Below are positions 1 through 50,839 of a DNA stretch of 50,839 nt, piece after piece. The notes under the pieces are model-generated. The model had not been told where the DNA came from. It saw only the letters and a program-made list of their open reading frames with translations, and ran no database searches. The stretch is taken from NCBI GenBank assembly GCA_028873125.1, contig JAGWMQ010000011.1, positions 1 to 50,839 on the forward strand. The letters run 5' to 3'. The stretch is from Verrucomicrobiota bacterium (GTDB lineage: Bacteria > Verrucomicrobiota > Verrucomicrobiia > Limisphaerales > UBA11358). The stretch's first letter is position 1, and the number at the start of each line of letters is the position of its first letter. The translations under genes were made by a program, and so were the position numbers.

Positions 1-184
1 CGGTCTTGCCCTGGGCGTCGGTGGTCTGGACGATTTTCAGCCAGGTGCGGGAGTTGGCGTCTTCCTTGCCGATTTGGTAGCCCACCACCATGTTAGTCGC
101 CGACGGGGGGGCCGACTGCGCGAGGAGGGTTGAGGGGATGGAAATCAGGAGGATTCCGGTGAGAATCTGAGTGTTTCGTTTCAT
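1..184 (-). CDS. Secreted hypothetical protein, N-terminal part only
   Basis: The reading frame opens with ATG at 184 and runs off the left edge of the window after 61 codons. The N-terminus MKRNTQILTGILLISIPS followed by TLLAQSAPP is a good Sec signal peptide, with a likely cleavage after LLAQ or nearby. The visible mature part (GYQIGKEDANSRTWLKIVQ) matches no family I recognise, so no function is proposed. A purine-rich AGGAAG lies about 11 nt before the ATG on the coding strand. The gene runs in the same direction as the ABC ATPase upstream of it but is separated from it by a 267-bp spacer filled with tandem repeats, so it probably has its own promoter. Confidence 0.7.
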   Translation of the reverse strand, partial: MKRNTQILTGILLISIPSTLLAQSAPPSATNMVVGYQIGKEDANSRTWLKIVQTTDAQGKT

Positions 185-256
185 AACAGCCTTCGCTTCC
201 TGAGGGAACACTGCCAGTCAAGCAGAACCCAAGGAACCTGTCAACGGTTAATTGCC

Positions 257-449
257 GATGAAAGAACCCGCGGATCGAAGAAAGGAGGACGTTCATCGGA
301 AGAACGAAATCGCAGACCGGAAGAAAGAGGACGTTCATCGAAAGCAGGAAAACGCGGATTCAATGAGCGTTGACTATCATCGGAGGAATACGCTCGCGGT
401 TCGGGAGAACAACGACGTTCAGCGGAGCAACGTGGCGACGCTCAGGGGA
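257..449. repeat. Degenerate 42-bp tandem repeat, about 4.5 copies
   Basis: Four consecutive 42-bp units lie at 282-323, 324-365, 366-407 and 408-449, preceded by a partial unit from about 257. Units 1 and 2 agree at about 31 of 42 positions by eye. The heptamer acgttca recurs at the same phase in units 1, 2 and 4, with actatca in unit 3. Because 42 is divisible by 3, the plus strand can be read as 14-residue peptide repeats (ADRRKEDVHRKNEI, ADRKKEDVHRKQEN), but that frame runs straight into the antisense of the ABC gene and is probably not a gene. The array fills almost all the space between the two minus-strand genes. Confidence 0.75.
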
Positions 450-451
450 GA

Positions 452-1429
<978 letters not shown>

Positions 1430-1475
1430 GCTCGAAGTGTCGCGCGCCAGGCGCCGGGTGTCGAGTGCGGAGCTT

Positions 1476-2849
1476 TCAGCGCATCAACTGTTTTTCGAGG
1501 TAACGGACGATCTGGCGGACGTTGGCGTCCACGTCCATGCGGTTTTTGACGAGGCGGCAGGCGTGAAGGACGGTGCCGTGGTCGCGGCCGCCGAAGGCCT
1601 CGCCGATGTTGTTGAGGGAGCTTTCGGTCATCTCGCGGGACAGATACATGGCGATCTGGCGCGGGAAAGCGATGTTTTCGGGACGGCGTTTGCTGGTCAT
1701 GTCGGCCAGCCGGATGTCGAAATGTTCGGCGACCCTTTTCTGGATGAGCTCGATGCTGACGGTCAGCCGCCCTTCCTCATGGAGAATTTCGCGGAGCAGC
1801 CCTTCGACGACCTCGATGGTCAGTTTCCTGCCGGTGAGCGAGGCGTAGGAGGCGACGCGGATGAGGGCGCCTTCGAGGCGACGGATGTTGGTGCGGATGC
1901 GGTTGGCCAGGAAGTTCATGATGTCTTCCTGCAGCGTCACGCCCATGATCTGCGCCTTTTTGTTGAGGATGGCCAGGCGCATTTCAACGTCGGGCGGCTG
2001 CAAGTCGGTGACCAGCCCCCACTCGAAGCGCGAGACCAGGCGGTGTTCCAGTCCCTGGATTTCGCTGGCCGGGCGGTCGCAGGTCAGGACGATCTGCTTG
2101 TGCGCCTCGTGGAGGGCGTTGAAGGTGTGGAAAAATTCCTCCTGAATGCGCTCCTTGCCGGCCAGGAACTGGATGTCGTCAATCAACAGCACGTCGGTCT
2201 GGCGGTATTTCTTGCGGAACCGGGCGAGCAGGTTGTTTTGGATGCCGTCAATGTATTCGTTGGTGAATTTTTCCGAGGAGACGTAGGCCACGCGCGCGCC
2301 CTTGCGGCTGGCGGTCACGTGCCAGCCGATGGCGTGGAGCAGGTGCGTCTTGCCCAAGCCCACGCCGCCATAGAGGAACAGCGGGTTGTAGGATTTGCCG
2401 GGCGCCTGGGCGACGGCGAGAGCCGCGGCGTAGGCAAAATTATTGTTTGCGCCCACCACAAAGGTCTCGAAGGTGTTTTTGGGGTTGAAATTCAAGTCGC
2501 CGTGATGCGCGGCGCGTTCCGGCGGATGCGCGGACTCGGCGTTCCTTGTCTTGGCGGGCGGCGGCGCCGGAACCGCGGGCGGCGTGGCCGCTGCGGCGGG
2601 GACGGCAACTCTAAATTTGACCGGCAACTGTTTTCCCGTCACCGCCGCAATGGCGTCCTGAATAAGGCTGGAGTAATTGTCCTTGAGCCAGACTTCGCAG
2701 AATTCGTTGGCCACTTCCAGGACCACGCCGCTGGACTCCAACGCACTGGCGCGCAACGGCGCGAACCAAAGGTTGTAAGTGTCTGCGCTTAACTTGGAGC
2801 GGAGATGCCCTTGCGCCGAATGCCAAATTTTTTCTACCGAAAGTTGCAT
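1476..2849 (-). CDS. dnaA: Chromosomal replication initiator protein DnaA
   Basis: DnaA binds 9-mer boxes at the origin, melts it and loads the helicase. From the chosen ATG (2849) the protein has 457 residues. Domain I starts MQLSVEKIWHSAQGHLRSKL, a proline/alanine linker follows to about 120, and the AAA+ core carries Walker A GGVGLGKT at about 161-168 and Walker B VLLIDDIQF at about 220-228. The C-terminal DNA-binding domain IV holds the DnaA signature AFGGRDHGTVLHA. The frame stays open upstream with ATGs at 2927 (483 aa) and 2981 (501 aa), but the first 26-44 residues would precede the normal domain I start, so 2849 is preferred. No strong ribosome-binding site distinguishes the starts. 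dnaN, recF and rpmH are not next to it. Confidence 0.96.
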   Translation of the reverse strand: MQLSVEKIWHSAQGHLRSKLSADTYNLWFAPLRASALESSGVVLEVANEFCEVWLKDNYSSLIQDAIAAVTGKQLPVKFRVAVPAAAATPPAVPAPPPAKTRNAESAHPPERAAHHGDLNFNPKNTFETFVVGANNNFAYAAALAVAQAPGKSYNPLFLYGGVGLGKTHLLHAIGWHVTASRKGARVAYVSSEKFTNEYIDGIQNNLLARFRKKYRQTDVLLIDDIQFLAGKERIQEEFFHTFNALHEAHKQIVLTCDRPASEIQGLEHRLVSRFEWGLVTDLQPPDVEMRLAILNKKAQIMGVTLQEDIMNFLANRIRTNIRRLEGALIRVASYASLTGRKLTIEVVEGLLREILHEEGRLTVSIELIQKRVAEHFDIRLADMTSKRRPENIAFPRQIAMYLSREMTESSLNNIGEAFGGRDHGTVLHACRLVKNRMDVDANVRQIVRYLEKQLMR

Positions 2850-3240
2850 GGCTGACTGCCAAAATACCCCGTTCTCGGGTGATTTATTCACTTGCGTTTG
2901 AACCGGGACTTTAGCGCCGCTTTCCATCCGCCATGCGCCCACCCAAAAGCAACACCTTCGAATCGCGTCACCGCGGTCCACGCGTTGCCCCGTAAAAACC
3001 GCGTCAATAAATCAGCAAATTATTGGGTTTCAATTGCTTGTAAAAAGAAAATTCCTCACTGTTGTCGTGTCTGTCCATAAAATCAACACCCCGCCCAGCC
3101 GGTCCTGATGAACGGGAACGGTTTTACGAGAACGCGTCGAAACTTGCTAGCACAAAATGTTAACATTTATTCACGAGTTGTTCACAAGGGCCTTCCGGCT
3201 AATAAAATCAATGGTTTTAGGAATGGGATTGGCTGTCGCG
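2850..3240. other. dnaA upstream region, candidate oriC with DnaA-box-like 9-mers
   Basis: This 391-bp gene-free stretch between dnaA and glnB is visibly more AT-rich than its surroundings, especially about 3005-3060 and 3155-3215. It holds four 9-mers one mismatch from TTATNCACA: TTATTCACT at 2884-2892, TTATTCACG at 3167-3175 and TTGTTCACA at 3178-3186 on the plus strand, and TGTCCATAA at 3072-3080 in reverse. The pair at 3167 and 3178 is spaced 11 bp start to start. Such sites beside dnaA may form the origin or only serve dnaA autoregulation. If dnaA starts at one of the earlier ATGs, the 2884 site falls inside the gene. GC skew was not computed. Confidence 0.4.
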
Positions 3241-3738
<498 letters not shown>

Positions 3739-3747
3739 TTAACTGAT

Positions 3748-5109
<1,362 letters not shown>

Positions 5110-5159
5110 CGAATTTGTTGGCCCGGAGGGGATTTTTTTGATTCCATGTCCAGCGTGCG

Positions 5160-6125
<966 letters not shown>

Positions 6126-6152
6126 CCCGATGAAGACGGGGGGCGCGATTCA

Positions 6153-6908
6153 ATGAAAATCTTCTGGACGTTGGCGCGGCGCGAACTGGCCGCCTATTTC
6201 CTTTCGGTGACGGGATATGTCATCATCGCCGCGGCGGCGTTTTTGATCGGCTTGAGTTTTGTCGTGCTCATCAACGGCCTCGGAAACCAGCCATCCCCGG
6301 TGCCGGTGACGGAGTTGTTCTATCAGACCCCGTACTTCTGGTTGATCGTGCTGCTGGCGGCGCCGGTCATCACGATGCGGCTGTTCGCGCTGGAGAAGTT
6401 TTCCGGCACATTCGAGACCCTGATGACTGCGCCGGTGGGTGACGTGCAGGTCGTCGCCGCCAAATTCACGGCGGCCATTGTTTTTTACCTGGTCATGTGG
6501 CTGCCCCTGCTCGCCTGCCTGTTCGTCGTCAGCCGCTTCACCGATCAACAGGGCACGCTCGACGCCGGGACGATCGGCGGGATGTTTCTGGGGGTCTTTC
6601 TGGTCGGCTGTTTGTTTCTGGCGGCGGGGTGCTTCACGTCGGCGCTGACGCGCAGCCAGATGGCGGCGGCCATGGTTGCCTTCGTGCTGGGTGTCAGCCT
6701 TTTTTCGTTCGGCTTCCTGGCCCGGGCCATTCCGGCGGGGGCGCCGCAATGGGAATCGCAGGTGATCGGATACTTTGACTTGTTCGACCAGATCAACGAT
6801 CTGGCGCGCGGCGTGGTGGACACGCGGGCCGTGATTCTGTACACCAGCCTAGCGTTTTTCTTCCTGTTTCTGACCTTGCGCGTCGTGGAAAGCCGCCGCT
6901 GGAAGTAA
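6153..6908 (+). CDS. ABC-2 type permease, GldF-like
   Basis: A 251-residue integral membrane protein with about six hydrophobic segments (for example YVIIAAAAFLIGLSFVVLI, YFWLIVLLAAPVITMRLFA, IVFYLVMWLPLLACLFVV and ILYTSLAFFFLFLTLRVVE). The motif TMRLFALEKFSGTFETLMTAP (core EKFSGTFETL) after the second segment is characteristic of ABC-2 permeases in GldF-type systems. It starts 27 bp after the ATPase gene and ends 5 bp before the GldG-like gene, so the three are almost certainly one operon and one complex in the inner membrane. Confidence 0.9.
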   Translation: MKIFWTLARRELAAYFLSVTGYVIIAAAAFLIGLSFVVLINGLGNQPSPVPVTELFYQTPYFWLIVLLAAPVITMRLFALEKFSGTFETLMTAPVGDVQVVAAKFTAAIVFYLVMWLPLLACLFVVSRFTDQQGTLDAGTIGGMFLGVFLVGCLFLAAGCFTSALTRSQMAAAMVAFVLGVSLFSFGFLARAIPAGAPQWESQVIGYFDLFDQINDLARGVVDTRAVILYTSLAFFFLFLTLRVVESRRWK

Positions 6909-6913
6909 ACCGC

Positions 6914-8401
6914 ATGGAGGCCGATCCCAAAACGAAATCCAGTTTCTCCCCGCATCGCCGGTGGCGGATCGGTTGCGACCTCCTGGTGCGGACCGCGGCG
7001 GTGCTGGCGGTGGTGGTCATGGCCAACTACCTGGGCGCGCAGCTTTTTCACCGGTTTTATCTGAGTGCGCAAACCAGCGTCCATTTGTCCCTGCGCACCA
7101 TCAGCGTGCTGCATTCGCTGACGAATCGGGTGACGGTGACGTTGTATTACGACAAGGACGACGACATGTTCCCGACCGTGAAGGAATTGCTGGAGGCCTA
7201 CCGCGACGTCAACCCGCAGATTTCGCTGCGAGTGGTGGATTACACGCGCGATGCCGGCGAGGCCGAAAAGCTCAAGGCCAAATACGGTCTCTTCCAGTCG
7301 CCCGCCTATCCGAACGGTCCGCCCCAGAAGAACCTCATCATCTTTGACTGCGGCGGCCGGTTCAAGGTCGTCCCGGGCGCCGCCCTGGCCCAATACACCC
7401 TCGAATTGGTCAACCCCAAGGACCGCGAGTTTCGGAAGAAGCCGGAGGCGTTTCTGGGCGAGGAATGGTTCACCGCGGCGCTGCTGGCGATCACGAATCC
7501 CAAACCCTTCAAGGCCTATTACGTGCAAGGCGAAGGGGAGCCGGCGCTGGACGACTCAAGCGACACGGGCTATGTGAAATTTGCCTCGGTGCTGCGGGAA
7601 AATTACATTGACGTGGAGCCGCTCCGGTTGACCGGGGCCAGCCCCGTGCCGGCGGATTGCGACCTGCTCATCATCGCCGGCGCCCGAATGGCGTTTTCCC
7701 CCGACCAGCTCCGGCAAATTGACCAATACCTCTCGCAAGGCGGACGGCTCTTGGCCTTGTTCGACTACTGGTCCCTGCAAAGGCCCAGCGGCCTCGGAGA
7801 CCTGCTGGCGCGCTACGGCGTGAACGTGGGCCGGGATGTCGTGCGTGACCCGAACAGTCCCTTGTCCTACTGCGTGATCGTTTCGTCCTTCAGCCAGCAT
7901 CCCGTCGTTAATCCGCTCATGAACCTGGCGCTGCAAATGGTCATGCCGCGACCCATCGGTCGCACGACCTCGGCCAGCGGCCCGGCCGACGCGCCAAAGG
8001 TTCAGGAAATCGCCTTTTCCGGCCCCGATTCGGTGCTGGCCGGCGCACGGGGCGCGCCACCCCGGGCGTACCCGCTGATCGCTGCCGTTGAACAACCGAA
8101 CGCGGTCAAGGGCGTCGCTCCCGCGCGGGATGCCCCGCGCCTGGTCGTGGCCGGCGACGCGTTCTTTCTCGACAACCAGATGATCGCTGCGGGCGCCAAC
8201 CGCGACTTTCTGGGTTACGCCGTCAACTGGCTGCTGGACCGCCCCGCGCTCCTCAAAGGCATCGGTCCGCGCCCGGTGACCGAATACCGGCTGGTGATGA
8301 CCCGGACCCAGCAAAACGACATTCGCTGGCTGCTGCTGGCCGCGCTGCCGGGCGCGGTCCTGCTGCTGGGCGGCCTGGTCTGGCTGGTGCGAAGGAAGTG
8401 A
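6914..8401 (+). CDS. GldG-like ABC transporter auxiliary protein
   Basis: A 495-residue protein anchored at both ends: an N-terminal membrane segment (VRTAAVLAVVVMANYLGAQLF) and a C-terminal one (LLLAALPGAVLLLGGLVWLV) followed by RRK. The large region between them begins LYYDKDDDMFPTVKELLEAY and contains the thioredoxin-like and GATase-like parts seen in the ABC_transp_aux/GldG family (YYVQGEGEPALDD, CDLLIIAGARMAF). It is expected to sit in the periplasmic face of the transporter complex. Its stop codon overlaps the ATG of the next gene in a TGATG arrangement at 8399-8403, indicating translational coupling. Confidence 0.85.
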   Translation: MEADPKTKSSFSPHRRWRIGCDLLVRTAAVLAVVVMANYLGAQLFHRFYLSAQTSVHLSLRTISVLHSLTNRVTVTLYYDKDDDMFPTVKELLEAYRDVNPQISLRVVDYTRDAGEAEKLKAKYGLFQSPAYPNGPPQKNLIIFDCGGRFKVVPGAALAQYTLELVNPKDREFRKKPEAFLGEEWFTAALLAITNPKPFKAYYVQGEGEPALDDSSDTGYVKFASVLRENYIDVEPLRLTGASPVPADCDLLIIAGARMAFSPDQLRQIDQYLSQGGRLLALFDYWSLQRPSGLGDLLARYGVNVGRDVVRDPNSPLSYCVIVSSFSQHPVVNPLMNLALQMVMPRPIGRTTSASGPADAPKVQEIAFSGPDSVLAGARGAPPRAYPLIAAVEQPNAVKGVAPARDAPRLVVAGDAFFLDNQMIAAGANRDFLGYAVNWLLDRPALLKGIGPRPVTEYRLVMTRTQQNDIRWLLLAALPGAVLLLGGLVWLVRRK

Positions 8402-10203
8402 TGAACTCAAAGTCCACCGGAACCTGGCTGTTGCTTGCCGCGGCGATGTTTGTGGGCGTCGTCCTCGTGGACCATTTTCTGCATCGCGCTCCCGCCGCGC
8501 CCAAGCCGCTGCTGTCCGACTTGCGGCCGGCGGAGGTGACGAGCGTCCAGGTCATTCCCGCCGCCGCGCCCGAAATCCAGGCCGATTGCTCCAATGGCGT
8601 GTGGAATCTCGTCAAACCAATCTCCTATCCGGCGCAGTCGGCGGCCGTCGGCGCGCTCCTCGACGCTTTGCAACGTCTAAAGCCCGCCAGCCGCATCAAC
8701 GCCAGTGAACTGAGCCACCACGCCGACGCCAACGCCGAATTCGGTTTTGCCAATCCGTTGTCCCTTGTGTTGCGACAGGGGCAGGACCAGTGGCGGGTGC
8801 TGGTCGGCCGCAAAACTGCTCCCGGCGACCAGGTCTATTTGCGTGTGGTGGGAGTCGAAGGGGTGTTTGTAGCCGACGCCAACTGGCTCAAGTTCATTCC
8901 GCGCACCGCCAACGACTGGCGGGACACGTCGCTGGTGGAGACCGAGGCTCGCGCCTTCGATTGGATCGTGGTGACCAACAACACCCGGACCACCGGCAAT
9001 CAGCCGCGGGTCCTTGAACTTCAACGGAACCCGACAAACCACTTGTGGCGCATGATCCAGCCCCTGCCCGCCCGCGCCAACAACGATCTCATCAACCAGG
9101 CGCTCCAAAACCTGCAAACCGCGCGCGTCACGCAATTTGTCACCGACGATCCCGGCGCGGATTTGAGCGCCTACGGACTGCAGCCGGCCAGCCTGGATTT
9201 GTGGCTGGGCCGCGGCACCAATCTGGTTGCCGGTCTGCGATTGGGCCGCAGCCAGACGAATGATTCCTCGCAGATTTTCGCCAAATGCGAGGACTGGAAG
9301 ACGATCATGACGACCGCCCGCGACCCGTTGTCGCCCTGGTATGGGCCGGTCAACGATTTTCGCGACCCGTATCTGCTCGACCTGACCGCGCCGGTTGCTG
9401 AAATCAGCGTGCGCGGCGCCCGCAATTTCACCTTGCAACGGCACGGCACGAACTGGCAGGCGGCCGGCGAGACCTTCCCCGTGGACAGCGGGCTGGTGCA
9501 GCAATTCATCCAGGCCCTTGCCCGGCTGCGCATCTCCGACTTTGTCAAGGACGTGGTGACCCAGCCGGACCTGGCCGCCTACGGACTCACCAATCCCGTG
9601 CGCGAGATCACCCTCCGCTCGGCGCTGGGCGACACCAACGCAATCATCGCCCGGCTGTTGTTCGGCGCGACACGGACCAACGAGGTGTTCGTCCGCCGCG
9701 CCGACGAGGATTACGTCTATGCCATCGCCTCGAACGACCTCAGCCGATTGCCCGAGGCCGGCTGGCAATTTCGGGAGCGGCGCATCTGGAATTTTGGCGA
9801 CAACGACGTCAAGGAGATCACCATTCACCAGAACGGCAAGACGCGCCAACTCATCCGCAACAGCCCGAACCAATGGTCGCTGGCGCCCGGCTCCCAAGGC
9901 ATCATCAACCCGCCGGCCCTCGAGGAAACCGCCTACCGCCTCGGCCAGATGGACGCCTACGGCGGCTGGGTCGCGCACGATGTGACCAACGCGGCGCCCT
10001 ATGGCTTCAAGCCGGACAATCTTTCCATCACCGTCGCGCTCAAGGACGGAAAGCGCTGCACGGTGGATTTTGGCGGCCTGCTCCCGCCCGAAACCGTGCT
10101 GGCCTCCGTCGCTCTCGACGGCGAGCGATGGATCTTTATTTTTCCACCGACGCTTTACCAACTGGTCATGAGTTATCTCACCATTCCGGCGAACGTTCCC
10201 TGA
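8401..10203 (+). CDS. DUF4340 domain-containing membrane-anchored protein
   Basis: A 600-residue protein starting at ATG 8401 inside the TGATG overlap (a GTG at 8398 is in frame but less likely). One N-terminal membrane anchor (TGTWLLLAAAMFVGVVLV) is followed by a long periplasmic region made of repeated DUF4340-type units, recognised by repeated pieces such as ADLSAYGLQPASLDLWLG and PDLAAYGLTNPVREITL. DUF4340 proteins regularly accompany GldA/F/G-type ABC transporters; their biochemical role is not known. The gene ends 1 bp before the next start, so it is in the middle of a five-gene operon. Confidence 0.85.
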   Translation: MNSKSTGTWLLLAAAMFVGVVLVDHFLHRAPAAPKPLLSDLRPAEVTSVQVIPAAAPEIQADCSNGVWNLVKPISYPAQSAAVGALLDALQRLKPASRINASELSHHADANAEFGFANPLSLVLRQGQDQWRVLVGRKTAPGDQVYLRVVGVEGVFVADANWLKFIPRTANDWRDTSLVETEARAFDWIVVTNNTRTTGNQPRVLELQRNPTNHLWRMIQPLPARANNDLINQALQNLQTARVTQFVTDDPGADLSAYGLQPASLDLWLGRGTNLVAGLRLGRSQTNDSSQIFAKCEDWKTIMTTARDPLSPWYGPVNDFRDPYLLDLTAPVAEISVRGARNFTLQRHGTNWQAAGETFPVDSGLVQQFIQALARLRISDFVKDVVTQPDLAAYGLTNPVREITLRSALGDTNAIIARLLFGATRTNEVFVRRADEDYVYAIASNDLSRLPEAGWQFRERRIWNFGDNDVKEITIHQNGKTRQLIRNSPNQWSLAPGSQGIINPPALEETAYRLGQMDAYGGWVAHDVTNAAPYGFKPDNLSITVALKDGKRCTVDFGGLLPPETVLASVALDGERWIFIFPPTLYQLVMSYLTIPANVP

Positions 10204-10204
10204 T

Positions 10205-13087
10205 ATGCCTTCGCAACCGGGCTTCTGGCGGAAATGCCGCGTGTGTTTCCGCTGGTTTCGCATCAGCGTCCTGGCTTTGGTGCTGGCCCTGCTAGGCTGT
10301 GCATTCTGGCTCAACCGCATTGGCCTGCCGGATTTTCTGAAAGATGCCCTCGTCCAATCGTTGCGCGCGCGCGGTGTCGAGGTCCAGTTCACCCGCCTGC
10401 GCTGGCGTTTTGTCCGCGGGCTGGTCGCCGAAGACGTCCGCCTCGGCCTCACGGCGGCAACCGGGAGTCCGACTTTTTTCGTTCACGAAGCGCAACTGCG
10501 CCTGGATTATCGCGCCTTGCTGGGCCGGCATCTCCAGGTGGAAGGGCTGATCCTGCGCGACGGCCAATTCACCTGGCCCATCCTCGAAAGCAACGCCCCG
10601 CCGCGTTCCCTGACTCTCGACCACCTCCAGACCGATTTGCGGTTCCAGACCAATGGCACCTGGTCTCTCGACCATTTTCAGGCTGATTTCGCCGGCGCCA
10701 GGCTCACGCTTTCCGGCGAGGTTGCTCACGCCTCGCTTATCCGCCGCTGGCCCATTTTTCACCCCAGCCACGGCGCCGCGGGCGCGGTCTGGCAGGCCCG
10801 ACTGCGCCAATTCTCCGACGCCCTCGACCAGATTCACTTCCAGAGCGCGCCGGATCTGAACTTCTCGATCCACGGTGACGCGCGCGATTTGAATTCCTTT
10901 CGACTCCGGCTCACCCTCAACGCGTCCGGCGCGGACACGCCGTGGGGCCGGGTGCAGCAAGGCCGGTTGTTGGTGCGGGTTGCCCCGGCGCCAACCGCGG
11001 GAACGCAGGCCACAGCGCTGCTGGCCACAGACGATGCCGACACCCCGTGGTGCCGCGTGCGCCGCGGCCGGCTGATCGTGCGAATCAGTTCCGTTCCCGC
11101 CCATCCGCCGCACGCCACGCTGCGCCTGGAGGCCGACGACGCCAGAAGCAGGTGGGCTGGCGCGCGCCACCTCGAGTTGGAGGCCGGCATTGTCCGGGGA
11201 ACTTCCAACGGGCCGTCGGCCGGCACCGCTTGGGGCGCTTGGGCCAAAATCCAGCCGTATCGGTTCGACTGGACCGCGCAATGCACCCAACTGCGGTCGG
11301 AAAAGGTCAATGCCGACACGGTGGCCTGTGACGGCAACTGGTCGGCGCCGGAACTGAGGCTGACCCGTTTGTCCGCCGATTTGGGTGGCGGCAGGCTCGA
11401 CGCCCGGGGACGTTTGAACGTCGTCACCCGGCGGTTCAACTTCACCAATTCCTCCTCCTTTGATCTCAACGCGATTGCCGGACTGCTCACCGAAAAAACC
11501 CGTCTCTGGCTCGCGCGATTTTCCTGGGCGCAACCGCCGCGGCTGCGGGCCGGCGGCTCGTTGACGCTGCCCGCCTGGACCAACTGCGCTCCGGACTGGC
11601 GCGGGCAGGTGCAGCCCACCGAGCGGCTGGCCGGCTCCTTTGAACTGGGGCGAGGCTCGTTCGACCGCGTCCCGTTCGACTCCGCACGGAGCAGTTTTTC
11701 ATATTCCAACCTTGTCTGGCAACTGCCGGACCTGGCTGTCGCGCAACCAGAAGGCCTGATCCAACTGGCGGGCACCGAGGACGACCGGACGAAGTTTTAT
11801 CACTGGCACGTGCGCGGGGCGCTGGATCCGGCGGTCCTCCGTCCGCAGTTCGAGACCCGCAAAGCCCGGCATGCCCTGAACCTCTTCACTTCCACGCAGC
11901 CGGCGCGGGTTGACGCAGACGTTTGGGGACGGCTGTATGATTACGACAGCATCGGCGCGCGCGGGCGCATTGCCTTGACGAATTTCACCTTTCGTGGCGA
12001 AGCGGCGGACTATTTCGAGTCCGCCGCCGCTTACACCAACCGGGTGTTGCAATGCTTTCAGCCCGACCTCCGGCGCGGCGGCGAGCGTCTGACGGCGGAT
12101 GGCATCACGGTGGACTTCAACGCCCAACGCATTTATTTCACCAACGGCTTCAGCACCGCCGAACCCCAGGCCGTGGCGCGCGCCATCGGGCCGAAAGTCG
12201 GCAGCGCCCTGGCGCCGTATCATTTCTTGCAGCCGCCGACGGTGCGGGTGAGCGGCTACGCGCCTCTGCGCGGCGACGAAGACGCCGATTTGCGTTTTGA
12301 CGTGGACGGCGGACCGTTGAACTGGCTCAAGCTCAAGGCCGCGCACGTCAGCGGCGAGGCGCGCTGGCTGGGGCACACGCTGATCCTGACGAACCTGACG
12401 GCATCGCTTTACGGCGGAAACGGCGGCGGTTCGGCCCTGTTTCATTTTCATCCCCCGCGCGACGGGGCGGAGTTTCAATTCAGCGCCGGCGTCACCAATG
12501 TGGACGTGCACCGGCTCGCGTCGGAACTGGCTTCGCCCAGCAATCACCTGGAAGGCGTGTTGGCTGGAAGACTGGTCGTGACCCGCGGCGACACTCAGGA
12601 TTGGCGGACTTGGAACGGGCGCGGCTCCGCGGACTTGCGGAACGGATTGCTCTGGGACATTCCCATCTTCGGCATTTTGTCGGTGCCGCTGAATACCATC
12701 GTCCCGGGCCTGGGCAGCAGCCGGGCGACGGACGCCTCGGCCCAGTTTGTCCTGACCAACGGCGTGATCTTCTCGGACAAGCTCGAAGTCCGTTCCACGC
12801 TCATGCGGCTCGATTACGCCGGCAGCGTGGATTTGACGGGCGAGGTCAACGCCCGCGCCACCGCGCGACTGCTGCGCAACACCTGGGTGATCGGCCCGCT
12901 CATCAGCACGGCGCTGTGGCCCGTAAGCAAATTGTTTGAATACCGGATCACCGGCACACTCGAGGCCCCTCACAGCGAGCCGCTGGTTCCCTACCTCCCG
13001 CAAATCCTGCTCTGGCCGCTGCACCCGATCCGCAGCATCGAGGAATTGTTTCCCTCCAACACCGCGACCAACGCGCCGGGCCGCTGA
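10205..13087 (+). CDS. AsmA-like (YhdP/TamB-type) membrane-anchored protein
   Basis: A 960-residue protein with one N-terminal membrane segment at about 19-36 and a very long periplasmic body with alternating beta-strand pattern. The C-terminal part (SADLRNGLLWDIPIFGILSV through RLDYAGSVDLTGEVNARATA and RITGTLEAPHSEP) is the AsmA-like C-terminal region found in YhdP, TamB and related proteins, which form long hydrophobic-groove bridges for lipid traffic between inner and outer membranes. Around residues 240-330 the motif DTPWGRVQQGRLLVRV recurs as DTPWCRVRRGRLIVRI and a weaker third copy. It is translated 1 bp after the DUF4340 gene, which suggests a link between the ABC complex and envelope lipid handling. 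That link is inference. Confidence 0.75.
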   Translation: MPSQPGFWRKCRVCFRWFRISVLALVLALLGCAFWLNRIGLPDFLKDALVQSLRARGVEVQFTRLRWRFVRGLVAEDVRLGLTAATGSPTFFVHEAQLRLDYRALLGRHLQVEGLILRDGQFTWPILESNAPPRSLTLDHLQTDLRFQTNGTWSLDHFQADFAGARLTLSGEVAHASLIRRWPIFHPSHGAAGAVWQARLRQFSDALDQIHFQSAPDLNFSIHGDARDLNSFRLRLTLNASGADTPWGRVQQGRLLVRVAPAPTAGTQATALLATDDADTPWCRVRRGRLIVRISSVPAHPPHATLRLEADDARSRWAGARHLELEAGIVRGTSNGPSAGTAWGAWAKIQPYRFDWTAQCTQLRSEKVNADTVACDGNWSAPELRLTRLSADLGGGRLDARGRLNVVTRRFNFTNSSSFDLNAIAGLLTEKTRLWLARFSWAQPPRLRAGGSLTLPAWTNCAPDWRGQVQPTERLAGSFELGRGSFDRVPFDSARSSFSYSNLVWQLPDLAVAQPEGLIQLAGTEDDRTKFYHWHVRGALDPAVLRPQFETRKARHALNLFTSTQPARVDADVWGRLYDYDSIGARGRIALTNFTFRGEAADYFESAAAYTNRVLQCFQPDLRRGGERLTADGITVDFNAQRIYFTNGFSTAEPQAVARAIGPKVGSALAPYHFLQPPTVRVSGYAPLRGDEDADLRFDVDGGPLNWLKLKAAHVSGEARWLGHTLILTNLTASLYGGNGGGSALFHFHPPRDGAEFQFSAGVTNVDVHRLASELASPSNHLEGVLAGRLVVTRGDTQDWRTWNGRGSADLRNGLLWDIPIFGILSVPLNTIVPGLGSSRATDASAQFVLTNGVIFSDKLEVRSTLMRLDYAGSVDLTGEVNARATARLLRNTWVIGPLISTALWPVSKLFEYRITGTLEAPHSEPLVPYLPQILLWPLHPIRSIEELFPSNTATNAPGR

Positions 13088-13225
13088 CGCCGGGATTTCA
13101 GCAAATTCGTCCGCGGATGGCCACCCGGGTCCGGACGCGCGCCGAATCCGCAAATCGAAAGAGAGGTTGTACGGACGTGCCAGCTTCCTGGACGCCGGCG
13201 TTCTGTCGCCGACGGACCGTTGCGC

Positions 13226-13813
13226 CTATTGGCCGACCAGGCGGAAGAACTCCATGGGGATTCCCGGAACCGAAACCGGCACGTTCGCCATCGCGTTGGT
13301 CCCTTGCGCGATCATCGTCCAGGTCCGCAAGTCCGGCGAGGATTGCAAGGCCCATTTCCCGGGAAGTGTTCCCGTCGCCCTGACCGTCAGCGTCCCCGTC
13401 AGGCCGTTGGACTGGCTGGTCTGAATGGAAAGGAGGACCGGGCTGGGGACCGTGTAAACGGCTTCGTTTGAAAAGGGGCTTTCCAAGCCCATGCTGTTCA
13501 AAGCCGTCGCCGCAAAATAATAAACCGTCCCCTCGGTCAGACCGCTGACGGTCGCGCTGGTGACGTTGCCGACAAAAATCTTGTTGGTGTAAATATCGCT
13601 GGCCACTCCCCAGTAAATGTTGTAACCCACGACGTCGGAATTGGTGCTCGGGTTCCAGGCCAGGGTCACCTGTTGTGTTGCCCGAACTGGAAACCGGGAG
13701 CAAAGCATCCCGGCCAGAACAAGACCAAAAATTCCGCATCCCAACCTCCGTTCAATCAGATTTGTTCCGGCAACAGCAACGACCCATGCCCGTTTGACGG
13801 TCTGGAATTTCAC
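13226..13813 (-). CDS. Secreted fibronectin type III domain protein
   Basis: A 195-residue protein with a late signal peptide (CGIFGLVLAGMLCSRFPVRA) and one FN3 domain from about residue 48 (QVTLAWNPSTNSDVVGYNIYW) to about 122 (SNEAVYTVP). The last 70 residues form a second beta-rich module ending IPMEFFRLVGQ, a tail common in secreted proteins of Verrucomicrobiota; the RCC1 protein at 35.9-37.2 kb has a comparable tail ending RRFYILQSQ. The listed start is GTG at 13813, whose upstream AAGG is too close to serve well, so a downstream start before the signal peptide is possible. It is convergent with the AsmA-like gene across 138 bp of unremarkable sequence. Confidence 0.7.
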   Translation of the reverse strand: MKFQTVKRAWVVAVAGTNLIERRLGCGIFGLVLAGMLCSRFPVRATQQVTLAWNPSTNSDVVGYNIYWGVASDIYTNKIFVGNVTSATVSGLTEGTVYYFAATALNSMGLESPFSNEAVYTVPSPVLLSIQTSQSNGLTGTLTVRATGTLPGKWALQSSPDLRTWTMIAQGTNAMANVPVSVPGIPMEFFRLVGQ

Positions 13814-14133
13814 CCTTCGTTAAATGCTGGAAGCGTGCCGACCTGCTGGAAAGATGTGATTTGTTTGGAGGACAATGATTTGCGCGGAACGATGATCTTC
13901 CAAGGCAACCGTGCTGCTGGCAGATTTTGATCAAATTGCCATTTTCCCATTGCAGAATGCAGTGCAGTTGTGGGTCTGCCTTCAGCCCACCTGTGCTGAT
14001 TGACGGTTACACTTCAGCTTCGAGCTGTCGTCCCGAGAGTTCCAAGCCTGTTTTAGGTGCGGCTTTTGAATGGAACAATACCGGCCGGGGCGGACCATTG
14101 CGGCCCCGGCCGGCAAACACTGTGAAGCAACTG
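13814..14133. other. 320-bp intergenic region between ilvB and the FN3 gene
   Basis: No coding frame here is convincing. The only clear structure is the GC-rich hairpin at 14081-14113, listed separately. The remainder (about 13820-14040) holds the presumed promoter of the FN3 gene, for which I could not pick a good pair of hexamers. Confidence 0.5.
14081..14113 (-). terminator. GC-rich hairpin downstream of ilvB
   Basis: A perfect 11-bp inverted repeat, CCGGCCGGGGC at 14081-14091 and GCCCCGGCCGG at 14103-14113, with an 11-nt loop. It begins 20 bp after the ilvB stop. On the transcribed strand it is followed by TATTGTTCC, so there is only a weak U-tract. It is a likely transcript end for ilvB, possibly needing a factor or acting to protect the 3' end. 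Confidence 0.6.
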
Positions 14134-16023
14134 CTACGCCTTCCAGATCATGTCCGCCACCGTGCGGCCCGTCGGGATGAACGGCAGGACGTGTTCGGTG
14201 TAGGGCACGATCACGTCCAGGACGTACGGCTCTTTGGCGTCGAGCATCCGCTGGAGAGCGGCGCGCAGATCCTTCTTGAACATCACGCGCTCGCATTTCA
14301 CGTTGAACGAATTGCAGACGCGCACGTAGTCGGGATAAATCTGCTCGCGATATTGCGGATCACCGAGGTAGGTGTGGCCGCGGTTGCCCTGGTAAAACTT
14401 GTCCTCCCATTGCACCACCATGCCGAGGTGCTGGTTGTTCAGGACGATGGTCTTGACGTTGATCTTCTCGACGTGCGCGGTGGCCAGTTCCTGGATGTTC
14501 ATCAGGAACGAGCCGTCGCCGTCAATGTCAATCACCTCCTGGTCCGGATGCGCGACCTTGATGCCGAGCGCCGCCGGGAAGCCGAAGCCCATCGAACCCA
14601 GTCCGCCGCTGGTGATGAACTGGCGCGGACGCGTGTATTTGAACCACTGGCCGGCCCACATCTGGTGCTGGCCCACGCCGGTGGTGATGATGGCGTCGCC
14701 CCGGGTCAATTCATAGAGCGCCTCCACCACCATCTGCTGGAGGACGATCTGGTTTTCCTGGCCTTTGAGGTGGTCCTTCATGTGGTCGCTGGCGGAGATT
14801 TCCTGGGTGATCGAGTACGCGAACGGCGCCTTCTTCTTCCATTCATCAATCTGCGCCAGCCAGGCGGCGTGCTTTTTGGCCAGCGGACGCTTTTGAAGCA
14901 TGCCGTTCAAACGCGCCAACGCGTCCCGGATGTCGCCCACCACGGGCAGGTGCGCCCTCTTGTTCTTGTTCAACTCGGAGGCGTCAATGTCAATGTGGAC
15001 AATCGTGCCGTGCTTACAAAACTCGTCGAACTTGCCGGTCACCCGGTCATCGAAGCGCACGCCGAAGGCGAGCAGCAGGTCCGCGCCGTCTTTGAGCTTG
15101 ACCATCGGATCGCCGAGGGATTGGCGGCGGGCGTATTCGCCGTTGACGGCCCAGTTCGCGAAGGCGGCGCCGTGCATGCCCAGCCAGCGCAGCGACAGCG
15201 GATGGGTCTCCGGAAACGCGCCGATGCCCATGAGCGTAGTGGTCACGGGAATGTTCGTGGCCTCGGCAAACTTTTTGAGCTCCTCCGTGGCATTGCTGCT
15301 GATGATGCCGCCGCCGCAATAAATCACCGGGCGCTCGGCCTTTTCAATCAAGCCCATGATTTCGTTCAAGGCCACCTCGTCGGCGCGCAAATCCGGCTGC
15401 GTGTAGCCGGGCAGACCTTTCTTGATCTGCTCCAACGTCGGCCAGACCGGCTGGGTCCTGGCCTGCTGCACGTTTTTGGGCACGTCAATGACCACCGGGC
15501 CGGGCCGCCCGGTCTGGGCGATATAAAACGCCTCCTTGACGATGCGCGGAGTGTCGTTCACGTCGGTGATCAGGTAGCTGTGCTTCACGATGGGCAGCGT
15601 CACGCCGATGATGTCGGTCTCCTGAAACGCGCCGCGGCCGATCATGTTGGTCGTCACCTGGCCGGTGATGGCGATGAGGGGGCTGGAATCCAGATAGGCG
15701 TCGGCGATGGCGGTGACGAGGTTCGTCGCGCCGGGTCCGCTGGTGCTCATGCACACGCCGGCCTTGCCGGTCGCGCGCCCGTAACCTTCCGCCGCGAAGC
15801 CCCCGCCCTGCTCGTGCCGCGGCAGGATGGTGCGGATTTTGGATTTGGTGAGCGACTGATGGATTTCCATGCTCGCTCCGCCGGGATAGGCGAAAATCAC
15901 CTCGACCCCTTCGCGTTCGAGGGCTTCCACGAGAATGTCGCGCCCGAGCATCGCCGCGCCGACCTCGGCGCGCCCGGCGGCGGGTTTGGATTTTCGTCCA
16001 GCAGTTTCAGTTGTCTTGTTCAT
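14134..16023 (-). CDS. ilvB: Acetolactate synthase, large catalytic subunit
   Basis: A 629-residue TPP-dependent enzyme that condenses two pyruvates to acetolactate, or pyruvate with 2-oxobutyrate, the first common step of valine, leucine and isoleucine synthesis. The catalytic glutamate is in [19 protein letters not shown] (E71), SGPGATNL is in the expected place, and the TPP/Mg motif GDGSFLMN with the closing NN lies at about 502-530. A roughly 25-residue charged N-terminal extension precedes the usual start [11 protein letters not shown]. The biosynthetic rather than catabolic enzyme is indicated by the FAD-enzyme-like middle domain. No ilvN small subunit or ilvC follows; the gene appears to be monocistronic and preceded by a peptide-coded attenuator. 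Confidence 0.94.
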
Positions 16024-16061
16024 GTGCTCTTTGGTTGTGCGACCGGCGATGGCGGATCAAT

Positions 16062-16092
16062 AAAAAAACCCGCGACGTTTCGGCCGCGGGTT
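16062..16092 (-). terminator. Intrinsic terminator in the ilvB leader (attenuator)
   Basis: On the ilvB strand the stem AACCCGCG (16092-16085) pairs perfectly with CGCGGGTT (16074-16067) around the loop GCCGAAACGT, followed at once by a run of U residues (through 16062). It lies between the leader ORF stop (16114) and the ilvB start (16023), so any transcript that ends here lacks ilvB. Its placement directly after a Leu/Val-rich leader ORF makes it an attenuator rather than an operon-end terminator. Confidence 0.85.
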
Positions 16093-16113
16093 CTTGTTAA
16101 AGTTTGATTGCGT

Positions 16114-16188
16114 TCAACAAGCGCCAACGGCGTCGTCGCCTACAACGACGACCAGCAGGTTAGCGGCTTGTGAAACGTTTTTCAACAT
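16114..16188 (-). CDS. ilvB leader peptide (Leu/Val attenuator peptide)
   Basis: A 24-codon ORF, ATG at 16188 to TGA at 16114. It reads MLKNVSQAAN then LLVVVV then GDDAVGAC, so codons 11-16 are CTG CTG GTC GTC GTT GTA, and two further Val codons are at positions 5 and 21. Runs of the end-product amino acids ahead of an intrinsic terminator are the hallmark of ribosome-mediated attenuation, as in the ilvBN, ilvGMEDA and leu leaders of enterobacteria. Scarce charged Leu- or Val-tRNA would stall the ribosome at codons 11-16. That leaves CTTGTTGAA (16121-16113) free to pair with TTTAACAAG (16101-16093), an extension of which invades the terminator stem. No Ile codon is present. There is almost no 5' untranslated region if the predicted promoter is right. 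Confidence 0.8.
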   Translation of the reverse strand: MLKNVSQAANLLVVVVGDDAVGAC

Positions 16189-16197
16189 GTCCAGTTC

Positions 16198-16225
16198 ACT
16201 TTAGCAAAATCCCCGGCGCGGTCAA
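16198..16225 (-). promoter_or_regulatory. Predicted sigma-70-type promoter of the ilvB leader
   Basis: TTGACC (16225-16220, five of six to consensus) is separated by 16 bp from TAAAGT (16203-16198, four of six), which is preceded by an extended -10 TG (TGC). Transcription would start near 16191, two to four nucleotides before the leader ATG at 16188. Confidence 0.6.
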
Positions 16226-16287
16226 GCCTCATTTTTACCACTTTTTTGGCCTTTTCAGCCATTTATTGCTCCGGCGGAGATGCTCTT

Positions 16288-16324
16288 GAAAACCGCGGGA
16301 AGCGGATCGCCGCCGCGGCCCGCG
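16288..16324 (-). terminator. Probable terminator after rplI
   Basis: Reading along the minus strand, CGCGGG (16324-16319) pairs with CCCGCG (16299-16294), with an inner GCGG/CCGC stem, followed by GTTTTC. It starts 24 bp after the rplI stop and lies before the ilvB promoter, so it would end the prs-rplI transcript and insulate ilvB. The U-tract is short. Confidence 0.5.
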
Positions 16325-16347
16325 AGCGACGAAGGCGCCGTCCCGGT

Positions 16348-17016
16348 CTATTCGGCCTTTTCCTTCCTTTCAGGTTTTGACGCCTTGGCGGCCCTGTGCG
16401 GCTTTTCGGCTTTGGCCGCGCGCGGTTTCTTCTCCGCGGAGGCTTCGACCTTTTCAGGCTTTGCGGTCTCGGCCTCGTGCCTTCCGTGGCCGCGTTTTTC
16501 CGTTCTCGGCCTCTTGCCTTCCTCGACCTTCGCTTCGGGGGCGGGCTCGGCCACGGTCACGGGCGTGGTGCTTTCCACGCGGACCTTGAGCGTCCCTTTG
16601 ACCTCGGCGTGCAGATTCAATTCCACATCGTAATCGCCCAGGGCGCGGATCGGGTGTTCGAGGTGAATTTTCCTCTTGTCGAGGGCGATGTCGAACTGGT
16701 GCTTTAGTTCGTCAGCGATCATGCCGGCCGTCACCGCGCCGAACATCTTGCCATCCTCGCCCGCCTTGACCTTGACGACGCAGATAAGCTTCGAGACGCC
16801 CTTGGCCAGTTCGCTCATGGTGTTGAACTCGTGCGCTTCGCGTTCGGCGCGGCGCCGGCGGAGCACCTCGATCTGCTTCTTGTTGGCCTGGGTGAGCGGA
16901 ATCGCCAGCCGCTGGGGAAAAAGAAAGTTGCGGGCGTAGCCGGCGGCGACCTTGACCTGGTCGGATTCGGCGCCGAGGCCCACGATGTGACCGGTGAGAA
17001 TGACTTCAGTTTTCAT
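16348..17016 (-). CDS. rplI: 50S ribosomal protein L9 with long charged C-terminal tail
   Basis: The start ATG at 17016 gives MKTEVILTGHIVGLGAESDQ (core VGLGAESDQVKVAAGYARNF), the normal L9 N-terminal domain that binds 23S rRNA, followed by the connecting helix (NKKQIEVLRRRRAEREAHE) and the C-terminal domain ending near LHAEVKGTLKVRVE at about 150. Another 70 residues follow, rich in Lys, Glu, Ala and Pro (KVEASAEKKPRAAKAEKPHR), so the protein is 222 residues instead of about 150. It is last in a prs-rplY-pth-rpsF-ssb-rplI run. The rpsR gene usually found between ssb and rplI is not in the 77-bp gap. Confidence 0.92.
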   Translation of the reverse strand: MKTEVILTGHIVGLGAESDQVKVAAGYARNFLFPQRLAIPLTQANKKQIEVLRRRRAEREAHEFNTMSELAKGVSKLICVVKVKAGEDGKMFGAVTAGMIADELKHQFDIALDKRKIHLEHPIRALGDYDVELNLHAEVKGTLKVRVESTTPVTVAEPAPEAKVEEGKRPRTEKRGHGRHEAETAKPEKVEASAEKKPRAAKAEKPHRAAKASKPERKEKAE

Positions 17017-17093
17017 GGATTCGTTGCGGTGATGTGCGTTGGGGCGCGGGGCGTGAAGGGCGATGCCGCGCGCGTGGAAATTGATGTGTCGCG

Positions 17094-17537
17094 TCAGAAG
17101 GGAACGTCGTCGTGTTCGGCCGGCGGTTCGGCATCGGAACCTTCGGACGGGGGAGCGGCGGGGGCGGGGCGTGCGGACGCGGGAGCGCCGCCTTCGCCGC
17201 GGCCGCCGGAATCCAGGAATTGAAAACCCTCCATCACCACGCCGAGCTTGCTTTTTTTCTGGCCCGATTGCTTGTCTTCCCACGTGTCGTAGCGGAGCCG
17301 GCCTTCAATCAGGATCGGACGGCCTTTCTTCAAATATTGCCCGATGGTTTCGGCGGTTTTGCCAAAGGCGTCCACGTCCACAAACGTCACTTCGTCCTTC
17401 ATCTCGCCGGTTTCGCTCTTCCATTTGCGGTTGATGGCCAGGCCGATTCGGGCGATGGCGGTGCCTTTGGGAGTGTAGCGCAATTCGGGATCGCGCGTGA
17501 GATTGCCGACCAGGATAACTTTGTTGAAGTTGGCCAT
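17094..17537 (-). CDS. ssb: Single-stranded DNA-binding protein
   Basis: A 147-residue SSB. The OB fold spans MANFNKVILVGNLTRDPELR to about residue 108 (VMEGFQFLD), with the typical YLKKGRPILIEGRLRYDTWED. A Gly/Pro/Ala-rich linker follows, then the acidic tail ending DDVPF, the variant of DDIPF that recruits replication and repair partners. It lies 40 bp after rpsF, the conserved order in many bacteria. Confidence 0.95.
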   Translation of the reverse strand: MANFNKVILVGNLTRDPELRYTPKGTAIARIGLAINRKWKSETGEMKDEVTFVDVDAFGKTAETIGQYLKKGRPILIEGRLRYDTWEDKQSGQKKSKLGVVMEGFQFLDSGGRGEGGAPASARPAPAAPPSEGSDAEPPAEHDDVPF

Positions 17538-17577
17538 AGGTATTCGAGTTTAAGGTTTTCGGTTCAAGCTGCAAAGT

Positions 17578-17883
17578 CTATTCCGCCACCGCCGGCTCGG
17601 GCGCCTGGGTGAAGAGCACGCGGAAAACCTCTTCGCTCATGGCAAATTTATGGTGCAACTGGGCGACCATCGCCGGTGAGCCGGAAAAAATCACGTTGGC
17701 ATAGAAGCCGGCGCTGTGTTTCTTGTCTCGGACCCGCGCAAAATGCCTGGATTCCATCTTTTGCACGGTCTCGACCCGGCCGCCCGCCGCCGCGATCTCC
17801 GCGGAGATTTTATCCAGGGTCTCTTTGAGCCCTTCTTCCTTGCCGGCCGTGTTGAGGATAAACAAACCTTCGTATCGTTTCAT
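17578..17883 (-). CDS. rpsF: 30S ribosomal protein S6
   Basis: A 101-residue S6: MKRYEGLFILNTAGKEEGLKETL, the expected mid-protein VETVQKMESRHFARVRDKKH, and the C-terminal SEEVFRVLFTQ. Length and motifs are normal. S6 binds the platform of the 30S subunit, normally together with S18, whose gene is missing from this cluster. The 66-bp gap to the pth stop is occupied by an inverted octamer array. Confidence 0.93.
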   Translation of the reverse strand: MKRYEGLFILNTAGKEEGLKETLDKISAEIAAAGGRVETVQKMESRHFARVRDKKHSAGFYANVIFSGSPAMVAQLHHKFAMSEEVFRVLFTQAPEPAVAE

Positions 17884-17896
17884 TCGTTTTGTAATT

Positions 17897-17971
17897 CGTT
17901 GAAGCGTTGAAGCGTGAGACGTTCAAGCGGGCAGAGCCGCCGCGACGCTTCAACGATTTAACGCTTCAACG
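17897..17971. repeat. Inverted array of contiguous octamers (CGTTGAAG type)
   Basis: The left arm on the plus strand reads cgttgaag, cgttgaag, cgtgaga, cgttcaag (17897-17927). The right arm on the minus strand reads cgttgaag, cgttaaat, cgttgaag (17971-17948). The units are contiguous and the arms are inverted around about 20 bp, so the transcript can fold into a long hairpin. The right arm encodes the last residues of pth, including its stop codon. The structure resembles the heptamer arrays around the IVP gene at 29.9-30.4 kb. Confidence 0.75.
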
Positions 17972-18540
17972 CTTCCATTCCATTGCATTGCCTTTTCAAT
18001 TCCGGCGTCCAGCCAGGTCTCAACCTGGCCGGCCGCCCGGTCCAACACTTTCTTCAGCAACGGCGCCTCGTCCGGCTCAAACGTTCCAAGCACGTGGCCG
18101 GTGATTTGGCGCGCGCCGTCCTTCCGGCCGATGCCGATCCGCAGCCGGGCAAATTCGCGCGTCCCCAAGTGCGCCGCGACGGACTCCAACCCGTGGTGGC
18201 CGCCGCTGCTCCCGGAAGGGCGCATGCGGACGATGCCCAGCGGCAGGTCCGCGTCGTCCAGCAAAATCAGCAACTGCTTCAGGGGCAGCCGATAAAAGCG
18301 CTTCAGCGCCCCGACCGCCTCGCCGCTCAAATTCATGAAGGTCCGCGGCTGACACAGCAGCACCCGCCTGCCGCCGCGCTCAACGCGCGCGACGCGGGCG
18401 CGGAACTTCCGGTCCGTCTTCCATCCGGCCTCCCATCGCGAAGCGAGTGTTTCCACAAGCCGGAAACCGGCGTTATGGCGCGTCTCGGCGTATTCGGAGC
18501 CCGGATTGCCCAAGCCCACGATGAGAAAGGCGGCTTCCAC
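17950..18540 (-). CDS. pth: Peptidyl-tRNA hydrolase
   Basis: A 196-residue Pth, which frees tRNA from prematurely released peptidyl-tRNA. The signature is intact: LIVGLGNPGSEYAETRHNAGF with the catalytic His in TRHN, then CQPRTFMNLSGEAV, LILLDDADLPLG and GSSGGHHGLESV. The last residues (SVEALNR) are encoded by the octamer repeat that follows, so the natural C-terminus may have been altered by the repeat. It sits 42 bp after rplY, the usual pairing. Confidence 0.95.
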   Translation of the reverse strand: MEAAFLIVGLGNPGSEYAETRHNAGFRLVETLASRWEAGWKTDRKFRARVARVERGGRRVLLCQPRTFMNLSGEAVGALKRFYRLPLKQLLILLDDADLPLGIVRMRPSGSSGGHHGLESVAAHLGTREFARLRIGIGRKDGARQITGHVLGTFEPDEAPLLKKVLDRAAGQVETWLDAGIEKAMQWNGSVEALNR

Positions 18541-18582
18541 GCGAGCCTAAATCGTTTCCGGGAGCACGCGCCCTCTCCCGGA

Positions 18583-19371
18583 TTATTTCTTTTTCTCGGC
18601 CGGTTTTTTCTCGGCACCCTTTTCAACGGCTTTCTCGGCGCCCTTGGCCTCCCCCTTGGCCGGGGCCTTTTCTCCGGGCTTGGCGGCGCCCTTTTCGCCT
18701 TTGGCCGGCGCCTCGCCTGCCTCGCCTTCTTCCTTCTTTTCCTTGATCATCTCGACATCGCCCGCGGCGACGGGGGCGCCTTCGACCGGCGCGGCCTCTT
18801 CCTCGGCGCGCGGCACGGCCACGGACACCACCGGGATCTTCTTGTCGCCAAGGATTTCGACGCCTTCGGGCGCCTTGATTTCGCCGATGTGGATGCTCTT
18901 GTTGAGTTCGAGCGCGCTGACGTCCACGGTGATCTGCTCCGGCAGGTCCTTGGGCAGGCAGCGGACCTTGAGCTTGAAGAGCACGTGCTCCAGGACGCCG
19001 CCGCCGGTCTTGACCCCCGCGGCTTCGCCGACGGTTTCGACGGGCACCATGACGACGACTTTTTCGTTTTCGGCGACCTCGTGAAAATCCACGTGCAGCA
19101 CCTGTCCATCGAGCGGGTGGTGCTGGATTTCCTGGACGAGGGCCAGGCGCCTGGCGCGCGCGTCCTCGGCGATGGACAGGTCCACCAGCAGGTTTTCGGA
19201 CACCGAGTGGCCGATGAGATCACCGAACTCCTTGGCGGCGATTTCGAGGTTCTGCGGCGCGCCCAGGCGTCCGTAAATGACGGCGGGCACGCGACCGGAG
19301 GCGCGCAGTTTCTTGACCGGTCCGCGGCGCGTTTGCGTCCTCGGCCAGGCCTTTAACGAGACAGATTTCAT
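18583..19371 (-). CDS. rplY: 50S ribosomal protein L25 (Ctc-type) with low-complexity tail
   Basis: A 262-residue TL5/Ctc-form L25 that binds 5S rRNA. The N-terminal domain includes KKLRASGRVPAVIYGR and the C-terminal beta domain ends near DKKIPVVSVAVPR at about 190. The remaining 70 residues are low-complexity Lys, Glu, Ala, Gly and Pro (GEKGAAKPGEKAPAKGEAKG), clearly longer than usual, and parallel to the tail on L9 in the same operon. It starts 27 bp after prs and precedes pth. Confidence 0.93.
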   Translation of the reverse strand: MKSVSLKAWPRTQTRRGPVKKLRASGRVPAVIYGRLGAPQNLEIAAKEFGDLIGHSVSENLLVDLSIAEDARARRLALVQEIQHHPLDGQVLHVDFHEVAENEKVVVMVPVETVGEAAGVKTGGGVLEHVLFKLKVRCLPKDLPEQITVDVSALELNKSIHIGEIKAPEGVEILGDKKIPVVSVAVPRAEEEAAPVEGAPVAAGDVEMIKEKKEEGEAGEAPAKGEKGAAKPGEKAPAKGEAKGAEKAVEKGAEKKPAEKKK

Positions 19372-19398
19372 GTTTTCAAACCACCATCAGACGGGCGC

Positions 19399-20343
19399 TC
19401 AACTCGTGCGTCCGCCTTTGAATTCAAAGAGCGAGTTGACCGACGAATTCGTGTTGATTCGTTTGATGGCTTCGCCCAAAAGCCCCGCCACCGACAGCGT
19501 GGTGATTTTCACACCGTCAATCGCAGGGCGTGGAACTGTATCAGTGGTGATCAATTCGTCAATGACAGATTTTCGCAATCGTTGGACGCCCACGTTGTTG
19601 AGAATGGCGTGCGAAACGCAGGCCAGAATTCTTCGGGCGCCCTTTTTCTTGAGCAACTCCGCCGCGTGCGTCAGCGTGCCCGCCGTTTCCGTCAAATCGT
19701 CCACCAACAGCACGTTTTTGCCCTTGATCTCCCCGATGACCGCCAGGGATTCCACGTCGGTCGCGCTTTTGCGGCGTTTGGCGACGATGGCCAGACCCGC
19801 TTCGAGCACCTGGGCGTAGGCGTGCGCCATTTTCAATCCGCCCACGTCGGGACTGACGACCACCAGGTCGGGCAGGCTCTTCTTCCGCAAATACTCGTAC
19901 ATCACCGGCGCGGCGTAGAGATGGTCCACCGGGATGTCGAAAAACCCCTGAATCTGCTGGGCGTGCAGGTCCATGGTGAGGATGCGGTTGGCGCCGGCGG
20001 CCACCAGCAGGTTGGCAACCAGCTTGGCGGTGATGGGCACGCGCGGTTGGTCCTTGCGGTCCTGGCGGGCGTAGCCGTAAAAAGGCAGCACCGCCGTGAT
20101 GCGCTTGGCGCTGGCGCGGCGCAGCGCGTCCATCATGATGAACAACTCCATCAGGTTGTGATTGGTCGGCGGACAGGTGGACTGGATGGCGAAGACATCC
20201 TCGCCGCGGACGTTTTCCTCGATTTTGACGAAAGTCTCGCCGTCGGGAAACGGTTTGATGCTGCACCGGCCCAGTTCGATGCCGATGGATTTGCAAATGG
20301 CCCGGGCCAGAGGTTCATTCGCCGTGCCGCAAAAAATTTTCAC
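19399..20343 (-). CDS. prs: Ribose-phosphate pyrophosphokinase (PRPP synthase)
   Basis: A 314-residue class I enzyme making PRPP from ribose 5-phosphate and ATP for nucleotide, His and Trp synthesis. The N-terminus MKIFCGTANEPLARAICKSI, the flexible loop PFYGYARQDRK, the DLHAQQIQGFFDIPVDHL region and VVSPDVGGLKMA are intact. The PRPP-binding loop reads VLLVDDLTETAGTL, where many bacteria have DDMIDTAGT or similar; the acidic pair and TAGT are conserved, so activity is expected. It is the first gene of the prs-rplY-pth-rpsF-ssb-rplI run and is divergent from the symporter. Confidence 0.95.
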   Translation of the reverse strand: MKIFCGTANEPLARAICKSIGIELGRCSIKPFPDGETFVKIEENVRGEDVFAIQSTCPPTNHNLMELFIMMDALRRASAKRITAVLPFYGYARQDRKDQPRVPITAKLVANLLVAAGANRILTMDLHAQQIQGFFDIPVDHLYAAPVMYEYLRKKSLPDLVVVSPDVGGLKMAHAYAQVLEAGLAIVAKRRKSATDVESLAVIGEIKGKNVLLVDDLTETAGTLTHAAELLKKKGARRILACVSHAILNNVGVQRLRKSVIDELITTDTVPRPAIDGVKITTLSVAGLLGEAIKRINTNSSVNSLFEFKGGRTS

Positions 20344-20467
20344 GAGTCAATTTTAGGTTCAGGTCGAAATAGAAAAACCGCCGCTGCCGGCGGACCCATG
20401 TACGCCGATGGTAACCTGCCAGGGCGCCGGCGCAAGCGAAAATCGGGAGCGGGGGGCTTGATTCAAT

Positions 20468-20496
20468 TTGACACGTCCGGGGCGATTCGCTAAATG
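20468..20496 (+). promoter_or_regulatory. Possible promoter of the symporter-galK cluster
   Basis: A perfect -35 hexamer TTGACA (20468-20473) is followed after 17 bp by the weak -10 TAAATG (20491-20496). It lies 14 bp before the symporter ATG, so the 5' untranslated region would be short. The weak -10 leaves the call uncertain. Confidence 0.4.
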
Positions 20497-20510
20497 AGCG
20501 GCCATCCTGT

Positions 20511-22454
20511 ATGCAACCAATACATCTGGCCTGGGTTGATTACGCCATTCTGCTGGCTTACACCGCGTTCGTCATCGGCATCGGCTTTGCCCTGCGGCGT
20601 TACCTGAAAACCTCCACGGACTTTTTTCTGTCCGGGCGTTCGATTCCGGCATGGGTCACGGGACTGGCCTTCATTTCCGCGAACCTCGGCGCCTTGGAAC
20701 TGGTGGGCATGGCCGCCAGCGGGGCCAAATACGGCATCGCCACCGCGCATTTTTACTGGGTGGGCGCCATCCCGGCGATGGTCTTCCTGGCGGTTTTCAT
20801 GATGCCGTTCTATTACGGCTCCAAGGCGCGTTCGGTGCCGGAATTTCTCAAAATGCGCTTCGACGAACGGGTGCGTTGCGTCAATTCCATCTCCTTCGCG
20901 GTGATGACGGTGTTCACCTCGGGCATCGCTTTGAACGCGCTGGCCAAGCTCCTGCAGTTGCTCCTGGGCTGGAATTACAACTGGAGCCTGTGGCTCTGCT
21001 CGGCGGTGGTGTTGCTCTACGTGTTCAAGGGCGGGCTGACCTCGGCCATCTACACCGAGGTGTTGCAGTTCTTTATGATCGTGCTGGGCTTCGCGCCCGT
21101 GGTCTGGCTGGGCCTCAAAGACGTCGGCGGCTGGGACGCGTTGAAAGGCAAACTGGCGGAGGTCGCCCAGAATCCCGGCGCACTGGCATTGAACGACAAA
21201 ACCTTTCAGCCCGACGCCTGGACCAGCGCCTGGAAGCCATTGCTGGGCGGTTCGGCGCACAATCCCATGGGCGTGGATTTGTTTGCGATGGTGTTCGGGT
21301 TGGGTTTCGTGCTGTCGTTCGGCTACTGGTGCACGAACTTCCTGGTGGTCCAGCGCGCCATGGCCGCCAAAAACATGGCCGCCGCGCGCCGCACCCCGCT
21401 CATCGCTGCCATTCCCAAGATGCTGTTTCCAGCCATCGTCATCCTGCCGGGGATGCTGGCCGTGGGTCTGGCCCTGAGTCCCGGCAAGGGCTATCACCTG
21501 CCCAAGATGGAGATTGAAGCGGGTGCGTATCCTCAAGCCATTGCCGCCATCCAAGCCGCTTCAGCCGATCCGCAGGAAACACCCGAAGCGGCCGTCCAGG
21601 CCGTCAACTCGGCGGTGGGCTACAAGATGGACCCCGCCAAAGTGGAAGCCGTCATTCAGCAAAACCGGACCTCGGCCCTGTCCCAGGCAAAATTGAAGAC
21701 CGAACTCCAGGCCGCCGTGGCCGAGAACAATTATGACGGAGTCATCCCATCGCTCATCAAAAAGTTCTGTCCCTCCGGTCTGCTGGCGCTGGCGCTGACG
21801 GCGCTCTTTGCGTCGTTCATGTCCGGGATGGCCGGCAACATCACCGCGTTCAACACCGTCTGGACCTACGACCTCTACCAGGCGTACATCGCGCCGCACA
21901 AGGACGACCATCATTATTTCCGGATGGGACAGGCCATCACGGTGGTGGGGGTGTTGTTGGGCATCCTCTGCGCTTACTTTGCCCATCATTACAACAACGC
22001 CATGGATGTGCTGCAACTGGTCTTCGGCTTTGTGAATGCGCCGATCTTTGCCACCTTCCTGTTGGGGATGTTCTGGAAACGCACGACCGGCACGGGGGCC
22101 TTTCTCGGTTTGCTGGGCGGCATCCTGACTTCGGCCATCTTCCATTCCTTGACCCTGGCCACCGGTGACGCGCCCGGGCTCAAGGGCGGGTACATCGAAG
22201 TGGTCAAATGGTTTCCCAGCGAGATGGCCCAGAATTTCTGGCTCGCCAGCTTTTCCTTCACCGCTTGTTTCGCGCTGACCTTCGCCATTTCCCTGGTGAC
22301 CCGGAGTATGAAAACCGATGAACAGCTCAAGGGTTTGGTGTATTCGCTGACCCCAAAAATCAAGGACGATGAACAGCATTTTCTGCTGCGACCGGCGGTG
22401 CTGGGAACCCTCCTGATCATCGGCTGTGTCATCCTGAACATTATCTTCTGGTAG
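20511..22454 (+). CDS. Sodium/solute symporter, SSS family (sugar type)
   Basis: A 647-residue inner-membrane carrier with about 13-14 hydrophobic segments. The SSS signatures DFFLSGRSIPAWVTGLAF, the conserved GGLTSAIYTEVLQF and GYWCTNFLVVQRAMAAKN place it near the SGLT/vSGLT sugar branch, and LFASFMSGMAGNITAFNTVW corresponds to the inner core helix carrying the sodium site. Residues about 323-405 form a hydrophilic insertion of roughly 80 residues rich in Ala and Gln (PQAIAAIQAASADPQETPEA) inside a loop that is usually short. The neighbouring galactokinase suggests galactose as substrate, an inference. A 68-residue membrane protein follows 14 bp later. Confidence 0.9.
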   Translation: MQPIHLAWVDYAILLAYTAFVIGIGFALRRYLKTSTDFFLSGRSIPAWVTGLAFISANLGALELVGMAASGAKYGIATAHFYWVGAIPAMVFLAVFMMPFYYGSKARSVPEFLKMRFDERVRCVNSISFAVMTVFTSGIALNALAKLLQLLLGWNYNWSLWLCSAVVLLYVFKGGLTSAIYTEVLQFFMIVLGFAPVVWLGLKDVGGWDALKGKLAEVAQNPGALALNDKTFQPDAWTSAWKPLLGGSAHNPMGVDLFAMVFGLGFVLSFGYWCTNFLVVQRAMAAKNMAAARRTPLIAAIPKMLFPAIVILPGMLAVGLALSPGKGYHLPKMEIEAGAYPQAIAAIQAASADPQETPEAAVQAVNSAVGYKMDPAKVEAVIQQNRTSALSQAKLKTELQAAVAENNYDGVIPSLIKKFCPSGLLALALTALFASFMSGMAGNITAFNTVWTYDLYQAYIAPHKDDHHYFRMGQAITVVGVLLGILCAYFAHHYNNAMDVLQLVFGFVNAPIFATFLLGMFWKRTTGTGAFLGLLGGILTSAIFHSLTLATGDAPGLKGGYIEVVKWFPSEMAQNFWLASFSFTACFALTFAISLVTRSMKTDEQLKGLVYSLTPKIKDDEQHFLLRPAVLGTLLIIGCVILNIIFW

Positions 22455-22468
22455 AAAGGAAAAAATTT

Positions 22469-22675
22469 ATGGGACTCGACATCCGCTGGCCAATCGGACT
22501 CATGTTCACCCTCGTGGGCGTCTTGCTCGTCATCGAAGGGTTCATCGCCGGTCCAAGTGAAAAATCCCTCGGCATCAACATCAACCTGTGGTGGGGCCTG
22601 GTGCTGCTGGTGTTCGGCGTGTTGATGCTGCTCGGCGCCCGGCGCGACGGCAAAAAAAATCCGCCGCCAGCCTGA
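22469..22675 (+). CDS. Small two-helix membrane protein beside the symporter
   Basis: A 68-residue protein with two predicted membrane segments (WPIGLMFTLVGVLLVIEGFI and LWWGLVLLVFGVLMLLGA) joined by a loop with GPSEKSLGININ, and a short basic tail RRDGKKNPPPA. A good ribosome-binding site (AGAAAGG) precedes the ATG. The 14-bp distance from the symporter implies cotranscription, so it may be a small accessory subunit or regulator of the carrier. I do not recognise a named family. Confidence 0.75.
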   Translation: MGLDIRWPIGLMFTLVGVLLVIEGFIAGPSEKSLGININLWWGLVLLVFGVLMLLGARRDGKKNPPPA

Positions 22676-22809
22676 ACCTTTCGCAAGAGCGGCGTCGCGC
22701 CTGTTTCGGATTGCAGACGGAGACAGACGCACGGCCCAGCCGGCGCCGGTCGCCGTTTAATCACCGGGAATTTTCCCAGAGCCAAGACGCCAAATCCCGG
22801 ACCCGATTT

Positions 22810-24006
<1,197 letters not shown>

Positions 24007-24946
24007 GCCAGGCGTTCGCACCGAAGCGGGATTTGAATTTTTCCGCAAGGTCCCGGGCCGCATTCCCGTTCTCGGCCACGGCGAAGGTGGTTGAGCCGCT
24101 GCCGGACATGAGCGCCGCCAAGGCGCCGTTGTCGCGGAGGAATTCCTGGAACAGCGCCAGCACCGGGAATTTTTCCAGCGCCGGCGCTTCGAGCGAGTTG
24201 TAGAATTCGCATCCCGCCCCGTCCCAATCACCGCCGCGGAGTTTTGAAATCAGTGCCTGCGCCCGGCCCGGTCGGCCGTTCAGGGCCGCCGGGAAGCGCG
24301 CGAGGTTTTGATAGGCCCACGCCGCCGAAATGCCGAAGCCGGGGTGGATGAGCAGAAACGCCTTCCCGCACCAGGCGGGAAAAAATTCGAGCGGCTGAAG
24401 TTTTTCGCCGCGGCCGGTGGCCAGCGCCGGCTGCTTCTGCAAAAAAAACGGCACGTCCGAACCCAGCGACGCGGCGATCGTTTCCAGGGTCCCGGCGGGC
24501 AGCGGGAAACCGAACAATTCATTCATGCCCAGGAGGGTCGTCGCCGCGTCGGCGCTGCCGCCGCCCAGTCCCGCAGCCAGCGGGACCCTTTTCTCGAGAT
24601 GGATTTCCACCCCGTCGCGGATTCCCGCGGCTTGTAAAAAGGACGCGGCGGCCCGATGCACCAGATTGGTCGCATCCACCGGCAGACGGGAATCGCTGCA
24701 GGTCAGGGCGACACCACAGCCGCCGCGCTCGAAGCGCAATTCGTCAAACACCGCTACCGGATGCAGGACGGTTTCGAGTTCGTGAAAGCCGTCGGCGCGC
24801 CGGCCCAGAACGTTAAGCAGCAGGTTGACCTTGCAAAACGATTGCTTCTCGAGCGACACGTTTGTCGGAGCATTGAACCATCGAAGCGCCTCGAATTTGT
24901 CCGCTTCAGCGCCTCAAGACCTCCATGTCCTGGCCGCCCGAGAGGA

Positions 24947-25390
24947 TCAATTATCAAACACCTTGAACCGGCTCCCGGGGATGAACGGCGCCACCTCGCC
25001 CCCGCTGAAGCCGATGTAGGTGTCGGTGTCCAGCGTCGGGCTGGAAATCAGGCCGGGAGTGGAGCTGTCCGGATAAACCGGTTCGGGCGCCAGATAATTG
25101 GGCAGCGGAGGCTGGTCATAGGGCGGAATGGGAAAGGTGATCATGTCGTAAAGCCCGGCGCCGGTGCGGGCCAGGGAACGATCCAGACCGGCGATGAACC
25201 CGGTCGTGTAACCGACATCGTCGCCATAGAACACGGAGGTCTGTTCCACGGAACGGCGCAACTCGCCCAGGCGGACGATTTCATAGGTGTTTCTCATGCC
25301 GCGTCCGAATTTCTGTTCCGGGCCGGCGCAGCCGGCCGTGAACAGGGCGGCCAGGGCGATGGCTGCCAGTAAAGTTGAGGCGTTTCGCAT
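24947..25390 (-). CDS. Lipoprotein, TIGR04073-like (putative exosortase-associated)
   Basis: A 147-residue protein with a lipoprotein signal peptide (LLAAIALAALFTAGC, lipobox LFTAGC). The body KFGRGMRNTYEIVRLGELRR, followed by GLDRSLARTGAGLYDMITFP and IPPYDQPPLPNYLAPEPVYP, matches my memory of the TIGR04073 family (KLGRG..N, RT..G.Y...TFPIP), found in Verrucomicrobiota and other exosortase-bearing bacteria. Its function is unknown, and no exosortase or PEP-CTERM gene is visible here. It follows tatC by 33 bp on the same strand. Confidence 0.65.
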   Translation of the reverse strand: MRNASTLLAAIALAALFTAGCAGPEQKFGRGMRNTYEIVRLGELRRSVEQTSVFYGDDVGYTTGFIAGLDRSLARTGAGLYDMITFPIPPYDQPPLPNYLAPEPVYPDSSTPGLISSPTLDTDTYIGFSGGEVAPFIPGSRFKVFDN

Positions 25391-25423
25391 ATTGTTGTTT
25401 CAGTTGACGAGTTCAGATTACTC

Positions 25424-26449
25424 TCAATCCACCGGATGTAAAGCCCGTTTTCGCTCCTGCCGGTCCCAATACCAGGCGATCCAGACGGTGATTTCGTAAA
25501 GCGCCTGCAGCGGCAGGAACATGACCAGTTGGGTGATGACCTCCGGGGTGGTCAGGACCGCGCCCAAGACGAGGTTGATGATGATCATGTAGCGCCGGGC
25601 ACCGGACAGCATCTGGTAATCCAGCACGCCGATCTTGACGAGCGTCAAAAGGACCACCGGCAGCTCAAAGCCCAGCCCCATGCCCAGCATGAATTTGCAG
25701 ACGAAACTGATGTAATTTTCGGCCTGCCATTGGTAGGCGCCGAAGCCCAGCCATTGCGAATACTTTTGCGCCGCCACCAGCGCCAGCGGCATCAGGACAA
25801 AATAACAAAAGGCCACGCCCAGAAAGAACAGCCCGCCGCCAAAGGCCAGTCCGCGGTAAACGTATTTGCGCTCGCGGAGTTTCAGCGCCGGAAAGACAAA
25901 CGACGCGACGAAATAAAAAATAAACGGTGCCGCCAGCACCGCGCCGCCGTACAACGCCACTTGAAAGGCGATCACAAAGCCGCTGGCCGGGCTGAGATTG
26001 ATCAATTCGATCCCGTGCCGTCCCGAAGCGGCGCCGGCGGAGGCGTCCGTGTCGAGGCGCCAGCCCAGGACGTGATTGGTGCCGATCAGGAGCGGTTCCA
26101 GATCCATGGCGGCCGGGCTGTTGCTCCCCAGATTCAGCGACTGCCGCAACGCCGGGGTGAGCTGCAAATCGCCCAGGTGATTCGTGCCGAAATTGACGGC
26201 AACCGGCTGGTCCCGGCCGGGGCCGGGATTGTGAACCTGGCCCGGCCATTTGAGGAGGGGATGCTCCAACGGCCACTTGATGATTTGGACCACGTGGCTG
26301 GCGCCCACCAGGCACACCAGCATGGCCACGAACAACGCGACAAGGCTCTTGATGAGCACCCATCGGAAATCCTCGAGGTGTTCGAGAAAGGTTTTGACCG
26401 GACCCCCTTCAGCCTCGTCGGAACGCTCCGGTTCGTGGTCGCCGGCCAT
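25424..26449 (-). CDS. tatC: Twin-arginine translocase subunit TatC with periplasmic insertion
   Basis: A 341-residue TatC, the signal-peptide receptor of the Tat pathway. The cytoplasmic N-terminus FLEHLEDFRWVLIK carries the conserved glutamate, and later segments match the family well (SFVFPALKLRERK, ENYISFVCKFMLGMGLGFELPV, GAVLTTPEVITQ). Between the first membrane segment (ends near 58) and NLSPASGFVIAFQVAL (from about 151) there are about 85 periplasmic residues where E. coli TatC has about 15. Total length is therefore about 80-90 residues above normal. It follows tatA by 18 bp. Confidence 0.92.
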   Translation of the reverse strand: MAGDHEPERSDEAEGGPVKTFLEHLEDFRWVLIKSLVALFVAMLVCLVGASHVVQIIKWPLEHPLLKWPGQVHNPGPGRDQPVAVNFGTNHLGDLQLTPALRQSLNLGSNSPAAMDLEPLLIGTNHVLGWRLDTDASAGAASGRHGIELINLSPASGFVIAFQVALYGGAVLAAPFIFYFVASFVFPALKLRERKYVYRGLAFGGGLFFLGVAFCYFVLMPLALVAAQKYSQWLGFGAYQWQAENYISFVCKFMLGMGLGFELPVVLLTLVKIGVLDYQMLSGARRYMIIINLVLGAVLTTPEVITQLVMFLPLQALYEITVWIAWYWDRQERKRALHPVD

Positions 26450-26467
26450 GCCAGAAACAGTCCGCCC

Positions 26468-26740
26468 TCAGGCCTTGGGCGGAGTGGAAGACTGCGAGAC
26501 GGTTTGCGCGGGGGACGCCTGGCCATTCGCCGCAGACTTCTTGGGCGACGAGTGGGTTTCCTCCGTCGCATTCTGGATTTCCTCGGTCACTTCCCGGGTC
26601 GCCTTTTTGAATTCCTTGATGCCCGTTCCCAAACCACGGGCCAGTTCGGGAATCTTCTTGGCGCCGAACAAGAGCAAGACCGCCAAAATGACCACCACCC
26701 ACTCCCAGCCGCCCAGGGCAAAAGCAAGCATGACATTCAT
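26468..26740 (-). CDS. tatA: Twin-arginine translocase pore subunit TatA/E
   Basis: A 90-residue TatA-type protein: a short periplasmic N-terminus, one membrane helix ([16 protein letters not shown]), the hallmark [22 protein letters not shown] amphipathic segment (core [11 protein letters not shown]), then a polar tail rich in Ser, Thr and Lys. No separate tatB is present, so this is probably a two-component TatAC system. It lies 93 bp after pal and 18 bp before tatC. Confidence 0.93.
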
Positions 26741-26833
26741 AATTTTTTATCGAGCCATCAAAAACTTACCCCCGCGCCAGCGAATAGTAAAGCGCCAAAA
26801 ACGGGGCCGGACAGCCTCAGCCAGGCGGCGAAC

Positions 26834-27436
26834 TCAGGCGCCGGTCTTGGGGTGCAGCAACACAAAATCGTCGCGGCGGTTCTTGGCCCACGCCGACTCG
26901 TCATGGCCGGGATCCGCCGGCTTGTCCTTGCCGTAACTGATGGTGCGGATGCGATTCGGATCCACCCCCATCTGCGCCAGGGCCTCGCGCGCCGCCAGCG
27001 CGCGGCGTTCGCCCAGCGCGCGGTTGTATTCCTCGGTGCCGCGCTCGTCGCAGTTGCCTTCGATGAGCAGCTTGGCGCTGGCGTCCGAACTCAAGGCCGA
27101 GGCCACGCTCTGGAGATTTGCCTGTTCGCTGCTCCGGATGGCGGCGCTGTCAAAGGCGAAATGAATCGTGTAGGCCGCCAGCGCCTGACGGTCCTGGGTC
27201 ATGTCCGCCAAATTCCAGGTCGCCGACTCGGGGATTCCGGTCTGTGTCATCGGCGTCGCAACGGGGGGTGTCGTGGGAGGCAATTGATTTCCCCCGCCCA
27301 ACGTGTTGGGATTTTGTTCGCCCACCTGCCCTTCCCCGGGCAGGGGCGTGACGCCGACGGGCTTGTGTTTGCAGCCGGTGGCGGCCAGCGAGAGCGCCAG
27401 CGCGAGCGCCGGCAGGCAAATCAGTTTCATTTTCAT
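26834..27436 (-). CDS. pal: Peptidoglycan-associated lipoprotein Pal
   Basis: A 200-residue outer-membrane lipoprotein. The start at 27436 is set by the ribosome-binding site GAAGGAAA and by the signal peptide KLICLPALALALSLAATGC, whose lipobox Cys is at about 21. A Pro/Thr-rich spacer precedes the OmpA-like domain (about 100-190) with IHFAFDSAAI, LLIEGNCDERGTEEYNRALGERRA and RIRTISYGKDKP; the Asp and Arg that bind meso-DAP peptidoglycan are present. It is the last tol gene, 41 bp after tolB; a ybgF/cpoB gene is absent. Confidence 0.93.
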   Translation of the reverse strand: MKMKLICLPALALALSLAATGCKHKPVGVTPLPGEGQVGEQNPNTLGGGNQLPPTTPPVATPMTQTGIPESATWNLADMTQDRQALAAYTIHFAFDSAAIRSSEQANLQSVASALSSDASAKLLIEGNCDERGTEEYNRALGERRALAAREALAQMGVDPNRIRTISYGKDKPADPGHDESAWAKNRRDDFVLLHPKTGA

Positions 27437-27477
27437 AAATTTTTCCTTCGGTTGCATGTTGGTTTGACCATCAAAAG

Positions 27478-28668
27478 TCATTTCGCCCAGTCCGGTTCGG
27501 AATCATTGCCCGGAATTTGTCGGATATCCTTGACCTGTTTGGTGAAAACGTCAAGCACAGACACCACGTAGCGGTAGGACCCGGTTCGGCGCGTGAAAAC
27601 CAGCGTCCGCGAGTTGGGTGACCAGGACGGGTCCTGGCCGCGCACCAGAATGGTGGCGTTGCCTCCGGAAGCCGGCACCACGCAGATGTCGAACTCGCCC
27701 ATTTGCGAGGTGAAGGCGATCCATTTGCCGTCCGGCGACCAGTCCGGCTCGCTGGGGTTGGCGGCGCCGATGGTGCGGATGACCTGCCTCGGTCCGCCGC
27801 CCGCCGGCACCTTGGCCAGCAGCCGGCGCTCCCGGATTTTTGTCGCGTAGCAAATCCACCGGCCATCCGGCGACCAGCAGGGCGAGGACTCGTCTTCGCG
27901 CGTCTTGGTCAAATCCATCCAATCCGACCCGCCTGCGCTGCATTCCCACACGTCCGGGCTGCCACTCTTGCTCAGAATCATGGCCACCCTCGAGCCGTCG
28001 GGCGACACCGCCGCGCTGGTGTTCAGTCCGGCAAACGCGGCGAAGACGCGGCGCTGGCCGGTGCTCAGGTCTTGAAAAAAGATGTCGGGGTTGCCGAGCT
28101 TGTAGGAGGTGTAATACACCGCCAGCCGCCCGGGCACCCATGCGGGCGCGGCGACGATGGCGCCGTCGTGCGTCACGGCCTCGGCGTTGTAGCCGTCGTA
28201 ATCGGCCACGTAAATTTCGCCGCCGCCGCCGCCGTGCTCGACTTTGAAGGCGATCTTCGTCTGCGCAATCCCCTTCTTGCCGGTGATGGCAAACACGATG
28301 TCGTCGGAGAAGGCGTGCGCCTGGCGCCGCAAATCCGCGCCGGTGTAGCGGCGTGAAAGGATGGTCTTGTGGGCCACCACATCCACGACACTGCCCTGGA
28401 CACTGCCGGCGTCGCTGCCGCTGATTTGATACTGTGCAGCACCCGGCGCCACAAACGCAAAGCCCTGCACGTAGAGATCGAATTTCAACGCCTCGGCAAC
28501 CTCGCCGCTGAAACCCTGGAGCGAGACGGGAATGGGCCGCGTCAGGCCCGGGACGTTGATGGTGCTTTGGATTTGAATTTCATTTTGGGCGCGGGAAAAT
28601 TCCGGCGCCAGCACGGCGAGAAGCCCCGCCGCAGTTAGTTTCAATAGATTCAGGCAATGAGTTTTCAT
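27478..28668 (-). CDS. tolB: Tol-Pal system beta-propeller protein TolB
   Basis: A 396-residue periplasmic protein. A signal peptide (LLKLTAAGLLAVLAPEFSRA) precedes the N-terminal TolB domain with FDLYVQGFAFV and SRRYTGADLRRQAHAFSDDIVFAITGKKGI (core AHAFSDDIVFAITGKKG), then a six-bladed propeller with repeats such as SSPCWSPDGRWICYAT and SEPDWSPDGKWIAFTS. It shares a 4-bp ATGA overlap with the upstream TonB/TolA gene at 28665-28668, so the two are translationally coupled. It bridges Pal and the inner-membrane Tol complex. Confidence 0.92.
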   Translation of the reverse strand: MKTHCLNLLKLTAAGLLAVLAPEFSRAQNEIQIQSTINVPGLTRPIPVSLQGFSGEVAEALKFDLYVQGFAFVAPGAAQYQISGSDAGSVQGSVVDVVAHKTILSRRYTGADLRRQAHAFSDDIVFAITGKKGIAQTKIAFKVEHGGGGGEIYVADYDGYNAEAVTHDGAIVAAPAWVPGRLAVYYTSYKLGNPDIFFQDLSTGQRRVFAAFAGLNTSAAVSPDGSRVAMILSKSGSPDVWECSAGGSDWMDLTKTREDESSPCWSPDGRWICYATKIRERRLLAKVPAGGGPRQVIRTIGAANPSEPDWSPDGKWIAFTSQMGEFDICVVPASGGNATILVRGQDPSWSPNSRTLVFTRRTGSYRYVVSVLDVFTKQVKDIRQIPGNDSEPDWAK

Positions 28669-29534
28669 CCCAGCATTCGTTTGGCTTTGAGGTTGAAGTT
28701 GATGGTGTAAGTCCGCTCCTTTTCCGTGGAACCCTCGGGGAACGGCGCGATGAACTTCACCCGCTCCAGCGTGCGCTGGACGGAGGCGTCCACGCCCGGG
28801 TCGTCCGACGGCCCGATGATGCGTGCCGAAACCACCGTGCCGTCGCGGGCGATGGTCACGGTGACTTTCACGTTCGCCTCGTCATTTTGGGCGTTGTCCG
28901 GCGGAATCCAGGCCCGCTCATACACGCTTTTCACGACGGCGGCGTAATTGGCGTAGGCCACGCTGCTGTTGCCGGGCATATCCACCGTCGTGCTCGGCGA
29001 GAAGCTGTGTCTTAAATTTTGAATGGCGCTCTGGAAGGCCTGCTGTCGAAGTTGCTCCTGATGTTGTTCCTGCTGCCGCAGATTGTTCCGGGACTGCGCC
29101 GAGGTGGAATGAATCACCTCCACGCGCGTGGTCAACTTCGTGTTGATTTCAATTTTGTGCTCCGGCCGGACCCGTTTTTCCACGCGCCGGGGTTCGGGCG
29201 CCGGTGTCTTGACCACCTCCGGGACCGGCTCGGGCTTCTCGACCCGTTTGGGTTCGGGAGGCCTTGGCGGCTGGACTTCCCGACGGGGCGCCGGGGGCGG
29301 AGGAGTGACGACCGGTTGCGGCGCCGGCGGCGTGGTCGGCGCGGGCGGCCGGGCGTTGCGGACGCCGCTGATGACCTGCGCGTCAATCAGCCGGGCCGGA
29401 ATCACGTCCAGCACCGGAAGGTCATCGGGTTTCTCCCGCGGCGCGAAAAACGCCGGGCCGACGACCAGGAGCACCAGCAACAGCAGGTGCAGACCCACCG
29501 TGGCAACGAAGCATTTTTTTTGCAGCCGGTTCAT
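28665..29534 (-). CDS. TonB/TolA-type energy transducer in the tol operon
   Basis: A 289-residue protein with one N-terminal membrane helix (VGLHLLLLVLLVVGPAFFA), a proline-rich stretch (residues about 65-125, PPAPQPVVTPPPPAPRREVQ), a charged coiled part with many Gln (NNLRQQEQHQEQLRQQ), and a C-terminal TonB-like domain (VKVTVTIARDGTVVSARIIG ... LERVKFIAPFPEG). By position it does the TolA job, spanning the periplasm from TolQR to TolB/Pal, although the C-terminal domain looks more like the TonB/TolA superfamily in general than enterobacterial TolA. It overlaps both neighbours by 4 bp. Confidence 0.85.
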   Translation of the reverse strand: MNRLQKKCFVATVGLHLLLLVLLVVGPAFFAPREKPDDLPVLDVIPARLIDAQVISGVRNARPPAPTTPPAPQPVVTPPPPAPRREVQPPRPPEPKRVEKPEPVPEVVKTPAPEPRRVEKRVRPEHKIEINTKLTTRVEVIHSTSAQSRNNLRQQEQHQEQLRQQAFQSAIQNLRHSFSPSTTVDMPGNSSVAYANYAAVVKSVYERAWIPPDNAQNDEANVKVTVTIARDGTVVSARIIGPSDDPGVDASVQRTLERVKFIAPFPEGSTEKERTYTINFNLKAKRMLG

Positions 29535-29944
29535 CGTGGCGGTTCGGTGCGGAGCGAATAACGCGTGATGCCGCTGCGCTGGCAGCCGTCCAGAATGGCG
29601 GCCACGTATTTATACGGGCCGTCCCGGTCGGCACGGATGTAAACGATCAGTCGCGGGTCGGTCCGGTAATCCGCGGCCAGCCGCGCCAGCAATTCATTGA
29701 CCGGCATCCGCCGCTTGTCGAGCGCATAAACGCCGGTGGCGCCGACCTCCACGGTGCGGACGTCGCGCTTGTCAATCAACTTGTCGGGCTGGCCGCCGCC
29801 GGGGAGCTTGAGGTTGATGCTCTGCTCGAGCAGCGGGGTGGTGATGACGAAAATGATGAGCAACACGAACGCCAGGTCCAGCAGCGGCGTGATGTTGATC
29901 TCGCTCAGCGTCACCAGGTGGCTGCGTTGGGAAAAGCGTCGCAT
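29531..29944 (-). CDS. tolR: Biopolymer transport protein ExbD/TolR
   Basis: A 137-residue inner-membrane protein: NITPLLDLAFVLLIIFVITTPLL holds the single helix with the conserved proton-path aspartate in PLLDLAFVLL, followed by the periplasmic domain with VYALDKRRMPVNELLARLAAD and IRADRDGPYKYVAAILDGCQ. Together with TolQ it converts the proton gradient into work on the TonB/TolA protein. The region just upstream, where a ribosome-binding site should be, is occupied by the end of the IVP-bearing element (29948 onward) and reads CAACCTCC before the ATG, not a good Shine-Dalgarno. Coupling to tolQ may therefore be lost. Confidence 0.92.
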   Translation of the reverse strand: MRRFSQRSHLVTLSEINITPLLDLAFVLLIIFVITTPLLEQSINLKLPGGGQPDKLIDKRDVRTVEVGATGVYALDKRRMPVNELLARLAADYRTDPRLIVYIRADRDGPYKYVAAILDGCQRSGITRYSLRTEPPR

Positions 29945-29947
29945 GGA

Positions 29948-29982
29948 GGTTGCAGGTGAAAGGTTGAAAGTTACAGGTTGGC
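29948..29982 (+). repeat. Left heptamer array of the IVP element
   Basis: Five contiguous units read outward to inward: ggttgca, ggtgaaa, ggttgaa, agttaca, ggttggc. The inner two overlap the end of the IVP coding region. The array is inverted relative to the one at 30392-30426. Confidence 0.8.
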
Positions 29983-30387
29983 GGGCGCGCGCCTGGCTGG
30001 CCTCTTCACGCGCGAATTTTCGGCGTAGCCGCTGAGATAGCGGACAAAAGCCGATAATTTCCGCGAAAGCAAAGCGGCCGCGTCATGCAGCGCGCTGAAT
30101 TCCTTTTCGGTGATGTATCTTTGATCCGACGCAACATAAAGTTGCGACCTGACTTTGCCATTCGAGTCTTTAGCGATATTCAGAAATTGAATGAACTCCT
30201 TCCGGGTGCCGCGCTCGAAACCTTCTGCGATATTTGACATCGTTGAAACCGCGGCGCGACGAATCTGTTCGCGCAAACCGAAATCTTGATGAAACGCGCG
30301 CGGCCTCGTCGCTCCGTAAATCGCTCCGACAAGCTGGCGCGCTTGCTGCCAGACTTCCAATTCTTCAAATTGTCGTGCTGTTGCCAT
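29971..30387 (-). CDS. Four-helix-bundle protein of the 23S rRNA IVP (S23) family
   Basis: A 138-residue protein of the TIGR02436-type family, first known from intervening sequences in 23S rRNA genes and related to the Avd accessory protein of diversity-generating retroelements. The diagnostic parts are FEELEVWQQARQLVGAIY, the mid-helix LREQIRRAAVSTMSNIAEGF with ERGTRKEFIQFLNIAKDS, and SQLYVASDQRYITEKEF. The protein should form a small helical bundle, often pentameric, that binds nucleic acid; its cellular role is unknown. The C-terminal RVKRPARRAPANL extends past the family core into the left heptamer array. Its location inside the tol operon is not explained by function. Confidence 0.88.
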   Translation of the reverse strand: MATARQFEELEVWQQARQLVGAIYGATRPRAFHQDFGLREQIRRAAVSTMSNIAEGFERGTRKEFIQFLNIAKDSNGKVRSQLYVASDQRYITEKEFSALHDAAALLSRKLSAFVRYLSGYAENSRVKRPARRAPANL

Positions 30388-30391
30388 CTTT

Positions 30392-30426
30392 TTTCACTTG
30401 CAACTTCCAACCTGCAACTTGCAACT
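30392..30426 (-). repeat. Right heptamer array of the IVP element
   Basis: On the minus strand, outward to inward, the five contiguous units are agttgca, agttgca, ggttgga, agttgca, agtgaaa. The outermost unit overlaps the first two bases of the tolQ stop triplet region (30425-30427), and the innermost ends 4 bp before the IVP ATG. Confidence 0.8.
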
Positions 30427-31150
30427 ATTCTTCCTCGAGAAATTCCGTCTCCATTTTGGAAACCAGTTCCTGCGCGAAATTGTCCAGACCCACGGTGAAA
30501 ACGCGCAGATTATGCACCAGCCAATTGTAGCCGAACATCGAGGGGATGGCCACCAGCAGGCCGGCGACGGTGGTGATGAGCGCCGCGGCGACCCCTGGCG
30601 CCATGGCCGCCAGGGTGGCGGTGCCCTGCTGGGCCACGCCGCCGAAGGCGCTCATGACCCCCCAGACCGTGCCCAGCAGGCCCAGAAACGGCGAGCCGCT
30701 CACGGCGATGGCCAGCAGGATCAGTCCCGATTCCAGCTTCAACGATTCCTGGGCCACGATGTTTTCGATGGCACGTTTGACGTGCTCCATGTTCTTGAGT
30801 GAGACGGCCTGTTTGCGGCGCTCGCCGCCGGGACCGCGCAGCCGGGCGTCCAGTTGCGCGCAGCCGGCCTGATAGACCTCGTAGAGCGGGCAGCCCTCCA
30901 CCTGCAACTTGCGGTCGAAAATGTCCATCACGGCTTTCTGGGCGCGGAATTCCTCGTTGAAATAGTGGTTCAACCGTCGCGCCCGGCGCATCTGGGCGGC
31001 CTTGTAGAACATGGTGGACCAAGCGATGACGGAAAAGACGAAGAGACAGACGATGATCGCCTTGGCTTCCGGCGTCGCCTGTTCCCAGACGTAGATGAGT
31101 TCCGCCTGGTTTGAAGCGGCCCCCACGACAGCAAACGACAATTCATTCAT
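30425..31150 (-). CDS. tolQ: Proton channel protein TolQ/ExbB
   Basis: A 241-residue inner-membrane protein with three hydrophobic segments: AIIVCLFVFSVIAWSTMFYK, ESGLILLAIAVSGSPFLGLLGTVWGVM (core GSPFLGLLGTVWGVMSAF) and MAPGVAAALITTVAGLLVAIPS. The ExbB/TolQ signature APGVAAALITTVAGLLVAIP is clear. The ATG at 31150 is chosen over the longer frame from 31195 because MNELSFAVVGAASNQ gives the usual short periplasmic N-terminus. It heads the tol operon on the minus strand, followed by the IVP element and then tolR. Confidence 0.93.
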   Translation of the reverse strand: MNELSFAVVGAASNQAELIYVWEQATPEAKAIIVCLFVFSVIAWSTMFYKAAQMRRARRLNHYFNEEFRAQKAVMDIFDRKLQVEGCPLYEVYQAGCAQLDARLRGPGGERRKQAVSLKNMEHVKRAIENIVAQESLKLESGLILLAIAVSGSPFLGLLGTVWGVMSAFGGVAQQGTATLAAMAPGVAAALITTVAGLLVAIPSMFGYNWLVHNLRVFTVGLDNFAQELVSKMETEFLEEE

Positions 31151-31275
31151 GCGCCGACAATTGACCTGGTCGTGAGGAACCGGTGTATCGTCCAAGCGGC
31201 AGGCGGTCGAGCAAATTTCCTGCCACGCCCATTTAGTAGCCCGGACCGGGAAAAAAGCAACACCTTTTTTATTTT

Positions 31276-31345
31276 CGATTTACGATGCGCGATACACGAG
31301 GCTCCGCTGATTTGGCAAACCGCGTCAACCGCGAATCGTAAATCG
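31276..31345. repeat. Inverted array of contiguous heptamers (CGATTTA type) between secA and tolQ
   Basis: The left arm on the plus strand is cgattta, cgatgcg, cgataca, cgaggct (31276-31303). The right arm on the minus strand is cgattta, cgattcg, cggttga, cgcggtt (31345-31318). The outer 16 bp of the arms are complementary with one mismatch, and 14 bp separate the arrays. It lies 9 bp after the secA stop and could act as a transcript-end hairpin, but the contiguous heptamer periodicity matches the arrays around the IVP gene. Confidence 0.7.
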
Positions 31346-31354
31346 TAGATGGCG

Positions 31355-34531
<3,177 letters not shown>

Positions 34532-34693
34532 TTTAGATTATGAAAATAGACGAAAATCGTACGCCAGAAAGCCGGCAGCGTCAAAACCAATCGCTTTGCC
34601 GCTTTGCGCCCAAAAAGACCGGACCGGATCGCAAAAGCGCGTCGGGCGGCGCACAGGACGCGGGCGCGTCACGCAGTTTTGGATCAATGCGAT

Positions 34694-35119
34694 TCAGGAA
34701 GGTTGTCCGCCCGGCGCCGGAGGATTGAAGCCGAAGATCTGTTTTACCGGCTCACGCATCAGGACGATGATGCTGAAAACCCCCAGCACCGTGCCAAAGG
34801 GCATGAACAAACATTCCACGCACGCCATTACCAGACAAAACGTGTAATGTTTCCGCCTGGCCAGACAACGACCGGCGGCGAACACGAACGCGGCAAAGAT
34901 CCAGCCCAAGGTCATAAACACACTGCCCATGACGACAAAAATCCAGCCTGCAAATGCCGGGGGCGGCTGCCCGTGGTCGGCAAAACTGGCGGGCGCCAGC
35001 AGCATGAACAGTCCCAAAACGATGTAGATGACCGGAAACAAGGCGATGAACGCCGCGCACCCGGCCACCACATAATGGAAGATGGACAACAACTTGAGAT
35101 GTTCTTCGTCGGTGTTCAT
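34694..35119 (-). CDS. Four-helix membrane protein, uncharacterised
   Basis: A 141-residue protein from ATG 35119. Four hydrophobic segments are seen: FHYVVAGCAAFIALFPVIYI, VLGLFMLLAPASF, AGWIFVVMGSVFMTLGWIFAAFVFAAG and YTFCLVMACVECLFMPFGTVLGVFSIIVL. The parts EEHLKLLSIFHYV, ARRKHYTFCLV and FMPFGTVLGVFSI look like a family I have seen in Verrucomicrobiota and Acidobacteriota proteins, but I know no function. The open frame continues upstream to 35179 without support. It lies downstream of another small membrane protein gene that is interrupted by a stop codon. Confidence 0.7.
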   Translation of the reverse strand: MNTDEEHLKLLSIFHYVVAGCAAFIALFPVIYIVLGLFMLLAPASFADHGQPPPAFAGWIFVVMGSVFMTLGWIFAAFVFAAGRCLARRKHYTFCLVMACVECLFMPFGTVLGVFSIIVLMREPVKQIFGFNPPAPGGQPS

Positions 35120-35183
35120 AAATTTGAGGTTTTTTTTCTCCGGGCAATCGAACACGGGTCTGGCGTCGCTGAACGCCAACGCC

Positions 35184-35726
35184 CTACGGCTGGGCCACCG
35201 GCGGAGGCTGGACTTCCGCCGTCGCCGGTGGACGGAACGCCGCGGCCACGCTGGCGTGGTTCATGAATATCAGCAGCAAAATCGGATAGATCAGCCCGAC
35301 GCAACTGTCGAAGATTCCGCCGACGGCGGCGCCAATGGCCCCTGCAGCTTCCGGTCCTGATGTTTGGTGCGCTTAATCCAGCATCGGTCGCGTCAAAAAA
35401 ATGAAATTGATGGCCATACCGATCAAGACCATGATGATCGCATAAATCGCGTAGGTGATGGACAGCGCGCGCGCCCAAGGCTGGAGCTTAAGCAGGCCAA
35501 TGCCAGCAGCCAGCAAGGCCGCGGCCGCCGCCAACCCCAGCACGATGGACAGCTTCATCCACGCCGCAAAAAACGGACTCTCGTGGATCAGTTTAACCAG
35601 CGGATTGCGGGAAGTGGCCTCCACCACCGCGAACAACATCACCGACGCCAGCACCCCGAAGATGCCCAACGCCGCGAAGACGATGTTGAGGATTCCGAAC
35701 ACGGTCACTGCGGTTGGACGTTGCAT
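35184..35726 (-). pseudogene. Small membrane protein gene interrupted by an in-frame TAA
   Basis: ATG at 35726 with a good ribosome-binding site (AAGGAT) opens a frame of 117 codons ending in TAA at 35375-35373. The same frame then continues without another stop for 62 codons to TAG at 35186-35184, and that part is protein-like: AHQTSGPEAAGAIGAAVGGI, then a full membrane segment CVGLIYPILLLIFMNH. The first part has segments VTVFGILNIVFAALGIFGVLAS, LSIVLGLAAAAALLAAGIGLL and IYAIIMVLIGMAINFIFL. The whole 180-residue product would be a four-helix protein of a type I have seen in this phylum, so the TAA looks like a single-base nonsense mutation. A sequencing error or readthrough remain possible. 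The truncated 117-aa protein could still be made. Confidence 0.6.
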
Positions 35727-35857
35727 GAGTTTATCCTTTCAGTTTGGGTGGTTTGATTTCGGAAAATGCGATGGCGGCGGTTGTTTCTCACAGGTTTGGG
35801 TTCGGCTCGGGTTTCGATGTCCGGTTTCGATTCCGAGTTTCAGATAAATACATCATT

Positions 35858-37236
35858 TCATTGCGATTGGAGAATGTAAAATCGCCGTCCGGCGCCGGAG
35901 TCCAGCGCATTCGTCAGCGTCACGGTGAAATTGTCGGTGCCGCGGGCGGTGACGATGTTGGTCCAGACCGGCGTCCACTGGTTCAAGGGCTGGGTGAGAT
36001 TTGTACTGGCCAGCAGAGAGAACATCCCGCCGAAGTTGCAGGTCGCCTGGAATTGTAGATTTGTTTCGGATAAAATGCCAGCCATCAACTTGGGCTGCGG
36101 TGAAGGAACAATCTGCTCCGGTCTTGGGGAATTGCCAATAGAAGGACTGGCGTTGGTAAAACCATCGCCGTCTTCCCCATACTCATTGTCACCCATGGCC
36201 CATAAGCTGCCATCAGATTTCAAAAAGAGACTGTGTAGGCCTTTAGTCGCAATCGCAACGACGCCATTAGAGACGATTTGCTCGGGCTTGTTTGTGTCGT
36301 TTGTTGTGCCGTCGCCCAGTTGGCCGTAATCGTTTCTGCCCATTGCCCAAGGGCTGCCGTTGGACGTGAGAAAGAGACTATGGTCGGCTCCGGCTGCTAT
36401 TGCGACGACATTGCTGAACACGACTTGTTCCGGGACGTTCGTCATCTTGTTGAATGTCCCGTCGCCGAGCTGGCCTTCTGCATTGCCGCCCATGCCCCAA
36501 AGACCGCCACCCGTTTTCACAAACAGACTGTGCAAGCCTCCGGCCGCGACCGCAACAACTTCATTAGAAATCATCTGTTCCAGCTTGTTCACGTTGTTGG
36601 TGGTGCCATCGCCGAGCTGGCCGGTGGCGTTCCACCCCATGCCCCAAAGGCTGCCATCGGCTTTGATGAACAAAGAATGCCAGAATCCAGCGGCGATTGC
36701 CACGACGCCGGTGGAGACAATTTGCTCCGGTTCGTTGGCGGCGTTGAACGTCCCGTCGCCAAGCTGACCATAGTCATTATTGCCCATAGCCCAAAGGCTG
36801 CCGTCGGACTTCAAAAACAAACTGTGCTCGAGTCCGGCAGCGGTGGCGATAACACCGCTGGAAACAATCTGTTAATCTGTTCCGGTCGGTTGGTGTGGTA
36901 ATTGTAACCCGACATGCCGTCGCCAAGCTGTCCATAGTTATCGAGGCCCATCCCCCAAAGACTACCGTCGGTTTTCATAAACAGGGTGTGATAGAGCCCG
37001 CCAGCAATAGCGGTGACTCCGCTAGAAACAATTTGCTCCAGTCGGTTGGTGTTGTTGAACGTGCCATCGCCAAGTTGGCCTTCGAAATTTCCTCCCGTGC
37101 CCCACAGGCTCCCGTCAGACTTGAGAAACAAGCTGTGATAGTATCCCGCAGCGACGTTTGTTACAGTTGTCCCAGCTCGAAGGGGGACCGCTTCCCAGAG
37201 CAACAGAACCAGCGCGGATTTAAGAATGGATTTCAT
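35858..37236 (-). pseudogene. Secreted RCC1-repeat protein gene with an 8-bp-duplication frameshift
   Basis: From ATG 37236 a signal peptide (ILKSALVLLLWEAVPLRA) and two RCC1-type repeats (YYHSLFLKSDGSLWGTGGNF, GQLGDGT) are read up to RPEQI; then the frame is lost. It resumes in another frame with five more repeats, for example HSLFIKADGSLWGMGWNATG and GQLGDGTTNNVNK, and a beta-rich C-terminal module ending AGRRFYILQSQ. The break is a perfect tandem duplication of aatctgtt at 36866-36881. Removing one copy restores RPEQIVSSGVIATAAGLEHS, a regular repeat junction. The intact product would have seven blades, enough for one RCC1 propeller, and would be exported. The function is unknown. Confidence 0.8.
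36866..36881. repeat. 8-bp tandem duplication causing the RCC1 frameshift
   Basis: aatctgtt occurs twice in direct succession (36866-36873 and 36874-36881). The second copy adds 8 bp and shifts the minus-strand frame. Elsewhere in the gene the equivalent repeat junction (GAACAG ATTGTTTCC) has a single copy. Confidence 0.9.
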
Positions 37237-37588
37237 GCGGAGTTGAATTTCAGGTCTTGGGTCCAAATGCTCGAAATCCACAGATTGCGCGGATTTGGCT
37301 GAGGGTCCGCGCAGTCGGTGAATTTCCTCGCCTCATCAGGTGCGAGGAGGCCGGTCGGAGGCTGGATTTGGGCGACACCGGAGTTTTTACAGGAAGCGGA
37401 TGTGGCTCGGCCTCGCGATTCGTCAACGACCGCAGGTGCCGTTCCAGTTTCACAGGTTGCACCGCCAGTATAAGCTTTGAAAATCCCCGCGGCAATCGCA
37501 AAACCTTCACCCACGACAGTGCGGACGCGTCGGCCGGCTATAAAGATTGCGCTGGGACGGCGCTTCCTTTTGAATCTTCCGGCATCGA
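37237..37588. other. 352-bp divergent intergenic region
   Basis: It lies between the divergent RCC1 and OppF-like genes. Short open frames exist on both strands (for example 37233-37514 minus, 37257-37592 plus), but their translations look arbitrary and have no ribosome-binding site. It should hold both promoters; I see no clear hexamer pair and no repeat. Confidence 0.4.
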
Positions 37589-38581
37589 ATGAACGCGCTG
37601 CTGGAAGTCAACGATCTGAAAGTCCATTTCCCCGTCAAACACGGCATGTTCAGCCGCGACCGCGAAAGCGTCAAGGCCGTGGACGGCGTGAGCCTGCGCA
37701 TCGCGCCGGGCGAAACGCTGGGACTGGTCGGCGAAAGCGGCTGCGGCAAGACGACCCTCGGACGCGCCATCGTCCGGCTGGTGGAGCCGACGGCGGGGGA
37801 GATTTTTCTCCACGGCGAGGACATCACCCGGATGGGCGGCGCGACGCTGCGCGCGCGGCGGCGCAAATTCCAGATCATTTTCCAGGACCCCTACGCCTCG
37901 CTCAACCCGCGCATGACCGTCGGCCAAATCGTCGGCGAGGCCCTCGACATCCACAAGCTGACCGACGGCAAAGCCGCGCGGCACCAACGCATCATCGAGT
38001 TGCTGCAGGCGGTCGGCCTGGATCCGGCCTATGCCCAGCGGTATCCGCACGAGTTTTCCGGCGGCCAGCGCCAGCGCATCGGCATCGCCCGCGCCCTGGC
38101 CGTGCAGCCGGAATTGATCATTTGCGACGAGCCGGTGAGCGCGCTGGACGTCTCGGTGCAGGCGCAGATCATCAACCTGCTGCGCGACCTGCAGCGCCAG
38201 CGCGGCATCGCCTACCTCTTCATCGCGCACGACCTGGCGGTGGTCGAGCACATCAGCCATCGGGTGATGGTGATGTATCTGGGCAAAATCGTGGAAACGG
38301 CCGGAGCCAAGACGCTGATCCGCTCGCCGCAACATCCCTACACCCAGGCGCTCATTTCCGCCGTGCCGGAGGTGGACCCGGAGACGAAGCGGCGGCGGAT
38401 TGTGCTGCCGGGCGACGTGCCCTCGCCGATCCATCCGCCCGGCGGCTGTTCCTTTCATCCGCGCTGCCCCATCGCGCAGTTCCCCAAATGCAAGGACGAA
38501 ACCCCTGAATTGCGCGAAGTCAAACCCGGTGTCCGGGCCGCCTGCCATTTTGCCGGGACCAGAATTGAACCGCCGAAGTGA
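37589..38581 (+). CDS. Oligopeptide/dipeptide ABC transporter ATPase, OppF/DppF type
   Basis: A 330-residue ATPase. Walker A GESGCGKT is at about 48-55, the Q-loop [20 protein letters not shown] at about 96-115, the signature [15 protein letters not shown] at about 156-170 and Walker [13 protein letters not shown] at about 176-187. The C-terminal oligo_HPY domain has [18 protein letters not shown]-like [17 protein letters not shown] and the cysteine pattern [23 protein letters not shown] that in some OppF/DppF proteins binds an iron-sulfur cluster. Neither the OppD partner nor permeases or a binding protein lie beside it, so it is an isolated subunit whose partners must be encoded elsewhere. 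Confidence 0.92.
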
Positions 38582-38648
38582 ATCGGCCCGGCGTCCGCCA
38601 TCTGATGGCCGAAAACGTGATGCGTAACCCTTTGCGCCGCGGTGGCGT

Positions 38649-39122
38649 CTAATGGGGGGATTGCGGACTGGCTGTCGCGCCGGGAAGGTTGGCGCCCAGC
38701 TCAAAGTCGCGCCAGCCTTGGATCGAGCCGGCGCGCACGAAGAGGCGGTAGATCAGATTGGGTTCCAACGGCCGTGCCCGCCCACCGGCGACGGCCGGTT
38801 TCATGCCGCGGAGGGGCTGGCCGTAGCGGAATACTTTCACCGGCGCCGATCCGGAGTCGGAGACCAGGTGCCAGAGGGGCAGGACCGCCTGATTGGTCTG
38901 CCAGGCCGCCAAGGGGACGGCCTTGATCTCGGTCAGCCGGTAGTCCTGGTCCAGGCCGAAGGTGACCAGGGGGCGCGGCTGCCGCTGAAAGCGCAGGGGC
39001 ATGGTTCGTTCCGTGTAGGAGATTTCGATGGTCCGCGGCCTGAACCAATCGGTGAAAAACCGAACATACAAGGCCGCCAGCACGACCAGCACGGCGACAA
39101 GAAACCAGTTTTTTTTTGTCAT
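38649..39122 (-). CDS. Membrane-anchored hypothetical protein
   Basis: A 157-residue protein from ATG 39122: a short basic N-terminus MTKKNW, one membrane helix (FLVAVLVVLAALYVRFFTDWF), then an extracytoplasmic part with beta-strand character (TIEISYTERTMPLRFQRQPR, PLVTFGLDQDYRLTEIKAVP, YRLFVRAGSIQGWRDFELG). I do not recognise the family. It is convergent with the OppF-like gene and divergent from the prepilin-like gene, with 57 bp between starts. Confidence 0.65.
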   Translation of the reverse strand: MTKKNWFLVAVLVVLAALYVRFFTDWFRPRTIEISYTERTMPLRFQRQPRPLVTFGLDQDYRLTEIKAVPLAAWQTNQAVLPLWHLVSDSGSAPVKVFRYGQPLRGMKPAVAGGRARPLEPNLIYRLFVRAGSIQGWRDFELGANLPGATASPQSPH

Positions 39123-39179
39123 AAATAAAGTTAAAGTGGACGCGGCAGATGCATTCCACTGCCCTGTCAAGACGCGGGA

Positions 39180-40016
39180 ATGATCTCAAAGGTTATGAAA
39201 ATAACAGCCGCCGACAAAATGGCGAGAACCAAACACGCGCGGGTCGCGGAGCAGAACGGACGCGAGAAGCGGGCTGACCGCGCGGCGCGGAAGGCGTCTT
39301 GCCGTTTCCTCGGCACCCGGCGCCTGGGCCTCGGCAATGTCTGGGCTTTTACCTTGATCGAACTGTTGGTCGTCATCGCCATCATCGCCATTCTGGCCGC
39401 CATGCTGCTGCCGGCGCTGGCCACCGCCAAGGAAGCCGGCAAGAGCATCTCCTGTCTGAACAATCTCCGGCAACTGGGCCTGTCCGCCGAAATGTACGTC
39501 AACGACAACAACAACACCTTTCCCCCGCGTTCCGACACCATCCGCTGGCCCAGCCGTCTTTACGGTTACTATGGCAAAGACCTGAAGTTGCTGCTCTGTC
39601 CGGACGACCGCGTGAACCCGCCGCCGCTCACCTACGGCGACAGCCCCTCCAACAACGTCGCCGACGCCGCGCCGCGCAGCTACTTCATCAACGGTTGGAA
39701 CGATTACTTCCAGCCCATCTTCCCGCCGCCCGCAGACCAAGGCCTGAAAGAAAGCGCCATTGTCCATCCCAGCAACACCATTCTGTTCGGAGAAAAAATC
39801 CCCGAGCACGGCGATTTCTACATGGATTTGCTGGAAAACGGCGGCAACGACTTCACCGGCGTGCTGGACCAGACGCGGCATGAGGAACGGGCCGGCTCCA
39901 ATTACGCCTTCGCCGACGGGAGCGCCAGGTACCTGAAGAACCACACCGCCCTCTATCCGCTGAATCTGTGGGCCATAAGCGACAGCAACCGCGCCTATTA
40001 CGTCGTCTTCCCCTGA
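39180..40016 (+). CDS. Type II secretion/pilin-like protein with N-terminal methylation motif
   Basis: A 278-residue protein. The prepilin motif [20 protein letters not shown] begins at about residue 56, an unusually long and basic leader ([20 protein letters not shown]) preceding it; an internal ATG at 39195 shortens it by 5 residues only. Downstream come the typical [20 protein letters not shown] and, near the C-terminus, [22 protein letters not shown], the H-X-DG type tail seen in the very numerous pseudopilin-like proteins of Verrucomicrobiota, Planctomycetota and Lentisphaerota. These are inserted in the inner membrane and processed by a prepilin peptidase; individual roles are unknown. 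No secretion genes are adjacent. Confidence 0.85.
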
Positions 40017-40028
40017 ACCATCCGGTGG

Positions 40029-40050
40029 GGCGCGCAGTCCCCTGCGCGCC
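40029..40050. terminator. Hairpin between convergent genes
   Basis: A perfect 9-bp stem GGCGCGCAG / CTGCGCGCC around the tetraloop tccc, 13 bp after the stop of the prepilin-like gene. There is no U-tract on either strand. It may end transcription for the plus-strand gene or be a copy of a dispersed palindrome. The remaining 150 bp up to rsmE hold nothing I recognise. Confidence 0.45.
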
Positions 40051-40200
40051 GCGAGCGGGCCAGGAGACGTTTTGCACCCAGACGGCGCGCACGGAGTGAC
40101 GCGCCCTGCCGGCCTTCCGGTTCAAGGCCCCGCAGGCGTCATCCGAGAATCGCCCGGACATTCCATGAAGGTGCGCGGGCCGATTCCCTGCGGCGTTTTC

Positions 40201-40980
40201 TCAAAACAAAGTCGGCGGGTCGCAGTGCCCGTGCTCCATTTCGTAATTCAAGATTGAAAGGCAGTAGGTGGCTGCCGTTTCGACGCGCAACACCCGGCCG
40301 CCCAGCGAAATCGGCAGCGCGCCGGACTGTTGAATGACGGCCATTTCCCCGGGGGCAAAATCGCCCTCCGGACCGATCCAAATGGCGACGCTCCGGGGCA
40401 AACGGCCGTGCGTCCTTTCGAATTCCTGAAAACAATCGCGCGGATGGCGACGGTCGGATTGAAGCGAACCGACCAGCGCCAGGTCGAATTTCTCGTTTCG
40501 CGCCACGAATTGCTGAAGGGTTGCGGGTGCCTCGACCTCCGGCAGCCAGGCGGCGCCGCACTGCTTGATCGCTTCGATGGCCACTTGACTCCATTGGCAA
40601 CGCTTGTGTTCGAGGTCCTTCCCGTCCAGCCGCACCACCACGCGCCCGGACAAGATCGGCACGATGCGCCGCGCGCCCATCTCGGCGGCTTTCTGGATGA
40701 TGGTTTCGAAGACTTTCCTTTTTGGCAGCGCCTGCAGCAGGGTGATCGCACAGAGAGGCGCGGGGATGGAGCGCCTTTTCATCACGCGCAACGTGAGCGC
40801 GTTGCGCGCGGCGTCTTCGACTTGGCAAACCCATTCCATGCCGGCCCCGTCCAGCACCACGGCCGGGTCGCCGCATTTCAGGCGCAGCACGCGCCGCGCG
40901 TGATGCGCCTCGCGGCCGCCGAGATGGAGCAGCCCGCCGGCGCAGTCCTGGGGCGGCAGATAAAAGCGGTGCATCTGCAT
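40201..40980 (-). CDS. rsmE: 16S rRNA m3U1498 methyltransferase RsmE
   Basis: A 259-residue SPOUT-class enzyme. The N-terminal PUA-like part starts MQMHRFYLPPQDCAGG and has the typical GREAHHARRVLRLKCGD; the C-terminal knot contains KAAEMGARRIVPILSGR, VAIWIGPEGDFAPGE and LGGRVLRVETAATYCLSI, the SAM-binding signature. ATG 40980 is chosen because GGAAG lies 5 nt before it; the frame from 41022 lacks this. It follows dnaJ by 60 bp, a placement seen in many bacteria (grpE-dnaJ-rsmE). Confidence 0.93.
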   Translation of the reverse strand: MQMHRFYLPPQDCAGGLLHLGGREAHHARRVLRLKCGDPAVVLDGAGMEWVCQVEDAARNALTLRVMKRRSIPAPLCAITLLQALPKRKVFETIIQKAAEMGARRIVPILSGRVVVRLDGKDLEHKRCQWSQVAIEAIKQCGAAWLPEVEAPATLQQFVARNEKFDLALVGSLQSDRRHPRDCFQEFERTHGRLPRSVAIWIGPEGDFAPGEMAVIQQSGALPISLGGRVLRVETAATYCLSILNYEMEHGHCDPPTLF

Positions 40981-41040
40981 TTGCGCTTCCGGCAACTTGA
41001 GGTCAAGGCAGGCCCATGACAAACAGCAAACCGCAAATGT

Positions 41041-42177
41041 TCACCGAAAGAACTTCCGGGCCTTTTCAAAAAAACTCCGGCTGGCCGGCGTTTCCTGGCC
41101 GTTGCACAGGGCGGCGAACTCCTGCAGCTTGGCCTTCTGTTCGGAGGTCAGATGGGTCGGCACTTCCACCTGAATCTTCACGTGCAGGTCGCCGTGGCCG
41201 TGGCCGTGCAGGTTCTTGATTCCCCTGCCCTTCACGCGAAACAGGGTTCCCGGCTGAGTGCCGGGGGCAATCTTGATCGTCGCCTTACCCTCAAGCGTCG
41301 GCACTTCGATCTCTGCGCCGAGGGCGGCTTGGAAGAAGCTCACGGGCACTTCGCAAAGCAGGTCGTCGCCGTCGCGCTGAAAAATCTCGTGCTCCCGGAC
41401 GTGCAGGACCACGTATAAATCGCCCGGCGGTCCGCCGCGAAAGCCCGCCTCGCCGTTGCCCGACGAGCGCAGGCGCGAGCCGGTGTCCACCCCGGGCGGG
41501 ATGCGCAGCTTGATCTTGGAACTGCGCTGGCGCTTGCCCGCGCCGTGGCAGGCCTTGCAGGGCTTTTCCAAAATGCGCCCCGCGCCGCGGCATTGCGGGC
41601 AGGTCTGGGCGATGCTGAAGATGCCGCGCGCGGCGAGCACCTGGCCGCGTCCGCGACACATGGAGCAGGTCCGCATTTTTGAACCGTGTTCCATGCCGGT
41701 GCCGCCGCAGGTTTCGCAGCGGTCCAGCTTGGTGACGGCGATTTCCTTGTCGCAGCCCAGGGCGGCTTCCTCAAGCGTCAGCTCCAGGTCGTAACGCAAA
41801 TCCTCGCCCCGCTGCGGGGCCAACGGGTCCTGGGCGCCGAAGATGCTCTCAAAGATGCCGCCGCCGCCGCCGAAGACCTCGCGGAAAATTTCGAACGGAT
41901 CGTGGAAGGCGCCGCCGAAGCCGCCGAAGCCGCGCCCGGCGCGCGCGCGCGGATCAAACGCCGCGTGGCCGTATTGGTCGTAAGCGACGCGCTTCTGCGG
42001 GTCGCTCAACGCCTCGTACGCCTCGCCCAGTTCCTTGAACTTTTCCTCCGCCGCATGGTCGCCCGGATTCTTGTCCGGATGGAATTTCACGGCCAGCCGG
42101 CGGTAGGCCTTCTTGACCTCCTCGTCGCTGGCCTCACGGCCGACGCCGAGGACTTCATAGTAATCGCGCTTGGCCAT
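41041..42177 (-). CDS. dnaJ: Chaperone protein DnaJ
   Basis: A 378-residue type I J-protein, co-chaperone of DnaK. The J domain begins [20 protein letters not shown] and has HPD at 33-35. A Gly/Phe-rich segment follows ([15 protein letters not shown]), then four CXXCXGXG zinc motifs ([32 protein letters not shown]) and the C-terminal substrate domains with [19 protein letters not shown]. All parts are intact. The upstream region holds a TTTTCGA heptamer array instead of an obvious Shine-Dalgarno. dnaK is not in the window. Confidence 0.96.
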
Positions 42178-42193
42178 CTGAAGAAAGTTGCGG

Positions 42194-42221
42194 TTTTCGA
42201 TTTTCGATTTTCGATTTCAAT
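42194..42221. repeat. Direct heptamer array (TTTTCGA) upstream of dnaJ
   Basis: Three perfect contiguous copies of ttttcga (42194-42214) and a fourth degenerate unit tttcaat. It lies in the 89-bp gap between grpE and dnaJ, beginning 17 bp before the dnaJ ATG. It has no visible inverted partner. The 7-bp period is the same as in the arrays at 29.9, 30.4 and 31.3 kb. Confidence 0.7.
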
Positions 42222-42266
42222 TGCCGTCACCGGCGTTTTGCCGCCGCCGCTCCCGGTTGGCCGGTT

Positions 42267-42878
42267 TCATTCCGGCTTCTCCGCCGGCTTTTTGGCGACG
42301 ACGACGGTCGCCGGCCGCAGCAAACGGTCGCGCAATTTGTATCCTTTGCGGAGTTGCTGGACGACCTGGCCTTCGGGCGCCTCGACGGTTTCCTGTTGGG
42401 AAACGGCCTCGTGCAGCGCCGGGTCGAACGGCTTGCCGCCCGCGTCAATCTCCTCGAGGCCCGCCTCGGACAAAACGCCCTTGATCTGCTGTTGAATCAT
42501 GGCCACGCCCGCCTGAAACGACGCGAGGTGATTGCCTTCGGCCTTTTGAGCGGCCGCCAGGGCCATTTCGAAGTGGTCGAGGACGGGCAGTAATTTCTGG
42601 ATCAGCGCGGCGGCGGCAAATTGCGCGCTTTCCAGGCGCTCGCGCGCGGCGCGCTTCTTGAAGTTCTCGAAATCGGCGGTGGCGCGGAGCAGGCGCTCCC
42701 AGTTTTCGTCCGCCTTGGCGGCGCGCTCCTTTAATTCCTCAAGCTGCTCGGGTGTCAACTCCGTCCTGGCGGGGAGGTCGTTGGCCGCCTGCGTGGGCGC
42801 GGCGTCCTCCGGCCTTGCCGCCGGCGGCGCGGACCCGGGCGTTTCGGTATTGGGTGCGTCTGGTTCGGACTTTCTCAT
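42267..42878 (-). CDS. grpE: Nucleotide exchange factor GrpE
   Basis: A 203-residue DnaK exchange factor from ATG 42878. A disordered acidic and Pro/Ala-rich N-terminus leads into the long dimerising helix (LTPEQLEELKERAAKADENW), then RATADFENFKKRAARER, LLPVLDHFEMALAA and the beta domain KPFDPALHEAVSQQETVEAPEGQVVQQLRKGY (core FDPALHEAV). A TTG-started frame from 42908 is possible but less likely. No CIRCE operator was seen upstream. Confidence 0.93.
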   Translation of the reverse strand: MRKSEPDAPNTETPGSAPPAARPEDAAPTQAANDLPARTELTPEQLEELKERAAKADENWERLLRATADFENFKKRAARERLESAQFAAAALIQKLLPVLDHFEMALAAAQKAEGNHLASFQAGVAMIQQQIKGVLSEAGLEEIDAGGKPFDPALHEAVSQQETVEAPEGQVVQQLRKGYKLRDRLLRPATVVVAKKPAEKPE

Positions 42879-42994
42879 GCGATTTTGCCGTTGGGAAAAC
42901 AATTTCAAGCCCTCAATTTAGACGATGGATGGAAAACCAGCAACCCCGGACAATGAAAACATCACGGGCCGGAATGCCTTCGCGACCGGGAGGC

Positions 42995-45900
42995 TCAACG
43001 GTTGGTCCCGACAATCTTCTGGAATTCGGGCAGGGCGCGCAAGGAGTTGAGGCGCCCGTCGGTACGCGCCACCTCCAGCAGATTGCGCGCGGTGGGATTG
43101 GTCTTGAGCCGTTGGTCGCTCAGGTCAATGGCCCGGCCCAGATCCGCGATCGCGCTGTCCCTTTGGTTCAGGACCGCCTGCAGCGCAGCCAGGTCATACC
43201 ACGGTTCGGGTTGGTCCGGTTCGAGGCGGGCAAGCTTTTCGAGCACCGCTTCCAGTTGAGGGAGGTTGCCCGTCTGGGCGTAAAACTGGGCGATCGCGCC
43301 CAGGTCGTTGGCGGGAATGGAGAGGGCGGCGTTGGCCAGTGCCTGGTTGAACAACTGAGTGACCCGGTTGGTCTGCTGCAATTGCAGGTAGAACCCGGCC
43401 AGCGCGAAGAGATTCTGGAGATTGGTTGGGTGGCTCCGCGCCTCGCTCTCCATCCGCTGCAATTCATTTTGGATCTGGGTGCGCTCCGGGGACTGGGACT
43501 TGAATTTTTCCAGGTTCTCGACGTAATCGCCGATCTGGGCGTTGTAGGGGTCCAGTTCCAAACAGGTTTTGGCGACCACCAGTGCATCGTCCAACCGGTT
43601 GAAGTGCAGCAGAAAATTGACGTAGCGAATGACGGTTTCAGGGCTGTAGGGGCAGAAGGCAAACGCCTGCTTGAAGGCGAAGTCGGCCTCCTTCACCAGG
43701 GCCTCCTGCTCCGGCGGCGTCTTGGGCGCGTATTCGGGCGGCACGGGACTGCCGGGCACCGCGCCCAGCCGCCAGGCCAAAACGCCGGCCTGCGAGTCCC
43801 GCAGTTTTGAGAAGGACTTCTGCGCGTCGTCGTCGCGGATGAATTTGAGGCTGCCCTTGAAACCCTTGAAATTGTCCTGCAAATACACCCGGTGGGCAAA
43901 ATCGGCGATCTGCTGGACGGTCGTGTCGTCGGTGATCCAGTTGCCGATGAGGCGCGCCGAGTATTGGCTCCAGAATTCGTGGTCCTTCTTGAAGACCTCA
44001 TCGGGCAGCACCGTCAGCGGATGACGGTGGATCTTCATGATGATGCCGTAGGGCGTCTCGTAAGGATACATCCAGTCCAGCGGAAAACTCTCCTCGACAT
44101 AAAACTCGTTGGTCGGGTTGTGGTCGAAAATCACCTTGCAGAGCAGGCCGTTGATCATCATCACGGCGATGGTGCCCGAGACCTGCAATTTGCCGCCGAC
44201 AACGTGGACGTCTTCGCCGGGCCGGAGTTGTCCCAATTGGGCGCGGCGCCCGGCGTCCTCCATGTAATTCTGGAAACAGACCTGGGAATCCTCCTGGGAG
44301 GGCGTGTAGATTTCCTTGGGCGGATACACGCCTTTGGCCCGCCGGCGCGCCTCGATCCGCGCGCCCCACCGCGTCAGCGGCACGTCCAGCACATGATAGG
44401 CCAGGGTGGCGACGCCGCGCACCAGCGCATTGTTCGTCCCGAGCGCCATGCCCAGCACGTGCGTCAGGAACTGCTTGAAAAACGGAGGGTCCTGCTGCGC
44501 GCTGCGGAAGTACTGGGCGCGGATGTATTCCAGGTAGGTGTTGTCGGCCAGCGCGTTCTGCGTGATGATATACACGTCGCGCCGGTCAAAATTCGGGTCC
44601 TTGGGCTTGCAACTGGGCGGTACAAAGCTCTCGCAAAAGATCATGTAGGTGGGCACAAAGCGGCCCGGATCGGTGCCGCCAAACAGGATGGCGTTGCGGG
44701 CCATGGATGGATAAATGCCGAACGGCGGCGTGAACATGTCATGCCCGAACCAGTAGCCGAACCAATGGCCGCGCTGCTCGTTGTCGAACCAGTGGGTCAT
44801 CACCGAATAGACCGGCATCACCGCAAACAGCCCGAGGGTCAACAGCAGCGGCGCGCGGCTGCGCCACAGGAACACGCCGCCCAGATACACCAGCACCATG
44901 CCGAGCAACATCAGGGCGGCGTACACCGGCAGGGCGTATTGATAAGGGCTGAAGGCGGCGGCCAGCGAGTGCGCAAAGTCGCGCAGGCCCGCCAGGCTCG
45001 GCGTATTGTTGAGCAGCGTCGCCACGCTCAGGGCCGCCGAGCACACTCCAAAGAGGCCGGCCACGCCCAGAATCATGGGCCGGTCCGGACTGAAGCGTTC
45101 CCGCCGCGCCAGCGTCAGGCAGACGGCGATGACCGCCCAGCAGAAGATTTTCCCGAAGCCGTTGAGCGAAATGGCGTGGTAATCCAGCGCGTTGCTCAGC
45201 AGGTCTTCGGTGGTGATGATCAACCCGAACACACTGAAATCCAGCGCCGCCAAGCCGCCCCAAAGTCCGGCGCGGCGGAACAACGGATAGTCCGCGGCCA
45301 TCAGGGCTGCGAGCAGCGCCAGACCGTAGCCCACCGCCATGGAGATCATGACGTTGGACGAGGCGAACAGCACCTTGTTGAGCGACTGCGACGCGCGGTC
45401 CGGCGAGGGGTTCAGCAGCAGCAGCAGCAGCACCGAGAGGCACAAATAAATCGCCGCGACACCGGTGACCCAGGCCCGTTCCCGCTTCTGCATCCGCCGG
45501 AAAAAGAAAAAAGGCACCAGCGCGATCAGGATGTAAACCCAGTTGTATTCATCAATGGAGTTTTCCAGCATCACCTGGATTTGTGAAAAAAACTGGAGCG
45601 GATGATGCAGGACGTCGGTCGGGTTGGTGCGCTCATACTGGCCGCGCGTGAAGGCGTGCCAGAAGCCCTCGTCGGTGCGCGGGTAGCCCCAGTTCATCGG
45701 CGGATTGGTCATGGAACTGATTGGCATGAACAGGTAAAACGAGGCGCCAAAGAGCCACCAGAACAAGCCCGCCCACGCCGGCGCCCATTCCCGGCGGAGG
45801 TCCCGCCAGTTGAAACGCACCACCGGCTCGGCCAGGCCGGTCGCCAGGCAGAACAAATAAACCGCGGTCAGCCCGAGGGGATTGATCCAGAGCATGAGCT

Positions 45901-46930
45901 TGGTGAAGTCCATGTCGCTCAACGGCGGATTGGGCTTGTCATTCCCATGCACCCAGACGGCGAACACCGCCACGTTGACCAAAAAATGCCCCAGCAGCAG
46001 ATACACGCGGGTGGAGATCCTGCCCTTGAGCGAATACCATAGCGCGATGTAAAGCGAAGCGATGCCGATCAGATTGTAGACAACAAACAATGGATCGTTG
46101 CCGTCGAAGCTCGTCAGCACCCCATGCAGCCGGGCGGCCAGCCCCAGCAGGTAAAACAGGCCGTTGCCGATGAACAGGTTCCGCCCCGCCTTGTTGTCCA
46201 CCGCCAGAATCAACACCTCCAAGCCCATCGCTGCCACCACGAGCGTCTGGTGATTGCACAGGCAGATGCCAAACAGAAAAAACGCCGCATAAAGGTAGCG
46301 GCGTTGATGCGGCGCGTAGAGCCAGCGCATCAAACACAACAACACGCCCATCAACGACAGCACGCTCAGGCAATACACCTCCACGATGTCCGCCTGGCTC
46401 CACATGAAACCGCTGTAACCCTGCAAACAACCCGCCGCAAAACCCGCCACCACGCAGATGGCGTTCTCCCGGCGCCGGTCCAGCGCCTTGAATCCGGCAA
46501 TCCCCTCCATCATCATGCTGCTGCCGCGCGAGACCAGAAAGGCCAGCAGGCCACAGGCCAAAGCCCCGGCCACCGCCGAACCCAGGGCCACCCGCCACGC
46601 CACGCTGCCCACCGGAATGAAGTTGGCAAAAAAGTAGGTGTACATCGTCCACACCGGATAGCCCGGCGGATGCGGCACGCCCGCGTAAAACGACGCGGTG
46701 GCCAGCTCGCCGGAGTCCTCCAGCGTCACGTCCGGCGCCAGCGTCAGGTAGTAGCCGATGAAGACGGCCACCGTGGTGAGGAGCAGCGCCAGCCAGTCAA
46801 TCTTCCGAAACAGCGGCGGCACGCGCGGCGGCGGCGACGCGGGCGCGGAGACTTTGACAGCAACCGCCGGACTGGCGGCCTTTCCCTTGGTGCGGTCTGT
46901 GTTGTTCTGGCCTGGCTTTGGCTTTTCCAT
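42995..46930 (-). CDS. DUF2723 membrane protein with C-terminal TPR-like region
   Basis: A 1311-residue protein. After a disordered basic N-terminus come about 14 or more membrane segments. The first loop has the family hallmark TLEDSGELATASFYAGVPHP followed by PGYPVW, which resembles the acidic first-loop motif of protein O-mannosyltransferases and other GT-C enzymes. A large periplasmic domain follows (about 760-1050), then a C-terminal tetratricopeptide-like stretch (LDDALVVAKTCLELDPYNAQ, LEKLARLEPDQPEPWYDLAA). DUF2723 members are thought to be GT-C-type glycosyltransferases; substrate and acceptor are unknown. It is 17 bp downstream of the small membrane protein of the sigma-factor pair, so it may be in that regulon. 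Confidence 0.88.
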   Translation of the reverse strand: MEKPKPGQNNTDRTKGKAASPAVAVKVSAPASPPPRVPPLFRKIDWLALLLTTVAVFIGYYLTLAPDVTLEDSGELATASFYAGVPHPPGYPVWTMYTYFFANFIPVGSVAWRVALGSAVAGALACGLLAFLVSRGSSMMMEGIAGFKALDRRRENAICVVAGFAAGCLQGYSGFMWSQADIVEVYCLSVLSLMGVLLCLMRWLYAPHQRRYLYAAFFLFGICLCNHQTLVVAAMGLEVLILAVDNKAGRNLFIGNGLFYLLGLAARLHGVLTSFDGNDPLFVVYNLIGIASLYIALWYSLKGRISTRVYLLLGHFLVNVAVFAVWVHGNDKPNPPLSDMDFTKLMLWINPLGLTAVYLFCLATGLAEPVVRFNWRDLRREWAPAWAGLFWWLFGASFYLFMPISSMTNPPMNWGYPRTDEGFWHAFTRGQYERTNPTDVLHHPLQFFSQIQVMLENSIDEYNWVYILIALVPFFFFRRMQKRERAWVTGVAAIYLCLSVLLLLLLNPSPDRASQSLNKVLFASSNVMISMAVGYGLALLAALMAADYPLFRRAGLWGGLAALDFSVFGLIITTEDLLSNALDYHAISLNGFGKIFCWAVIAVCLTLARRERFSPDRPMILGVAGLFGVCSAALSVATLLNNTPSLAGLRDFAHSLAAAFSPYQYALPVYAALMLLGMVLVYLGGVFLWRSRAPLLLTLGLFAVMPVYSVMTHWFDNEQRGHWFGYWFGHDMFTPPFGIYPSMARNAILFGGTDPGRFVPTYMIFCESFVPPSCKPKDPNFDRRDVYIITQNALADNTYLEYIRAQYFRSAQQDPPFFKQFLTHVLGMALGTNNALVRGVATLAYHVLDVPLTRWGARIEARRRAKGVYPPKEIYTPSQEDSQVCFQNYMEDAGRRAQLGQLRPGEDVHVVGGKLQVSGTIAVMMINGLLCKVIFDHNPTNEFYVEESFPLDWMYPYETPYGIIMKIHRHPLTVLPDEVFKKDHEFWSQYSARLIGNWITDDTTVQQIADFAHRVYLQDNFKGFKGSLKFIRDDDAQKSFSKLRDSQAGVLAWRLGAVPGSPVPPEYAPKTPPEQEALVKEADFAFKQAFAFCPYSPETVIRYVNFLLHFNRLDDALVVAKTCLELDPYNAQIGDYVENLEKFKSQSPERTQIQNELQRMESEARSHPTNLQNLFALAGFYLQLQQTNRVTQLFNQALANAALSIPANDLGAIAQFYAQTGNLPQLEAVLEKLARLEPDQPEPWYDLAALQAVLNQRDSAIADLGRAIDLSDQRLKTNPTARNLLEVARTDGRLNSLRALPEFQKIVGTNR

Positions 46931-46947
46931 TTTTTGGCGAAATGATT

Positions 46948-47328
46948 TCAATAGGTCAACGGCACAAAACGATTATTGGAAGACGAAACGCCGCAATTTG
47001 TCCAATCAAAACTGACCTGCGCCGGGCGGTTCAGCGCGCTTTGCAAGCCGCTGGCCGCATAGGCGACGTAACTCTCATTGCTCAAGACCGTCGCCAGCGT
47101 CATCGGGCGAAGCGCCCCGGAGCCGGCCAGACCGTTGTCCGCCTTGAGCGCCAGCGAGATCAGCAGAAGGCACGCGGCGGCCGGCGCCAGCCAGCCCAAT
47201 AACCACGCTGGCGACGGCCCGGCCGCGCCGCTCCGCCGCGCCGCGAACAGACGGTGCTTAAGCCTCGCCGACGGGCGGCGTGGCCGCCAGGAACGCCATG
47301 GACGCTCCAGCCAGTTCGTCTCTTTCAT
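46948..47328 (-). CDS. Single-pass membrane protein overlapping the sigma-factor gene, possible anti-sigma
   Basis: A 126-residue protein starting at ATG 47328, inside the 3' end of the sigma-factor gene (71-bp overlap in another frame). A strong ribosome-binding site AAGGAG lies 8 nt before the start. The N-terminal 45 residues are basic and Trp/Arg-rich (KETNWLERPWRSWRPRRPSA), followed by one membrane helix (WLLGWLAPAAACLLLISLAL) and an extracytoplasmic tail ending NCGVSSSNNRFVPLTY. Genes overlapping an ECF sigma gene commonly encode its anti-sigma factor, but no zinc-type HXXXCXXC motif is present, so this role is only positional inference. Confidence 0.7.
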   Translation of the reverse strand: MKETNWLERPWRSWRPRRPSARLKHRLFAARRSGAAGPSPAWLLGWLAPAAACLLLISLALKADNGLAGSGALRPMTLATVLSNESYVAYAASGLQSALNRPAQVSFDWTNCGVSSSNNRFVPLTY

Positions 47329-47806
47329 ACACAACTCCTTCCATTTGAGATTTGATGCGTTGGACGCCGTAGCGGTAGCGGCCCGCCGCCGTGTTGGGCG
47401 AAATGTCGAGCAGCCCGGCGATTTCCTCGAAGGTGTGGCGGTGCCAGATCTTGAGCACGATGACTTCGCGCTGGGGCATCGGCAGTTCGGCAAGGCGGCG
47501 CATGGATTCACGCTCCGCCGCGGTCTCCGCCGGCGACTTTTCAAACCAGCGCCACGACTCCAGTTCGCGGGTGAGCCGTCGCCAGAGCGAGCGCCGGTGA
47601 TTCAGCGCGCGGTTGCGAAAACTGCGCACGCAGTAATGTTCCGGCTGGAGGGGCGGCCGCTCCAGGCGCATCAACGCCAGAAACGTGTCCTGCAACACGT
47701 CCTCCGCCTCGCCATGGCTCAGCCCCAGCGCGCGGCCGTACAAGATCAGTTTCGCCGCGTTCGCGTCGTAAAGCCGTTCCAGCCAATCCGATGGTTCGTC
47801 CAGCAT
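47258..47806 (-). CDS. ECF-type RNA polymerase sigma factor
   Basis: A 182-residue sigma factor from ATG 47806. Region 2 reads WLERLYDANAAKLILYGRAL with the core-binding GEAEDVLQDTFLALMRLE, and region 4 contains MPQREVIVLKIWHRHTFEEI followed by AGLLDISPNTAAGRYRYGVQ, a clear helix-turn-helix. The connecting region has SFRNRALNHRRSLWRR. A longer frame to 47884 is open but lacks similarity. Cotranscription with the overlapping membrane protein and the DUF2723 gene suggests it controls a cell-envelope function. Confidence 0.9.
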   Translation of the reverse strand: MLDEPSDWLERLYDANAAKLILYGRALGLSHGEAEDVLQDTFLALMRLERPPLQPEHYCVRSFRNRALNHRRSLWRRLTRELESWRWFEKSPAETAAERESMRRLAELPMPQREVIVLKIWHRHTFEEIAGLLDISPNTAAGRYRYGVQRIKSQMEGVVYERDELAGASMAFLAATPPVGEA

Positions 47807-47893
47807 CACGGTTTCAATGGATAGACACCCGCCCCGCCGGATTTGTATAAAAAATTCCTGAGTGGCGGCCCAAGCCCCTGGCAAGCCGCCGGT

Positions 47894-48334
47894 TCATCGC
47901 CGTTTCATCTGCCGCTCGAAGGCCGCCAGTGTATCCGGGCTGACGTGATGCTCGATGCCCTCGGCGTCCATCTCGGCCGTTTTTTCGGAGACCCCGATGG
48001 AACGCAAATAGGCCACGACCGTTTCATGCCGTCGCTTAGATTCCTCGGCCAGCTTGTGGCCCGCGTCGGTCAGAAAAATGGCGCGATAAGGCCGGGTGTT
48101 GACAAATCCGGCCTGCCGGAGCCGGGAGAGCGTGCGGTTGACCGTCACGTGCGTCACGCCCAGGCGCCGCGCCAGATCCACCACGCGCGCCTCGCCCAGG
48201 GACGCCGACAGGTCGGCGATGGCCTCCACGTAATCCTGCGCCAATTCCGTGGCGTGGTCGCGGCGCGAGCGGCGGAAGGCGTCGGACGGCTGCCCCGCCG
48301 CGCGCGGCGCGATGGTTTTGTGTGTTTGCCGCAT
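47894..48334 (-). CDS. mntR: Manganese-responsive regulator, MntR/DtxR family
   Basis: A 146-residue metalloregulator. The winged helix-turn-helix covers DYVEAIADLSASLGEARVVD and LARRLGVTHVTVNRTLSRLR, then QAGFVNTRPYRAIFLTDAGH forms the wing. The dimerisation/metal domain has EESKRRHETVVAYLRSIGVS and EGIEHHVSPDTLAAFERQMK, with the His and Glu residues expected for Mn binding. The basic 25-residue N-terminal extension and overall shape match E. coli-type MntR. No mntH, mntP or mnt ABC gene lies beside it in the window. Confidence 0.88.
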   Translation of the reverse strand: MRQTHKTIAPRAAGQPSDAFRRSRRDHATELAQDYVEAIADLSASLGEARVVDLARRLGVTHVTVNRTLSRLRQAGFVNTRPYRAIFLTDAGHKLAEESKRRHETVVAYLRSIGVSEKTAEMDAEGIEHHVSPDTLAAFERQMKRR

Positions 48335-48381
48335 AACCGGAACCAGTCAACCCCGAGTCGGCTTTCCCGTCGAGGTTTTAA

Positions 48382-48479
48382 TTTGTAACCGGCGCTACGT
48401 CCCGGGCTGATTCATCCGGGCGGCATCAGGAGTTGGAGCGCCGATTGAAGTCGGTTTTGAGTCAAATGCCGGTTACAAA
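48382..48479. repeat. Intergenic palindrome with perfect 12-bp inverted ends
   Basis: TTTGTAACCGGC at 48382-48393 is the exact reverse complement of GCCGGTTACAAA at 48468-48479. A second shorter inverted pair overlaps it (ttggagcg near 48434 and cgctccaa near 48484). It sits in the 268-bp gap between the mntR start and the efflux gene end. It could be a small non-autonomous repeat element or a transcript-end structure; only a genome-wide count would tell. Confidence 0.6.
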
Positions 48480-48602
48480 CCGACGCTCCAAATCGGCGGC
48501 GGAATCAGCCGCGAGCCAGATCCTGACGTGACGGGCAAGACCGAAATTCCGCCTCGTCTCGCCCGCGTGGGAGCGATTTGCCAAACGGCGCTGAAATTCC
48601 GT

Positions 48603-50075
48603 TCAGTCCCGGCCGGAATCCGTGCGATGCCACCAGCCGCCGCCAAGGGCCTGAAACAGCACGGCGGTGTCGGCATAGCGATTGGCTTGGGCTTGAACAA
48701 GGGCGATGACGGCTTGCTGGTAGGCCTGCTCCGCGTTGAGCAGCGCCAGGTAATTGGTGTAACCGGTCTGCATTTGCCGCCGGGTCAAATCCAGCGTGAC
48801 TTTGGCGGCGTTGGCAGCGTCGGCAGCGGCCTTCAGGGCGGCGGCGTCCTGTTCGAGCGCATTCACCGTGTCGGCAACGTTTTGGAACGCGTTCAGGACG
48901 GTGCTGCGATATTGTTCGGCGGCCTGAACGTAGGCGGCTTTGGCCGCGCGCTCCTGGTGCAACAGGGCGCCGCCGTGAAAAATGGGCGTCGTCACGCTTC
49001 CGGCCAGGGCCCAAAACCCGGTGCCGTCCGCGAACATCTGGCCGGCCTCCAGCGCGGCGGAGCCGGCGTTGGCGGTGAGAGTGAGGTTCGGCAGTCGGTT
49101 CGCGATGGCGATGCCGATTTGAGCGCTGGCGGCGTGCAGGTTCGCCTCGGCCTGGCGCACGTCGGGTCGCTGTTCGATGAGTTGCGACGGCAGACTCGCC
49201 GGAAGCTCTCGCGGCAGACGCAGGCTCGAAAGCCCGAACTTTTCCGGCAGATTCCCATCCGGAAATCCGCCCGTCAGCGCCGCCAACAGGTCGTGCTGTT
49301 GCGCCAGTTGTTTCAGCAACGGCGGGAGCGTGGCTTTGACTTGGGCAAGTTGCGATTCCTGCGCGGCGAGCGCCAGCCGGCTGGCGTATCCGTGGGCGAA
49401 CTGGTCGCGCAGAATTTGAACCATGCTGGAATTGATGGCGATGAGCCGGCGCGTCGCGTCAATCTGCGCCCGCAACGACGCCTCCTGGATGGCGGCGGCC
49501 GCCACGTTGGCGCTCAAGGTGATATACGTCGCTGCCCAGGCGAAGCGCGCCTGTTCTCTTTGCGCCTGGAACAACTCCAGGGTGCGCCGATTCAGGCCGA
49601 AAACGTCCGGGACATAGGAGACGCTGACCTGCGGCGTGTAAAGGCTAAAATAAAACTGGTTGGCATTGGGAATGGGTGCGAGTGGCTCCGAGGTTTTGTT
49701 CCGGCTCACGGAGAAACTGGCGTCCGCGCCGGGCCAAAAGGAGCCCTTCTGCGCCAGCAGATTTTCCCGCGCCACCACCAAAGCCGCCTGCGCTGCTTTG
49801 AGGTCGGGATTCTTGGTGAGCGAGCGCTCAATCAAATCGTTCAACGGTTGCGAGTGAAACAATTTCCACCAGTCGCCAGGGATGTCGAGTCCTTGAACGA
49901 AGCGTTGCGCCTCGCCGCCGGGGACACTCTTGACGCCGGCGGTGGACCGGAGCGGCGTGGTGGTGTAACCGCTGACGGTCGGAGCCGCCGGCTTTTTGAA
50001 ATTTGGCCCCACCGCGCAGCCGGCGATGAGCAGCAAGGCCGAGGCCGCGACGAAAAGGAAGTTGGCAGTCTTCAT
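48603..50075 (-). CDS. Outer-membrane efflux lipoprotein, NodT/OprM type
   Basis: A 490-residue TolC-family protein. The start ATG 50075 has GGGAGAA before it and gives a lipoprotein signal FLFVAASALLLIAGC with lipobox Cys at about 20, followed by AVGPNFKKPAAP, the normal start of RND outer-membrane factors. The two homologous OEP halves are seen, with PLNDLIERSLTKNPDLKAAQ in the first and LIEQRPDVRQAEANLHAASA in the second. It forms a trimeric channel for the RND pump encoded immediately upstream, with which it shares an ATGA 4-bp overlap. Confidence 0.92.
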   Translation of the reverse strand: MKTANFLFVAASALLLIAGCAVGPNFKKPAAPTVSGYTTTPLRSTAGVKSVPGGEAQRFVQGLDIPGDWWKLFHSQPLNDLIERSLTKNPDLKAAQAALVVARENLLAQKGSFWPGADASFSVSRNKTSEPLAPIPNANQFYFSLYTPQVSVSYVPDVFGLNRRTLELFQAQREQARFAWAATYITLSANVAAAAIQEASLRAQIDATRRLIAINSSMVQILRDQFAHGYASRLALAAQESQLAQVKATLPPLLKQLAQQHDLLAALTGGFPDGNLPEKFGLSSLRLPRELPASLPSQLIEQRPDVRQAEANLHAASAQIGIAIANRLPNLTLTANAGSAALEAGQMFADGTGFWALAGSVTTPIFHGGALLHQERAAKAAYVQAAEQYRSTVLNAFQNVADTVNALEQDAAALKAAADAANAAKVTLDLTRRQMQTGYTNYLALLNAEQAYQQAVIALVQAQANRYADTAVLFQALGGGWWHRTDSGRD

Positions 50076-50839
50076 TTTGATTCTCCCTTTTGCGCTGGCC
50101 CGTTGCCGTGGCCGAGGAAAATCATTTTCAGCGCGGGCACGACGAGCAGCAGCATGATGGAGCCGAACAACATTCCACCGACGACCACGGTGGCGAGCGG
50201 ACGCTGCACTTCGCTGCCGATGCCCCTCGAAATTGCCGCCGGAAAAAGTCCAATGCCGGCGGAAAGGCTCATCATCAGCAGTGGACGCATCAGGCCGGAC
50301 GCGGCGGAAAACATGGCGTCGTTCGGCGCGTGCCTTAACCGCGCCTGATTGTAATGCGTGATGAGCAAAATGCCGATCATCACCGACACGCCAAACAACG
50401 AGATGAACCCAATGGCGGCGGAGATGCTGAAATTGACACCGGTGATGTAAAGCGCGAGCACGCCGCCGGCGGCAGTGAACGGAATTCCCGCGAGCGACAA
50501 CAGACATTCGCGCAGCGAATTGAACAGGCTGTAAAGCAATCCCAAAATGAGCACCAGACTGACGGGCACAATCACTTCCAAACGCTTTTTGGCTGTCTGA
50601 AGTTCCCCATATTCGCCGGACCATTCCATCCGGTAGCCAGGCGGCAGTTTCACGTTTTCCTTGATGCGCGCCTGCGCCTCGGCCACGGCCCCGCCGAGGT
50701 CGCGTCCGCGCACGCTGAATTTGACCGGAATGAATCGCTCGCCGCTTTCGTGATAAATCCACGACGCGCCGGTGTCCAAGGTGATGTTCGCCAGCGCGCT
50801 CAATGGAATGTAAGCGTTCGCGCCGCTGCTCGTTTGATA
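50072..50839 (-). CDS. RND efflux permease, HME (CusA/CzcA) type, C-terminal part
   Basis: The frame is open at the right edge of the window, so only the last 255 residues are seen. They include the end of a periplasmic domain (GERFIPVKFSVRGRDLGGAV, LPPGYRMEWSGEYGELQTAK) and membrane segments of the second half, with ISAAIGFISLFGVSVMIGIL, SGLMRPLLMMSLSAGIGLFP and GIGSEVQRPLATVVVGGMLF. The GSEVQRPLATVVVGG motif is typical of heavy-metal efflux RND pumps such as CusA and CzcA. Substrate metal cannot be read from this part. The adaptor gene presumably lies further upstream. Confidence 0.9.
   Translation of the reverse strand, partial: YQTSSGANAYIPLSALANITLDTGASWIYHESGERFIPVKFSVRGRDLGGAVAEAQARIKENVKLPPGYRMEWSGEYGELQTAKKRLEVIVPVSLVLILGLLYSLFNSLRECLLSLAGIPFTAAGGVLALYITGVNFSISAAIGFISLFGVSVMIGILLITHYNQARLRHAPNDAMFSAASGLMRPLLMMSLSAGIGLFPAAISRGIGSEVQRPLATVVVGGMLFGSIMLLLVVPALKMIFLGHGNGPAQKGESK

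Follow-up and report, generated by a model that had tools for sequence, protein, structure and literature searches.

The stretch between rplI and ilvB, the gene for the acetolactate synthase large subunit, raises the question of what decides whether RNA polymerase reaches ilvB in this member of the Verrucomicrobiota. The window, that is the whole stretch of 50,839 nucleotides analysed here, carries on its minus strand a 24-codon ORF with a Leu-Leu-Val-Val-Val-Val run, an intrinsic terminator and ilvB, each at the place where the original prediction, made from the letters of the DNA, had put it (Table 1). The ilvB product scored 680.4 bits against TIGR00118, for which the cut-off is 538.35. The upstream neighbour rplI ends at 16348, and 123 nt lie between this end and the promoter region on the minus strand. 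The leader promoter is sigma-70-like with a 16-nt spacer, and the leader ORF starts nine bases past the -10 box. The two strands of the window hold 573 short ORFs of 12-36 codons, among which only the leader has at least six consecutive Leu/Val/Ile codons, and this same ORF also has the terminator and the promoter. The 138-nt leader folds with a z score of -4.7. The ORF, its codons, the terminator, the mutually exclusive pairings and the conservation of all these are seen in the sequences described below. Taken together, they make it very probable that a classical ribosome-mediated transcription attenuator sensing valine (and leucine) precedes ilvB.

In such an attenuator, the supply of charged valyl-tRNA (and leucyl-tRNA) would set ilvB transcription. 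We infer a transcription start, translation of the leader, stalling and read-through, which may proceed as follows. RNA polymerase would start at or beside the leader ATG, and a ribosome would load on the 5' end of the RNA and follow it. When valine is sufficient, the ribosome would pass codons 11-16, reach the stop codon inside segment 2 and cover this segment, and segments 3 and 4 would then form the terminator. When valine is too scarce, the ribosome would stall on the Leu/Val run and cover segment 1, leaving segment 2 free. The free segment 2 would pair with segment 3 before segment 4 is made, and with this antiterminator formed the polymerase would read on into ilvB.

Table 1. Features of the ilvB leader region and their positions in the window.
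Feature	Position	Strand	Evidence
Promoter -35 hexamer of the leader, TTGACC	16220..16225	(-)	Sequence and positional conservation in relatives
-10 hexamer, TAAAGT	16198..16203	(-)	Sequence and TAnnnT conservation
Leader ORF, 24 codons and TGA, MLKNVSQAANLLVVVVGDDAVGAC	16114..16188	(-)	Open in 79/79 loci
Candidate regulatory codons CTG CTG GTC GTC GTT GTA (Leu-Leu-Val-Val-Val-Val)	16141..16158	(-)	Val kept in relatives
Segment 1, TCACAAGC, partner of segment 2, putative anti-antiterminator/pause hairpin	16166..16173	(-)	Folding
Segment 2, GCCGTTGGCGCTTGTTGAA, overlaps the leader stop codon	16113..16131	(-)	Alignment and covariation
Segment 3, TTTAACAAGAACCCGCGGC, pairs with segment 2; also 5' arm of the terminator	16083..16101	(-)	Covariation
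Intrinsic terminator (segments 3 and 4), hairpin 16095-16064, U tract to 16062	16062..16095	(-)	Folding, conserved pairing
ilvB, acetolactate synthase large subunit, 629 aa	14134..16023	(-)	TIGR00118 equivalog

A search of genomes with IlvB gave 293 protein matches, of which the best 80 (71-87% identical) were used; being the best matches, they are therefore close relatives. They belong to Limisphaerales-type Verrucomicrobiota (Verrucomicrobia subdivision 3, Pedosphaera, Limisphaera and others), with a few labelled as other taxa. The counts cover 79 of the 81 loci, namely the window and the 78 relatives with complete upstream sequence. In the two that were left out (L038 and L055) the contigs end inside the leader, and what survives of each includes the terminator and the end of the ORF that lies in segment 2. 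Joint conservation of the Leu/Val codons and the terminator in relatives had been named as a test of the original prediction, and the leader ORF, the Val codons and the terminator are retained in 79 of 79 loci. Every leader has at least three Val codons, and 77 of the 79 have at least four Leu/Val/Ile codons before segment 2; the means per leader are 5.7 Val, 1.8 Leu and 0.6 Ile. Leu, Val or Ile accounts for 641 of 1337 codons (48%) read in frame before segment 2; for the two remaining frames, with 210 and 39 stops, the shares are 14% and 3%. Segment 2 lies in frame 0 relative to the start codon in all 79. This in-frame excess and the constant frame of segment 2 indicate that a reading frame is kept, not RNA alone. 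In 61 of 79 leaders the last Leu/Val/Ile codon is 6-9 nt before segment 2, and because of this spacing a ribosome on that codon should leave most of segment 2 free. Six leaders (L049, L050, L074, L077, L081 and L082) have a broken Val run, for example PVSVGG, with intact RNA segments. They were counted against the attenuator, and such leaders may regulate more weakly or in a different way.

The alternative pairings were followed in a sequence-only alignment (A1, 79 rows). The terminator is paired in 99.4% of its cells across the 79 loci. In the antiterminator, GCCG-U-GG followed by CTTGTTGAA pairs with TTTAACAAG, CC and CGGC. Two parts of it had been proposed and hold, namely CTTGTTGAA (16121-16113) with TTTAACAAG (16101-16093) and GG (16125-16124) with CC (16090-16089), but the proposal lacked the helix of GCCG (16131-16128) with CGGC (16086-16083). 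That helix is kept in 77-79 of 79 loci and is the part that opens or invades the terminator. Of 1254 antiterminator cells 87.5% are paired, and 43 are compensatory, compared with 20.0 +/- 4.8 in shuffled alignments; none of 500 shuffles reached the covariation of the antiterminator or that count. When the antiterminator was slid by one base either way, 10-24 cells were changed on both sides. The clearest covarying pair, 73:91 in reference numbering, is U-A in 32 loci and C-G in 25. The conserved codons and terminator, together with this covariation of the proposed antiterminator, support the attenuator as it was first read from the sequence. The outer 1:2 helix is paired in 75.8% of cells, with covariation no better than in shuffles. 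When the ORF RNA is folded, segment 2 is sequestered in 78 of 79 loci, and this RNA exceeds its codon-order shuffles in stability, with a mean z of -2.58 and values below -2 in 53 of 79 loci. An alternative long-range pairing that had also been suggested fared less well: its ACGTTTC:GAAACGT half is paired in only 194 of 490 cells and is not a conserved part. Its GCCGC:GCGGC half is paired in 288 of 393 cells, a count without shuffle control.

Folding with and without the ribosome, which the original prediction had also named as a check, gave a divided result. When the RNA was hidden through the last Val codon, as by a stalled ribosome, the antiterminator formed before segment 4 in 70 of 79 loci, and for the window sequence its probability was 1.00 at -20.2 kcal/mol. 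When the RNA was hidden to beyond the stop codon, the terminator formed in 79 of 79. With segment 4 present, however, equilibrium folding favours the terminator even with the ribosome stalled (P34 > 0.5 in 76 of 79). Without translation, RNA reaching as far as segment 3 prefers the 2:3 pairing to the outer 1:2 helix, P23 exceeding 0.5 in 45 of 79 and P12 in 15 of 79. Both of these results were counted against the attenuator. Since the terminator wins at equilibrium even when the ribosome is stalled, antitermination would have to be kinetic. Kinetic switching is accepted for the trp attenuator.

Dominance of the terminator at equilibrium in all states would also suit a scheme in which leader and terminator regulate ilvB without codon-specific stalling, the ORF coupling translation (its rate, growth rate or ppGpp) to the terminator. 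In S. coelicolor, the ilvB leader is similar and changes in its candidate regulatory codons are reported to have had no effect (PMC1262725), which also speaks against the codon-sensing attenuator. This scheme is nevertheless unlikely here, as all 79 leaders keep Val codons, at a fixed spacing upstream of segment 2, whereas the neighbouring codons vary, and the leader of leuA carries Leu instead.

A Leu-rich leader and a terminator precede leuA (TIGR00970) in 29 of 29 loci from the own genome, its genus and its order. The typical leader is MNRNLNLLLTNALLTSAAVGF, and that of the own genome (L154, G000:C2:21059-22702 (-)) is MNRNLNLGLLLNALLLLRGAAVGF. These leaders contain 6.1 Leu on average, so the codon matches the pathway, with the qualification that the scoring used to choose the ORF gave credit for Leu, for N at codon 2, for an A.xG end and for TTGAC and so favours this reading. 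They start with GTG in 22 of 29 loci and have TTGAC upstream in 25 of 29. The leuA antiterminator has 84.5% of its cells paired and 11 compensatory cells versus 4.7 in shuffles (1/500). Two pathway-matched elements, built alike, occur in the same genomes, Val before ilvB and Leu before leuA. In one relative, a 6S RNA (RF00013, 59.9 bits) lies downstream of leuA (L172:3562-3742 (-)).

The attenuator that we favour for ilvB appears to begin very close to its promoter. In 75 of 78 loci the first base of a TTGAC lies 33-42 nt upstream of the leader start; among the other ATGs of these loci, 28 of 5106 have one so placed. TAnnnT is found at -19 to -5 in 63 of 78 loci, compared with 0-6 in five windows slid upstream. 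The gap from the -10 box to the start codon is 5-13 nt, most commonly 9; L039 and L041 have a longer 5' part instead. The start codon was chosen among in-frame starts with a preference for TTGA 26-46 nt upstream, which favours the promoter reading; the same ilvB leader ORF was picked by two selections made without TTGA, and the start of L026 was set by hand for the alignment and promoter counts. If transcription starts about 7 nt past the -10 box, its first base would be at the leader ATG or immediately ahead of it. From the box spacing we predict a transcription start on this ATG or at most a few bases away, and the leader mRNA is probably leaderless, the promoter being so close. An SD-like 4-mer is present in 1 of 79 leaders, which proves nothing because ilvB starts also seldom have one (2 of 53).

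The predicted leaderless start also fits the idea that the region mainly yields the terminated transcript (about 125 nt), which would serve as a leaderless small mRNA and sRNA and act in trans through its peptide or its RNA. The trpL leader of S. meliloti, with rnTrpL and peTrpL, is a reported precedent (PMC7298713). The most conserved residues of the peptide, GDAVGAC at its end, are however encoded by segment 2, whose RNA pairing is kept, so that RNA pairing explains them. A main role in trans is thus very unlikely, and a trans-acting product and attenuation are compatible and not mutually exclusive. A riboswitch that binds a metabolite or tRNA (T-box, ppGpp or other), in place of a peptide-sensing element, is the least credible explanation and highly improbable: ppGpp riboswitches control some ilvB genes elsewhere (PMC10272879), but no Rfam family, including the Thr, Trp, Leu and His leaders, T-box and ppGpp, reaches its gathering score in the window or upstream of ilvB or leuA at 20 related loci, the best matches below threshold are amino-acid leader families (Thr_leader, 24.7 vs 55; Trp; Leu), and conservation tracks a reading frame. 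The one match at those 20 loci is the 6S RNA of L172.

The choice of valine codon in the ilvB leaders is unusual. GTA makes up 41% of 452 leader Val codons and 2% of 3649 in the ilvB genes, whereas GTG, the Val codon that the genome prefers, makes up 4% and 51%, respectively; seven genes of the window have no GTA among 151 Val codons. Every one of the 79 leaders has at least one GTA (mean 2.4). The third base of GTA is mostly unpaired, with a mean pairing probability of 0.21 versus 0.86 for GTC. Folding alone does not demand GTA, because replacing it by GTG makes the fold slightly more stable. GTG may be avoided for an RNA reason, namely pairing with CCCAC of segment 3. GUA is also named as the control codon for C. 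glutamicum (PMC11857589) and M. tuberculosis (PMC13236596). In the own genome, whose assembly is 94% complete, 29 tRNA matches include the Val anticodons CAC and GAC and none with UAC. The leuA leaders are without a rare-codon shift, 71% of their codons for Leu being CTG, the common codon. It is conceivable, though we hold it only tentatively, that the ilvB leader is a sensor of the charging of one rare valine tRNA isoacceptor, read by ribosomes loaded at the 5' end, and that it combines this with a leaderless start and an order-wide regulon (Val for ilvB, Leu for leuA).

It is established that Proteobacteria and Actinobacteria use amino-acid leader attenuators. In the ilvBN attenuator of E. 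coli (ilvL-type), the leader is translated from a ribosome-binding site. That attenuator shares with the present element a Val/Leu-rich leader with almost no Ile, a terminator, an alternative 2:3 pairing and the target gene, but its leader sequence is unrelated, and here ilvB stands alone with ilvN and ilvC together elsewhere. The ilvBNC/ilvB-II element of Corynebacterium (PMC10272879, PMC11857589) likewise has a uORF with Leu and GUA Val control codons, a terminator and an antiterminator, and its anti-antiterminator has a putative counterpart here in the 1:2 helix; its uORF has 15-17 codons as against 21-28 here, its sequence differs, and it precedes an ilvBNC operon. For ilvB1 of M. tuberculosis, PMC13236596 describes LVVI regulatory codons including GUA and a terminated RNA of about 120 nt, resembling those predicted here, in another phylum and with another sequence. 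An attenuator ORF that begins at or beside the RNA 5' end is described for S. meliloti trpL (PMC7298713), which senses Trp, whereas the leaderless start is a prediction in our case. The polycysteine leaderless ORFs of mycobacteria are reportedly placed in the same way and sense Cys.

The original prediction knew of no amino-acid attenuator demonstrated in this phylum, and no report was found in the literature searched; this negative is weak, as subscription journals were missing. It is further qualified by PMC10272879, in which BCAA uORFs are proposed for ilvB-II, for a Leptospira motif and for ilvB-OMG, the last said to have members in 'various bacterial phyla'. The ilvB-OMG and Leptospira motifs resemble the present element in having a BCAA-rich uORF before ilvB outside Proteobacteria and Actinobacteria, but the present element matches no Rfam family at gathering score. 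Although the mechanism is known elsewhere, its extension to this phylum, the probable leaderless start and the rare-codon bias are the more interesting points. A textbook RNA switch is extended, on comparative evidence, to an order of Verrucomicrobiota for which no report was found. Attenuation at this locus would require sufficiently close coupling of transcription and translation in these bacteria. The loci also provide a large natural alignment for studying three alternative strands, codon choice and a probable leaderless start.

A leader with a terminator was looked for at other genes of relatives and was seen at none of the loci taken for trpE (0/15; 12 best and 3 of a second type), hisG (0/12), ilvN (0/9; 9 of 10 loci), ilvC (0/4; 4 of 9), ilvD (0/9; 9 of 10) and hom (0/8; 8 of 10). 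Two ORF matches upstream of ilvD were rejected, one being an ilvB tail and the other resembling a gene end. The ilvN gene of the own genome is also without such a leader. This gene for the AHAS small subunit (G000:C102, 12467-12937) sits with ilvC (10224-11168) on a different contig from ilvB. For ilvB itself, other families of the same class gave 0 of 29 loci. In other classes, 5 of 40 loci were judged by eye to have a BCAA leader and a terminator (G197, G218, G114, G142 and G250), and the remaining short-ORF matches among those 40 looked like ends of upstream genes. The BCAA-rich short ORFs with terminators noted before ilvB in other classes, at L097, L104, L107, L189, L190, L192, L195 and L212, differ from the leader described here; L097, L104 and L107 were found with the model R1 described below and were likewise judged by eye. 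Several other-class leaders again have TTGAC nearby, and these leaders may reflect repeated origin or fast divergence.

R1, a model built on the ilvB leaders, had a single strong match in the own genome, namely the window; the four that ranked behind it (E 0.46-4.5) were not taken as copies. Over 387 genomes of the phylum, R1 matched 29 genomes with E <= 0.01. Most of these matches were ordinary gene-end terminators on inspection, and those resembling leaders were the window, G295 (ilvB and leuA) and L097, L104 and L107, which lie upstream of ilvB in other classes. Many leuA leaders scored 24-40 bits with R1, as against up to 36 bits for chance terminators, and a leaderless control locus came out at E 0.002. 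Because the scores overlap with those of chance terminators and the control locus, a common origin of the ilvB and leuA elements is unsupported. Another of the R1 matches, L093, has a plausible hydrophobic ORF. Elsewhere in the window, 8398-10203 (+) encodes a DUF4340 protein, and the large protein encoded next, at 10205-13087 (+), has a weak YhdP/AsmA-like match.

Follow-up and report, generated by a model that had tools for sequence, protein, structure and literature searches.

The block at positions 29,948 to 30,426 of the window (the whole analysed stretch of 50,839 nucleotides from a Verrucomicrobiota bacterium) is probably one copy of a widespread small transposon-like class, in which an IVP/S23 gene lies between inverted arrays of 7-nt (sometimes 8-nt) words that are private to each unit and matched at its two ends. 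Such blocks are called IVP units below.

The IVP unit inside the tol-pal operon

The unit and its neighbours comprise the following features.

29948..30426, minus strand: whole IVP unit, from array edge to array edge, the edges being set by analogy with the ends of homology between units L342 and L345
30392..30426, minus strand: upstream (5') array of five heptamers, in gene orientation AGTTGCA AGTTGCA GGTTGGA AGTTGCA AGTGAAA
29948..29982, plus strand: downstream array of five degenerate heptamers, inverted relative to the upstream one, ggttgca ggtgaaa ggttgaa agttaca ggttggc
29971..30387, minus strand: IVP/S23 four-helix-bundle protein of 138 aa (PF05635, TIGR02436), its 3' end running into the downstream array
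30425..31195, minus strand: tolQ (MotA/TolQ/ExbB), upstream neighbour, by profile match
29531..29944, minus strand: tolR (ExbD/TolR), downstream neighbour, by profile match, starting 3 nt past the unit

An earlier note on this DNA had reported both arrays, and on re-reading of the sequence its coordinates and heptamers proved exact to the base. The fit that it described between the two tol genes was also found: the TAG stop codon of tolQ takes its AG from the right array, and 3 nt separate the left array edge from the tolR ATG. The genes tolA, tolB and pal come after tolR, and the unit lies inside the tol-pal operon. Profile comparison agrees with the family that the note had named for the gene between the arrays, with scores of 112.7 bits for PF05635 (E=1.2e-32, Pfam cut-off 33.8) and 107.1 bits for TIGR02436 (E=5.2e-31, cut-off 24); as these exceed the curated cut-offs, the gene is a member of the 23S_rRNA_IVP family, which first became known through fragmented ribosomal RNA. 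Its best solved-structure match is XCC0516 (2GSC), followed by 2RLD, and each entry contains five chains. The title of the XCC0516 publication, as cited in PMC10053308, describes five four-helix bundles in one assembly.

The IVP gene is the sole gene between the arrays. No transposase was found in the unit by the list of open reading frames and Pfam, and no recombinase in or beside it. The left arm is more degenerate than the right. The two arms score 16 as a pair; in the rest of the window, 1963 segment pairs with equal spacing all stayed below that value. The statistical weight for the arrays comes from the family-wide comparison rather than from this copy by itself.

Inverted arrays across the IVP family

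In the genome of the window, examined in sampled stretches, there are seven IVP matches, six of which lie within inverted arrays with six different words and co-oriented neighbours. These six units, with neighbours named from the flanks, are as follows.

the window unit, between tolQ and tolR
a unit between cysD and cysN, word AAGTTGG
a unit before aroA, word TTTTGAA
a unit beside a secretion gene, word AGTCCGT
a unit before an ABC permease gene, word ATGGATT
one further unit, word TCGAACA

IVP genes were detected in 26 of the 30 relatives of this genome; the genome scan used a narrower alignment, the family-wide IVP alignment being too diverse. The earlier note had proposed to look for arrays around TIGR02436-type genes in the same genome and its relatives, and beyond the six own-genome cases such arrays were found on a much wider scale. 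Inverted arrays with a period of 7 (sometimes 8) and a score of at least 15 enclose 205 of 234 IVP genes, while only 12 of 640 other small ORFs in one relative pass the same score. The 234 genes are units with usable flanks from the order of the window genome, many other phyla, Xanthomonadaceae and cyanobacterial plasmids, and they are phylogenetically non-independent. About 12% of IVP genes have no recognisable arms (for example L007 and L295).

The two ends of a unit resemble each other far more than the ends of different units do. When the upstream flanks of 80 units were each compared with the reverse-complemented downstream flank of the same unit, the median score was 19, and mismatched pairs averaged 9.5. 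A further 80 loci, spread over many phyla (Acidobacteria, Bacteroidota, Proteobacteria, Planctomycetes, Clostridia and CPR among them), gave an own-pair median of 23 and a cross-pair mean of 9.3, with a period of 7 in 65 loci and of 8 in 12. Self-identity of the arms was 0.68 at lag 7 and 0.66 at lag 14, against 0.24-0.33 at the remaining lags. Arms are mostly 4-5 heptamers long, and the upstream coding strand is G-rich (G exceeds C in 168 arms, C exceeds G in 23). The inverted-array architecture is family-wide.

Position in operons and matching of the words

Orientation was judged from open frames, for unambiguous neighbours only, many GC-rich cases being ambiguous: 63 of 73 IVP units are co-directional with the gene before them (63:10) and 61 of 74 with the gene after them (61:13). 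The array starts at a median of 0 nt from the upstream stop codon, and the next ATG follows at a median of +5 nt. The units occupy gaps between cistrons and mostly share the operon's direction. Selection against gene disruption, together with the need for an operon transcript, may explain this placement without any choice of target.

How constant is the word itself? Among 197 clear units we counted 149 distinct upstream words; the word is unlike between units and alike at both ends of one unit. Even at the same junction it differs by species: in Xanthomonadaceae the unit between accB and accC carries GGGAATC, GGGATTC, GTGAATC or GGGAATG, and the one between carA and carB carries GGACTCG, GGACCCG or GAGGCCA. 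A unit's own arms matched each other better than the average cross pair in 17 of 17 accB-accC units and in 9 of 9 carA-carB units, the latter set being chosen by sequence motif and including L203, possibly not a member. The earlier note had suggested that an enzyme acting in trans may read the repeats as iterons; a word that is free to change while the ends keep matching speaks against a single fixed sequence being recognised. At accB-accC, the XCC0516-like protein (2GSC match, E=2e-39) has a dN/dS of about 0.2 and is under purifying selection. We also considered the heptamers as stop signals in all frames, 7 not being a multiple of 3, and rejected this idea: their stop content is 0.40, as in shuffled heptamers (0.40).

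The matched ends could instead belong to an RNA element. The arms would pair in the polycistronic mRNA, RNase III would cut the stem and the IVP protein would bind its own stem; RNA selection would keep the complementarity, insertion in an operon would be harmless, and mobility would be rare and incidental. The tight, co-directional placement inside operons fits this explanation, as does the predicted RNA fold of the window unit, in which the two arms form the outermost stem (z -2.19), and RNase III does cut the Coxiella IVS (PMC4990558). Against it, changes compatible with G-U pairing on the transcript strand are not in excess among arm mismatches (248 vs 293), and the need for a stem leaves the gene-less hairpins, the solo arrays and the strict 7-nt period unexplained. 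We consider the RNA element unlikely. Because the G-U excess is missing, the matching of arms seems to reflect copying or folding of the DNA and not selection on the RNA, although this test is an indirect one.

Evidence for movement

The genome G165 has two paralogous units, L342 and L345, at unrelated sites. Their homology, with L345 internally deleted, runs from AGTTCGT(A/G)GTTCGTACGAGG to CGTACGAACTACGAACT, which are the outer array edges. The L345 site is empty in the related genomes L354, L357, L358 and L360, and in L359 it is taken by an inverted array that has no gene and belongs to another family. The units of Trichormus (L269) and Nostoc (L272) are likewise homologous within the unit only. 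Arms are common to 52% of pairs at non-homologous sites with more than 65% protein identity, and to 0.6% of those with less than 35%. The IVP unit moves as DNA, and the array edges are its ends. The discrete mobile unit without transposase which the earlier note had suspected is thereby upheld by the edges of paralogous homology, by the empty sites and by the joint movement of arrays and gene. Copies on plasmids were considered as recent transpositions and set aside, since both the Calothrix copies and the Trichormus/Scytonema pair have their surroundings in common and are uninformative on boundaries.

Of 30 genomes, 3 have an IVP unit at the tolQ-tolR junction and 19 have just a short empty gap; in 4 the gap holds inverted arrays without a gene, and in 4 another small gene. 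The earlier note had suggested a search for the empty site here, and had held that a fixed operon member at this position, with no arrays elsewhere, would speak against mobility; the gene occupies this position in only 3 of the 30 genomes, and arrays flank IVP genes at many other sites. Since the three units carry similar words, one old insertion followed by losses is as likely at tolQ-tolR as repeated insertion. Many copies occupy one and the same junction across related species, and a large part of the pattern is therefore old and inherited.

No target-site duplication was seen at the L342, L345 and tolQ-tolR sites, where the compared genomes are related at the level of species, not closely related strains, a distance that puts fresh insertions outside the reach of the comparison. 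Mobility is well supported, the enzyme and the mechanism are not: since neither a recombinase in or beside the unit nor a target-site duplication was seen, no known route of movement can be demonstrated.

Gene-less hairpins and solo arrays

Two arrays without an IVP gene lie in the window.

31264..31354, minus strand: gene-less inverted heptamer hairpin with the word ATTTACG, directly after the secA stop and beside tolQ, a probable non-autonomous relative
42182..42226, strand not assigned: solo heptamer array TTTTCGA in the grpE-dnaJ gap (neighbours read from sequence), a probable relic

The word ATTTACG is also seen in the IVP units L030 and L071 of relatives. In 400 kb of genome G001 we detected 58 arrays of period 7, few at periods 8-12, and none of period 7 in a Markov control. 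Where arrays come as inverted pairs, they either bound an IVP gene or form a short hairpin whose loop measures 15-80 nt.

Array density follows the number of IVP genes (rho 0.84 over ten genomes). It reaches 14.5 per 100 kb in G001, which has 14 IVP genes, and 10.9 and 10.8 in other IVP-rich genomes; two IVP-rich genomes have fewer, G028 with 3.3 and G022, with its 10 IVP genes, 1.7. Of the IVP-free genomes, G011 and G025 had no array in the 252 and 108 kb examined, and G029 had a single genuine one in 137 kb. Of the gene-less arrays in G001, 65% are within 1 nt of one of its own IVP words, against 29-35% by chance, and the unit words of the same genus match them equally well. Gene-less hairpins and solo arrays bearing IVP words accompany the units.

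Arrays might also arise as a mutational by-product, slippage producing the arrays and quasi-palindrome template switching the matched arms, with IVP genes as old operon genes in whose flanks the arrays accumulate. Arrays and copy numbers do change fast among Coxiella strains (PMC4990558), and in a Flavobacterium genome array and gene have been amplified locally, head to tail, with decayed copies (the overlapping loci L296 and L300 on one contig, behind a gyrB-like gene, with copies that have internal deletions). Template switching across hairpins is a published mutational process which, by the available text of PMC8794818, can create and maintain them. However, such a process does not account for inverted arms at 88% of IVP genes in many phyla and at 2% of other ORFs, for unit-limited homology at unrelated sites, or for the scarcity or absence of arrays in IVP-free relatives. 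This explanation is improbable, and as the sole cause it is already contradicted. Local 7-bp duplication on repeated insertion was discarded by reasoning, as it would yield direct arrays, not inverted ones.

Transposases and reverse transcriptases in the same genomes

The earlier note had proposed a search for reverse transcriptase, transposase or recombinase genes co-occurring with the arrays. Such a relation appeared for one class: over 30 related genomes, with no phylogenetic correction, the number of IVP genes correlates with that of Y1_Tnp matches (rho 0.52, p=0.003), and with neither DDE_Tnp_1 nor reverse transcriptase (rho 0.06 each). General transposon load was rejected as the source of the Y1 correlation, DDE_Tnp_1 being uncorrelated. 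The correlation is suggestive only.

It may be that a Y1/HUH (RAYT-like) transposase mobilises the unit in trans, with the hairpin ends as its substrate and IVP as cargo or accessory, much as in REP elements. Apart from the correlation, the fold-back ends, the gene-less hairpins and the lack of a visible duplication are REP-like, and Y1 genes are present elsewhere in most of these genomes. But no Y1 match was found in the IVP-bearing genomes G007 and G016, G003 has 8 IVP genes and a single weak Y1 fragment, and G026 has 7 Y1 matches and few arrays. Recognition of REP sequences by the transposase is sequence-specific, and the words of IVP units vary too freely for it. We regard mobilisation by Y1 as a possibility on the doubtful side.

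The IVP family is related to Avd of diversity-generating retroelements in family and fold (PMC10053308), and the unit might be part of such a retroelement or of another reverse transcriptase system, with IVP acting as Avd. No reverse transcriptase adjoins the unit; G000 has one, on another contig. RVT_1 had no match in G001 (14 IVP genes), G005, G020 and G024, for which this origin is contradicted. With no correlation across genomes either, supply of reverse transcriptase in trans was rejected for these genomes, the tie to retroelements drawn in the earlier note is not supported, and we give this explanation almost no credence.

Comparison with known elements and repeats

The closest known counterpart is the 23S rRNA IVS of Coxiella burnetii, in which an S23p ORF comes with GACAGAT heptamers and with terminal inverted repeats that form a 28-bp stem (PMC4990558). 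Shared with IVP units are a single IVP/S23p ORF, stem-forming terminal inverted repeats, tandem heptamers upstream of the ORF, a length of about 0.4-0.5 kb and a sporadic distribution. The window unit likewise has an IVP ORF enclosed by complementary termini, but its location is the tolQ-tolR gap instead of an rRNA gene. IVP units differ further in residing in protein-coding operons, in their many copies per genome and in their gene-less derivatives.

REP/BIME elements with RAYT resemble IVP units in having inverted repeats that flank a gene, dispersed gene-less hairpins sharing the repeat and no target-site duplication seen. In place of a Y1 (HUH) transposase between the repeats, the window unit holds only the IVP gene; IVP units have a four-helix-bundle gene and tandem heptamer ends whose word changes freely. 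Insertion sequences also carry a transposase gene, which the window unit lacks. MITEs are similarly short and intergenic, with inverted ends and no transposase. Unlike them, IVP units have unit-specific tandem arrays and a conserved gene inside, and neither a cognate transposon with the same ends nor, in the species-level comparison, a target-site duplication was found.

Several orphan repeats have the same period and are largely intergenic, with inverted pairs in Xanthomonas and Geobacter. The available text of PMC4692102 describes GGGAATC in Xanthomonas as quadruplex-forming, often in inverted pairs and generally apart from mobile elements, and mentions a Nostoc repeat GGGGATT; that of PMC2700814 has paired tandem heptamers and octamers in Geobacter (GGACCGG/MTYCTGA/GTTGCTYN), read as sites of an unidentified regulator, and that of PMC4679880 has TAACTGA arrays in Beggiatoaceae. 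In these portions of the three papers the repeats are connected neither to IVP genes nor to a mobile unit. We ran the comparison for the Xanthomonas repeat only, the others being likened by description. GGGAATC is the word of the XCC0516-type units between accB and accC, and three perfect copies of it occur in 35 of 64 IVP-bearing and in 10 of 84 IVP-free Xanthomonadaceae (p=2.5e-8). One of these ten, G142, has 62 hits of the three-copy pattern. Arrays may outlast the gene in such carriers, or the gene was missed.

The IVP unit works like an IVS or a REP-type element, yet it has neither the location of an IVS, nor the transposase of REP/RAYT systems and insertion sequences, nor the reverse transcriptase of diversity-generating retroelements. 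We know of no transposon class whose ends are set by period and mutual match instead of a fixed sequence. A published description of IVP units as such a class was not found in literature with thin coverage of subscription journals and preprints (the earlier note knew of none either), and novelty is provisional. The parts are known; provisionally, the novelty lies in the class itself, seen throughout bacteria, in which IVP genes are bordered by arrays whose words vary freely yet match at both ends. If the 23S IVS is taken as the type specimen, the case is a milder one, IVP units being a variant of the IVS kind.

A possible mechanism

The pentameric IVP protein would bind folded or tandem arrays, and would promote the spread or upkeep of the element with enzymes supplied in trans. 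A single-strand or hairpin route is the route of movement that we favour, with low confidence, because no duplication was seen, the ends fold back, no reverse transcriptase is needed, and abundance follows Y1 rather than DDE transposases. Slippage would renew the arrays, and template switching across the hairpin would copy one arm onto the other, giving matched ends. Hypothetically, the five heptamers per arm correspond to five protomers. The 23S rRNA IVS would then be the same kind of element, caught in an rRNA gene.

A more general proposal, quite conceivable if somewhat short of probable, is that IVP units are bacteria-wide transposase-less elements with free but matched heptamer ends, spread or maintained by the pentamer with one protomer per heptamer, and that the 23S IVSs and the repeats of Xanthomonas, Nostoc, Geobacter and Beggiatoaceae are their members or debris. 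The role of IVP/S23, the origin of the 23S rRNA IVS and the dispersed heptamer arrays of unrelated bacteria would share one likely origin, and IVS movement becomes directly testable with a 0.5-kb construct. IVP genes have been reported to co-occur with cas nucleases (PMC3936711); those inside cas loci or other operons may be insertions.

Other observations

Pairs of IVP genes a few kb apart occur in L014, L017, L053, L062 and L074, and in L074 both carry the word AAAGCGG. At the upstream arm of L022 and L070, the upstream gene seems to run into an AAAGCGG array, which would give its protein a basic C-terminal tail. The other small gene in the tolQ-tolR gap (L097, L099, L105 and L106, from four other families of the order) possibly encodes a zinc ribbon. 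The gene-less inverted arrays of L087, L095 and L101 in this gap, and of L359, are about 100-150 nt long with a 10-11 nt ACACAGATGA-like word. They form a second hairpin family with another period, present in relatives of the window genome and in a xanthomonad.
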